Shown here: in pieces, positions 1 through 64,000 of the stretch
Numbering within the stretch: position 1 is the stretch's first letter
Layout of the letters: every line of letters starts with the position of its first letter
NCBI RefSeq assembly: GCF_023278565.1
Contig: NC_064672.1
Span: forward strand, 1,984,001 to 2,048,000
Source of the DNA: Colletotrichum lupini
Taxonomy: Eukaryota; Ascomycota; Sordariomycetes; Glomerellales; Glomerellaceae
Length of the DNA stretch: 64,000 nt
Reading direction: 5' to 3'
Position numbers and translations under genes: made by a program
The notes under the pieces: model-generated
What the model was told of the DNA's origin: nothing
Seen by the model: only the letters and a program-made list of their open reading frames with translations
Database searches by the model: none

Positions 1-2278
1 GGCTGGCGTCTGGCATGGATCTTGGAGTCATGGCTGGTACGGTAGTAGTTGTTCGGTTACTCGACGATCCTGGCGTCGGCAGCCCTTTGTGAAGGAATGA
101 GTCGATCTTCTGTAGCAGCATGTCCAGTAAGCCGTCACCCCGAAGCCTCGTGTATATCTCTCTCATGGAGTCTGAGGCCGTTTGAATGAGCTATGAGCAT
201 GTCAGTGACGTCAAGAGGGCGAAAAGGCTCGCGCAATAGCGGCTTACGTGGAGGTCCATGGTTGAGATGCGAGGGTCTGGGTGCGTTACGACATGGACGG
301 CTAGGGTTGTGAGTGCATGGAGTGGCGCAAGAAGATTCGGTAGGATCGCATTTGACTTGGAGTCGACCGCTTCGACTACTATCCTGAGAACTTTCCGGGC
401 GGCGTTGGCGGTGAGACCTTGCCCATTCCGCATGATGTAGTCCCACGGTTTGCCTTTAGCAATCAAGTTGGCGCCTGATGTGATTGCCTCTTCGCTGATT
501 AGAAGACTGTTTCGTGAGAGGATCACGAGCCTGTGATGTGTCGTGTGAGTGAGCTGTATCTGATGCAATGAGACGAGAAGCTCACTTACGCATTATTATA
601 ATGCATCGATATGAACGATGCAAAGGGGCACTGTTTTGAGCCGATCAAGATGTCTGATATCGGTCTGGAGTCGAACATCGTCAGCTCCACCTTCACCTAT
701 TCACGTATGGGTATTCATGAGGGACGGTCAAACGTACCTTAGCTCATCGGGCACTGATTCACCCCATCTGGTTAAGAGCAGCTGTGCCTCCCCTGTGGTC
801 TCAACCTTTTCAGCTATGATAGCTTGTAGTGCACCGTCTCGGAGTCCGTCTTCCTTCCGGCTGACGATGACAGCCTTTCTTCCAATTTCGCTGAGTATCC
901 TCGCAAGGTCGACGGTCACAGCAAACGCCTTATCCTTCGACGACGTACCGTTGCCCGTGGGCATCTCGACATGAGGCGGGTAGCACTCCTCATCCTCTAT
1001 TGAAGAAAGGCGACCCAATTCGAACGCCAAGAACTTTTCAAAGGAAAAGATGCCGAGCCAGAATGCCTTGCGCTCTTCCTCATTGGCAAAGTCTGGCCTC
1101 TTGTCAGGGCGGTTGTTTTTGCCGCCTCGGCACGTTCGAGGTTTGTGCAGGCCCAGCGACGTTGCAATAGAAACCGCCGTGGTGAGAATGTTCCAAGCCC
1201 CAGCGCACTCATCATAGCAGTGAAGACACAATGAAAGAAGCGCCAAGGATCTGACAGTCTCGACGCCGTTGACGGTGACGAGGTGGCCAATGAGAGTTTT
1301 GCAGTATATTACATAGTCCCCGGGATCCAGTGTTGGTTCCGATAGTGCCGCGGAAGCAAACGCGATAGACATGACGAGGTAGACCGACACCAAGGCCGCT
1401 AAACCTCGTGCCTCTGCGAAGTTTATTGGGCCGAGTTCCACGGCTGTGTCAATGTCTCGCATGAGACGGTCTGGGGTGAAGAGGGGATAGACCAGATTGA
1501 TACCTTCGAGGTAGCGGGCAGCAAGCTTGCGGGCAATTTCTTTGGGAGGAAACGGGCAGGGTTCAGACGACAGAATGCGGTAAGCCGGCGGCCTGTCTAT
1601 GCGCGTTGGCATCCCGCGCCTTTGTTGGATCCCTAGCCGACGCGCAGCAAGGTCCAACCAGTCGCCGAGGATCTCGACCGAGTTGTTCCCGCGGCTGGGG
1701 CGTACTACAGGTAACTTTCCTTGATACTTAGGCGGGGCCTGGCAGGCGGGAGGCTCCTCATCTTCCGGTATGATGGTGACGGCAGCATCCTTGGGAACCG
1801 TGACAAGCTTAGGAGCCACTACCGACGCTGTCCGGTCACGGCTGTAGAGCAGCTCTATCGACGGCGAAGTCTTTGTGCGGGTGTACGGTAGTGCCGGCGG
1901 CGGCGGCGGCAGCTCAGAGCTCTCAAGCTCTTCTCGAGGTGAGTGTGGAGACGCGACGGCCGTCAGCGAATGCGTCAAGGACGCGCTGGATGCCCGAGAC
2001 AGTCGGCGCTTCGTCTCCCGGCGTTGGACCTCGACGCCGGGCCTCCGCCGGTCCGTCGTGACGCACTCGATGCCGGCGTTGATGCAGGCCCGGCACGACG
2101 GCTTTTGCTCATCGCAGCGCGTCTTCCGGTTGCGGCAGTAGTTGCAGGCGAAGTTAATACGTCGCCTCTTGGCTACCGAGCCCGCCGCCCCCGAGGTGCC
2201 CTCGGAAGACTCGACGACGACGGACGAGGGCTCGGCAGCCGCCGCGGGAGTGGGTATGGGGTTCGTATATGATGACAT
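1..2278 (-). CDS. Zn2Cys6 fungal transcription factor (3' end beyond window)
   Basis: This is a nuclear regulator with an N-terminal binuclear zinc cluster: C45, C48, C55, C62, C65 and C72 have CX2CX6CX6CX2CX6C spacing, followed by a basic stretch. The fungal-specific TF domain follows (roughly residues 240-560). The start is the ATG at 2278; the upstream open frame begins only with GTG. Exons on the minus strand: 2278-738, 664-590, 530-248 and 190-<1. Introns have GTACGT, GTAAGT and GTAAGC donors, and reading phase is kept across all junctions. The first junction was placed by phase (CTCCAG acceptor after a CTGAC branch). The frame is still open at base 1, so the C-terminus is missing. The gene is divergent from the MFS transporter at 3239, so it may control that gene. 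The target is unknown. Confidence 0.85.
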
Positions 2279-3238
2279 TGCCGCGCGTTGCCTGTGAGGT
2301 GTGTGGAAATTCCTCACATAGCCGATACCTGAGTATTCTCCACTGGCCTGGCTAGACTGGTACGCTTACTGGCTGCTGACTGACTGGGTTGTTCGGGAGC
2401 TGGAGATGAGGGTTCGGCTGGGGAGGTTGAGATGCCGAAGCGCGTCGTTATGAGGAGTACTTTGGCGTTTCCGAAACGTGAAGAGACGGCACGGCCCAGA
2501 AAGAACGAGGAGATCGAATGACTCGCGGAAGCGTTTCGGGAGTTTCTTTGGGTGGTTTAGGTGGTGGACACTGCGCAGGCCGACCGGCCCCTCGTTCCGG
2601 TTGACGCGATGATCAGCTCGGAATAGTGGGGGAGGTAGGAGATTGGGAATTTCAGCCTATCTCAGAGGGTGTTTGCCATAATTCTTCACAACGAGATGTC
2701 TACTCGGCCAATGAGACTCTGGAAGCGGTTAGACTCCTAGATCTTCCCCATGGGGTTTGCAATGCAAGCAAACATGGGGAGCCGTACATGTAGGCTTAGC
2801 CCCTGTGATCGGTAGGAATGCTATTGGTCTAAGGCACGCTTCTACCGTGACCATCGGGAGTTGATGGGCCTGAGCCGAGCCGACAGCCCAATGAAGCTAT
2901 TCTCTGATAATGGTTTAGCTTTGATTGGACCACAGGACACACTACACTCCTGCAACTTGATGAGACTCAATACAGTCAATTGAAATGGCTATTAGGACTA
3001 TAGACAGTCAACACAAAGAGATCTAGAAGCGACAGCAACCGCTCAGACATCAGTTCGTATATAGTCAGAAGCATGGAACCTCGTCAACGGGCCCTTGCCG
3101 GCATCACGACTTTGAGTTTGCTGCTTAGGTCTGTGCTGTGACAATTTTCAACGTCCTATCAACTTTCTTGCTCGCCTCACGCCAAACTGCCGACCGTTTT
3201 TTGAGTTGTTGGAAGTATTTCTGCCTCGTTTGCCGACC
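2279..3238. promoter_or_regulatory. Divergent promoter region between Zn2Cys6 factor and MFS transporter
   Basis: This 960-bp gap separates two genes transcribed away from each other. It contains no convincing open frame. A CCAAT-type box occurs near 2709 and scattered CGG/CCG triplets lie near the regulator's start, but I see no clear palindromic operator. Confidence 0.4.
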
Positions 3239-5084
3239 ATGCCTGGCACCAAAGATGATGAGCCTCATGTTGACACCATCGAGAGATCGGCAATAAAGGT
3301 CACTGCGCAGGAAGATCAGGCATACGGAACCGTGCAGCTCCTTCAAGGCGGTTCAGTTGTCCTAATTCCCACTCCTAGCCCTGACCCCAAAGGTAAAGCT
3401 ACCAAATCCCATACCTTACCCAAAAACCAAATTTGCGAAGCAGGACACATCTAATGCTAATGGCGAGAAATAGACCCCCTCAACCTTCCACCATGGCACA
3501 AGTACCTTATCATCTTTGTTGTCGGCTCATACTCCGCCATCGCCGTCCTTGTCACATCCGGTCTCGGCGCCGTGTTCCCCTCCGTACTAAAGGAGTATCC
3601 CCCCGAAGATGCCACGCGAGCCACGGACCTTCTCACATACCCGACGTTATTCATGGGGATAGGAAACCTCTTCTCCATGCCGCTCTGCGTGACTATAGGC
3701 AGGCGGCCTGTATTCCTCGTGTCACTAGTTTTGCTGGTCTTGTCAGGTCTATGGTGCGCCTTCTCGACGTCCTTGAGCAGCCATATCGCAGGTCGCAACT
3801 TTTACAGCATCGCCGCTGGTCAAAGTGAGGCACTCGCTCCCTTCATAATTGAAGAGATTCACTTCCTCCACGAAAGAAGCGCCAAGCTGTCCTGGTTCAT
3901 TGGTGTTCAAACTGCAGGGACGGCGGCGATGTTCGTTGCGACGGCTTACATCGTCCCTTCAATGGGACTCAAGTGGTGGTACTTAATCATCACATTCATC
4001 AACGCCGTTATCCTTGTCCTGGCTTTCTTCTTTGCTGTAGAAACAAAGTATGATCGACCAGTTGATGCCGACAGTAGGTTCCGCCCGTATCTTGGGGGCC
4101 CCAGTCAACTAGTGCGTGCTTAGACTAATACGATATCGCTATAGGGGGCGCTGTCCATCTGAAGTTAGACGACGAAGGCAACGTCGACAAAAACGGCGAC
4201 AACGAGATGATTGTCCAGGTCCTGACACGACAAAACCATATTCTGCAACCCGAAGTCTTTGGACCCCGAACCTGGCGCCATAATCTAAGAATCTTCCACT
4301 TCAAGCCCGAGTGGAAACAGACAGTCATCTTCTACAAGGAGACGATGCAATCACTATTGCTACCAAACATCGTGTGGATGTTGTTACTCAACGGCGCCTT
4401 CTTGGGTATCTACGTCTACCAAGCCTCAACTTTTGCAACGATCCTGATGGCGCCTCCGTACACATTCAAATACGACTGGCTGGGATATGTCCAGCTGGTA
4501 CAAGTCCTCGACTGTGTCATCTTGGTACCTCTCCTCGGCTACGGATCTGATATGCTGGTGCGGGCCATAAGTAGTTGGAAGAGCGGAACCTTCCAGGTAA
4601 GCAACGTCTTCAAGTTCTCCGGTATGTATTTCGGGCCGATGCTAACTCGTCTTCGCAGCCTGAGTACAGACTAATCATCCTGAGTGTCCCCATTCTATCA
4701 GCCATCATCTCCTGCGTCTTCTTCGGACAGGCAGGCGCACACCCCGACCGCTGGCACTGGATGACTATCGTAGCTCCCTACAACCTTGGCTACTTTGCCT
4801 TCCTGGGAGCCAACCTCGTCGGCATCACCTACGCCATTGACAGCTTTCCAAGCAAGGCGGGACCGCTTCTCTTGGTCCTATGTGCAGGACGCGGCTTCAT
4901 CTCGTTTGGCCTGAGCTACTCCACGGTCCCGTTGATCAATTTGATTGGATATCAGGGCGCCATGAACATCTTCGCCGTCATTGCTGGTGTTTTGGGAGTC
5001 ATTACTGTTCCTGTGTATCTGTTCGGGTCGCGTATCAGGATGTGGGCTACGAAGAAGATTTGGCCTGAGCTCGCCTCTGAGTGA
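3239..5084 (+). CDS. MFS transporter (DHA1/HOL1-like)
   Basis: A plasma-membrane major facilitator of about 543 residues. Exons: 3239-3392, 3474-4073, 4145-4596 and 4659-5084; phases are 1, 1 and 0 and all introns are GT..AG. The start is the ATG at 3239 (MPGTKDDEPH); the longer open frame upstream begins with TTG. The cytosolic N-terminus ends in the family hallmark DPLNLPPWHKY before the first membrane helix. An MFS motif-A-like loop (GRRPV) follows helix 2, a central hydrophilic loop carries the usual KLDDEGN stretch, and hydrophobic segments account for about 12 helices. The family exports drugs or metabolites by proton antiport; the substrate here is unknown. Neighbouring regulator, dioxygenase and hydrolase genes suggest a small metabolic module. 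Confidence 0.88.
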
Positions 5085-5726
5085 TGAAACGAGAGTACTC
5101 CGTGAACATGGTTGGGGCTATCCGAGATGTATGGTGAATGATATAAGATTTGATTAGGCAGGTAATCTGTGTCCCAGGTACAGTGTTTCGGCAGTTCTTG
5201 AATTGAATGTGAGATCTGAATTTGGCCATTCTTTGTCTTTTTACCGCGGTGAATGGCACCTCGAATCACATCGTTCTGAAGGTCGTTCCTTATCAAGGCC
5301 GGATCCTTTCTTTTTCTGTATAAGAAAGTCGTAAAAAGAATCGGAGTGGGCGAGAACTCAAGAGATATGTATATCTTGGCTTCATCTAGTGGTCGATGGA
5401 ATATGGTCTTTTCAAAGAATCTCCCGGGTGTCGTTCTCGATGTGGCCACAGGCTGTTCTCGCACACAAAAGATCGTTCATTCCAGTAAAGTGCTTTTTAG
5501 TTGAGAACATGTACAAGGTTAGTTAGTAATACTAGTTTTCTCATCAATTCGTGGTAAAATTACATAGAAAAGAAATCTTTCTGGGAGCAAAGTCAAAGAG
5601 TATTCAAAACTTGACTGAGACTAAACGGATGACAGTTTACTCAAAACACTAAAGACAAACAATCTGATGGCTTAGCCAAAACATAATCCTCCACAGACAT
5701 CTGCCCAGTCCTCACCAACCTCATCC
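5085..5726. other. Convergent intergenic region
   Basis: This stretch lies between the 3' ends of the MFS gene and the dioxygenase. It is moderately AT-rich and presumably holds both 3' UTRs and poly(A) sites. The open frame on the minus strand across 4952-5464 overlaps MFS coding sequence antisense and has no family resemblance. Confidence 0.4.
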
Positions 5727-6908
5727 TCACTCTCCCAAAGCATCAATAGGAACCCCCTGGATATACGGAATACCCGTCAACTTGAACCCCCTCTCCGAAA
5801 GCTTCGGCACACTCCTCGGCTTGCCCGTATTATACGGACACGGCTCCCCATTCCTCAACACCGGAATGCCGCCAACGTGCATCGCATTAGGCCAGTGAGT
5901 CGTGCTCTTCAACTCCTCGAACGCGCCCTTCTTCCGCACCAAGTCCTCCTGCGTGGCCTCGGCGACCGGCATGTAACAAGTATACACGCAGAACCGCGGC
6001 GACGTGCCTTCCGGGCTGAGATTATAATGCGGCGTCCGGCTATCCCACAACAGCAAGTCACCAGGTTCCGCGTTGACCTTGATCCACTCGCACCCGCGGT
6101 CCTTGAGCCACTGCATCCCCTTGTCGGTGAACCCATACCACTCCTTCGTCCACGCCCAAATCTTATCCTCTTCCCCGCGGAACGCCTCGTGGAACTCCTC
6201 CGAGAGCATGTGCGCGCCCTTGCAGACGATGAGCCCGCCGTCGCGGTCCCCGTTCGGGAGGAGGTTCACGAGCCCCTGGAGGCAGCGGAAGCCTGGCTTC
6301 TCCGGGTCCTGGTCCTGGTGCGGCCAGGGGTTGTTGGGTTTGACGTCGGGCCGGTTGGGGAAGGCCATGTTGACGGCGTCAAAGGAGACGATGAGGTCGG
6401 GAGTGTCGTAGACTTTTTCAAAGGCGTCGACGAGGCCTGGTTCTTGGCGGATGGCCCAGGTGAAGGACTCGTGAGCGACGCCGTAGCCTAGGCACATTCC
6501 CTTTTCGGTGATGATCGGGAGGTTGGATTCTTTGACGGTGGAGGGGTCGTTGCGTTTGAAGCCGAGACCGCCGGCGCTACATTTGAGTTGTTAGCGTGCT
6601 GATTCGGTTGAGAGGCTTGGAAGTGTGAAAAGATAGATCACCCACAAGTTCTCAAGGTAGGACATCATTTCCTCGCCGTAGGCATCTGCTCTCTCGCGGG
6701 GAATAGCGCCCTTGACTACGACGTAGCCATCGCGGAGGAGATCATCACGGAAATCTCCAAAGACTGCACCTTCTTGAGAGAATAGTCTGTTGGGACCCGC
6801 CGGCTGAGGCTTCAAGGGAGCCGTGGCTGATGCATTTTTGACAATCTTCTTTCCGTCTGAGACCGGGATGGTCGCCAAAGGCTTTGCAAAGTCGGTTGCG
6901 ATGACCAT
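5727..6908 (-). CDS. Phytanoyl-CoA dioxygenase (PhyH) family protein
   Basis: A non-haem Fe(II)/2-oxoglutarate dioxygenase of about 370 residues. There are two exons, 6908-6646 and 6576-5727, joined in phase 2 (ENL region to AGGLGF); the donor is GTGGGT and the acceptor ATGTAG. The start is the ATG at 6908 (MVIATDF); the longer open frame begins with TTG. The iron facial triad is visible: H174-x-D176 in PHQDQD and distal H271 in TPHYN. R282 is positioned to bind 2-oxoglutarate. This fungal subfamily is often found in secondary-metabolite or catabolic clusters; the substrate is unknown. It is divergent from the S15 hydrolase at 7631, and the two share about 720 bp of promoter. Confidence 0.88.
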
Positions 6909-7630
6909 GATGAAAGCGTCAGATGAGGGAAACTTTCTGTTGAATAAGGTATGTGTGAGATCCAATGCCTCAGGAAAGCTTGATCTTCTCTAGATATTAC
7001 TCGTGTCTATGTAACGGAATGAATCGTTGTGTTTATAGGCAACATGAACGTTTGATGATACAAAGTGTTGAACCGATCAAGACACTTCCTGCCCACCGAG
7101 CCGTAAGCCCATAGACTAACTAGTACCTTGAGCTCGGGCAGGTGCAACAACTCTAGAGCATAATCCGCTATCTTGCCGAAAGCTACTCCTACCTCTCGGA
7201 ACAGTCTAGCCTAATCCCTTCGGTACGGGGCGGAAGAGTGGTGGGGGATATTCACTACACTAGCACTGTACATTCGAGGGGAATGCTTCGGTTCGGCATC
7301 GGCTGGGAGCTAAGTCCAGTGTAAGACGCTCGGTTCGGGAGTTGGCGGGCCTGTTTTCTTCCCGACTTGGACGACACTCCATCACACCCCACCCCCGTAA
7401 GCAGCCGGGACAGCAATTTCTTCCTTTCATGACCGCGGAGGGCCGGGAGAGGAGGGGTTAGAATCAATTGGAATTTGTACAAGCCGAAGTCATGAAGTCT
7501 TTGAAGATGGCCTTTGTACAAGTAGACCGGGACTTGCAACTGGAGGTTAACGGTCTCACTGGATACACTATAGCAAAGCGCTCTCCGACCTAAGAACAAG
7601 TTAGCAAGAGAGAAAAAGGCCCTTGTCATA
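6909..7630. promoter_or_regulatory. Divergent promoter between PhyH dioxygenase and S15 hydrolase
   Basis: A 722-bp gap between two gene starts pointing outward, with no believable coding frame. It contains pyrimidine-rich stretches typical of fungal leaders just before 7631. No specific operator is evident. Confidence 0.4.
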
Positions 7631-9520
7631 ATGCCGTCTTCAAGGTTCTCCGGTCTAGAAGTGCCTATCGAGCCGTTGAATGCACCAACACCCGGTCGTG
7701 ATGGCTACGACGGCCTCAATCCACATACAGAGACCCTACCCGCTGGCTGGAAACATCCTCATCCAGACGCGCGCCCACTGCCCTCCGCCATCCTACTAGA
7801 GCACGACGTCGCTATCAAAGTCAGAGACGGAACGACACTCTACGCAGACGTACTGCGCCCGCCAAACACCACAGAGAAAGTGCCTGCGCTAATATGCTGG
7901 TCCCCCTTTGGCAAGAAGTTCAACGGTCTCACGTCCCTGGGCTACATGACGCCATGGAACCTCGGCATCCCGTCTGGCACGCTCTCCGGCCTGGAAAAGT
8001 TCGAGGCGCCTGACCCGGCGGACTGGGTTCCCCGCGGCTACGCCATCGTCAACATCGACACGCGCGGTGCCTTTGACAGTGGCGACGAGAACACACCAAT
8101 GGTCATCATGGGCGGCCAAGAAGCCGAAGACGGGTACGATGCCATCGAGGTCGTGGCGGCGATGTCATGGTGTAGCGGCAGCGTCGGACTCGCAGGGAAT
8201 TCGCACCTCGCAATCGCGCAGTGGTTCATCGCGGCGCTGCGACCGCCGAGCTTGAAGGCCATTGCGCCGTGGGAAGGATGCGGAGACTTGTACCGCGAGC
8301 AGTTTGCGCGGGGAGGCGTGTACGCTGGCGACTTATTTGATGAGTTGATTATTAAGCACATGCTGAAAGGCCGCGGCGGTATCGAGAGCTTTCGCGAGAT
8401 GTACGCGCGGCATCCGCTTGCTAACGCGTGGTGGAACGACAAGAGGCCAGATATGAAGCAGATCAATGTGCCAACGTATATTACGGGCACGTGGACGAAC
8501 ACGATGCACGGTATGGGTGCCATCCGGGCCTGGTTGGAGGTGCAGTCGAAGGAGAAGTGGTTGAGATGGCATCCGTGGCAGGAGTGGTTTGACCTTTGGG
8601 GTAACCCTGAGGCCAAAGATGAGTTGTTTGCGTTCTTTGACCGGTACCTCAAGGGCGTCGATAACGGATGGGAGAAGACGCCCAAGGTGAGGATGTCTCT
8701 GCTGCGGTTTGGCGAGAAAACTCCCCAGGCGATTGAGAATATTGTTGAGGAGGATTTCCCGCCGGCGCGAACGCAGTACAAGGAGTTTTTTCTTGGCACG
8801 GAGGAGACGCTCATCTCCACTACTGCGCCAGAGACGAAGACGACGGTCAGCTACGACTCCGAGTCTGGCGGAAACGTCAGCTTTACTCATACCTTTCCCG
8901 AAACTACCAACATCATGGGCCTACCCAAAGCCGTGCTGTACATGTCTTGCCCAGATCACGACGACATGGATGTGTACGTTATGATTCAGAAGCTCGACAA
9001 AGATGGGAAGCAGATGAAGAACCTTAACATTCCATGGAAGGGCATACCCGTGAACTCGTTCCAAGAATTCAAGCCGGAGCAAGAGACGGAAGTCGTGCTG
9101 TACAAGGGCCCTGTGGGCATCCTCCGGGCTTCTCATCGAGCCATCGATGAGACCAGGAGCATGCACCCACACTGGCCGTTCCACCCGCACGAGAAGGAGG
9201 AGAAGATTACGCCTGGCGAGGTAGTCAGGCCGGACATCGGAATTTGGGCGCTCGGGGTTGAATACGAGGCCGGCGAGAGTCTGCGAGTTGTCGTTAGCGG
9301 ACAGAGCTTTGCCGTGAGTAATTTCGGGAAGAACCATACTCTGAATAAGGGTCGGCATAGCCTACACTTAGGAGGAGACCAAGCAAGCCATATTGTTCTT
9401 CCTTTTCTACAGATAATATCACAACGGTCCGCTGAGATGTACACCTCAATTGGCCTTCATCTCCAGTATCTGGTACCCGCCCGAACGCTATGCGCCCTGC
9501 ATGATAAGTCGCCTTCGTGA
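7631..9520 (+). CDS. S15/CocE-NonD family alpha/beta hydrolase
   Basis: A single-exon protein of 629 residues resembling the X-Pro dipeptidyl-peptidase (S15)/CocE family. The catalytic domain begins with a beta-rich N-terminus (IKVRDGTTLYADV), then WVPRGYAIVNIDTRG. The nucleophile elbow is GNSHLA with S191. A likely catalytic His lies in the LRWHPWQEW segment, and a C-terminal jelly-roll domain (PAX-DPP_C-type) ends near HLGGDQASHIVLPF. Family members hydrolyse acyl or proline-containing esters or amides; the substrate here is unknown. The last 35 or so residues after VLPFLQ look unrelated to the family, so the original stop may have been lost or a short 3' exon mispredicted. It is divergent from the PhyH gene. 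Confidence 0.85.
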   Translation: MPSSRFSGLEVPIEPLNAPTPGRDGYDGLNPHTETLPAGWKHPHPDARPLPSAILLEHDVAIKVRDGTTLYADVLRPPNTTEKVPALICWSPFGKKFNGLTSLGYMTPWNLGIPSGTLSGLEKFEAPDPADWVPRGYAIVNIDTRGAFDSGDENTPMVIMGGQEAEDGYDAIEVVAAMSWCSGSVGLAGNSHLAIAQWFIAALRPPSLKAIAPWEGCGDLYREQFARGGVYAGDLFDELIIKHMLKGRGGIESFREMYARHPLANAWWNDKRPDMKQINVPTYITGTWTNTMHGMGAIRAWLEVQSKEKWLRWHPWQEWFDLWGNPEAKDELFAFFDRYLKGVDNGWEKTPKVRMSLLRFGEKTPQAIENIVEEDFPPARTQYKEFFLGTEETLISTTAPETKTTVSYDSESGGNVSFTHTFPETTNIMGLPKAVLYMSCPDHDDMDVYVMIQKLDKDGKQMKNLNIPWKGIPVNSFQEFKPEQETEVVLYKGPVGILRASHRAIDETRSMHPHWPFHPHEKEEKITPGEVVRPDIGIWALGVEYEAGESLRVVVSGQSFAVSNFGKNHTLNKGRHSLHLGGDQASHIVLPFLQIISQRSAEMYTSIGLHLQYLVPARTLCALHDKSPS

Positions 9521-12500
9521 CCAGGCTCTCAAGAGAAATCAGACCTTGCAGGTCATGATTCTTCCTACATGCACAGAAGAGTCAAATCTGGCGTCCACAG
9601 GGGTCACAGCCCAAGCAGCTTGCAAAGCCGATTCGACGCATTCGGGTCATCTTTCCGCTGAAAATGACGGTATCCTGGGCAGGTGATTAATTGCTCGCAG
9701 GCAGAAGGTGCGAACGAGTGGGTCACATCGGACTGCGCAGGAGATCAGACTCGGCCTCTGTCTAGATGGTCACATGGCCAATACCACAGGTAGCAAGATA
9801 TCTTCTTTCTGCAACGTTGATGTCGGATGTCTGAGTCGACAGTAGCACCTCTGGAGCACACACATTAAGCTGCAAGATTGGAGGGGCATTTGGCGTCGCG
9901 TTCGTGTTCGCCGTGTACCCTTGCAATCAGTGAGCTGTCTGGGGTCGGTAGCAACAGGGATAAATTCTCTGTTGGTTGCAGTGCTTCAGGTTGAGTGCTT
10001 CTTTGCCCGGATTCAGGGAAACTTGCACCTCCTCTTGGAGACTTGACGTTGTGAGGTGTGACAGTGATTGAGAACATGATGGCACAGCTAATCTAAGTGA
10101 GTGACACCGGTAGTAGGGAAACGTGAGAAGTGGAAGACAGCACTCCCAAGCGATTGAAATGCGGACTTGCAGACCGCCGAGCTGACCGCCAAAGGTTTCA
10201 TCGGCCGCTGCGCAAGCGTACACGCCGGCTCAGCGTCGGGCATGCGCAACGGGGCGCGGCGGGCTTGTCCTCTGTCACATCGCGGGCCGCACTCCAGACG
10301 CCGGTTCGCAGTTTGAGTTCGAGCCGCGGCTGCACCGGTTCGTTTCCTGTGTTGCGTACCACATGAGGATCTTCGAGTCATGGAGGGACATGGAAGGGAG
10401 AACTCAATCTGCTGGTTCCCTCCCATCGATCGGGCTTGCATGCTGTGGATACTGGACAGAACGGTCTCGATAGAGGCGAACGAAGGCGACAAACCAAGGG
10501 CAAGAGAAGACAACCAGGCCAGGCGCGCGCACAGTCTTGGGGCCGAGGCCGGTGGGGCCAGCGGAACGTTAACCAGATTCCGGGAACGCTATTTTGGTGT
10601 TTTGGGTGCGTTGGTGTGGGCGTGGGCCTTGGGCTTCGGGGACGGTGGCCGGAGGCGTTTGTTAGATGCGTGGAACCAGCCGGGGCAGGCCGTAGGATGC
10701 GCAGTTGGGCGGGGGTATCCGTATAGGTCGCAGATTGGGCTACGTTGGTGGCGAGATGATGTTGGAGTTGGCTTGGCTCGTAGTGGAAGAAACTTATAAC
10801 GCGGAGTCCCAATTCATGGATACATTGTGGACGGTTGTCATCAGGTACGGAGAAACACTGAAAAGAGCCATGGTGGGTGACGCTCGTCAAAATGGTCGGG
10901 GATCGTTTGATGGACCTGGCACGATGCGTATCCGTACGATAGTCTGCGAGGAATTCGGTAGAGGAGCTACTGCAAACTTGGATGCGGCAGAAGCAGACGG
11001 CGCAGAGTCAAAAGCCGACGGCTCTGGACGAAGGAAGCAGTTGCATCGAAATGGGAGCAGGTGGAGTGGTTCACGGCTCGGCGTCGTGGCGCTACCCAAT
11101 CGGCCTTGTACGAGATGAGAGGGCTGTCAATATCAGGTACCAATGTGGCCTGCCGTTGTGTCTATCGATGGACAGCCGCAGGACTTGTTGCGCTTTGACG
11201 GTGATAGTAAGGGAAGCGACTGCGACCAAGACCCTTGAACCGCCATCGGTTCTTTTCTTCCTCTTGATGAGAGATGAGACTCGGTACGGACGTAGCAGTC
11301 GGCGGCCGGATATCCGTATTTCGTACAACATTGCCTCGATATCTGCCAGGGACTGTCAGCTGTTGTCTTAAACACCAGCCTCCTTCTTTCAAGCAAGGCT
11401 TGCTCGTGGAGAGAGACACAACGACATTTTGCCTGCGGCTTTCTCAAATCAACCCCTCTTTCGTTGCCCCCTTTTGCGAGCGGGTGCAATGGATCATGGC
11501 GCGCCCCTTGAAGATGCTCTTGAACGGCAGAGTCAGCCTGCAGCCGGGGAACTGGGGAGGACCTTGCTTCCATCACGTTGGAATCGACTCTTATTGGGCG
11601 TGAAGGAGGAGGATGCAGAGGAGGGAGCAGAAGCAACAAGGATGGCAGCTCGGAGTAATTGGACGGCGTGCAGGGGACCCACCAGAGAGACGTACCCCTG
11701 CATAACGCGTGCACAAACACAAGAGAACAGGGCTTCTTACATAATCACACCCACAGCTCACAAGTGCTGACTTATGCAAGGGGAGCTCGGCTCGTTTGTA
11801 GTGGCTGTTAGTGCCGGCGCCATTGAGAAGAAAAAAACGAGAGAAAAAAAAAGGATTAATCGATGAGAAAAATGCCCGAGCTACAAGCTTTTCCATGTTA
11901 GTCTTCCACATTGCGCATACGCTTCTTCACCGCAAAGGAATGCAAGATTGACAACGTATGAGCAGAGGTCATAGCGATTACCGACCTGAGGGACAGAAGG
12001 AGTTGACAGCTGCGCGAGCTGAGCGAGACTTGGGTGGTCAGATAAACATTAGATGAGAATGAGATGATAGCAGCGCCAATATCATCACCAACACGACACA
12101 TTCGTCTCGTGACTTCATTGCTGCCCAAACAGCTTCCCAGAACCTGGAAGTCAAATTCACTCACGCCACTGAGTCTGCTGGAGATGTCGATCAATGGCAA
12201 ACTCTGTAGGGAGCACAGTACTGCGTGGTGGTGCTTTTCACTTTCTTAGCTAACACACTTTGTAAGTAGTTCCTCACGCAACATGCCGCTAGAGCAGAGA
12301 CTAGCGATTGACGGGTGCCGGTCGTCGGCACTAACAGCGGCGACCTCTGCGCCAGGCAATCTCCCTTGTCCGATGCTATTCCTGTTCCTGTCCTTGCAGG
12401 ACTGGAAGCTTGCGCAGGCGGCGCGCCAATTCTGAAGGTTTGGTGAAGATCCGACTGGGACCGAAGAAGAGAGCGAGGGACAATCAGGCACCAAGCGACC

Positions 12501-12600
12501 AGAGTGAGGCGCGACGCGCAACAGCTTAGGTAGCTGGCCGAGTCGATTGAATGTTCTCGGACACTGAGAAATGGGTTGGCTCGCATGCTTGGTAGAGACA
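9521..12600. other. Intergenic region, no convincing gene
   Basis: About 3 kb of balanced composition with only short, overlapping open frames on all strands. None has a recognisable domain, good start context or consistent exon chain. I see no tRNA, rRNA or transposon ends. Confidence 0.35.
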
Positions 12601-14821
12601 CGCTGACGGATGGGAAAAAGCAAGGATATTTGTTTGCCTGCAGCGGGCATCTGTGCCCATTTCACTAGTTTTTGCTCGTCTTTTCTCTACTCGACTGGTC
12701 TGAATTCATGGTCTGATGTCTTTCTTTTGAAGCATTGGATCGTAGAGGAGGCGCATCTTCTCTTGCCTGTGCTTGCGCTTGTTCAGTTGAGGTTCTTACA
12801 CCATTGTAACTCACTCACATCTCACCTTCATCCTGAGACTCACTCTCACTCTCACTCTCATACGGCCCAACCAATCCAGCCACCTCGCCTGATATTTCCC
12901 ATTTCTTTTCCGTTACCTTCAAGATCCAACCAGCTTCATCACCAACACCAACGAATACATCACCAAATAATCAACGCGCATCATCTCGTCCTCCAACGGC
13001 ATTCGCTCGACCGTTCCCCCACCGCGATCCTTGCACCTATTGGTCTTTTGCTCGGCTGCGCATCTCCTCCCTGTGTCCAACCATCGCGTCTGGCCCATCA
13101 CATCCCACCTCATCCCACTCTTCTCCTGCAAGGGTCTGCGGTCTCCCACATCTTGTCACTCGCTTTGCTGCCCATTGGCGAAGAATTCAACCTTGGAATT
13201 GCTGCCTTTTGACTCCCCGCGTGCCTGCAGTTGGTCCCGTCACATCCACACAGTTCCACACCCTTAAGCCCCCTGCAGCTACCCTCGTCACTTTTGTTCC
13301 GTTGCATCAGACGCCCTTCCCCTTCCTTCTCCTGCGTGTGCGTATTCCCGTCACCCAAGGTTCCCTTTGCGCCGCCAGCCGTGTGTGTCTCTTTCTTCTT
13401 CCGACTCGCGGCCGATCAGTTGCAGTAGAGAGAGGGCACAGAAAGAAATGTGCTACCTGCTCCGTCATCCTCGCCATTCTACATTTCCTCTCCCACGAAC
13501 TGTCAACGCCAGATTCTATGTGCGAGGGTCACCACAACAACTGCCACCACTATCATCAGTCATCTTGACCAAGAAACGAACCCCGTCGTCATCTTCGCAT
13601 CGCTAAACTTCAATTGCCAACAGAACACCCCCAAGATAACCCTGTCGATCGGTCGCTATCTGCTCCCTGGACCTCCCAAGGGTCTCTTTTCGGAGCCTGG
13701 TCCTCTAGGTGTCTAGCTGCTTTTCCACCATTATCGACCAGGTCGCCTATCGTTTCTTAGACGACACCAACATCGTTGTCCATCGCAACACCAGCATTGC
13801 TCGCGAACACGACATTGACGGTGGCAATTCACTAAAGACCATTCCATCTAGTTGCAAACAATCATCAACATCATCTTAACCACCATCGACATTCACTACT
13901 TCAGCTCAGCTCCAGATACCCAGTATTTCTTTCCTTGCCCTGCGTTCCCAGCCTCTGTCGCCAGCTTGCCTGGGTTCCTGCGACTAGGACCCTCCGTTTG
14001 TCCCACCAAGCACCACGCAATCGAGACATTCCAGTATCGCCGCCCCTCGTCAATTGAGACATTCCTGCGGCATCGCGATACCTAGACATTTGCGCTGCGG
14101 CGATACAACGTCTGCGACACGGCCCAGCCTCCAACGCTGGACCCAACTGCCGATCCGACGTTGTGGGAGACAAAAGACCCGACTCGAGAGTTCGCCCGCT
14201 TGCCCTGCCTTTCCACGTTTGCATCGGTTCATGGCGAGCCATCCGACGTAACGCAAAGCTCCTGTCTAGACGGCCTGTCGGTTCTCCCCTCAGTACCTAC
14301 TCCGTATCGCCCAGGGAAAAGAGTATTACACGGCACTTCCACCACATGCCGCCACCAGCAGTCGCGTAGGCCCAAAGCTGCGGAAACCAGGTCTCGGCCT
14401 GTTCTCTCACAATAGCAGCTCTCTTATACCTTCAAAGCGCATCCACAGCCACGACTCGACGGCTTTGCTACCACTGCAATTTTCCTTTCGCTGCCGCGGC
14501 GTGCCCAGGGATTCCTCTCCTTATTATTCAGTTACCAAGAACGTCGATTGCCCTTCCCGTACTCGTCCCCCCTTCAGCTGCGTTAGCTCGACGCAACTGC
14601 CATTCGCGCTTCTGCACCTCGAACAGGCATCATCCTGATCCTCGACGCCTTGCTGTCGCCCAATTCGGTCACTCACCACTCCAATCCGACTGCCGGCGTG
14701 ATCCTCTGGGCCAAAGAGCCGTCTGATAATACGAATTTCTTGGTCGACTTGCATGCGGGCGATTGTTCTCGTGCAATCGGATCAAGCACAGGACGCCGTA
14801 GTTTCTTTTCACTTAGATACG
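12601..14821 (+). promoter_or_regulatory. Pyrimidine-rich region, possible long 5' leader of the Cnn_1N gene
   Basis: About 2.2 kb rich in C and T on the plus strand, with many CACC, TCATC and CTCC tracts. It runs directly into the start codon at 14822. This strand bias without an open frame is typical of long fungal 5' untranslated leaders. Several upstream ATGs exist, including an in-frame one at 14753 in weak context, so translation could be modulated by upstream ORFs. This is inferred from composition only. Confidence 0.4.
12837..12861 (+). repeat. CACTCT-type microsatellite
   Basis: A short perfect run of the CACTCT hexamer inside the pyrimidine-rich leader. Confidence 0.7.
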
Positions 14822-17618
14822 ATGGACAGTCTTGCGCGGACTCAATCGCGCGACCGCGAGAGGTCACTACCCTCTCCGGTCTACCCACGTCCAACTTCGA
14901 GATCAAGTACAAGTACCAGTGCAACCCGACGGACCCCTCGAAGCGCAAATAGTTCGACTTCACAGTTCGTTACCTCGCCGAGGCCACCTAGTGCTCACCC
15001 TGCCCACAAGTTTCATCACAGCTCTTGCACTCCGTCGATGGTGACCTCTCGGCCTGGATCTGCTGTGTCAAGAGACCGAGTCTCTGACTCTGGAAGGCAG
15101 AGCGCCGCATCCACCTATCTCCAGGATAAACTCCAGAGGAGAAGAGAGGAGGCCGACAGGTTGGCCGCGGTACGGTCAACGCAGGACATGGCCGCCTCCG
15201 TAGAATTACCACCACGGCATGCGCAAAGTTCACCCGTGAAAGGCGAGTCCGTTGATGGACGTCGGCCAAGATCAAGTGGAGGCAATGGAGAATCTACAAA
15301 GAATAAAGGCATGGGCGCCAAGGAGATGGAGGCAGTGAGTAGCCTTGGATCACATCTTTGTACACTACCCTTACTGATAGCTGCCTCGACAGACTGTTTC
15401 CACCTTGCACAAGCAGAACTTTGACCTGAAGCTCGAGCTCTTCCACCGCCGCGAACGACAAAATGCGCTTGAAGAGCGTATCGACGCCCTCGAGTCCGAG
15501 AAAGCACAAATAGACGATGTGAACGACAAGCTACTCGACGAGTTGGAGAAGCGAGACAAGGCTGTGCAGGAGGCGGTCCAGATGATAGTGACTCTTGAGG
15601 CCCAGGTCGAGACGCTATTAAAGGAGCGGGAAATGGTTCGAATGGTCGACGCAGCCGGTTTCCTACCTCCCGACGACCTCGAATCTCGCCTCAGAAGCCC
15701 CACGCCCAAGCCTAGAATAGCGGACCTGGCACGACTTGAAGATGATGCTAAGACGCTCAACCGCATGCCGAGTTTTCTATCGGACTATACCGAAAATACC
15801 GAGAACCTACGAAAAGTCTACCTCAGCTCGCGCGGTAGCCTACTCAGCTTACCGAGGCTCAACACGGAGGCAGTGGATGAGACGGATCCACGTCGTGGTA
15901 ATGGCATGACGAGCCCGAGCCTCAGCGTCCTCAGTGAAAGTTCCTTTGTAAGTGTGTATGGCGAGAAAGAGGACCAGGATCAAACAATTGTGGCCGATGC
16001 AGACGAGCCACACTCTATGGATGGTGCTTTACTACACTCCGCGCCACCTCGAAAGGCTTCGTACGGTAGCGACCAGTCTGGGATACAAAGACCACCGACC
16101 ACCATGTCGACACGATCCAGTCGCCCAAGTAGGTCCAGTTCAACTAGTCGGGCTCCTGGTCCAGGCCAGTTCCAGTCGCTCCACGACATCATCGACCACA
16201 CCTCGCCCCTCCAAAAGCTAGCGAGGCTCGATCATACCTATCTGGACAGTCTGCCCGTTCAAGACTCTTCCCCGATGGCAGGAAGAGGGCAGTCGCAGAA
16301 GCAGACTAAGGCCGCGAAGCGCGAAGCATTGCGGAGAGTGACAACAGATTCACCAGCTTCACACCCCGGCGAAGGGCTTCCTCCGACACCAGACACCATT
16401 TCCACATCAACGCTTCGAAGATTCAAGACGTCGAACGACACGCTCTCGAAGCAGCGAGCTGTGTCGGATCAACATAGCTATCGCTCAGTGTCAAGGGGAA
16501 CGTCCAAGGATGATGAGGGGGATCACGGCGGAGGTGCACGGGTATTCCAACATCCCCCATCCTCTGCATTCACTGGACCCGAAGAGCCAGCCAGTGCCCA
16601 TTACTTCGAGTCCCGGCCGCCTTTGGTCCCTCGCCCCAGGTCGGCAGATGAAACTACGATATCGAATCACAGAGAACTCGACTGGGACTCTGATGGAGAT
16701 TCGATGCACTCCCTCGACTCTAGCCTCGATATTTGGCTACAGCAAGGCAAGGACCCAAAGTACATTGCACAGCAGCGGAGTGAGTCTCCGGACCTATTCA
16801 GCTTTCCTCCGTCCGGCGGATGGAACACAGCTGGCATGTTCGGTTCTTCTGGTGGTGCATTTGAGGTCCCAGGTCTCCCTCCGCCGCAACGTAATACGGC
16901 CGAGGATGCCCTCTTCCAAGACGGGGTTCAGCCCCTGCCTCCGCCGAATAGGAGGTCGAGTTTGGGTGCTAAAACAGGCCAGACCTCGTCAAAGAACATG
17001 CCCATTAACGGCAAACTTCGCAAGTCACCATCTCGAAGCGGATCTAGGCGCAACAGTGTTGATGCGCAAATGATCCAGCTGGCAGAGGCAGTGGCCAACA
17101 GCCCGCAGCATGATTCAAAGACTGGTGCTCGTTCCAAGGACAGCAGCCACTATCCCCCTTCCTCGACTGCCGCGCCCCGTGGGCATCGGTTGAACTTCTT
17201 CAGACGGTCCATCGGAGGTAGCACCGCTCCGAGTCCTGTCCAACATGCGTCACCAGTAGCCGAGCCACCCGCACCAACTGCGCCCCAAGCCCCGATGGGT
17301 GTCCCATCATGGGTGCAGCGAAATCACCCGGGCGAGGAGGACAGGGCCAGCGCGACACCGCCTCCCATTTTGCGAAACCCTCGTCCGGCTCGTTCTGGCA
17401 GCTTTGACGAGGGTGCGCCTGTGTATGATCACGGCCCTACAGCCCCGACTACACCTATGGCAAACCATGCCCCGAACACGCCGAACGCAAATGGAACGCC
17501 TGGCTCCACAGAGACCACACCCACGAGCAACTCTGCGAGTGGTGGCGCACCCTTGCACAAGCGGAAATGGTTACCTGGCTTTGGTCGGGCGAGCAGTCTA
17601 CGGAATCGTGCTGGCTGA
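14822..17618 (+). CDS. Centrosomin N-terminal motif (Cnn_1N) protein, probable microtubule-organising factor
   Basis: A protein of about 912 residues. Exons 14822-15334 and 15393-17618 are joined in phase 0 (GTGAGT donor, CGACAG acceptor after CTGAT). The splice reconstitutes a Cnn_1N motif, TVSTLHKQNFDLKLELFHR, followed by a coiled coil to about residue 250. Centrosomin-family proteins in fungi (Mto1, ApsB and relatives) recruit gamma-tubulin complexes to microtubule-organising centres. N-terminal and C-terminal parts are long, disordered and Ser/Pro/Arg-rich, ending in a basic tail. I chose ATG 14822 (A at -3, G at +4) over in-frame ATG 14753, which has poor context. This looks like a conserved housekeeping gene, not part of a cluster. 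Confidence 0.85.
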
Positions 17619-18062
17619 GGAATCTGGCAAGCCAATTGCCGCCAGGAACTGGTGAGGGCAAGAGCGGAGCCGGCGGTCCAGGAGATCTGCCAATAAGGGG
17701 AATCTGGCCCAATGTAGCATATTTGGCCCCTTCAATGGGCTTGTTGTAATACCTTTGCCTCATACGTCCCTAAAGTGTGGCAAGTGGATGACGTGTTGTA
17801 CGATGAGGACGAACCAACCAGGCCATGATCTGGAATTTCAGTTGAAACCCGCCGAGAGTTTTCGAAATCTGTCGGGAACGGGTGGGATGGCGTTGAATAG
17901 CTACAAGCGGAAAAGCACGGCGCTGTACTTCAGTCTATGGAAGACAGTGCTTTGAGGGTATCGATTCATCAAAAATAGAACTTGAATTATCCTTTTCCTG
18001 GAATCATATGTCTGCGCCTCTCTTGTGACTCTGAATGATATCACCCCATCTCCTAGTTACTT
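17619..18062. other. Convergent intergenic region
   Basis: 444 bp between the 3' ends of the Cnn_1N gene and the P450. No gene or repeat is apparent. Confidence 0.4.
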
Positions 18063-20367
18063 TCACCGCCGCGTCCACCGCAGCCGTACATCCTTGGGAC
18101 GATTCATCTGCAGTGTCAGCCTGGGCTGGCTGTCCTGCGTCAAGTCCAATAGTCTCTGTCTAGCCTGTGCTGCTGCTACCTCGGGTGTTGTTTTTGCTTG
18201 AGTATTGCCGCTTTCATCGACTTCAGGGACTGGCTCAACGGTGCATTTGTGAAAGAGCGTCGCGAGGACGGTGACGAATTCGACTTGGGCCATTTTTTGG
18301 CCCGGGCAGGTGCGGGGGCCTGAGGACCAGGGGAGGAATGTGCCGCGGGGGGGTTGGATGTGAGGAGGTTGTGGTGAGGATGATGATGGTGATGGCTGGG
18401 GTGAGGTGAGCCATCGGGTTGGGGTGAAGGATAGGGCGTCGGGGCCCCAGGTTTTGGGGGAGGTGTGGAGGGCTACTGTGTTTATGTAGACTGTGCAAGG
18501 AGGGAATGTGTATGAGGAGGTAGTTGTGGATGATGGTAGGGTTGATGTTGAGGTTGAGGAGGATTGGAGGGTTGTTGACGTTGGGATTTGGCTTGGGAGA
18601 GTTTGGGTTGTTATGTTTGAGCGCATTAGATGGGTTAGAGGCGGAAAGAGGCGGAGGGTTTCGAACTTGGGATTCTGTCAGTCTGGATCTTGTCGTATCA
18701 TACGTGTATGTCTTCCCGTGGAGAGGGAGATCTAGTTATCTAACAAGGGGAGATGGGATAGGATGGAAGCCGCCTTCACTCAAACATGTGTGGGAAGAGA
18801 GACAGACATAGCGAGTGACGAGCAGGAAGGGAAGTTGAAAGACTCACCATGACAGCGAGACATCGCGTCAGTTTGGGAAAGACGACGCTGTAGTCCGGCA
18901 GTTCTCGACCCTCCTGCTCCGGCGAGGACGATGTTGATGGCGTGGGAGGGCCCAGAACGACATCGAGCTCGGCCTGGATCCAGGCTTGCCACTCTGGGTA
19001 CGCTGCGAGGAGGGTGACGGCGTATGCTAGGGTATTTGCCGTCGTGTCGAAGCCTGCGGCGGTGAAGATGAAGAGGTTGCCTGCGATTTCTTCTTCTGTG
19101 AGGTATGATTTGGGGTTGCTGTTGCCAGCGGTGGCGGTAGCGCTCTTCTCGGCGGGAACGGCACGGCTCTTTTCTTGGTCTGAAAGGCGGACGAGCATGC
19201 TCATGATCGTATCCGTCTTTCCCACCGTCGCCGTGGTCAATAACTCGTCAGAAGGACTGTTCAGAGATGATACCTCAGCCAACCGCCGCCTCTCCCGATC
19301 AAGCATATCCACCGTCAGACCAGGTAATCTATGCAACGCCGCGCCCAACGTCTGAACCACGTTGGACATGAAAGGCAGCCGCAGGATGCGGATGGGGATG
19401 AAGGCGGCGAGGTCGAGGAGTTCCGTGCAGAGAGAGATTGCGTCGACGTAGGACATTGGTGCCGAGGGGTCGCCGGGGAGAGGGGTGATGGCGAAGGGTT
19501 TGTTGTCGCCGTAGGCTATCTTGGTGAGGACGTTGATTGCGATTGTGCGCAGGCCTTGGATTGTGGTTGATGTTGTTGCTGTTGCTGTGGTCATACTGGG
19601 AGTGCTGGTGGAAGGGGATGAGAGAATGTTGTTGACGAAGGACTCTGCTTGTTTTGCTGTGGCTTTGTAGACTTCTGGGCTGATGCGTTCGTTCAAGACG
19701 GGGGCTACGACGCGTCTTTGGCGAGACCAGGACTCGCCGTTGGACTGAAAGATAGAGAATGTTGTCAGCTTGAGATTCTTTGCACTGTGAATGAAGCGAT
19801 AAACTCGGCATAACTGCATCCCAAACTGTTGAGATCATAACATAGGGGCTTGAGACTGCGAGTCGGTTTGTGAAAGGCACTCAACGTACAGTCAGGATAT
19901 TAGAACCCAAGAAGCCCATGACCTTGCACACGATATCCGGCTGAACAAACTCCCGCCGCCCGTTCAAGATGGCGTGCGCCATGGTCGGGTCGGCGCATAT
20001 GAGCTGGTTGAGACCCGTGGTGACGAGCATGAATGCCGGACCGACGCGGTCGTGAACGGAGGACTTGTCGCGAAACTCTCAGCCTACGACGGTGAGTTCT
20101 ACGGTGGCGGAGAAGGTTGGCGGGAGGAGGCGTTTGAGAAGAGGGCGGAAGGGGACGGAGAGCACCACGTGGATAGGCTTGAGGTGTGTCAGATGAGAAC
20201 TTGTCGTTCGAGATGTCGTGGAAGCTTACGTTTTCTGGGTCATATGGGCATATTATGATTGGCAAGCCTACGGTCAGAGCCGATCTGTAGTTTGTGTATA
20301 GAGCCCAAATTTGAGAAGCGATCCAGAGGATTGGGAGGGCGATGAGCCCGGTGAGGATTGGCCCCAT
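18063..20367 (-). pseudogene. Cytochrome P450 with one in-frame TGA (probably inactivated)
   Basis: Exons on the minus strand: 20367-20230, 20177-19890, 19744-18848 and 18665-18063 (the last acceptor could instead give 18674). Together they encode about 640 residues. Visible P450 marks are an N-terminal membrane anchor (ILTGLIALPILWIASQIW), the I-helix AGFDTT, the K-helix ETLR in KFETLRLFPP, and the haem loop FLPWSSGPRTCPG with the cysteine ligand. Codon 79 (20081-20079) is TGA, in a stretch (TVVG-stop-EFRDK) where related P450s have Trp; TGG to TGA is a single G-to-A change. No intron of sensible length removes it. All other exons stay open, so inactivation is recent, or it is a sequencing error. 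An atypical AAG acceptor is used at 20178. ORF start MSAPRLN upstream is TTG, not ATG. Confidence 0.82.
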
Positions 20368-21406
20368 CGCGGCGGTGTCGTGAGACGGACTTGACGATGT
20401 TTTTGTGAATTTTGAATCAAGATTGTGAGTGAGAGTGAAATTCAGCCGTGGTGCTGACAATGGAATGAGTTTGAATGGATGAGGGGCAAGGGGCTAGTCC
20501 CATCACGTGTAAGGTACGCTACGATATGCACGATCCTTCAGACGCAATCCTTCAGGCAAAAGAGAGATTAGACGATAACCTGCGAAACGGTGACATAACG
20601 TAAGCTGGATTTGACATGGTTTGGCTTGGTGGCAGCTTCTGCGTTTCAAGACGGACCAAATTTCAATGGAAAAGCCTTGGTAAACATAAATGTTACTGAG
20701 TTTCAAGGGAATGAGAGACAAAGAGCGACGGTGAATCGTTGGGCTGCTGAAGTTTCGAGGCCATCTCGAGTGAGGTGGAAGTTTCGAAGCGACAATTGAA
20801 AACAGACAATGCTCAAGTGGATGGCTCTGGGGATCTCGAACTAGTCAGAACACTCAGGCGCCGATGCTTCGTCCTAAGGTTGATATGAACGATTCATCTT
20901 AAACCCGTTCAACTTGGGCCGATCGGTACCGGGTTTGGATTCGCCTCTAACCTTCGGCCCGGTGAACGCAAATTGCCCCGACTCACCCCACTCCGGCGCG
21001 GGATTTATGGGGCGTGACGGGGGATTGACGCCGTGCGGAACAGCGCAGGCCCGTTGGCCTGAGAAGGCATTCGATTTCATCTTGGAGTGATGAAGTACAA
21101 GAAGGGCAAAGTCGCGAGACCGATCGCCCTCATTCTGTTTACTTCCGGCTGTTGACGTGGCTGGTGGGCTCACGGCTCAGTGAGCTAGTCTTCTTTGGCG
21201 TTGAGTAAGCAGGAAAAAGGAAAACTCCTCAGTGTTGTGGCTTTTTCACACATTCAGCCTCAGATCGCCCAACCACAGCCTCGGGTATCTACTTCGACCA
21301 CTCCAATTGAGCTACCTCAGTCCTTGTTCTTGTACCAGAGATCGAAGGAGGAATATTTTCGCTCATTGACGACGCTGCCAGCGCAGAAAATCCTGTGCAG
21401 GTCACG
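20368..21406. promoter_or_regulatory. Divergent intergenic region between P450 and membrane protein
   Basis: 1,039 bp separate two gene starts pointing outward. No believable gene or repeat was found. It presumably holds both promoters. Confidence 0.35.
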
Positions 21407-22624
21407 ATGTCCGATCCCTCACTTCCTCGCCAGCGACCGCCGGAGAGGTCAGACGCGCTTTTCTTCAACCCTTCGCAAACAGTATCTGATCATACAAGAC
21501 CACCGCAGAAACAGCTTTCTACAATAACCGCCCAGCATGGAAGTCTAAGAGCTACCGACAGGCCTCTCTCCGATGACCCATTCGCTCTGATCCCAGCCGC
21601 ATCCTACAGCGCGCTGGCACAGCTCTACCAACTTGTACGGCTTTGTATAGGCGATCAGTCCCAGATCGCGCGTCTCCTTTCACACTTGCGACAACCGGGC
21701 CTTGCACCAGCAGCTACGGCACTGGTTGGCGGTGGATACGCGCGTAGCTTCGCGGTCGTGGTGTTTGCTGTGCTGGTGAACCACGTTAGGAGGATGCTCG
21801 CGCCCGCGCTGGGCGTGGGCGCGTTCGGGGGCCCCATCGCGACTCTGAAACTCGCTGTAGGCAGTCCAGCGCTTTTTCTCAAGGAGGAGATTGAGGTTGG
21901 CTTCTTCGGAAGGGTGTTCACCCGGGAAGGGGCATCGAAGCTTCTCGGAGATGTGATTGGAACTGTCATTTTTCAGCGTGTCTTGATCCACTCTGCCTCG
22001 GAACTGGACCCGATCAATAGAGCCACCAATTTCAGGCCAGAGAATCCAAATACAAGCAGGAGAGGGACAGGTGTAGATGATATTCGGGTTAGGGCGATCG
22101 AGAAGCGGAAGACTGCCGCGCTTGTCGTCTATCTGGTCTGGATTCTAGGATGTGCTGAGTATCTCCACGCGAGAGTGGCTCATGTTGTGGCCGTCGGCAT
22201 TGCATATTCCAAGCTCTTGCGGGGCGGACTACTACACAAACAGGCTTTACGGGAGGTCCTTCTTCCCTTCACGTCGCCCTACTCTTCGTCGCTCATTAAA
22301 TGTCTTGGGGAGGGTCTTAGCGTCGTTGGGTTTCATCTCGAGCTAGTATGCTCCATTGCCTGGGGCCTCTATCCTCTACTTAGACTCGCCACAGGCTCTA
22401 CGCTCAGGATGGATCCGAGGAAGAGCAGACCTGAACTGGCGATGTTGATTGCTGCTTGGGCATGGGGAACTGGGTACGTGACGAGGTACTCGAATAAGTA
22501 CTACATCGGTCTGGAGATCAGCGGACTCCTGCTCGTAATGTGGTGGATTTTCGCTTATGGCATACTCCTTAGCCTATATATTCGCGATCTCAAGCTTAGG
22601 CATGGTGCTCGAGAGCTTAGCTGA
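21407..22624 (+). CDS. Hypothetical multi-pass membrane protein
   Basis: An uninterrupted 405-residue frame starting at ATG 21407 (MSDPSLPRQR); the slightly longer frame begins with GTG. The first 70 residues are polar and probably disordered. Hydrophobic helices follow at roughly residues 110-135, 225-260, 300-330 and 350-395 (for example GLLLVMWWIFAYGILLSLY), suggesting four or more membrane spans. A charged loop of about 40 residues lies mid-protein. I do not recognise a named family and assign no function. Steady codon use over the whole length and consistent hydropathy argue that it is real. Confidence 0.65.
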   Translation: MSDPSLPRQRPPERSDALFFNPSQTVSDHTRPPQKQLSTITAQHGSLRATDRPLSDDPFALIPAASYSALAQLYQLVRLCIGDQSQIARLLSHLRQPGLAPAATALVGGGYARSFAVVVFAVLVNHVRRMLAPALGVGAFGGPIATLKLAVGSPALFLKEEIEVGFFGRVFTREGASKLLGDVIGTVIFQRVLIHSASELDPINRATNFRPENPNTSRRGTGVDDIRVRAIEKRKTAALVVYLVWILGCAEYLHARVAHVVAVGIAYSKLLRGGLLHKQALREVLLPFTSPYSSSLIKCLGEGLSVVGFHLELVCSIAWGLYPLLRLATGSTLRMDPRKSRPELAMLIAAWAWGTGYVTRYSNKYYIGLEISGLLLVMWWIFAYGILLSLYIRDLKLRHGARELS

Positions 22625-23059
22625 TAGAGGTAGAAGTCTTTCATGTCTATCATCTCCCGTCCCGGAGGCCTCAAACGACAAGGCAAATTGCAAGTATTCA
22701 GGAGGACCCAACATCAAACGTGTTGCCTCTCTTGAACATCTTTCACATTCTTACGGTCTCCCTAAGCCACTTCTGTCACCAGCCACATTTGATACGAGCT
22801 TATGACAGGGCTCTGAAGTCGAATTCATGAGTTGCTAGCTCGATTGTGGGGCTGTTATGGGATACTTCAGCTTGCAATCAATGCCTTATTACCTGATGCT
22901 GCAGGCTTCAGAACTAAGCTGACAGGTTGTTGAAGAGATTCAGACCTGAATTGGGACTTGGAATGATCATGAGGTCCTTATTTTATAACATGCAGAAGGT
23001 ATTTAAAACGTATCACCCACTTATCTCTTCTTTCAAGCCACCAAACATATAGCTCAAGG
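22625..23059. other. Convergent intergenic region
   Basis: 435 bp between convergent gene ends. Nothing recognisable is present. Confidence 0.35.
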
Positions 23060-24396
23060 TCAGGTACTGTAAGAGTGAAGTAATCCGCCGCAAAATAGTG
23101 TGAATGCGAGAGCAAATCCGCCAATCGCAAACCCTCCTTGAACATCACTCTTGACTAACGTCCATGTAACCGATATCGCGAGACAAAGAAGGAATCCAGC
23201 ACAGCCGAACATGAATACATAGAGTTCGTTCGGCGTCTCCACGAACTGCATACCCCATCCATCGGAACTCCCTTTAACTGGACAAGGTTGTAATCTTTCT
23301 CTCATCTTCCGAGGTATCCTTTTGAAAAGTACCGGAAAAATATCAGCATGATCAGGATTTTCAACCAAATGCATCATGAGATTGACTCCGATTGGCGGCT
23401 CAGTATCTGCTGTTTCATGATCGAAATCTGGTCCAATGGACAGAAAGGAAGACCGAGAAATATTGACCAATTGGGTGCGGAAGAGTCCAAACTGAGTTCA
23501 GTCAAGGGTCGTGTTAGTGTCAGGTCTTAATGGAAAGCGCATCTTGAGTTGAATACTTAGAGGCTATGTGGGTTGAGAAGGGGTCAAAGTATCATACCTT
23601 GAAAATTCCAATGACTTTGACTCTCCTAAGACAACTCCAACGACTTTGGGCTCGATATGTCTCGTAGGACGCGCGCAGCAAGTGGAAGAAGTTTTGGTCA
23701 GATCGAATATCGCACACATCAGGCTGATCAGCCTTTGTACCCCATCTCATGAAGGGAATACATAAAAGCACGAAGCTATGACGAAATACCGATGGCCTTC
23801 CCACTTGCTTCCGAGACGATTTGCAGAGATCAGGGTCCTTTCCATTCGAGCTGAGGACTTCATGATGCTGAGGAAGATTCTGTCGGGGATTGACATTCGC
23901 CCCGTTTTCAAACCAGCCGCCTATGCTATTGAAGATCAGAGTCCCGGAAGCATCTTGAGCTTTAGAGTTCTGTTCTGGAGTAACAGAGATTGGCTCAGAT
24001 TGTCTCAAAGACACTCCGGAGTAGCGAATAAGAAGGCTTTTGAGACGCCGAAAGCCGCCAGGCTTCTTTTCTATGTAGCTGTCCGCCACAACCTTTCCGC
24101 AATGAGGCTACGATAGTGAACGGGCCAGTCAGCTTATTGATGTGATAGGAGAAAACTTTTAACATGTCATGCAGTCGTTCAGTTCATTCACAGGTAGCTC
24201 AACTCACACAAAGCCACTCGACCTGCTTTCCCGCGGAGACTAATAGCTGCTTCTTCGAAAATGATCGGTAAATGCATACAATGCCTTTTCGCAAGAGAGC
24301 AGGGAACCTCTTGTAGGGCACTTGTAGTCTTGTGGCATGGGTACTACGGGTTGAGTCGATGATTCTTTTCTTCAAAACTCTCTTGAGTTTCCCAGG
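23060..24396 (-). CDS. Conserved fungal protein of unknown function with C-terminal membrane pair; 5' end unresolved
   Basis: Three linked exons are well supported: 24396-24208, 24107-23598 and 23491-23060, all phase 0, with donors GTGAGT and GTATGA. They encode a chain running from YKRFPALLRKGIVCIYR through a CX2C pair created at a splice (WLC/PHCGK), then IPFMRWGTKADQPDVCD and a C-terminal domain with two hydrophobic helices (YVFMFGCAGFLLCLAISV and GGFAIGGFALAFTLFCGG). I recall similar unnamed proteins from other ascomycete genomes but know no function. Upstream, coding-like sequence continues in other frames (near 24400-24470 and 24500-24620) without a clean ATG start. The gene is therefore either missing an exon in my model or 5'-frameshifted. 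Confidence 0.55.
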
Positions 24397-25689
24397 CTAT
24401 CGTTTCCTTCAAAGAAACCTTAGTGGTGGATAGACTTTTCTCGAGAAAGCTCAAGCTCGGCCGTAAGTAGCGGTATTATCAGCAATGTAGGATATAGCGA
24501 TTTCTTACGGCGTAGTAAAAGCACTCTCAGCAAGCCGAGGAACCAGTCCAACCTCTGCCTGCGAAATAAGCTGTTGAGCCTCCGTTACTTTACCATTCGT
24601 ATGAGACTGGGTACGGCCTTAGCGAGCATCATTGATATAAGTATGAAACATTACTCTCGGCGATTGGACATTACACGTAGATTGTGCATTGGATCTTGAA
24701 GCTTGCCCTAGTTTCAATCGCGTTACACTGCCCGGAACGGGTAACTCTATGGTGGTTCTATGTCTGTAGCCATGGACACGATGCTGTTGACGAGATCCCC
24801 ACTGGGGCAAGTGAGACGACCTATACGTCACGTATCAAGAGTACTTGAACGTCGCTAGCTCTGAGTAAATGGCTTGTCTCTAGCAACCTGTGCGAAATTT
24901 CTAGCTCTATCACACGAAGCCAAGAGCCCAAGAGGGTGGATGGGTAAACGGCCATTGATTCCCTTCCTCCACTTGGCGCGGTCTCTCACAAATGGAGTCT
25001 GAGCGGGGCAGAGGTGATAATGCTAGGATTCTTGTGGACGGATCGCGTATCCCGTCCAGCAGCGTGGGCTACCGGAACTGTTCCTGGCCCATGAAATACT
25101 GCGGACCAGGTCCATGGAGCTGCAGCTGTCCGAATGGGGTCAAAATGTGGCTGGCTTTCAAGTACCAGCTGGTAGCAATCCTTGCTCTCGAAACTCTGCT
25201 CCAGTCCAACGACGTGCACAAAGGGCTCAAACACTTGAAGCTTTTGAAGATTCCAACTGAATATCCCGAAAGATATGGATGACAGATCATCCAAGCTGTT
25301 TTCAGTCTCGGTGATGATTGGATTTACCGACTAGCAGTGTACAGACGAGCAGCGATGGCTTTCGAGACTGTCGGACGGCAGGTGTCTCTTCGTGTTGTGG
25401 GCGGAGGAACAGCCCACCTACGAGGAAACAAACAACGGTGGAAGGAGGTCGGTCTTCTGCACGCTCTAGTCCGCATGCGGCTCGCATAACGATAACGAAC
25501 AATGCAGTTGGTTCCAACAGGACCAACAACATCGATATCTGCCAAGCTGCGGGGGTTTACCTGTTATCCATGACTTTACAAAACCCCGCGATATTTCCAG
25601 CCGCTCTCGCGATCATCTTGCGACTATATTTGTTCTTCAACTCCATATTCAACTCCACACCAACTCATTGACCTCAGTCGCCAACAATC
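24397..25689. other. Region with possible degenerate 5' exons, then promoter of methyltransferase A
   Basis: Minus-strand coding-like fragments at about 24620-24500 (KVTEAQQLISQAE) and 24475-24375 (EKSLSTTKVSLKETIAW) seem to belong to the preceding gene but lie in incompatible frames. The rest, to 25689, holds no convincing gene and presumably includes the promoter of the methyltransferase starting at 25690. Confidence 0.35.
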
Positions 25690-27594
25690 ATGGCGGACTC
25701 AACTCCCAAAGCAACGGCAAGCCCGCCAACAGACTCTCCCAAGTCAGCAAAGTCCCCGAAGTCGCCAAAAACACCGCCAAAGTCGGTTGCTACTCCCGCC
25801 GGGCTAGCGCCCGCGACTAGCCCAGCAGCAGCAGCAGCAATACCAGCAGCCACTTCAGCAGCCACTCTAGCAGCCACTCCAGCATCGGTAACGGGCACGG
25901 GAGCGACGCCAGCCCCCCAGTCTCCTCCCGAAGATGCCGAGACCCCGGCCACGATTGAGATTGACGATGGAACAACTGTACGTTCATCAGATTTGATAGA
26001 ATCCACTTTCCGCCGCACGAAGTCATAGTCTAATTCATCTCTTAGGACGATGCGTCAACCATTGATGACAGAATGTACTGAAGCCCACAAACCCTGACTC
26101 CTTCAACATCGTAATTTCCTGTTTCATGGGAAGAATGCTTCCAGTTGCAACATGTACTAATGCTTACTCCGTAGTTTCTCGTACACTGCCTCACTGTCAT
26201 CTTCTGTTCTTGATTATCCTACCGAGTACGGCCGACGTTATCATGCCTTCCGATCTGGCGGTGAGTTAAAATTCCATATGCGGATCTGTGTCACACGTGT
26301 TGGTCTTATAATACATCACATCAAAGTCATGGGCACACATGAGCTACCTCCATAAGCTTCAATCCATGCTAATTAGTGGAACAGTCTACGTATTCCCGAA
26401 TGATGAGGTACATCCTTTCCCTTGTAGCAATCACTTCATGGTCACAAAAACACTAACAAGAATATTGCTCGTAGACTGAAATGGACAGACTTGATGTGGT
26501 GCACACATTGCTAGTCAAGACCATCGGAAATCGACTCTTTCTTGCACCGATTGATGAGCACAAGACTCACCGGATCCTTGATGTGGGCACTGGTACTGGA
26601 ATATGTGAGTATCCGCTCGATCGCGCAGCCGTGCTTGCTGTTGTGACGCCAGGCTCATATTTTTCTTGCGTCGTAGGGGCTGTGGAAATGGGTGATCTAT
26701 TTCCAAATGCAGAGGTAATTACAAAACACCAAGCGCGTACCTTTTGATGCTTTGATATCTGACAAAGACGCAGATCCTTGGAAATGACCTGAGCGCTATT
26801 CAACCAGCGTGGTACGTTTACTCACCAAGTTGACTCGCTCTTAACCATCAACTAAGCCCAAGAACTCATGTCACAGGGTTCCACCTAACGTCAAGTTCGA
26901 GATCGACGATGTCGAAAGCGAATGGATCGGGGAGGACAAGTACGATTTCATTTTTAGTCGTTACATGGCTGGCGCCTTGGCAGATTGGCCAACATACGTG
27001 AGGCGAGTCTATGAGTACGTCCAAGACCCGATCAGTTTTGTCATTGCTTGCCATTCTAACATTTTCTCAGGAACTTGAACCCTGGAGGCTGGACCGAATT
27101 TCAGGACTGGGATTATATGCTTTATTCGGATGATGGAACAACTGAAGGCACCGAACTGCTTCGCTGGATGGGCTACTTCATGGAGGCTTGCGAGGTCCTG
27201 GGCCGTGATGGACAGGTCGGGCCGAAGTTGGAGACGCTGGTAAGGGAGAACACCGGCCTGATCAACATCGTCCATAAGCCTTTTAGAATTCCCGTTGGAC
27301 CTTGGGCGAAGGACCCTCACCTGAAGGATATCGGGATGTGTAATCTCATTCAAATGTTGGATGGTTTGGAAGCCTTCACCCTAAGACTCCTCTGTGGCGT
27401 CCTCGGCTGGACCAAGGAGGAGGTTCTAGTATTACTCACAGGAGTGCGCACCGAGCTGAGAACTGGAAAAGCCCATGCTTGGCTGCACTAGTAAGTGGTT
27501 TTCTACCAACCAACGCAAGATGAGGTTGTGCAAGAACTGACTCTCGTATAGCAATGTTGTGTACGGCCAAAAGCCAGAGACAGAAGAAGAATAG
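25690..27594 (+). CDS. LaeA-like SAM-dependent methyltransferase, copy A
   Basis: Ten exons: 25690-25977, 26046-26074, 26175-26260, 26385-26407, 26475-26604, 26677-26714, 26774-26811, 26877-27014, 27071-27490 and 27552-27594. All have GT..AG introns and consistent phase, giving about 410 residues. The N-terminus (1-95) is a Ser/Pro/Ala/Lys low-complexity tail. It is followed by the family signature SYTASLSSSVLDY, the SAM-binding motif I LDVGTGTGIW around residue 177, GNDLSAIQP, and a C-terminus ending NVVYGQKPE. Related LaeA/TAM proteins act in the nucleus on development and secondary metabolism, but most paralogues are uncharacterised. A close relative with identical exon structure lies inverted at 37641-48757. 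Confidence 0.92.
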
Positions 27595-28091
27595 CCGTAA
27601 CACAAAAGGCATGGCGAGCACCTCAAGCAGATTTGGACGATGGCATATGTGAGAAGAAAATTAACTACACATGATAATGGAATATGCGGATTGATTCGGC
27701 GGGGCTTTGGAAATCAGATCCGGTCCGCGGCTCGAGCCATCAGAGGAATGACTCCATTGTGGCTACATCATCTTCTCATGTTTGCAATATTATTAGACTC
27801 AGTAGATGACTTCTGCCACCACAGGATTGGCGCATTGCCGCCATGTTACGTTCCTGACGTAGCTCGTTACTTTCTGCTTTTCTCTGTGGACTAGCAGCCG
27901 ACTTTTGGGTCGGTTTTCCTTTACTCCTATTCAACGCCATCGCATAACCCTTGACCATCGACAACCACTCGTACACCAAAATTAAGAGATTGGTAAAAGT
28001 TACCGCTAGATCTCGCAACCAACGGGAGCCTTATCATTGTCACCCAGGATTCCTTATATATACCGCCTCATACAATTGATCCGATCCTCCC
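27595..28091. other. Convergent intergenic region
   Basis: 497 bp between convergent gene ends. Nothing recognisable is present. Confidence 0.35.
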
Positions 28092-29472
28092 TTAGCTTCG
28101 TTCCGTCGTATGCTTGAAGTCTCTCTGTACTCGAATGGCGTGAAGGGGGATTTCATCCTCGCTCTTGTCATCTCTCTCCTTGACGGGATAACTCGAGACC
28201 GAATACCCAAACCCAGTGGTGTCTGGTCTCAGCTTGGAGTCCTCTAGAGGAGGTGTAGGCTGGCGGCTGGTGCCCTCAGATCCGTTGTCATCAGGCAACC
28301 GGTAAAAGGCATCTTCGCCGGCGCCGTGTTTGGTCGTTGAGAGATTGCGGGCGATTTGTGAGCCGCCGTTGGTCGTATGGGGGTCCTGCGAGGACATGCC
28401 GTTGCTGAAGTTGGACTTATTCTTGCTGGAACCGAAGCCCAGCGCCGTCGTGCTGCGGAACATGCCGCCCATGCTGCCCTTGAAACCGCAAGCTCGAACG
28501 ATGCGCTGCATGGCGGGACGGATGGTAGGTAGGCAGGCGGAGACAATGCCGGCGGACATTTCGATAGCGGTCCAGCCGACTGTTGGGGCGAGGGTGTAGC
28601 TCGGGTCGGTACCACTGTAGGTGAAGAGGACGCTCGTTCGGTATGCCGAGGTGAAGACAACACTATGACACGGGTGAGCAAGACCGAGTGATTGTGGTTT
28701 TTACGGCAGAAGGCACTTACAAGAAACCGAGACCGAAGGCGAAGGTCAGGGCAATCTTCTCAGCTTTTTGCAACTGCAGCTTCCACACCTGAGGAAGAGG
28801 AAGCAACAAGATGAGAAGATCGGTGAAGATGGTTGAGGCTGCGTTGGCGATCCAGGTTGCAACTTGGTTGATGCATCTGCCCGGGATGTCGGGATACCAG
28901 AGCTTCTCGACAGGGACGCAAATAAAGATGAAGAGGAAGGTAATGCAAATGACCCAGGCGAAGACAAAAGAGATGACGAACCACGTCATCTTCTTGAAGA
29001 ATGGGATGTGAAAGATGCGATAGTACATCAACATCAAGCTGAGCTTGGTCCAGCCCAGGTTCCAGGCGTAAAGAATCTCTGCCACGACGAGATACTTGGC
29101 CATCAACACGATATTGTCGACGCCGACCTTGTCTGCGTGGAGGCCCATGCCCACCGAGTGCATCGCGAAGATGAAGCCAACAACAACAAGGTTCCATAAC
29201 TACTACACAGTCAGCTTCTAGTCATATCTAGAGAGTCATGCCTCTGATTAGAAGCATGATGTTGGTGGGAAACGCACCATCGACCAGACAATCAAGTAGT
29301 CATCCCACCACAGCTTCTGACCCTTTGTTTGGCGACTGATGAGGCGGAGAACAACGGCGAGTACAGCGAGGACCGTCACCGAAACCACAACTTCGACGGT
29401 CCATGGCTGAATGTTCTGAGGGTCGTATCCAGGAAGCCCGGGCAACGGTGACGGACCTGAGTCGGTCGACAT
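28092..29472 (-). CDS. PTH11/fungal-rhodopsin-domain integral membrane protein
   Basis: A protein of about 414 residues from three exons: 29472-29278, 29199-28721 and 28662-28092 (phases 0 and 2). The start is ATG 29472 (MSTDSGPSPLPG). It shows the layout of the fungal rhodopsin-domain (PTH11-like) family. A first helix is followed by the WWDDYLI motif, then helices around residues 65-90, 100-125, 135-160, 175-200, 210-235 and 245-270, and a long polar cytosolic tail with Ser/Thr-rich and acidic stretches. PTH11-type proteins are GPCR-like surface sensors in some plant pathogens; most members are uncharacterised. There is no CFEM domain, so it belongs to the CFEM-less subgroup. The second intron acceptor was set by phase (TAGTAG, second AG used). 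Confidence 0.85.
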
Positions 29473-32097
29473 CTTTTCGTGAGTGAAGTGCCTTTCACCT
29501 CACTGCGGCGATGTGTTGAGTAATTCTACAGATGCCGCGGGGAAGAGAGAACCAAATTCTCGGGAAACGGGGGTGGGAGGACCCAGCCTGATAGCTGCGA
29601 ACAGAAGAAAGAAGGAGGGTCTGGTCAACTACCAAGGGAAGGGGACGGGTCAACGCACATTCACCAATCTCTCTTCACTCCGAACGGATTCGCTTCGCAA
29701 GAGGACTCCATAAACAGAAGCAGGGTAACTGGATCACTTTATTCTGCCCAGGCACCGACTTGAAGGATGGGCAGAATCCTTCTGCAAGAAACTGCCGTCC
29801 TATAGCCCTGGCCCCTGAAAACAACGTGAAGCCTGTTAAGACACGAGCCCCTGGACAACGTGGGAATGACGAAAAGCTAGGAAAACTGGGGAGGAAAGAA
29901 CGTGTGTTCTTGGTTAAACACATGCGAGGATGGTGAACACTATGCGAGGGTCTGATGGAACTCTAGGTTCGGCCGCCATTGCTTCATTCCTAAAACGGCG
30001 GCCAAGAAGAGGGCCGCATATATGTCAAACGAGATATGCAACCAAAAAGGGAACTCGATCATCCACAGGAGAGGCGAGCGAGTGGGTGGACTGACAGGAA
30101 AGGATATCTAATAGACCTGCAAGGTTCACAAAAGAGGTAAATTCTTCGATGCCACGAGGAATGTCAGGCAGGCCCCTGGTCTGTCTCCTGTCTATGTATG
30201 CACGTTGCTGTATTATTTCGTACTTCAGTTGCTGCCATTGCTCGCCGCAATGTTGATCGCCTCGTTTCCCAAGCGAGAAAGGCATAGAAAGTCCACAATA
30301 GGTGAGTGTTTTTCCACGCTTTGTGGACCAAGGTTGCTAGCGGCCAAAGGATGACAGGCCTCTGCAGGTCGAACGACGTTCAGAATTTCGGCGTTGTTCT
30401 CCACTGAATTATGCGATGCCCGGGGGCAAAGTGACATGGCTGGATGGGGATCATCCCGGATTGCTTCGCCCGGTGCTGGGATCCGACTTAGAGGTGCCTC
30501 GAATAGGCATCGGCTAGCACCCTTCCCTTCGGCTCTTCAAGTCTCCAAGGGCCACTAAGACGTTTTTGCTGGCGCTGCCCATTGCCCAGAGTTGGATTCC
30601 CCTGGTCGGCCCGGGGCTCTCGTTGTCGGGAGATTTTATGACGGCTAGGCCTTTGATTATGTGGTTGTTTTTACACATTGAATTCCGCATCCGGGCTTTG
30701 GCCGGCTTTGCGTTGAAGCTTGGAGCTTTTGCGAGAGAGCCAGGAACATCAGACTTTCCAACAAGGGCTCGCCCCCCCCCCCTAGTCGAAGCCTCGGCAG
30801 CCGCATGCGTCGCAGATGAAATGCATGGCGTGTGGGATTGGGGGCGGCAGAAGGGGATCGAAGGAATGCCTCGCGTCAAACGATCGGCCCCGGCCGCTTG
30901 AAGAATTCCCCTGAAGAATTCCCGAATTCATCGCATCAGAGCCAGACATGTTGTGCGTTGAAAGCCTGGCCAACCCGTCCCCGTCCACTTTGCTCACAGA
31001 CATTTTCGGCCTCCCACCCGCCTTATGTCTATGAAATACCGAACGGGTAGAAGGAACACTAGAGGAAGGATGTACCCGTCCCTCCCGACAGTTCGTTTCT
31101 CTTAGACGGGCGGGAAAGGGAATTGACTTTTGACTTTCAACGGTCCTGTCTCTTCCAAAACGACGGCGTCTTTATCAACCCTGACGCCACGAACCCGAAA
31201 ATGGTATGAGATGAACCTCTCACCACCATGACCGCGACGCCATTCACAGCCGGCCCCGCTGCCGATGAGTGAACCCCCTTTCTAGCGGTAAAATGACCGG
31301 GCGAGAATGGCACCTCAGGTAGAGTCGTTCTCGGGTTCTTCGGTCGTCCGTCGCTATAGCGCCAGCGAAGACGCTAGCTGGGGAGGACATGGCCACCGCC
31401 AGACTAAAGCTGGCTGTTCATTTCGCCCCTCAAAAAGCAGACCCCGAGTCATGTCCCGTCCCTGTTACCGATGTCTGTGCTTCGGCGATAGCACGAGTGA
31501 CGAAAGGATATTCCTGGAAAACATCCAAGCCCAACGCGTGGTCGCTGATTACAACAAGCTCCTCTCTGGAGTCTGTTCCACTTGTCAAAAGAAGGATGTT
31601 GTCGGATACCGTTGAGTGTCCCCTCCAAGGGACCAGGACTGGCGAATAATGAAGACTTGGTGACTTGTTCAAACTGGAGTCGTCCACAACCGTTTTTTCT
31701 GCCATCTCCACCTCACCGAAACAGGGACAGGCCTCACCGTGAGGCGACTCGTTTGGGAAAACCAGTCCGTGGTCTACTGCGACAGATGTTACGTTCAATT
31801 GGGCTCCCGAGGCTTCTCGGCGGAGTCGGCCGTTTGAGATACACCGCCGCCTCTGAAGTTTACCCAATGCAACCCGCAACTGGCGCCACGAGGGGTAGGA
31901 TCTCCAGAACCCCTCAGGAGTTGCTTAGTACATGTAGAAATCTGCATCTCTTTCAAACCTACTACTAAACCTAACTTTTGTCCAAGCCACCTTTCTCTGA
32001 CCTCTCGGAACCGAACCAAACTCAAAGCAGCTCGTTATACACTCGCAGACAGCAGAGCAACAGGGCCCAAACGAACTACGCACACAAAAATCACATC
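29473..32097. other. Intergenic region, no convincing gene
   Basis: About 2.6 kb with only short overlapping frames that lack domains or splice support. It includes a homopolymer run of 11 C at 30772-30782. It presumably contains the promoters of the flanking divergent genes. Confidence 0.35.
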
Positions 32098-33201
32098 ATG
32101 GCAGCCACAACCACCATCCAAGTCCCCCACCTCGGCGGCATCACGGCCGGCTACCGTCTGTCCGAGGACAAGGTCGACCCCGCCAAGCCCACCGTCGTCC
32201 TCATCAACTCCATGTGCACAACCGTCTCCCTCTACAATGACCAGTTCAACAGCAAGACACTGACGGACGCTGTCAACCTGCTGGCCATCGAGCCGCTCGG
32301 TCACGGCTCCACCAGCTGTCCCGTAGAGCACTTCACCTACTGGGACACTGCCATCATGGCCCTGCAGGTCATGGACAAGCTCAACGTTCAAAAGGCTTTT
32401 GCTCTTGGCACGAGTCAAGGTGGATGGATGGTCACCCGCATGGCCATTTTGGCCCCTGAAAGGGTACGTTACGATGCCACGTGACATTCAATGGTCCCGT
32501 TACACTGTCAATTTGTTTCCATGGGATCGCGATCTCTTTTTTTAAAAAGAGGATCGTTGTTTTTTCATGGGATTGAGTTTTCTGGACTGTGCTGAACTCC
32601 ATCGAATCTAGATTCTGGGTCTCCTGCCCTTGGGCACGTCAATGGATTACGAGTCAGCCGACTCCCGTGTCAAGGGCTGCTGGGACCCCAAGGCCCAGCT
32701 CCTGGCCTTTTACGACGGCTGGTCCAGTGCCACCCCGACGCCGGACTTCGTCGTTGACGATATCTGGTGCGGCATGGTTGGCAGCCTGGGCTTCTCAGGC
32801 ACCGTCCCGCCCGAGACCCTTGAGTTCTGGACAAAGACCCTTAAGTCTGTCTACAAGGGTGACGAGGGCCGCAAGAAGCTCAAGATGGCCCTGGGTAACC
32901 TTCTGTCGAGAGACGGCCTGCTTTTGAGACTGAGAGACGTCAAGTGCCCCGTCTACTGGCTCCAGGTATGTGATACTACGGTCGAACTACTGGACTATCT
33001 TTGGGCGCCTCACTGACCAAATCTCAGGGAACCGCTGACCCTGTTTTCGGCGTCAACATCCCCGGTGAGCAAATCAAACTCTTCACTTCCGCCCCGGAGG
33101 CGACGGTGACGTTGGTTGAGGGCGGTGGCCACTACTTGAACGCCACCAGCCCGAAGGAGGTTGACGAGGCTCTGCTGAAGATGGTGAAGACGTACGCCTA
33201 A
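32098..33201 (+). CDS. Alpha/beta hydrolase
   Basis: A protein of 297 residues from exons 32098-32463, 32612-32965 and 33028-33201, all phase 0 (GTACGT and GTATGT donors). The catalytic triad is visible: nucleophile S106 in GTSQGG, D244 in GTADP, and H275 in GGGHYL. The oxyanion region follows VLINSMC, and the fold length is typical of a single-domain alpha/beta hydrolase with a small cap. Fungal relatives are usually annotated as AB-hydrolases of the 3-oxoadipate enol-lactonase/esterase type; the substrate is unknown. There is no signal peptide, so it is probably cytosolic. No obvious partner lies next to it. Confidence 0.88.
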
Positions 33202-34473
33202 GTCCGAGTCTTCGTTGTACGTTTTTCGGGATGAACTATGGCGTTATGATCATGAGTCGTGAGCACGATAGGCGAGGAATGCATGCAATACCAAGCGGCC
33301 CCCAAGTAGCATGCTGGGCAAGAAGCACGTAACATAAAGTATTCGTAGCAATGGTGGAAAATGAATGAAAATCCCAATGCTTGATCACATCTGGACGTGG
33401 TCCGGGTGTTCCCCGGTCAAAAGTCCGTCAGCTCGGGGTCCAGTCCGTATTCCATCTGCCATCCCAAGGAGGAAACACAATGACATGTCATCTTTCTCAA
33501 GCGCCCAGTCACCAGTCAGGGGGATGTCCACGTCGATCTAGCGATCCGAGCGTCAGCTATTGAAGAGCCACCTCAATTGCGACGTTGATAGACCCTCATC
33601 AAGTGCGACCAGACCAATTGCCTCAACAGCGCATTGATGGGTGTCCTAGCCTCTAGCTTTTCAGTCATATTCGGCCATGGTCCGGTCGTGACACACAGAC
33701 TGCCGTGAGGCTGAAAAGTTGTCGCCACACTACCGAGCTGGGTTGGGATTCCTATATGGCCGGGAACCAGGTCCGGGCTGCCATTCTCATGAGAAAATAA
33801 CCATAAAGCCGGGGCTTTGCTCGAATGTGGAAACACTGGCAACGACGGGAAGCCGAGCGGACGAGTGATTCGCAGCGAAATAGGCGACCCTACGCGCGTC
33901 CTGGAGAGTGGGTTGGCTGATTGTCAGCCGATGAGTCGCACGAGCCATAGTCGACCCGTCGCCGCGAGTCATTGAGCGGCAATTTGGACTCGGGTTGTGA
34001 GTTATCACAAACCATCGCCAAAATACTCGCAACTGTTGCAGCTGATCTATCAGCATGCTGTTGGACAGTGTGTGAGAGTATTGAAAGTGTATGATAAACT
34101 CACCTGCCACTCACAACATCAAGTCCTGGCAGCCTACCTCTCTGGGTGTGACTATAAACGCAATGACAGTAGCTGCTACCACCGATGCTCTCAATGGCTA
34201 CAGCCTAAGCTCTCCTCAGTATAGCTACTCTGAGTTGAACGTCGTGTACGTTAGGCAGCAATGACAAGAAGAGAGGTTCCCCGTGTCTTAGTGGTGGATT
34301 GCATGATCGCGACTAGGATGTGTGTTCTGTGATACTCGACGAGCGACCTCGTTCCTCTTGGAGTTGAGATTTGTCTAGCTAAAGATAGACGTCTTTCTCG
34401 AGGACTAATGTGCCTTTCAATACCTGGAGCAAAACATTTACGGTACTTGTTTTCAACCCTCAAGGACTTATTC
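33202..34473. other. Convergent intergenic region
   Basis: About 1.3 kb between convergent genes. Short frames only; no RNA gene, repeat or mobile element recognised. Confidence 0.35.
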
Positions 34474-36981
34474 CTAAAGTAAGAGTACATCTTGCTTCTT
34501 TCCAGTCGCAAAGATGCGTCCATGGCCGCCCTCAGAGAATATTAGAAATATTCCGACTCGATAATAGCCTTCGAGGCGATCCGCCGGATGAACAATGAGC
34601 CCCCAAACAGTCTTCGGAGCATCGCTATCTTTACAGGAGGAACATTGCTCTGTCCTTCTCCAGTCTTCACAATTGAAGACCATTTCACCCTCTGGGAAAA
34701 GGAAAGACCTCCCTGGCCCGTCTCGCAAACTGGACAGGTATCGCAGTTTACCCCAGTTATTAGTCTTATAACAACAACTGGAAGTCAACAAGAGCTTCAT
34801 ATGGCCTGGTTGCTGTATAGTAGCTGCGTTTACGGACCAGTCAAACATGCAGAGGCCACTCCCATCAGAGAAGTATCCGATCGGGGGGTTTCCCTTGCGT
34901 TTGGGTTCGACATTCACATCTGAGGGGAAGTCGGACAACGATGCATGCATTCGAAGGTATGAGCCGGGATTAAGTCGACCAAATGGGCTGCGCCATTGCA
35001 AGTCCATGTGAATCCCGGCGATGGTGTATTCGGCTCGAACATGGGTTGGCAATGTGTCTGATAATGACATAAGCTTCTGGTTGTTTGAAAGCTTCTCTTG
35101 TGGCCTAGGATTGTCCACGTTGTAGCGTCGGCATGGTAAAACCTCGAAAGGCCGTAGCTGAGAAACCCAACTCCACGACGGGCCGACGTAAGGCTTTTGA
35201 TCCCTCTTCTGTCGGAGTTCTGTCTCGAGGGTACCAACGTCCGGGTTAAGCATTTCCCAGACAAGCCCGTGTTGCAGGTCATTCATCCATAGGCCAGCAA
35301 GGTAGGTATCTTCCGTAATCTTGGCACACTCCTCAGCCAATCCTGCTATGCCGGCCAAGAGATCATCTCTGTAGCTCCACGACCTTGTCTGAATCTCCAG
35401 TATCTCTTCCCATCGGGCGTAGGCGTTGCGCACCCTACGCCATACTTCAATAGGATCAGTTGGCTTCGGCTCTCGTGCTATGTTGACGAGTGGTCTCAAG
35501 GATCCGTGAACGACTGATCCGAGATTCACATATGAATTCTCAGATGTTGAGCCGTTCTCGCAGGCAAAGTGCCACAACCCAGGCCCGATAAAGAGCAGCC
35601 TCGTCGACAACATGTTCTCCTGGAACGTCCAGCCCCTGGTTTCCCATACTGCCCGCTTCAAGTCATTGATCAGTGACGAAGAGTTCCAAATGGGCTTCCG
35701 ATCATCCGAAGAAGGGAAGAACGTGTAGGTCCCGCGAACGCTCTCGCGTCGTTTCGATTGAAAAGGCAAGTCGAGACCTGGTGCCCTTTCACCAAGGTAA
35801 CCCTGCAAACAGGACGCAGACGCCAACGGACAAATAGTCAGAGTCGAGCAATAGTACACACGACCCATGGTCAAGCTTTCCGAATTCCAGTCTTCTATAT
35901 CTCCTTGAATTATGCACAGGGCATCCACCCAAAGATATCGTAGACCGAGAGCTCTACAGGTGATGGCAGTGTCTTTCACAACCGGACTCATGAAGTCGAG
36001 TGGTATACCCTCAAGGTGTTCTGATAAGTTCTTTCTGGTGGTCTTCAACTGCTCAGCTGCATCCTCTCTAGATCCCCAGCAGTAACTGAGTGTCGCATAT
36101 TCAACTCTGCGAAGGTTTCCCTCATTTCCTTTGTGCAGGATATCCGAAGTTACAAGGCGCGGGACGTCTAGATCGGTGCTGCCAACGTCTATGAGCCTTG
36201 TTGGAATGAAGCCTGTGTCTTCCTTGACATGATCACAATCGTTCTGACACCTTTTGAGCTCGTACTTTATCCAGTCTACATTGGCGGGATCAAGCAACCG
36301 GGGACGTCGCTTGTCGTCGACTCGTAACCAATCTGTGACATTGTCTAGCGCGGATGGGAATGTAAGCTCAGGCAACTGCAAACTACTCGAACTATGTCAG
36401 AGATATCGAAACTAACCGTCGTCGGATTCGATGTTGAAGGTTATAGCCGCAAGAAACTCCTGCTCAGGGTGTTTGTACACTTCACACCGCCAAAATACAA
36501 GGCCTTCCTCGTTCGGTTTCGAGCCGAATACATCTCTGTCAGCGCCCCAAATGTATCCGCCATTAATGTAGACATCTCCCCTATAGTTTATCCCACGTTT
36601 GATGATGTGTTCTCGGATGAATGTGCACAGGTGGCAGCCGTTGGTTGAAGACTCCGCCAGCACTGGCAATGAAGGTAGCGAGTCCCTCCATTGGCAAGGC
36701 GATCCCAACATGATAAGTTCACCTTCGCCTTCAGCTTTGTGTCTCAACGTTACAGCAGAGTCCGAAGAAGCAGACTCTTCCTCAATGAAGTCATCGATGC
36801 TATCATCCATCAGCACGGGGTGACATCTTTCGCACAGCGCTGGACTTTCGAGCGCTCCAAAAGTGACAGGCGACGAAGGCGACATTGATTCTTGAGTTGT
36901 GAGAGTATCGTCGCTGGTAGAAAGCTTTTTGAGGTACGTATAAGAGTCAGAGATAGTGTTTATCACTGTAGTAAGGACCAT
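34474..36981 (-). CDS. HET-domain (heterokaryon incompatibility) protein
   Basis: A protein of about 811 residues from two exons, 36981-36417 and 36344-34474. The start is ATG 36981. The HET domain spans roughly residues 271-430 with its three diagnostic blocks: YATLSYCWG, LRYLWVDALCI and RGWTFQE. HET proteins trigger non-self recognition and programmed cell death in filamentous fungi. The N-terminal part has two Cys pairs (CERC, CHLC) common upstream of HET domains. The intron donor is GTTAGT. The nearer acceptors give the wrong phase, so I used CGCTAG (exon from 36344) with a CTTAC branch; CACAG (exon from 36332) also keeps frame. It sits beside the transposon-rich block. Confidence 0.85.
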
Positions 36982-37640
36982 GTGGAAGTCATGACGAGGT
37001 CGTCGTCTTCGTCGTTGCCTAATGCTTGAATGAGTGATTTGTTACAAAGCGGGGGAGAATCCCTGCTCCAGCCCTGACTACGGGATTTCTTCATTGTTGG
37101 ATGCATGATCAGCACATGGTACCTAGACTGAGACTATTTCAGCACGCTCATATGCCTGTTCTATCAACTGCTAAATAGGGTCAATACATCCTTCTCCAGC
37201 CTCTCTTTAGTCCTGCTCTATTGCGATTCATTCGCACTTGGCCAGATAGAATGGAAGTAAGGTTAACTCATAGGTAATTTCTTATTGCCCGTCGAAAAAG
37301 TATGCAATTCATTGACGCTGTATGGAAGTCGATGGGAGGAAGTCGATGGGATATAGGTTCATTGAAGCCAGTCATACTTTCCTGTACCGAGACGAAATTT
37401 TGCCACACTTAGATCAAAGCAATCGCATGTCAAAGCAAGTATGCGTTACTAATGTTGCTGCAAGACCTAATCAGAAATGTTGCAAGCTTTCTCTATCACT
37501 TGCTTGATAGACTTGCCCTTGAAACCAGCCTCTGAAGTTGTGCTGACTTTCTGCAGAAGATGCTTTTCAGTCGGAATAAACGCCCAGGAGAGATGCGCGA
37601 CGTAAGACCCATTTCGCACTTCCTATCATCACTCTCCTCC
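36982..37640. other. Intergenic region
   Basis: 659 bp upstream of the HET gene and downstream of methyltransferase B. It contains a small tandem repeat (GGAAGTCGATGG twice, about 37324-37349). No gene is supported. Confidence 0.35.
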
Positions 37641-38433
37641 CTACTCTGGCTTCTGGCCGTAGACCACGTTACTTCGAAGTAGTTAGCATCGAGCTCGTCT
37701 TTTCCCAGGTCTCATCAGCCATCAAACTTACTAGTACAGCCAGGCATGAATCTTGGGATCTTTTAAATCCTTCCGAACACCAGCCAGCAAGACAAGGACC
37801 TCCTCCTTCGTCCATCCAAGAGCTCCGCAAAGAAGGCGCAGAGAGAAGCCTTCAAGGCCGTCCAATAGCTGGATCAACTCCAGCATCCCAATGTCTTTGA
37901 GATGAGGGTCCTTGGCCCATGGGCCAGCAGGGATCTTAAATGGTTGGTGGTGAATATTGACAAAACCGGTATTCTCACGCACAATACCTTCCAGCTTGGG
38001 TCCGATTTGCCCATCTCGGCCAAAGATTTTGCAGGCGTCCATGAAGAGGTCGACCCACCGCAGGAGCTCGGTGCCCTCGATTGTACCATCGTCGGAATAG
38101 ATCATAAAACTCCAGTCTTGGAACTCGGCCCAACCGCCAGGGTTCAAGTTGCTGCCGAATACTTAGAATAGCTCTAGCTTTAAGAAGCTAGGGGTATAGA
38201 GGTGGCTTACTCATAGACGCGCTTCACGTACTTTGGCCAGTCCGCGATGGACCCGCACATGTAACGGCTGAAAATGAAGTCATACTTATTTCCAAGCCAC
38301 TCGCTTTCAACGTCATCGATCTCGAATCTGACATTCGGCAGTACCCTTTACTTGGAGTTAGTACGTTGAGAGCCTTATTCTCCGATGAGATTTACCAAGC
38401 TGGCTGAATGGCGCTGAGATCGTTCCCGAGGAT
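37641..38433 (-). pseudogene. LaeA-like methyltransferase copy B, 3' half (exons 7-10)
   Basis: Exons on the minus strand: 38433-38396, 38345-38211, 38151-37732 and 37671-37641. They encode ILGNDLSAIQPAW, then NVRFEIDDVESEW, GPWAKDPHLKDIG and the C-terminus NVVYGQKPE. Exon lengths match copy A (38, 138, 420, 43) except for one codon lost in exon 8 and four lost at the end. Open frame and splice sites are intact in this half. The 5' half (exons 1-6) lies 9.5 kb away, at 47993-48757, beyond the Copia element that sits in intron 6. With that insertion and the damaged intron 5 donor, a full-length product is unlikely. Confidence 0.88.
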
Positions 38434-38449
38434 CTACTTTTGTATTAGC

Positions 38450-38454
38450 AAGTG
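38450..38454. repeat. Target site duplication (AAGTG), left copy
   Basis: AAGTG directly precedes the left LTR and is repeated at 47941-47945 directly after the right LTR. This is the 5-bp duplication expected from LTR-retrotransposon integration. Confidence 0.9.
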
Positions 38455-38636
38455 TGTCGTAATAGCTTTAACCATCCATGGCCTTACCGCACGTTACGTA
38501 ACCTTAGTTATATAATTACCGAGGCCTACTTCGCTCGCACCCTCTATATTAGAGCGAGCTTCGTATTTATTTCTTATTTCTAATAAATAACCGTTCTTTT
38601 TATATACGTTAATACCTTTATAATAACTTTATAATA
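38455..38636 (+). repeat. 5' LTR of Copia element 1
   Basis: 182 bp starting TGTCGT. It aligns without gaps to 47759-47940; the differences I compared are all C/T or G/A transitions. Confidence 0.92.
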
Positions 38637-41279
38637 ATTATAAGCTTAGCTCTAATTTAAACCCCTATATTTTTATTAAAAAGTTATTTCTTAGGGATTA
38701 TATTTTATTATATCCTTTTTTATAATATTATTTAACCCCTATTACGTTTATTAAGCTTATTCCTAAATAAATTAATATTTTTTAAAAAGATTATTAATAT
38801 TCTTAAATAAAAACTTAATTATTAGCGAGACTAACTTAAGTAATACTTTACTTTATAAATTAAGGCCCGGTTAAAAGACGTTTAGGACCTATTAAACCTA
38901 AACGACTTTATTTTTTTATTAAATTTATTTCTTTTTACTAAGTTTATTTTTTTAATTAAGGAGTATATTAAAATATAAAATACTACTTAAAATTAAATAC
39001 ATAAGACGGCTTTAATTAAATACTAATAAAGACTTAAGGAGTTTATTTAATAATAAACTAAATAGTTAAAAAATAAGATTATAATTAAACCCTTTATTAA
39101 AAACGATCGAATTAAGTAACTAATTACTCTAACGAAACTAAAAGCTATAATGATAAATTAAGTACGTTTTATTAAAAAATACGCCTCTTTTATTTAGTAA
39201 ACCGCTTTTAAAACGATCTTTTATTTATAAAAAAAAAGATTATATAAATTAATAAATCGCTAGATCTTTTTTATAATTATTTAAGAAATCTTAAAGAATA
39301 TAAAAAAGGAGCTTATTAATTCTTTAGATTACTCCTTTTATACTGTAATTAAGGTTCTTAAGTAAAAGTACGTACTAAGCGACTTTAGTTTATTTATAAT
39401 TATAAAAAAGGAATTTAACGCGGTTATAAATAGGGTAAACTCTAGTATTAGCTTATTAACTTGAATTAAAAACTTTTTTTTAATTTATTATTAAATAACA
39501 TAGCTTAAGCTATTTAAAGTCTAGGGGACCTTTATTTTAAAAACCTTTTTTTATATAACTATATATTATTTTATTTTAAATTAGTTTAATTAAGAGCTTA
39601 TTAAAATTATTAAACTAAAGTAAAAAAGAAAAGCGATTTTTAATATAAAATATTATACTAAGATTTTTAATAACTTTTTATATAAAAAGGTAATATATAA
39701 TAAAAGTTATAAACGAACTTTTATAATATTCGTAATACTAATAAGTTACTTAGATTCTTTTAAATAGAACAAAGCGACTCCTAACTCGTGTACTAACTAC
39801 TCCTATAAGGGGACCTATTATTAAAAACTAATAAACTATATAAAAATAGAGCTTATTTTAAATAAATAAAACGAAATTAGAATATATTTAACTAGGTACT
39901 AATAATACTTAAAAAATAATTTCTTATTTAAATTAAGAAAAGTATACTAACTTTTATATTAATCTTGTTTAAAAAGGCTAGATTTATATAAAACCCCCTT
40001 TTAAATAGAGTAATAATAACCAAGGTCGCTTTAAAAAAATAATTAAAACTAATAAACTAAATAATAAAAAGAACTCTAAGGGAACTTACCTTTTAAATAT
40101 AGTAATTATAATTATTAATATCGGTTTATTTCCTAAGCTAAGTATAGAAGTAAATAAGAATAATAATTTTATTATTTTCTTTATCCCCTTTACTAACTTA
40201 TACCTCTTTTTTAAGAGCATAGTTATAAATAGTTACGGTATTATTTACTTTATTAATAACTAATTACTTTTAGAACTAGATTCTATTTAATAAAATAATA
40301 GCTCGGAGAATATAGATTTTAAAACGGCTTTTTATTTTATTATTATTAAGAGAACGAGGATTATATATAATATTTTTATAAAACTAAAGGGGCCTAGGAT
40401 AGAGTATTTTACTTTTTATAATATCGGTTTTATTAAGAACTTTTATATAAATATCGTATTAAAAGCTCTTTTTTAAAAAACTAGTATTTAGTACTTAGGT
40501 TTTAATTATACCCTTTAGTTTAGTAATAAATCTAAGAACGTTATTATTAAATAGCTTAAGAAAAAGGTTAATTTAGTCTTTTTAAAATATAAGCCCTATT
40601 CGTCCTATTTTCTATTTAAAAGTTAGTTTTTATTTATTAATATAATTTTAATATATAGCGCTTAGTACCTACGTTCTTTATATTAATTAAGGAATAACTA
40701 ATTAAATATAGCCTAGTTTTAGTATTTTAAATTTAAATATCTCGCGTTAATAATACTTAAAAAGCTCGTTTTAATTACTTAGGGAGTAAGGATTAAAAAA
40801 CTAAGCTATTTAGAATATTAATACTATATAACTACTTATATAAAATAAGTTATTTTATAACGTACTTTAAAACGGAAAGTAACTTAACTTTATTATAAAA
40901 TCTTATAAGACCTCTTTAATTACTTACTAACTTATAAACAAAATAAGTAGCTAATATTAATTAAAAACGAGTATTTAAGTAAGATTCTTATTTTTTTATG
41001 AGTTATAAAAACTTATAATATAATATTTAAAATCTTATACTCTTTTAAATAATAAGTACGTATATAAAAGGGCGTAGCTATTTATAAGATTTAATAAAAC
41101 GTAGAACGTATAATAATCGTAATTAATAATAAAACTCGTTTTTAAATATAAATACGGGAGCTAGGAATAGACTTAAAGACTACTTTTTTATATATAAAAA
41201 AACCGAACGGAAAAGGGGAACGAGCTAGTTAAGAAATTATTAATAAAGCGATTAATATAATATTAATAACTAACTTACT

Positions 41280-41660
41280 AAACGAACTCTAAGTAAAAGC
41301 TATATTAACTATAGCCTACTTATATAATATTAGCCCTAAGTAACGTACTAACTAGCTATTACTAATTTAAATTAAAAAAGTCTAGTTCGTTTATTATTTT
41401 AAATAATAATAACCGATAAATATATTAAAACTCGCTTACGATCTACGTCCTTATTAAAAATAAATATACGTATATAATTATAGAGCGTACTTTTTTAAAA
41501 AGGATTATAAAAAAAGAATCGATAAGAGACGCTTTAAAATAAAATAGAGAGGATATATTAAGTACTTTATAAGTTATATACTAAATACTTATAACTTATA
41601 TAAGATCTAAATCCCCTTACTTTTAAAAATTATTATTACTTAAAATATAACGTTTAATAA
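41280..41660 (+). pseudogene. Decayed Copia integrase C-terminal region
   Basis: Plus-strand translation in one frame, with several stops, shows the order of a Copia integrase tail (YRAYFFKKDY, then IDKRRFKIK, then a YIKYFISYI block and a terminal NITF). It is not functional. Confidence 0.65.
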
Positions 41661-42599
41661 AATAGCTTTTTATTTAAAAAATAATACTAAAACCGTAATT
41701 TGTTTACTTAAATCGAGGGCTATAGTAAATAAGATTTAATAACTATTTATAATAATTAAACTTAAGCTTTAATTACTTAGAATTATAAATCAAAAAGAGG
41801 CCGTATTAATTAATAATAAAAAGTAACTATTACTACTTATACTCGTTTTATAAAAAATAAATAAAGTTATAAAAAAGCTTAGTTCGTTTTTAAATAAACA
41901 AAATAAGTAGTTATTTATTTTTAAACTAACCCTAGATTTTAAAAATTTAGAATTAAATATAAACCTTACTTAGCTAACTAAAGTTATAAATAAGGCCGTA
42001 AGGGAAGTCGATCCTTTTATTAAAAAGATTAAAAATATAATATATATATAAATAAAAATAAAGACTTTTTAAAGCTTTTATAAAGAGGATTTTTTTATTT
42101 AATTAGACCCCGATAAACCTTTTTAATAAATAAGCTTATATTAAGAAATAAAAATAATAAACAACCTAGTTAATAACTTTAATATAGTTAATATATATAG
42201 TTAAGAAGAGGACGGGTATATTAAATAAAACTAAAGGTTAAAAAACTAATTATTAAAAATATTTATTTAAAACCCGAGTTAATAAGAATAACTCGGGTAG
42301 TACTCTTTTTATACTTAAGTAAAAAAAGACTAGGACTCCTTTTTTAATATATATATATTTAATTAGTAAAAAACGGTTAACGAGGTAACTTAGGAATATT
42401 AGACGCTATATTATTATATTTATATTATAATTAATAAAACGAAGTACGTTCTACTAACTATAGTCTAATTTAACTAAATTTATATAGATTAATTAATTAT
42501 TTTTTTAAAAAAATAAAAAGATATTCTTAAAATATTAAAACCTTTAAGAAGTTAATTTATAAAAGTAATATAATTAAAAATCTAAAAGCTAAAAGAAAT

Positions 42600-43424
42600 A
42601 AATACTTAAAAAGTAGTTAATAGAGCGTTAGTTATTTTTAAGCTAATATTCTTTAAATAAGTATTTAATTATAAGCTAAATAGTAATAATTACCTCGATC
42701 GCTATAAAACGAAAATTTACGTTAGGGGGGACCTTTAAAAATAATACCCCCTAAAAAAGACTTACGTAGCGACGCTAATTATTAAGATATTTAAAAATAA
42801 CTATAGCTATTACTATTTAATTTAATTTAAAAATCTATTAATATAATATTATAAACGCTTTTTTAAATATAATTTAAAAGCTAAGTAACCCCCTTATTAT
42901 TTACGAGTTTTTAAATAACTTTTATAGGCTAGGAATATATATTAAACTCGAGCGGGCCTTATATAGCGCTCGTAACGCTTTATTATTATAATACGAAGAA
43001 CTAGCGTTAATTTTTAAAAATCTAGGTCTCTTATTTACGAGCGAGGACCCGTACTTATTTTAAAATTTTATTAAAAAGGTCCTAGTTCTTTTTTATATAA
43101 ACGATATCTTTATTTTTTATTATAAAAACTACGTTTATAAGGCTAGTTAAGTAACTAAGGGACTTAAAAAAAAGTATAAAATAAAAAACTAAGGGCTAGT
43201 TTCGTAATATTTTAAAATAAGGGTTATTTATAATTAACTAAATAAAAAGATTTATTTAGTTTATAATTAGTATTTTAAGAGAGTAATTAAAAAGTTCGAT
43301 CTTATTAACTTTATTACTCTTATAACCTCTTTATTAATAATCCTAATTAAAAAAAGCCTAGAAATTATATCCCTAAATAAGACTAAGTTTTTTTAAAAAA
43401 AGGTTAGATCGATATTATATATAG
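42600..43424 (+). pseudogene. Decayed Copia reverse transcriptase
   Basis: The relic includes the LFYINDIFIFY block (YIND at 43094-43105) followed by a KKFDLINF-type segment typical of the Copia RT C-terminus. The second active-site Asp codon remains and the first reads Asn, consistent with G-to-A. The nested pogo element cuts it off from the RNase H region at 43427. Confidence 0.75.
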
Positions 43425-43426
43425 TA

Positions 43427-45296
43427 AGTCGACCCACCCCCTTTTAGCCACCCCATTTCTCTATCCCAGCTACTATATTAAAACCCTACCCACGATTTTC
43501 AAACTACTATAAAAATTACAAAAATCGTCTAAATATAATTCTTTTTTATATACTTATTTATCGATATATAATAGTCTCGTATACCAAAAATGAAGTTATT
43601 CGGGCTCTTAAGGCTATTAAAAGAGGTCTCTTAGTTAATCGGGCCTCGATTAAGTTCGGAGTTCTAAGGTTAACTCTTTATAACCGTAAGAAAGGCTATT
43701 AGACGAGGGTAATAGTATTTATAAACCTCTAGAGGCTTCCTTTATAATAAGAAGACTAGCTAGCCTAGTAGGTTCGTATTTAGTATAATCTAGGCGTTAT
43801 ACTAACTTACGAATAGCTTATAGAATTCGCTAAGTAAGTTCTAAGATCTTAGGGGGATATAAATCCTCTTAAAAAGAGATAGATAGACGCTTTTTTAAGG
43901 AAGAACTTATTAATTAAGGTCTAGAGAAGTCGTACTATCGATTCGAGGTGTTTAAATAGGGCTACTATTAATATAATTAAGTTATAGTTTAGATTACTTA
44001 ATATACTAAAGATTAGCGATATTAAATAGGCTAATAGGTATAATATAGATAAGACTAGTATCCTAGAGGGTAAGGGATTTAATAGCCTAGTTTTAAGTAA
44101 AGTAGAGACTATAATAGTATAAAAAAAAGAGCCTAGTTCGCGTACTTAAGTATTTATAATTAAGTATATCTCTGCTAATAGTCGAGCTATTAAACTACTA
44201 GTTATATATAAAGGAAAGTCGGTATAATAATAGTAGTTTCTACTTAAACTTAACCCTTATGCTAGTTAGGAGTTTATAGTAATAAATAATAGCTAGACGA
44301 TCGATAAGACTGCCCTTAAGTAGTTAAAAATAGTGTTCTTACTATAGACTAAGACCCCCCCCCTTAGGGGGCTTAGTATATTTAATAAGCCTCGACTATT
44401 AGTTTTAGATAGCTATAGGAGTTATATAACAACAGAATTTATATAAGAATACTATAGAAATAACGTCTACTTACTATTTTTATTACTATATACTTCTTAT
44501 ATCCTCTAGCCGTTAGATATAGCTATTTTTAGACCTATTAAGTCTAAGTATAAGAAGGAGCTTAGTAAGGAGGACATAGTAAATAATTCTATTATCCTTA
44601 AAAAGCGGTACTTCTTAAGCTACTACTAAAAAGCTCGTTTAGCTAGTCTAACGTCGTTAAATATACGAAGTAAATAGAAAGTAACTAGACTATATCCCCC
44701 TAATATAGCTAGACTACTTACTAATCTAATAGTCCTACCTAACTTAGTTATACTAACTAAAAAGACTATAAATACTAAGTAAGTAACTAGCAATATTAAA
44801 AAAGCTATTAACTAAGTATTAGCGGCGTTTATTATTAACTAGTTAATACTTAAGAAGGCTAGCGAGCTCTGCGATTAGTTAAAGTTATTTATAGAGCTTA
44901 GTCTAGACTATAATACTTAACAACTACTATTTAGAAAGGTAAAAAAGGTATTTAGCGAGCAGGCCTACTATCTAATAGTATCTTAATACTATATTCGAGT
45001 TTTAGAAACTAAAGTTAACTAATTAAGGCCGCGGAAAAAGAAGAGTATATTAATAGACCTAAACACTAAGTTCGCGAATATTTAGGATATATAAAGAGCT
45101 TAAGAGGACTTTAGTAACCGTTTAGTTAGTCCTAGTTAACTCGTAGGGGTCGAATTACTTAGGGAGAATAATAACTATATTATTATAGTAGTAGAAAATA
45201 GTTAATTATTTAAGTATAGTTAGTAGCGATATTTTAATACTATGTTTTAATAGGGTGGCCAAAAGGGGGGGGTGGCCAAAAGGGGGTAGGTCGACT
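43427..45296 (+). mobile_element. Nested pogo/Fot1-type DNA transposon, RIP-degraded
   Basis: A 1,870-bp element starting AGTCGACCCACC and ending with the inverse GGTCGACT, flanked by TA at 43425-43426 and 45297-45298. The terminal inverted repeats are about 28 bp and imperfect. The right one carries a partial tandem duplication of GGGTGGCCAAAAGGGG. Size, TA target and AGTC-type ends match Fot1-like (pogo superfamily) elements. The internal plus-strand relic shows an N-terminal psq-type helix-turn-helix and a DDE domain. It inserted into Copia element 1 between RT and RNase H. Confidence 0.9.
43590..45230 (+). pseudogene. Decayed pogo/Fot1-type DDE transposase
   Basis: Relic of a single long frame. 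Recognisable pieces are a psq-like helix-turn-helix near 43.6 kb (RGLLVNRASIKFG), a YNIDK segment where an Asp-Glu is expected near 44.04 kb, and a DDE_1 block near 44.4-44.56 kb (LVLDSYRSYITTEF, then LYTSYILQPLDIAIF). Many stops and an Asp-Glu to Asp-Lys change are consistent with RIP transitions. It is inactive. Confidence 0.8.
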
Positions 45297-45298
45297 TA

Positions 45299-45950
45299 AT
45301 TATAATTCGGCTTAACGTTACTTTTATATATATTTTACTTTTTTAGTTCTTAATAAACCCGTCTCGTTAGTATTATTTTATTATAAATTAGGTTATATAA
45401 TATTTGTTTTATATATAATACTTAGTAATATACTTCGGGATCTCGAGGAGTAATTAAGTATTATTAATTATAAATAATACTTTATTTATAAATAATAAAA
45501 AGACCTAAAAATCTTCGTAGGGTTTTATAATTTCTCTTTTTAATAGCCTTATTTAATAAAAAGTAGCTTATTAGAATATAATAACTATATCGATTATAAA
45601 AACTAAATTACTAAGCTTAGAATATATAATTAAAAAAATACTCGTTCTTAAATACCTTTTTAAAAATATTTTACTCGAGCTCGGTAATATATAAAAAGTA
45701 TATTATAATAATCATTAAATAATTAAACTCGTAATAAAAAAAGGGGAACGTATTTTAACTTACCTACGCTATATTAATATTTAAAATATATAATTATAAT
45801 AAAAGTATTTAAGAGGCTTATTTTAAGTAGTTTATATATTAATAAATAAAATACCAACTAACGGTTTTATACAGAACTTTTTTAAAATAAAGTTCGAGTA
45901 CTTCGTATTACTTTTAAATATAAAAAATATATAAAAAATAATTATATTAA
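45299..45950 (+). pseudogene. Decayed Copia RNase H region (continuation of element 1)
   Basis: After the pogo element the Copia frame resumes, with a weak RNase H-like pattern (a segment ending LFNKK followed by LIRI, and IELL-like pieces) broken by stops. It is assigned mainly by position downstream of the RT. Confidence 0.5.
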
Positions 45951-46826
45951 ATAAGGGGACGTTTAAAAAGTAATAAAACGGCCCGGGGGGCCCGGTTTTT
46001 AATTAAAAAACGTAGTTTATAACTAAGGAGTATAAAGTCGCTCTAGCGACCTTATTAAGTTCTTTAAAAAGAGGCTATTTATTTAAAAAAGTAAGTATAT
46101 ATTTATTTAAAAAAGACTTAAACGCGGGCTATATATTTAAAAAGATATATAAATTAATAAAAATATTAATTTTAATTTAGATATTATTTATTTTTATAAA
46201 TAAAGTAGCTAATATTATTACGTTTTTAATAGGTTTTTTTAATAATACTTTTAATATAAAGAGAGTACTTATAAACGCTTTTTTTATTAAGGCTTTATTT
46301 ATATAAACCCCCTTACCCTTTCCCTTATTTAAAAAATTATTATATTTAAGGGCCTTATATAACGCTACTATTATATAAGTTAAGGTCTATATATTAAGTT
46401 ATAAATAATAAATAAAACGAGGACGGCTTAGAATATATTTTATAAAATATAAATAGTTTTATATTAATAATTATAGCTATTACTAACTTTTTTATTACCT
46501 CTTACTTAAAATATAAGAACTTTATACTTAAGAACCGTATATACTTTTTAAAAATAGGGGCATAACCTAATTTTTTATAAGTTTAGTAGCATTAGTATTT
46601 ATTATTAATATACGAACTTAAGAAGTACGTATTATTTAAACAGTTACTAAGGGCGCTTTTAATATATTTAAAATATTTATAAATAAATAGGGGAAGTAAA
46701 AGTATTAGTTTATAATAAACTTTAATACTAAGAATAGTACTAAAAAGGTCTATTATTAAAAATTAGTTTTATAAATAATAATAATTAAAAAAGTATTATA
46801 TATATAATTAACTATTTTATACTCTT

Positions 46827-47025
46827 TAAAAAGAAGCGAGGGAGGGGGCTATAAACTTATTTTACTTTTTTAATTTTTTTAAAAAAAGTCTTTTTTTTTT
46901 CTTTTTTTTTTTAAAAAGAGGTAAGGGAGGGGGCTATAAACCCTTTTTATTTATACCGTCCTCTTAAAAAACGAGGACGTTTTTTTAATTTTTAAAAGGG
47001 AGTAAGGGAGGGGATTATAAACCCT
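46827..47025 (+). repeat. Three imperfect G-rich direct repeats
   Basis: GGGAGGGGGCTATAAAC and variants occur three times at a period of about 83 bp (near 46840, 46915 and 46997), separated by T-rich spacers, within the unexplained tail of Copia element 1. Confidence 0.7.
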
Positions 47026-47758
47026 CTTTACTTTTATTACTTTCCTAAATAACTTATTTAATTATAAAGCCGCTACTTATTTAATAAAATAATTAAATTA
47101 ATATTAAATAAACGAGGCTATATTATAATTAAAATATAAAATAAGGGAATATTACTTATTTATTTTAAGCTCGTAAGGGGGGCTAGGGGAGCTACTACTC
47201 TTTTTTAAAACTATAGCTTCGTATTTATATTTTTTAATCTTTTATATTATAATAATACGAGCGTAGTTTCTAATTAATTATTTTAATAATATTTAAATAA
47301 AAACGATATTATTAATAAAAATCCTTTTTTAATAATATACATGTATAAGAACGCGAGTATAAAAATAAAAAGTAAGGGTATATACGTATAATAATAATAT
47401 AAATATAAGTTAAAGAGAGAAGGAAAATTAGTATTATAAATAGTAGCAAGAAATTTATATATTTATTACCCTTAATTTATAAGTTGATTATTTAATTAAT
47501 AAAAAGCCGTCTTTTAGTTATACTTTTTATTAATAATATAATTTTAAAATTATTTAAAATAACGAATATAGAGGTTAATTTATAATTAATTTACCCCTTA
47601 TTTATAACTCTATACGTAGACCGATTTACTCTATAATTCCTTTTATAAATAGATTCTTATATATTAATATTTAGTTTTCTATTTTTAACAAACCTTTTTA
47701 TAACGATACGGGTAATTAGGCGCGCTTTTTTTTAAATATATATTTATTTAAGAGGGTA

Positions 47759-47940
47759 TATTATAATAGCTTTAATTATTTATAGCCTTATTATATATTA
47801 TATAACCTCGGTTATATAATTACTAAGGCCTACTTTACTTATACCCTCTATATTAAAGCAAGCTTTATACCTATTTCCTATTTTTAATAAATAACCGTTC
47901 TCTTTATATACGTCGATGCCCCTATAGTGACTCTATAACA
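47759..47940 (+). repeat. 3' LTR of Copia element 1
   Basis: 182 bp ending CTCTATAACA. Its first bases read TATTAT instead of TGTCGT, all transitions relative to the left LTR. A short purine tract (AAGAGGG) lies just upstream, as expected for a polypurine tract. Confidence 0.92.
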
Positions 47941-47945
47941 AAGTG
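47941..47945. repeat. Target site duplication (AAGTG), right copy
   Basis: Matches 38450-38454. Confidence 0.9.
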
Positions 47946-47992
47946 CTTATTATGGGCATGGATGCCTGGGTAGTATTAAATAACATATATAC

Positions 47993-48757
47993 CTCCGCAT
48001 TGGGATACTTGTTACCTATTTCAATGGCCCCTGAAGTTGTCAGTCTTCTTTATAGCGACTAGGAATTTTGATGCTGTGTTATAAATGCCTGTTCCTGTGC
48101 CGACATCAAGGACCCTATGCATTTTTGTCTCATCTACCGGAGCCAAGAACAGTTTGTTTCCGACTGTCCTCGTCAATAGCGCATGGCAAAAGTCCAGTCG
48201 GTCCATCTCGCTCTGATTATCACAGCAATTAGTTTCATCTGCCAGAAGCCATCACATCGCTTTTATGGTTTACTTCATCGTTGGGCAGGATATAAGCTTG
48301 AGAGAACAGTCAGTCGGGTTCCAAGAATGCTGTGTTGGTAGTAGCATACATCCGGATCGAAACGAATGGTAACGACGGCCATGCTCGGTGGGGTAGTCAA
48401 GGACGGACGAGGATAAGGATGCGGTGTACGAGGAGCTACAGAATTAGGTCGATTCTACGATGGAGGAATGGGCCCATCTTGGGGCAAGACGTCGCACACA
48501 TTCTATCGTCAATGGTAGACGCGTTGTCCTGGCGGGTTTAGATGTCAGTGTATGCGCAGTAAGCAAAGACTTCGACCGTCACGCACCGATTCGCCATCAT
48601 CGATTGCGATATCAGCCTCCAGGTCAGTGGCTCCAGCGGGGAACAACCCAGCTGCGTCCGACGGAGTCTTGGTCTTCGAGGGAGATCTGGCCGACTGCGG
48701 AGATTGTGCCGCAGGCGATCCTGCCGGCGGCGTAGGTTTCGAGGTTGATTCGGCCAT
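47993..48757 (-). pseudogene. LaeA-like methyltransferase copy B, 5' half (exons 1-6)
   Basis: Exons on the minus strand: 48757-48587, 48528-48500, 48435-48350, 48296-48274, 48212-48083 and 48030-47993. Exons 2-6 have exactly the lengths of copy A (29, 86, 23, 130, 38). The start is ATG 48757; exon 1 encodes a shorter Pro/Ser/Ala-rich tail. The SAM motif LDVGTGTGI ends exon 5. The base pair that should be the GT donor of intron 5 reads AT (48082-48081), so splicing should fail and readthrough meets a stop after about 15 codons. Exon 6 reads AIEIGNKYPNAE, where copy A has AVEMGDLFPNAE; ATA for Met and AAC for Asp are G-to-A changes. Intron 6 continues into the Copia element. Confidence 0.88.
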
Positions 48758-49990
48758 GACGCAGGATTACAGTTGCGCTTCCAATGACAACTAACTACGT
48801 AGTACGAGATCAGGTACAAAAATGGCGGAAACGCGAGAACAGATCAGATTCCAGCCGCTCCATGAGTCGCGCCCGTGGGGTGTTTTGTAGAACCCTACCA
48901 CGCCTGAGGACCAGGTTACCACCCCCGCAGCTCGGCAAGTTATGAAATGTTGGTGCTTTAGTTCTACGCCTCTGTGCAGTGCGTGCTGGCTCTTCTCTCG
49001 CCCGGCTCCGTCTTAGTGTGCGGCACAGCTGCATAGTGTGCATAAAAAACCAAGTCTCCTTCCCGATTAGTCTTCCTGCCGCGGTTGGTGGAGGGTATCG
49101 AGCACGCGCACGGCACACCGAGACCTCGTGCCGCTCAGCTCCTCCCGAACGTCTGGTTTCGGTACAGTCCCTCGGACCGTTTGGTTCTTGACATAGGTTC
49201 TTGTATTACCTAGTCGTCCTCAAGCCGGTCAGCCGTATCACAATGAGGTCTTCTTCCTGGTCAAGCGGCGCAACTCTCGTTTAAGTGTATTGATCAATTG
49301 CTGCTTCCTGAGATGGCATTGAGGCGTGGAACCTATTGTCAAATGTGAATTCTTCCAGAGACAATACTCAACTCCGGAATCAATTGAAAGTCCATGGTAC
49401 GATTTGGTAAACCAAGTTGCGCCAGAATAAAGCTCCAGAGACGCATGCTCAAGGGTACCCTGCAGGTCGCTTCGGACCGGAGAACCCGAAGCTCCGGAAT
49501 CGATTCCGGTGGGTAGTTAAACGAGGAATCTTTGGCTAACAAAGACGGCACTGTGGCTCCGCTAGATCTCCCACCGGGTTATTCTTTTGTGCAAGCAAGA
49601 CAGAATGACCGGCAGCCGCTAATGCTTTTGTGCAATACTTTACATGTGTTAACGCCATAGAATCTAGAAGGGGTATTCACGCCCGATTATCGCTATGTGA
49701 TAAGTTATTTACATGACTTCAGCCAAATCGTACTAGAATATCTGGCAACTTTATTGTTGAAAACATTGGAAAATCAAGTATGTGTAGCCGATATCACGAG
49801 TGGGCTCAGGGCCGAAGACGTCTGTCTCTTGGCTATGGAAGATCTCCACCTACTAAAGATGATGATGCTCTAAATCGGTTAGTGAAGTAAGCTATCGTTT
49901 ACTAAGGCCGGTCGAACCGTGGTGTAGGACCAGAGCTAAATTATCTGTGAGTAACTACTTAGTAAGAAGGGCTATAGAGATCGAACTAGC
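48758..49990. other. Island between the two retroelements: promoter side of methyltransferase B
   Basis: About 1.2 kb of normal base composition caught between two AT-rich blocks. It would hold the promoter of methyltransferase B and the original flank of the second element. No gene is supported. The last 120 bp before the second element become AT-richer and may be part of another element fragment. Confidence 0.4.
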
Positions 49991-50199
49991 TTACTATTAG
50001 ATTAGAAATCTAATTCGACCGCGGTATATAGCCGACTGCGCAGGGGCTAATTAGGGGCCCTATTTATAATTATTATAGCTAGCCTAACCTACGGTTAGAA
50101 CCTCCTTTTTATACCTATTACGTAAATATTTAAATAGTTTAATTAATCTCTTCGTTAACTATAGTTTAAACTAACTACTCTATAATAGGAATACTAATA
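49991..50199 (+). repeat. 5' LTR of Copia element 2
   Basis: 209 bp, gap-free against 56821-57029. The first four bases may be flank and not LTR, since one mismatch there is a transversion. Confidence 0.85.
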
Positions 50200-52199
50200 C
50201 TAATTAGTAATTAAATTCTATTATTATAAATCGGTAAGGTATCTTATTATGTAAAAGAGACGACTTCTTAATATTATATAGGATAAGAGATTCGTATTAA
50301 TTAACCTTATAAAAATAAATAAAAAAAGAGGCGATTCTCGAATACCGCACGGAATTAAGTAATTATAGCCCTTTACTACTTACGAGAGGTTAATATTTAT
50401 TATATTAAACTACGTTAATTAACGGAACTACTTAAGTAACTAGCTTTTTACTATCGCCCCGAGTAGCTTTTTTACTAAACGACTTTTCTATAGCCGGCCC
50501 GCGATTAAAAATTAACTAGTTAAATTAATAAAAGTACGGTATAAAAGAGCACTGCGCGATTAAAAAAGGGGATTTTTAAACGTAAATATTCTTATTTAAT
50601 AATAAAAGTAACCCTATAAGAGTTATTAAATTAAGAGATCTACGGTATATAGGAAAGTTTATTATTACGAGGATTTTATAAGTATAACCTTAAGCCCGCG
50701 ATTTAAACAACCTCTTTATAGCTCCCTTAACTACCCCCCGGGTATTACTTAGGAATATAGTATAGGGGACGGTTTAACGAGGGAGGAGGGGATTTAGAGG
50801 CCTTAATAATATTAAGCTAAGAGTATTACGGGTCTCGGAGATTAATTTAAAAAAAAGGTAGCTACTTTAAAATAGTCCTACGACCTCTTACTAAAGTTAT
50901 TATTAACCTAAGAAAAGGCTAAAAAGACGAGGATTTAAAAAGAAAAGAAAAGAATCCTTTAGAAGGTTACTAAAGGGCTTTTTTTTTATACTAGCTCTTA
51001 GCGTGAGATTACTAATTTTAAAAAATTAACTAAAAAAGCTATTTAGAGATTATAAAGAGTACGAGGCTTAAGAAGTTAGAAATATATAGGATAGTAGAAA
51101 TTAATAATTAATAAAGATCCTAAGATTAATTACTATATCTTCTTATAGTAATATAAACGTCTACCGCTATTATTATTAAAAAGAACTACTAAAACCTACC
51201 CTTTTATACTAAATAAAAAAGAGGATCTTAATAAGTACAATAGCTAGCGATTTAAAAAAGTAGTAATAATTATTAAAAATAGTAAAAATAAGAATAGTAG
51301 CGAGATAGTAAGAAGAAGTGGGAATCTTTTAGACCTTAATAAATTCGTTAAATAGTAAAAGTACGGATTTATTATAATTAGCGCGCGGATTAAATATATT
51401 CTTATTAAGATTAAATACGCTAGCGATTATTAATACGGGTATAAGCTAGAGTACGACCCTTAGCGAGTTAAGGTAAAAAAGAAGAGGACGAAACCCGATC
51501 CTAAATAAAATCCTAATCCCTTATAGGTAGGTAAATATTAACCCGGATTATTAGGGGACGTAGATATATAGAATTGCGGATTAGCTTAATAGTAAGTAAA
51601 TTAACGTAATATTAATCTATTTAACTAAGGTTTATAAGAAAAAGGGGCTATAGGGGTAACCCCTATTTTATAAGATCGCAAACGACCTTAGTTATTAACT
51701 AGATAAATAGTTCGCGAGCACAAGCCTAGGAATTATAAAAGTAGTTAATAAATTCCTCTACGAGCGAGGGGTATTATTAGCGTAATTATAATTATAAAAA
51801 CTATACGAAATACTAATAACGATAATTATAGAGGAGGAATTCGTACTATAAAACTAGGTATAGGTTAATAAAGTATATAATTGCTTTTACGAATTTAGAA
51901 AAAGGGTAAACGACCTAGATTTCCTCTTTATAATTACTAACGGAAATCTATCGTTATAAAAGGATATACCGGAGTAAAATATAGTACTAAAAGTACGATA
52001 ATCGATAATTCTACCTATTTTAATTTATAACTTATTACCGCTACTAATATAAAATTCGGCGCCGATTAGTTAATAAAAAAAGAAATAAACGACCTAAAGT
52101 TATTAATAATACGCAATAACGCAAGGATTATATATAAATACCGAAAATCTAATAATAAATACGAGGTAATTTATAAACCTTAAGAAGATCTTCTTGAAA

Positions 52200-53000
52200 G
52201 GAAAATTATACTCTGGGGGGAAGTATAAGGTCTTATAAAAAACCCTAACGATATTTTATAATTACTACGAAAAAGTCGGAATTAGGGAATACTAGTACTA
52301 TTTAGTAATTAATATCGTACTTATAAGTAAAGCCTTTAATTACTATTACGAAGCGGTACGTAATCTCGATTAAAACGACTTTCTTAATATAATTAACGTA
52401 ATCCGAAGCTGCTTCGAGACTTATAATAAGAACCTAGAGCTCCTATTTAAACTACGAGCGATTTCTTTTATATTTATAACTAGGATAATAGAGGGTAAAT
52501 TATAAGTAAAGATCCTTAAAGAGCTTATTAATTAAATTAATAAGCTAGTAAAAACCTAGCTAAATAAGGGGATAAATAAGTAAAAAGTCGGATATTTTTA
52601 TACCGTAATATAGCGTATATTAAAAATAAAAATAACCCTATACTAAGTACTTAAAGACTACGAGACGCTCTACTCGAGGCTAAGATCTAGCTTTAATATT
52701 AAAACGAGAATATTATATTAAACCTACCTTTAAGTATACGACGGCCCTTATTAATAATATTAAGTCGATCGAACGTATAATAAGAAAGGAAAAGAGGCTA
52801 GATACAGTAATTACTAATAAAGAGGCCTAAATTCGTTAAATAAGTAGAGATTTAACTTATGGGTAGGGTAATAAAAGAGGTAATACTATATTTATAAAAA
52901 GGATAGATATTAGTTAAGTAACTACTCCGAGGAAGAGCGTACTAAATCGTACGAATAATATAAAAAGTCGAGGGTAGTAAATAGTAAAACTAGCCCTCGT
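52200..53000 (+). pseudogene. Decayed Copia gag with zinc-knuckle relic
   Basis: The segment includes INVIRSCFETYNKNLELLF-like sequence and, near 52.88 kb, YKKDRYWLSNYSEEERTKSY, reminiscent of fungal Copia Gag and its zinc knuckle with Cys/His codons mutated. It has multiple stops. Confidence 0.6.
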
Positions 53001-53879
53001 TAGTTTAACTAATTCCTTGTTATATATAAGGGTAGATCCGGGGGTATAGAACTTAGTAATAATAGTTAAAATAGCGGCTTAAAGTATATACCCCCTATAA
53101 GAGATTTAGAAAATAAAAAAGATCTTACTCCCTATATTAACGAATTAGATTACGACGAAATCGACGATATTAACTACTCTTTTTTCGTCCCGTTAGCCTC
53201 TAGAGGATATACGAGGCTAAATAAATAGAGGGTAGTAAAAGCTCTTAATAAATAAGCTTTTATTTACGGATAGTAAGGGAAGGTCCCTTAAATAATAGAT
53301 ACGGAGGCGGCTAAAAGGGCGAATTTAATAATACCGAAGCCCATTCTCTTAATAATTAAAGAGAAGATACTATTTTTTTTAATATTTAAAAAAAAGGAAT
53401 ATAGTACTAAGCAAATCTAGGGGTAGCTAGAGGGGTCCTTTTTATATTACTTAGATCCCTTAAATACTAAGCTTATATAAGTATTTTATACGAGCGAAAA
53501 GTACGGCCTAGACGATTTTTATAAAATTATCTTAGATACTAAGGTATTATAATAATTAACTAAAAGAAAAGGGTAATTTTAAGCGCTATAAAAGATCGCA
53601 CTAATAACGCTTAATACGTTAATAATAAGTATTACGAAGATTAGTTTTAGCCTAAGTAAGGAAATTATTACCCTAGGTATAGTAAAAATAAAGACGTACT
53701 TCGGAACGATAACTTTTTATATTTTACTTATTAATACCCTATTTCTCTTATATTTAAAAAATATAGATCGACTAGGTATTATATTTAATAATATAAAGAA
53801 TAGAATCTTTAGTAATAAGTACTTTAAGATAGTCGAACGACGATAGGGGTATGCGTTTATAAAGCTTACTAACGATACG

Positions 53880-54560
53880 AAGTTAATTAATTACTTAACG
53901 AAAAGTAAGCTTAGAAAACTATATTAGAGATTTAGGTACCCGTCGGTTACGAAGCTATATAACCTTTTAAAGTAATTAAGTAATAATAATATCGAAATAG
54001 GGGCGCTAGAGTAGTTAATAAAAATATATTACTAATACTAAATAAATACGCAAAGCCTACGTAGATTTAAGTTTAAATTACGTAATAAGCTTAACTTTAA
54101 CTAGGAAATCGTCGTTAATATTTTTTATTTAAATAGTCAGCTAGTACTATATATAATTAACGTAGCTATATCTTTTTAAATAGGGCAATTCTTCTAGGAT
54201 CTATAAGTAAAAATAGTATAAGTAGCCCTATAAAAAAGCTAGATTAATATATACTAAGGACTACTAAATAGCATTAGAACCGACGCTAGTACTAGCTTTA
54301 AGTTAGTAAAATTTAGGGATAATATAACGGCCTATAGTATATAGCTAAAAGTCGTACCCGTTAAAGCGTACTATAGTATTAAAAAAATAAAAAGGGCATA
54401 CTAATAGTTAAAAAGGGCGTTTAGAATTATTAAAAAAGAAAATCCGGATTTTATTAATAACGAATGCCTCTAGATAGTACTTAAATACTATAATAATACT
54501 ATAGGGCCTAACGGACTTATATTAACGCTATTAGTATTTAGAGCATATTTAAGAACGACC
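53880..54560 (+). pseudogene. Decayed Copia gag-pre-integrase and integrase
   Basis: Starts with YPSVTKLYNLLK and INTQSLRRFKFKLR, the typical gag-pre-integrase/zinc-binding layout, followed by an integrase core fragment with RTDASTSFK and KVVPVKAYYSI. Broken by stops. Confidence 0.7.
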
Positions 54561-55099
54561 TTAGCCTTATTACTATTACTAGGTATAAGCTAACGAGCTT
54601 AAGTAATTAAAAAAGTAATATAAGCACTGCGCAAGGTAAGTATAAGAAAATAAGTTAACGAAGTAATTACTATACGCAATAGGCCTAATATAAGGGATAA
54701 TCTAGATATACTACTAAATTCGGATATATAAGTATAGTACGAAATTACTTAATAATAAGCTAAGCTATATAAGTTAATTTCCGTTAACGAGCGCTCTTAT
54801 ATAGTTATAAGAGATTACGACTAGCTACTCGAAGTATTAATTATAGTAGTTAGACCGTACTATATAGATCTTAACGAGGTAATTTCTAACTTATAAAAAG
54901 AAAAAGAGCTAGGGGAAACTATATAACCCGCGGTAGAGGTATAAAAGATTATCCTTAATAAAATCGTCGTAGTAATACTAATAAATAATAAAAAAGAGGA
55001 AATTGCTAAAAGGGCACTAATACTACTAATAAGACGTTATAGAAAACTACGATAATAAGCCCTAACGCGGTAATTTATTACTAATAACGAGGTAATTAA

Positions 55100-56100
55100 T
55101 ACTTTTTATATAATAATAAAAAAAGCCGATTTCGAGCTAGCGGTTAAACTACGTAAAAAAGGCGTAATTATAACTATTAAAAAGCCGTATAAGGGATTAG
55201 ATCTTATTAAAGTAAACACTTTTTATAATCGAGGGGTCTATTGATTTATCCTATATAACCTAAAAAAATATATAAACCTCTATATATTTAAATTATAAAT
55301 AGTTTATAAGATTAAAAAAAAAGGAATACCCTAGCCGTATAAAAAGTCTAGATACGTAATTTAGGGGTATAGCGACGTTAAAAAAGCGACGCTACTTATA
55401 TAATTACTTACTATATAGCGCTATAGCTAACGATTAATAATAATACTAATAGTATCGCTACGGAAAAAGGGATACGAGATTTAGAGCCGTAATATTACCT
55501 AGGCCTATACCTAATTAGCCACAGGGCTTATAAAAAAAATCCTAGCCTATTTACTAAAGGAAATAGCTAGTAAGTACTTAAAAAGCACGATTATTAAAGT
55601 ACTTAAGCTACTATATAAGCTCGTAAAATTAGGCACTTATTAATAGGCTACTTACTACGATTTTTATATTAATTAACTATTAATAGTTACTTTTATATAC
55701 GACCTATACTTATTAATCGTAAAGTACGAAGGTAACTAATTTAGGATCGTCGGAATATAGACTAATAATATATTAGGCCTATCCGATATTAATTTTATAA
55801 AAAAGGAGGATAAGGAGCTTTAAAAAGCGGGCTTCGTAATAAAGCTAAAAGAGGTCTTTATAATAAATACCCCCCTAGTATTTAACGGCGGGATTTTTAT
55901 AATTAAAAAGGAAACTGTTATTTTTTAATAAAAGGGGTAGGGTGAGAAGATTAACTTCGTTAATTTAAACGTAATTAACGTTAAGAAGCGGTATAAGGCT
56001 AAGCTTACGTAAGGGGTATATATTATAAATATTTATTAACCCGAGGTAATTTTTAATTACGCTAAGGTAGTATAAGCTATAAATCTAATTAAATAAGATA
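55100..56100 (+). pseudogene. Decayed Copia reverse transcriptase
   Basis: Contains a GYSDVKKATLL block, KGYEI and SRNIT, then KVLKLLYKLVKLGTY and YDLYLLIVKYEG, in the order of a fungal Copia RT. It has multiple stops. Confidence 0.72.
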
Positions 56101-56239
56101 TTAAAATACTTAATAAGTAGCTTAAGTAGTAGTAAACGAATCTTAATTAAGGTCTTATTTACTACCCGATCGACCTTACGATTAATAAGCTCTACGTTTT
56201 TATTAATAAGTTATTTACGAATAATAACGACCTTATTTC

Positions 56240-56700
56240 GTAATTAAGGTATATTATTATCCTAGTTAACGAGAGTATAAGTAAGAGCGAATTTACTATA
56301 TATAGTAATATAATCTATTACTCGTTAATTAAAAATAAGTAAGTAATAAGAAATATACTAGTATTAGAGGTTTATAGTATAATTAATAGCGTTAACCTCT
56401 CCTATGCGATTTTAATAACGCTAAGGAAAATTACTAATCGAATTAGCCTTTTACTTATTTTAATAGTTATTTATACCGATTTTTATTTATTATACGAATA
56501 CTTTATTAAATTAGGAATAACGAAAGAAAAGAGGTTTATAATCGATATTATAGCCCTTAGGTAATCGTACGAAAGGCGCGAAATACTCGAGATTTATTAA
56601 ATTAATAATAAAAATAACCTCGTAAACGCTTTTATAAAAGTAATATTAAATAAGGGATTAAAGTAATTTATAAGTAGTAGAAAAGTTAATATATAAATAG
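56240..56700 (+). pseudogene. Decayed Copia RNase H
   Basis: YTDFYLLYEYFIKLG (from about 56472) followed by RFIIDIIALR and SYERREILEIY matches the C-terminal RNase H of fungal Copia polyproteins. Confidence 0.75.
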
Positions 56701-56820
56701 AGGGATAGGTTATACGAAAAGAGTAGAAAAAAGGGGGAAAAGGAGACGACTTAGTAAACGGGCCCGAGGTCGAATTATATCTCTAACCGTAGTAGTTAAA
56801 TCGATAAAAAAAAGAGAAAG

Positions 56821-57029
56821 TTAGTATCGGATTAGAAATCTAATTTAACTACGGTATATAGCTAACTACGCAGGGGCTAATTAGGGGCCCTATTTATAAT
56901 TATTATAGCTAGCCTAACCTACGGTTAGAACCTCCTTTTTATACCTACTACGCAAATATTTAGATAGTTCAATTAATCTCTTCGTTAACTACGGTTCGAA
57001 CTAACTACCCTGTAATAGGAATACTAACA
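56821..57029 (+). repeat. 3' LTR of Copia element 2
   Basis: 209 bp ending ATACTAACA. It terminates six bases from the stop codon of the dihydropyrimidinase gene, which is on the opposite strand. Confidence 0.88.
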
Positions 57030-57035
57030 CCTACA

Positions 57036-58699
57036 TCATTTCATCGGCAATGGCTGGAACTCATTCACCCATTGATTCCTCGGCTTGCTCAATGTGCTCT
57101 TTCCACGCCGCAAAAAATCGCCATATCCCATATCGCTGACAATACCGCTACTATCGCGGTCCCAAACCACTTTGCCTCGCAAAATGGTATAACGCGGCCA
57201 ATTGTTAAACTTCATCCCTTCGAAAGGCGAGTAATCGATATCATGATGCAACATCGAGTTCTCCAAGACAAACGGCTCCATCTTTGCTGAGCCCGTCCCG
57301 CCGCTGGCAGCAACTTGCTCAATCGTTGGATACCAGATTACAAAGTCGGCATCATATCCTGCGGCAATCGCCCCCTTCGTGTCTCCCAACCCGTAAAGCT
57401 TTGCCGGGTTCGTCGCCGTGACCTCGACAAACTTCTGTGGCGTCACTCTACCCGTTAACACGCCGCCCTCGAATAGCAGCGGTAGTCGTGTCTCAACGCC
57501 GGGAAGCCCGTTGGGAACCTGGTCGTACCTCATCAAGCCATCTTCCTTGCCCAATCCCGCCTTTTTGCCTTCAGGGTGATCATATTTACTCGGCGCGTGA
57601 TCTGAGCTGAAGGTCGTAAACGTCCCATTGGCAATACCAGCCCACATGGCGTCCAAATCCATGCGGTCCTCACGTAATGGCGGACTGCAGATATGCTTCG
57701 CGCCGGAGAAGCCATCAGTGGCCGGATGAGACGGCTTCAGGGCATCGGCTGTGAGATAGAGGTAGTGGGGGCACGTCTCCGCGTGAATTGGCAGGAGCCT
57801 TGTCTGCGCGCTCCTGACGTGCGCGGTGGAGGTCTTGGAAGACATGTGGACGATGAGAATGGGGATATCAGAGAGCTCAGCAAGGGCGATAATGCGGTAC
57901 GTTGCTTCATCTTCGGCGATGTTGGGCCGGCTGATGGCGTGATAGTACGGCGCAGTGAGTTTCTGCTCTGCAAGGCGTGCCGTGATCCAGGTGATCATGT
58001 CGCTGTTTTCAGCGTGCACCATGGTTGTCATGCCTAGGTTCCTCGTAGCCATCATGACATCTAGGATCTCGCCGTCTTTGAGCTGCAAGGGCTCGTAGGT
58101 CATGTAGAGCTTCACGGAGGTGATGCTCTCGCTGACAAAGAATGGAAGTTCATCGCGAAGGATGGTGGGGGTCGGGTTTGGGAGAATGATGTGAAAACCG
58201 TAGTCGCAGTATGACTTCCCTCGGGAGCGTGAGTGATAGTCATCTACGACTGGGTGAAGAGACTGATGGGTGCGTTCCTGTGTAGCAAAGGCAATAATCG
58301 TTGTTGTGCCTCCTGCAATCGCTGATCGAGTGCCGGTCTCAAAGTTGTCTCCTGTTGGAGAGTTGTCCTGATACTGGTTTAGACAAGGGAGTTCTGTTTG
58401 GAAACTGAATACAACATTTTCTTACCTGATCAAGGTGTACATGGGAATCCACGCCGCCCGGCATGACGAAGCCATGTTGTGCATCTATCACTGTCTTGGC
58501 CGAGAAAAGAGACTTGAGATCCTGGCCTACAGCTAAGATCTTGCCGTCGCGAACCACAATATCTTGTCTCACGTGGACATCAGATGCCGTTACCTATTTT
58601 GTTTCTCCATCAGTCATTTTGCCGATGGGGCCCTCGCTACAACATGATTCATGTAGTACTCACCACTGTGGCATTCTCAATGATGAGATCAACCTCCAT
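57036..58699 (-). CDS. Dihydropyrimidinase / D-hydantoinase
   Basis: A protein of about 511 residues from exons 58699-58664, 58593-58426 and 58367-57036, all phase 0. The start is ATG 58699 (MEVDLIIENATVV). It is a cyclic-amidohydrolase metalloenzyme that opens hydantoin or dihydropyrimidine rings to N-carbamoyl amino acids. Metal ligands are all visible: H63-x-H65 (HVH), carboxylated K154 in SVKLYM, H186 in MVHAEN, H242 in IVHMSS, and D324 in SSDHAPS. DNSPTGDNFETGTRSAIAGG is the family block after the second splice. It is divergent from a carbamoylase/racemase fusion, which favours a hydantoinase role over simple reductive pyrimidine degradation. A retroelement LTR lies six bases past its stop codon, so its 3' UTR must use LTR sequence. 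Confidence 0.93.
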
Positions 58700-59233
58700 G
58701 TCGCTTTACCTTAGTGTGCTATGACAGCAGAAGAGTCTCAGTATGCTAAAAGCGATTTTTGTGAGACTCAACCAACGACAAACTTCGCTTCGGGAAATTC
58801 GTAGAGTTTTTTCAACCTGTCCTCGAGTTTCCCTTGACACCATACGGAGTATCTACAGAGTCATTAACAACATCTACACTGGGTGTAGACTTGATAACGC
58901 TGTTCCTGCGAAGAATAAATAGGCCTATCTGAGATAAAGATAGGCAGCCACGGCAAACTACCCGACGGCCTATCGGCGCTTATCGCCCACAATTTAGACT
59001 ACCTTAGGGAGCTGCAGGGAATAGGACGGACGATACGGAGCACTGCACGCTGATCTCAATGCATGAGGGGTAGACCCAGCACTACTTTGTGGGAGATTCG
59101 GAGAAGAGCTCAACGACTTCTCGTGGCGAAAAGAATAAGTTTGGACTGAAGTTTGCATAGCGGCAGTGAAAAGAGGGAATGTGATAACATAGCAACTTGA
59201 CAACTGCACAAGAAAAACAGGAAGTCAGCGGCA
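58700..59233. promoter_or_regulatory. Divergent promoter of hydantoinase and carbamoylase-racemase, rich in GATA and CGG sites
   Basis: A 534-bp shared promoter. Three HGATAR sites crowd into 19 bp (58925-58943: CTATCT, AGATAA, AGATAG), with further GATA sites at 58892-58897 and about 58970-58985. These are the binding motif of AreA/NIT2-type nitrogen regulators. A perfect 7-bp inverted repeat, TCTACAC-TGG-GTGTAGA, lies at 58873-58889. CCG-A-CGG at 58962-58968 has the form of a Zn2Cys6 half-site pair. The neighbouring Zn2Cys6 gene is a candidate specific regulator. Binding is inferred, not shown. Confidence 0.6.
58873..58889. promoter_or_regulatory. Perfect inverted repeat, candidate operator
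   Basis: TCTACAC and GTGTAGA separated by TGG, about 175 bp upstream of the hydantoinase start and 345 bp upstream of the fusion gene. Confidence 0.45.
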
Positions 59234-61054
59234 ATGCCATCACTGAAGCTTCGCGTGGCTGCGGCTCAGATGGGCGCAACGCATTACAACGACCCCCGGC
59301 CCAAGACACTGAATCGCATGCTATCACTTCTTGAAGACGCAGCCGCAAAGGGAGCACAGCTGGTTCTCTTCCCTGAAGCCGCCTTCACGACCTTCTTTCC
59401 CCGGCATCTGATAAACGACTCCTCTGAACTTGACTCCTTCTTCGAGCACGGCGATGTAGCGACTCAGCCGCAGACAAAACCGCTATTCGATAAGGCCAAC
59501 GAGCTGGGCGTCGACATCTCGGTCGGCTTTGCCGAAAAGGCCGACGACGGCGAAACCTTCAACTCCTGCATCTACTACCACGCAAAGAGCGGCTCCATCC
59601 TCTCAAAGTACCGCAAGATCCATCTTCCGGGCGACTTTGAGCCCTTTGCGGACCCGGATGCCACGAACCAGCTAGAGAAGCGTTACTTCAAGCCTGGAGA
59701 CCTCGGCTTCAATGCGTTCCGGGTACCCGATCTGACAGAGCCGGAGGCGGCACCGGAGCGCGGGGACCCCATCTTCGGCATGATGATCTGCAACGACAGG
59801 AGATGGGCTGAGAGCTGGCGCGTTTTGGGTCTACAGGGCGTCGAGGTCGTACTGTGCGGCTACAACACGGCCGGCTTCGCGCCGCATCTCTGGGGAACCA
59901 GCGCCAGCATGGATCCGGACGAGGCGCGGAGCAAGGCACTCTTCCACCACAAGTTGGTGATGCAGGCTCATAGCTACACGAATGCCTGCTTCAGCATCAG
60001 CGCTGCGAGGTGTGGTCTCGATGACGGGATATACGACCTCATTGGCGGTAGCTGCATCACTGGTCCGGAGGGCGAGCTTGTCGCTGAGGCATCTACAACA
60101 GAGGACGAGGTCGTCTATGCAGAAATTGACCTGGCTGAGTGCCGGCCGGGCAAGGAGCGCACATTTGACTTTGCCAGACATCGTCGTGTAGAGCATTATG
60201 CTCGCATCACAGAACAAACCGGCGTCGTGGAGCCTCCTAAGCTCTCGCCCTTAGCCGAGAAACACAACGGAGCAGTAAGTAACGGCATCACGCCTGGACA
60301 GACTCAGAAGAAGATCCGCATCCTCCTCATCAACCCAAATAGCACCCGCGCCATGACCGACGCCTGCGTCGCCATGGTCGAGAGCCAATTACCCCCCGAC
60401 GTCCTCGTCACAGGCTTCACGGCGCCTAGGCCGGCGCCCTCAGCCATCGAAGGCAGTTTTGACAACGTAATGTCCGCCGCGGCCGCCGCTCGCGCCGTCC
60501 TGCCCCTTGCGGCGACCCATGATGCCGTCTTGGTGGCGTGCTACTCCGACCATGCCCTCATCCGCATGCTTCGCGAAGAACTCCCTCGCCAGCCCGTCAT
60601 CGGGATCACGGAAGCCTCGCTCTTCGCGGCGCGAACGCTGGGCGGGCGGTTTGGGCTCATTGCCGTGAGCGAGCGGTCGAGGGTGTTGCACGAGGATAGC
60701 ATTCACCACTATGGCTTCTCAGCCTCCTGCGCCGGCGTGGTCTCGTGTAAGTTGGGCGTGCTGGACTTGCACGAGAAGAGCCAGGATGAGGTCATGGGAA
60801 TCATGGCAGCCGTCGGGAAGAAGCTGGTGGAGGAAAAGGGGGCCGATTTGTTGCTTCTGGGATGCGCGGGTATGACGCCGCTCAAGGGGGCCGTAGAGGC
60901 GGCTGTCGGGGACGGCGTGCAGGTTGTTGACGGCGTATTGGCTGGGGTGCATCACCTAGTTGGATTAGTTAGAATGGGCGATGCCACGGCCAAGAGGGGC
61001 GTCTACAAGAGCTCCGGTGACGGACGAAAGGCGAGAGGACAGGATTGGATCTAG
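59234..61054 (+). CDS. N-carbamoyl-D-amino-acid amidohydrolase fused to Asp/Glu/hydantoin racemase
   Basis: A single-exon protein of 606 residues with two complete enzyme domains. Residues 1-335 are a nitrilase-superfamily carbamoylase with catalytic E48 (LFPEAAF), K128 (YRKIHLPG) and C186 in MMICNDRRWAESWR, the signature of N-carbamoyl-D-amino-acid hydrolases. A flexible linker (about 336-359) leads to residues 360-590, an Asp/Glu/hydantoin racemase domain. This has the N-terminal block ILLINPNSTRAMT and the two catalytic cysteines C436 (ACYSDH) and C544 (LLLGCAGM). The fusion would couple racemisation with hydrolysis of N-carbamoyl-D-amino acids to D-amino acid, CO2 and ammonia. There is no signal peptide or membrane helix, so it is probably cytosolic. 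No stop or frame change occurs across the junction and the linker is in frame, so this is a real fusion. It is divergent from the hydantoinase. Confidence 0.93.
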   Translation: MPSLKLRVAAAQMGATHYNDPRPKTLNRMLSLLEDAAAKGAQLVLFPEAAFTTFFPRHLINDSSELDSFFEHGDVATQPQTKPLFDKANELGVDISVGFAEKADDGETFNSCIYYHAKSGSILSKYRKIHLPGDFEPFADPDATNQLEKRYFKPGDLGFNAFRVPDLTEPEAAPERGDPIFGMMICNDRRWAESWRVLGLQGVEVVLCGYNTAGFAPHLWGTSASMDPDEARSKALFHHKLVMQAHSYTNACFSISAARCGLDDGIYDLIGGSCITGPEGELVAEASTTEDEVVYAEIDLAECRPGKERTFDFARHRRVEHYARITEQTGVVEPPKLSPLAEKHNGAVSNGITPGQTQKKIRILLINPNSTRAMTDACVAMVESQLPPDVLVTGFTAPRPAPSAIEGSFDNVMSAAAAARAVLPLAATHDAVLVACYSDHALIRMLREELPRQPVIGITEASLFAARTLGGRFGLIAVSERSRVLHEDSIHHYGFSASCAGVVSCKLGVLDLHEKSQDEVMGIMAAVGKKLVEEKGADLLLLGCAGMTPLKGAVEAAVGDGVQVVDGVLAGVHHLVGLVRMGDATAKRGVYKSSGDGRKARGQDWI

Positions 61055-61328
61055 TTTCCTTAGTTGGCCGCGGGAATAACAACATGAGCTTAGATGGAAT
61101 AAATATCAGCCGAAGCTCTATCACTCTCACACCATGGAGCTTGTTGCTATCGAAATGCAGGGTTGTTTTGCTAATGATCCAATCGGCCAACGCCCCGTTA
61201 TCAGAGTCCGATAGTTTGCAGATCAACTCAGAGTCTCAACCAACATGGAATCCTGGGGAGGACGCGGGGAATGAAGTCCGCAACGACATCAAGTCTCCTA
61301 ACATGCTTTCCATCTTTGAATCCACACC

Positions 61329-63473
61329 ATGGAGATCAACTTGAACGGCCAGACCAAAAAGAGTAGTAGGAACAGTCATCCCTGCGACTTTTGCCGTTAC
61401 AAGCGCGCCGCTTGCCTTGTGCACGAAGACACGCCACCATGTGAGCTCTGCCGACGGTTAGGCAAAGAGTGCACATTTGTTGGGGGCCCTAACAAGAGGA
61501 GACGGCTATCCGAGCGGCGGCAAAGCGGCTCGAGCGATGGGATACGGAGCCCCCATCACCGACAGGACGGAGCTGCCCCTGGAGCAGATGGGAGGTTTCC
61601 GTCTGTGGAGGTTTCGCCCATTGCCGATTCCATCTTTGTGAGAGGGCTGATGGACTCTGCGAGCCCGACATCACCACACACAACGTCTTCACCAGATGTT
61701 CCACGTCGAGAGAATGTCTTCGTACCGTCGTCGCTGGACGCGGAGCCTGGTCACAATGCTCAGGTGATAGGTCTCAGCGGTGAATCGGATCCGTACTTGC
61801 TAAATCTGTATCACTTCGACGAGAGAGACGAATGCACGTTTCAGCAACTCCGCATCAGCAATATGGGGCCTGAAGATGGGGTTCCCATTCAGTTTATGCT
61901 ACAGCGCAACTCACAAGCTAGTAAAGCGCAACCAGGAGGGCTGGGAGCTACCGCGGCCGACCTTAGATGCGAGGTCTCGGACCTGGTCTCTGAGAATGTT
62001 GGTCAAAGGCTCATCACTCTGTAAGGAATCGGCCAGACCCTCTTATACTCACTCGAATATGCCTGAGTTCAGAATGAAGTTCCGACTGACTGGTGGCAGT
62101 TTCTGGAAGTATGTTCAACCTTACTTCCCGGTCGTATCCAAAGAACACACAATCCAAAATCTTAACGGCAGCCCCTCCGCAATGCCAATATGTCTCCTGG
62201 CAGCAATCTATGGCCACGCCCTCCCCTTCTGCGTATTCGACGACATCCTCTGTGTAGACGTCGACACCCTCCCCTCGGCAGACCACCTCTTCAAACTTGC
62301 CTGGATGGCCGCCCTATCCGAGTTCCATACTCCATCTCTCGCCACGGTGCAAACGATGCTTCTCATGATTCAGCGACGGCCAACTAACAAGCACGTCGCC
62401 GACACGCCGTTCAAATGGACCATGCTCGCAGACACGGTGGCGCTCGCGCAGTGTTTGGGACTCAATCTGGACCCATCGGATTGGGCGATTCCGAGCTGGG
62501 AGAAGAGATTGCGGCGGAGGCTTGCTTGGGCGGTGTATGTTCAGGACAGGTGGCTGAGCCTTAACTTTGGCAGAAGTTCGCACATTCAGGAGTGCGATTG
62601 GGATGTCTCGTCGCTTGGGCCGGATGATTTTGGTGATGTTCCTGGTTGTGAAGGTGAAGGGCCCTTGGTGTGTAGGCACTTTCTGCATCTAGCCTCTCTA
62701 ACTGAGATTGTGTCCAAGATTCAACACAACATGTTGTAAGTTGCATCCCAATACAGCGTCACTGCTCTGATATTGATGCTCATTAACCGTTGTAGCTCTA
62801 TCAAAGCCACTAGAGCTCTCTCCAAGTCGCTCGAAGCAACTTTCGAAGTTGCTCGGCCCTTGAGGATTGAGCTTGCAGAGTGGCTGCAAATCCGACCCGA
62901 CGTAGGGGAACAGCCCTCAGCATCTCTGCCAGAATGCGGCCTCGATGGGAATGGTAGTCTGAAACTCGCCTACATCACCGCAAAGATTGCTGTCTTCAAG
63001 GCCCTTCTTCGACCGAAAAGCATCGAGGTCCCAACCGAAGCCCGCACGGCGTTGCGCACCGGCTCAATGACTATCGCGCGAGAGATGCATGACTTTCTCG
63101 CGAAACTGGAGGCTCATCATCTTGAAGCTTTCTGGCATTCATGTAAGCGTTGCCCCAGCCTCCCACACGAGAAGCGTGCTTTCCCCGGAAGTATTCGCCA
63201 GATAGCTGACCATGGCTAGATTCCCGTGTCAACTTTGCCATTGCGAGCAACTTTATTGTCTTGCTCTTTGCTCTCTCTCCGACGCTATCGGAAGCTGAAG
63301 ACGCCCTTGCTCTTTTGATTCAGTGGAGGGGCTTATTGCGGATCAAGTCGAGAAGCTGCGACTTATTGAACTTGAGCCTGCTGAGACTTGATGCCATCTT
63401 CGTGGCTGGGCTGGGCAAGCTCATTGAATTGACACCCGCGGCAGCTGAGGCAGCCTCGAACCGGGGTTTGTGA
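61329..63473 (+). CDS. Zn2Cys6 transcription factor, candidate regulator of the hydantoin cluster
   Basis: A protein of 651 residues from exons 61329-62020, 62073-62735, 62796-63142 and 63220-63473 (phases 2, 2 and 1; donors GTAAGG, GTAAGT and GTAAGC). The zinc cluster is C19, C22, C29, C38, C41 and C48 (CX2CX6CX8CX2CX6C), followed by a basic KRRR stretch. The fungal-specific TF domain runs from about residue 230 (YVQPYFPVVS) to 500 (RRRLAWAVYVQDRW), and the C-terminal part ends in NRGL. It starts 274 bp after the fusion enzyme and converges on the permease, placing it inside the cluster. Local control of the hydantoinase genes is inferred from position. Regulators of this type usually sense an inducer. 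Confidence 0.9.
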
Positions 63474-63643
63474 GATGGGCTAACTTACATGGATGATTCA
63501 CATCCAAGCCCGTGAACCATTCCCGCGAGAACCACAGGGAAGTAGGCCGGGCCTTAAGCTCATAGCATGTGGTTCCAATAACATTAAATGATGACGTGTA
63601 CTTATCTAGCGTCAGGGTATGGTATTATGAGTCTAAGATCACA

Positions 63644-64000
63644 TCATCCCGTCTTCATGTCTTGGTCTTTCCCTTCCAAGCCTTTCTCTGACCCGTTTGA
63701 ATCCTCCACCGTGGGGTATCCGTCAACATACAACAGCTCCCGGCTATAATCCACGGGGAATGGCTTAATCTTCCAGCAAACCCAATACGTGAAACTAGCC
63801 ACCAAGGTACTGACAAGCCAACTCAAGCTGCAGAGATAAATGGCCCCCTTGGGAACTCCCTTGGCGCCACAAGCAGCGGCAAGACCGGGCATGTTGGGAA
63901 TGATGGCAAAGATGAAGGCGATAACCGCTCGGGGGTTGACGCCAAAAGTGTAGTAGTGTATGCCTCGCGGATCAAAGAGGGACGGGACTGCCATTGCACG
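63644..64000 (-). CDS. NCS1-family permease, C-terminal exon (5' part beyond window)
   Basis: 119 codons of open frame ending at 63644 and still open at base 64000. Two hydrophobic helices (VIAFIFAIIPNMPGLAAAC and IYLCSLSWLVSTLVASFTY) and the PFP followed by a polar tail match the last two helices and C-terminus of nucleobase:cation symporters (NCS1). NCS1 members import uracil, allantoin, thiamine and, in bacteria (Mhp1), hydantoins. Position beside hydantoinase and carbamoylase-racemase suggests a ureide/hydantoin importer. Only the C-terminus is visible, so the substrate is unproven. It converges with the Zn2Cys6 gene, with 170 bp between. Confidence 0.78.
   Translation of the reverse strand, partial: RAMAVPSLFDPRGIHYYTFGVNPRAVIAFIFAIIPNMPGLAAACGAKGVPKGAIYLCSLSWLVSTLVASFTYWVCWKIKPFPVDYSRELLYVDGYPTVEDSNGSEKGLEGKDQDMKTG

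Follow-up and report, generated by a model that had tools for sequence, protein, structure and literature searches.

Four adjacent genes of the plant-infecting fungus Colletotrichum lupini are described here from a window of 64,000 nucleotides, corresponding to bases 1984001-2048000 of contig 1 in a genome of 63.44 Mb and 12 contigs. A hydantoinase, a carbamoylase-racemase fusion, a Zn2Cys6 regulator and an NCS1 permease lie side by side, all of them present and intact, in agreement with the gene content given in the initial annotation of this DNA. The cluster runs 1.4 kb beyond the end of the window, where the 5′ part of the permease is found. Exon borders of all spliced genes are predicted and were assigned from sequence alone. 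Chance or misreading of the cluster is excluded, since two domains share one open frame and the intact genes have counterparts in other Colletotrichum with 90, 98 and 99% identity (fusion, hydantoinase and permease, respectively). An Rfam scan of the window gave no match above the gathering score.

Gene models and the likely divergent promoter

The hydantoinase gene, located on the reverse strand at 57036..58699 (exons 58699-58664, 58593-58426 and 58367-57036), encodes a cyclic amidohydrolase of the dihydropyrimidinase/D-hydantoinase type with 511 amino acids, the spliced model extending N-terminally beyond an open reading frame that begins at the third exon. With an alternative acceptor, 6 bp further upstream, the protein would have 513 amino acids, the length of C. 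acutatum protein P0121, to which the hydantoinase is 98% identical. The protein matches Pfam Amidohydro_1 (E 2e-18) and carries the amidohydrolase pattern (HxH, carbamylated Lys, two His, Asp) in the stretches DSHVHLD, present in the spliced model, SVKLYMT, MVHAEN, IVHMSS and SSDHAP, the last four aligning with 1nfg and 2fty. About 5 bp separate its stop codon from an AT-rich LTR-type element. C. salicis P0122 ends in the identical C-terminus FQPLPMK, and P0121, P0123, P0124 and P0127 in almost the same one; this conservation indicates that the gene is whole, ruling out damage by the neighbouring repeat.

A divergent intergenic region of 534 bp (58700..59233) separates the hydantoinase from the fusion gene (59234..61054, forward strand) and likely serves both as a promoter. 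The previously claimed shared promoter is thereby retained for this pair and abandoned for the regulator and the permease, which converge. The region contains seven HGATAR sites of the GATA-factor type, including an inverted CTATCT/AGATAG pair, compared with a mean of 1.77 in 1000 mononucleotide shuffles, two of which scored as high; these sites suggest that the hydantoinase/fusion pair could be under GATA-factor control. The regulator, a transcription factor at 61329..63473 on the forward strand (exons 61329-62020, 62073 or 62100-62735, 62796-63142 and 63220-63473, the second exon having two possible acceptors), shows the CX2CX6CX8CX2CX6C pattern in its translation. When scanned as separate open reading frame pieces, it scored 72.8 bits for Fungal_trans (cut-off 23) and 20.4 bits for Zn_clus, just under the cut-off of 21.

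The 3′ part of the permease occupies 63644..64000 on the reverse strand, with the stop at 63644 and the remainder outside the window; the whole gene comprises four exons and 531 amino acids, starting at window-equivalent position 65437. The window fragment alone exceeds the PF02133 cut-off (27.5 against 23.5 bits), the domain is present in 120 listed relatives, and a C. filicis protein is 99% identical. A gene with AMP-binding, phosphopantetheine and NAD_binding_4 domains, resembling an NRPS-like reductase, adjoins the permease and begins within about 1 kb of it.

The fusion and its bacterial relatives

The fusion gene, devoid of introns, encodes 606 amino acids, and its assignment draws on Pfam, PDB relatives, alignment and predicted fold. 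Both domains are read in one frame (CN_hydrolase, 1.5e-47; Asp_Glu_race, 5.1e-51), the N-carbamoyl-D-amino-acid hydrolase covering residues about 1-345 and the hydantoin/allantoin racemase residues about 360-606. E48, K128, C186, R189 and R190, which we take to be the catalytic positions of the carbamoylase (the Glu-Lys-Cys triad and, following its Cys, the Arg pair that binds the carboxylate), do not vary in any of the 23 aligned fusions, and neither do C436 and C544, presumably the two catalytic cysteines of the racemase half (PF01177, 174 bits, cut-off 31). The carbamoylase half matches the D-carbamoylases 1erz and 6lei in PDB with E values of 4e-69 and 2e-69, its nearest predicted-fold matches are likewise D-carbamoylases (36-37% identity by structure), and on these two kinds of evidence it is placed in the D-carbamoylase family. 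The Agrobacterium and Nitratireductor enzymes (1erz, 6lei) share the Glu-Lys-Cys residues and the following Arg-Arg with the fusion; however, they are single-domain proteins of about 303-316 residues, whereas the fusion adds a racemase domain downstream. An engineered N-carbamylase-D-hydantoinase fusion was reportedly made by Kim et al. 2000, to go by the title as cited in PMC9505000. There, too, a carbamoylase is coupled to a second hydantoin-pathway enzyme, but the construct is man-made and has the hydantoinase as partner, whereas the fungal protein is natural and has the racemase.

Protein searches returned 778, 6370 and 454 matches, with 120 listed, and took only relatives of 0.55-1.75 times the query length, which excludes single-domain D-carbamoylases, so that the occurrence of both domains in all 120 listed fusions is partly by design. 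Among these, the best match is that of C. jinshuiense (90%), and no fusion of the C. acutatum complex appears, though hydantoinase and permease matches from that complex reach 98-99%; this gap weighs slightly against the hydantoin reading. In existing annotations the fusion already bears the name "N-carbamoyl-D-amino acid hydrolase" or "carbon-nitrogen hydrolase".

In regard to the source of these genes, prokaryote genomes were scanned with the fusion alignment and two peptide patterns, and the best 80 of at least 499 related loci were kept. By title, 76 of the 80 are alphaproteobacterial, accompanied by three betaproteobacterial MAGs and one Salinicola, and carbamoylase identity within this set reaches 53% (Roseomonas, L018). 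None of the 80 has both fusion domains in one open reading frame. The racemase follows the carbamoylase directly on the same strand in five, and in three of those, the alphaproteobacterial loci L017, L019 and L020, the two genes are in the same frame, interrupted by a single stop codon. A carbamoylase tree was built on a hand-chosen subset, 24 sequences from fungi and 38 from bacteria, and rooted on L017 by choice. The fungal sequences fall into a single clade (SH-aLRT 100), and its sister (99) is made up of 17 sequences that belong to Acetobacteraceae/Roseomonas, Bradyrhizobium and one betaproteobacterial MAG. This supports an alphaproteobacterial derivation of the carbamoylase. The in-frame pairs fall outside the sister group and thus illustrate a possible route to fusion, not a demonstrated ancestor; within the sister group, the Acetobacteraceae loci L041 and L050 have a racemase adjoining the carbamoylase in a different frame. 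The simplest origin of the fusion would be that two abutting genes lost the stop codon separating them.

In 25 of the best 80 loci, the carbamoylase has both a hydantoinase (at least 35% identical) and a racemase next to it, and a blastp comparison with the fungal permease at 1e-6 gave no match in any of the 80. The fungal cluster has the same enzyme set as bacterial hyu loci, which comprise D-hydantoinase, D-carbamoylase, hydantoin racemase and Mhp1-type permease. Unlike them, it is eukaryotic, its hydantoinase and permease genes contain introns, it includes a Zn2Cys6 regulator, its carbamoylase and racemase form a single protein, and its permease is distant from Mhp1 (66 bits). In the accessible part of one study, Asp/Glu/hydantoin racemase genes account for 17 transfer events, of which 15 were into fungi (PMC5169069), in agreement with the present findings, and the word hydantoin is absent from the accessible part of a survey of prokaryote-to-fungus transfer (PMC11708051).

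Linkage and spread among fungi

The cluster genes are linked repeatedly, across three ascomycete classes and, as regards fusion and hydantoinase, in two Basidiomycota. Linkage was read from locus tags, assumed to be numbered along the genome, and from shared contigs in the protein tables. Tags place fusion and hydantoinase side by side in C. jinshuiense (EsH8_III_001426/001427), and fusion, hydantoinase and permease close together in Diplodia seriata (SLS55_008934/008935/008938). Further pairs are of fusion and permease (FQN53_002022/002020, AAFC00_005804/005802, LTR85_010983/010981, LTR08_003990/003992 and LTR37_018272/018277) or of hydantoinase and permease (FE257_005703/005702 and FQN52_001063/001062). 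Among the matches listed, fusion and hydantoinase share a contig in 11 cases, fusion and permease in 9, and hydantoinase and permease in 11, which on large contigs denotes the same contig only and not adjacency; the shortest contigs with fusion and hydantoinase include ones of 12,564 and 22,580 bases, and the Basidiomycota among these cases are Gloeophyllum and Neolentinus. As each table row represents a protein cluster, a missing shared contig does not mean missing linkage. The initial annotation had regarded absence of conserved linkage as telling against a hydantoin pathway; linkage was found in many genomes, with exceptions in three (two of Meristemomyces frigidus and one of Saxophila), where the fusion and the nearest listed hydantoinase are far apart (LTR85_010983 and 011448, LTR08_003990 and 002472, LTR77_010049 and 000947), and these do count against that pathway.

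In a tree of 39 fusions, Colletotrichum and Zymoseptoria group together (98), and the enclosing clade (99) adds Saccharata, Diplodia, Phyllosticta and Sporothrix/Niveomyces. Zymoseptoria groups with Colletotrichum for fusion, hydantoinase and permease, the permease row being partial (322 aa). Under constraint groups partly picked after the tree was seen, a single Dothideomycetes clade for the fusion was rejected (p 3e-47), as were a grouping of the Zymoseptoria fusion with five other Dothideomycetes, presumably its kin (p 0.0018), and one of the Colletotrichum fusion with Sporothrix/Niveomyces (p 0.0015). A Colletotrichum clade excluding Zymoseptoria was not rejected for fusion, hydantoinase and permease (p 0.18, 0.42 and 0.44), and a transfer into Zymoseptoria from inside Colletotrichum is thus not upheld. 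The gene set probably moved between fungal classes, in a direction that the trees do not give. A bolder scenario, which we regard as rather doubtful, is that the fusion is a new channelling machine, produced in fungi by stop-codon loss in abutting genes transferred from alphaproteobacteria, and that with a linked hydantoinase and importer it provides fungi with a mobile route from hydantoins to D-amino acids. This route would have moved from class to class (Dothideomycetes, Colletotrichum, Zymoseptoria) and into Gloeophyllales.

Candidate pathway and competing substrates

D-hydantoin metabolism is known as a bacterial trait, used industrially for D-amino acids, in which racemase, hydantoinase, carbamoylase and an Mhp1-type permease convert hydantoins to D-amino acids. 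It is fairly probable that the C. lupini genes form a comparable nitrogen-scavenging cluster, in which 5-monosubstituted hydantoins are imported and hydrolysed to D-amino acids. In such a pathway the NCS1 permease would import the hydantoin, the racemase half of the fusion would interconvert its L and D forms, the D-hydantoinase would open the ring to N-carbamoyl-D-amino acid, and the carbamoylase half would yield the D-amino acid together with CO2 and ammonia. Control of the hydantoinase/fusion pair through the divergent promoter would fall to the Zn2Cys6 protein and a nitrogen factor of the GATA type. Gene content, recurrent linkage and the D-carbamoylase family favour the fungal hydantoin pathway put forward in the initial annotation; its description as complete from import to amino acid goes further, and we infer the substrate range, the stereochemistry of the hydantoinase, the direction of flow and the regulation. 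Under the bolder scenario above, the racemase, whose fusion partner is the carbamoylase instead of the hydantoinase, might use the N-carbamoyl intermediate as substrate, or pass substrate on directly. To our knowledge, the former activity is known only as a side activity of N-succinyl-amino-acid racemases. For those enzymes it is described in the accessible part of PMC7431475.

Reductive pyrimidine or ureide salvage, the alternative named from the outset, would turn the amidohydrolase into a dihydropyrimidinase, the CN hydrolase into a ureidopropionase and the permease into a uracil permease. We consider it unlikely, although several observations agree with it. The closest solved relative of the hydantoinase is the yeast dihydropyrimidinase 2fty (346 bits, against 268 bits for a D-hydantoinase), and most relatives among the matches listed carry the name dihydropyrimidinase. 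The 461-aa frame beginning at the third exon, and hence lacking the first two, scored 373 bits for NCBIfam TIGR02033 D-hydantoinase (cut-off 393) and 487 bits for PRK13404 (cut-off 647). The 2fty kinship counts against the hydantoin reading, as may these sub-cut-off scores. The last step of salvage could be performed by amidases of the M20 hydantoinase/carbamoylase family, which occur at three other loci. However, the CN hydrolase is closer to D-carbamoylases than to beta-ureidopropionases, and dihydrouracil is achiral, which would leave the racemase without a role. The hydantoinase shares matching metal-site stretches with 2fty and the D-hydantoinase 1nfg as a cyclic amidohydrolase, but its gene is clustered with D-carbamoylase/racemase, not with ureidopropionase.

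The rest of the genome also bears on salvage. We know of no yeast reductase gene for the reductive pyrimidine route. In a weak test, with a bacterial-type model and the genome searched exon by exon, the best match to dihydropyrimidine dehydrogenase reached 31 bits against a cut-off of 335, which the control for this search passed in 2 of 14 genomes. DUF1688, presumably URC4, occurs at two loci and is absent from the 14 control genomes, all prokaryotes. Together, the lack of a dehydrogenase above the cut-off and the two DUF1688 loci argue against reductive uracil degradation and weaken the salvage alternative, which keeps the 2fty kinship and the uracil-permease names; by elimination, they favour a URC route for uracil, leaving the window cluster for other substrates.

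Among the matches listed, relatives of the permease are named nucleoside permeases or, in some cases, uracil permeases, and only Mhp1 sequences match the permease in PDB at E 0.001 (66 bits). W131, Q135 and N342 align with Mhp1 Trp117, Gln121 and Asn318, giving the NCS1 triad. According to the accessible part of PMC4195764, these Mhp1 residues hold the hydantoin ring, and their equivalents matter also in the nucleobase transporters FcyB and PLUTO (PMC4195764). The triad therefore does not separate hydantoin from nucleobase transport, and its occurrence in nucleobase transporters is counted against the hydantoin reading. The same applies to Mhp1 Trp220, which packs on the 5-substituent and has no Trp counterpart in the permease by hand alignment; the phmmer alignment pairs it with a Thr. 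Hydantoin is listed among NCS1 substrates in general in the accessible part of a review (PMC5307856).

Among solved structures, the racemase half is most like allantoin racemases by sequence and predicted fold, which counts against hydantoin as substrate, while the allantoin/hydantoin racemases 5lfd, 3qvk and 2eq5 are just 21-30% identical to it, too low to read the substrate. A quite improbable possibility is that it converts R-allantoin to S-allantoin in a cluster scavenging plant ureides, the hydantoinase and carbamoylase then having allantoin, allantoate or related ureido acids as substrates. Allantoate, however, is achiral and does not require a D-specific carbamoylase. Moreover, an amidohydrolase stretch at C6:5155937, 36% identical to the hydantoinase, may be the ordinary allantoinase, and of the three racemase-family places in the genome one belongs to a second racemase/NCS1 locus on C6. 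The genome has one full hydantoinase of the cluster type, its other matches being the C6 stretch and a short relic in the window, and one carbamoylase match. The Saccharomyces DAL cluster serves the allantoin pathway with a racemase-like gene (DCG1) and a permease (DAL4), and is not known to include a D-carbamoylase. Itself under nitrogen control, it resembles the window cluster in its racemase-family gene and NCS1 permease, and differs in pathway and in the apparently missing D-carbamoylase; the C6 locus looks closer to it than the window cluster does.

The D-amino acid might instead be destined for biosynthesis, with the NRPS-like reductase as one possible user, which we consider very improbable. 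The reductase gene adjoins the permease, but the recurrent linkage seen elsewhere concerns hydantoinase, fusion and permease. A D-amino-acid oxidase, which could act on the product of the pathway, was not located in a PF01266 search that scored 14 of 164 candidates, and an oxidase motif was not found in 15 loci.

No title or abstract listed in searches of an open-access library, outside which most subscription papers lie, reports a fungal hydantoinase-carbamoylase-racemase cluster or a natural carbamoylase-racemase fusion. Two hydantoinase-process reviews name no fungal source in their accessible parts, and three fungal "hydantoinase" papers, as far as their accessible text goes, concern hydantoinase B/oxoprolinase, another family. 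The natural carbamoylase-racemase fusion is a new feature of a recurrent fungal cluster. If the hydantoin reading is true, D-hydantoin metabolism would be widespread in fungi as well, with its own protein architecture, and many fungal genes named only "dihydropyrimidinase" or "carbon-nitrogen hydrolase" would gain a role. It would also offer a natural bifunctional biocatalyst and a clear example of genes that entered fungi from bacteria, fused there and later probably passed between classes as a set. The accessible part of a C. graminicola study records one PF01177 gene as differentially expressed.

Repeats bordering the gene cluster

On the side of the hydantoinase gene, the cluster is bordered by a 7 kb AT-rich block (window positions 49991-57030, GC content of about 0.28-0.31), which is flanked by direct repeats of 210 bp that are 90% alike. 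This block is an LTR-type element with RIP-like composition, and the stop codon of the hydantoinase gene is located about 5 bp from its end. Another AT-rich block occupies roughly 38-48 kb of the window. Furthermore, positions 24466-24545, about 33 kb from the hydantoinase gene, hold an 80-bp relic that shares 82.5% identity with the 3′ end of that gene and derives either from a second copy or from a fragment that was captured. Just past the window, the permease is directly adjoined by an NRPS-like adenylation/thiolation/reductase gene on the forward strand (positions 5778-9001 of locus L004).

Occurrence of the fusion protein and its partners

In the yeast Cyberlindnera fabianii, relatives of the hydantoinase (57%) and of the permease (55%) were found together on one contig of 186,808 bases, with no fusion protein of this species among the matches listed. 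For the C. acutatum complex, the matches listed include its hydantoinase and permease but not a fusion protein; different annotation, absence from the database or loss in the complex is perhaps the reason. In three alphaproteobacterial metagenome-assembled genomes (loci L017, L019 and L020), carbamoylase and racemase are in the same reading frame, parted by one stop codon.

Other racemase-family loci in the genome

A second locus of the same genome (L007, G000:C6:4448000-4457999) combines an NCS1 permease with a racemase that stands alone, perhaps constituting a set of allantoin-side genes. There, an ORF at 7557-8057 on the reverse strand resembles, by eye, a Zn2Cys6 protein; the ORF adjoining it had no Pfam family match when scanned. 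A third gene of the Asp/Glu-racemase family is located on the reverse strand at 4512-5189 of L008 (G000:C5:6011000-6020999), adjoined by what was judged by eye to be a sugar-transporter gene.
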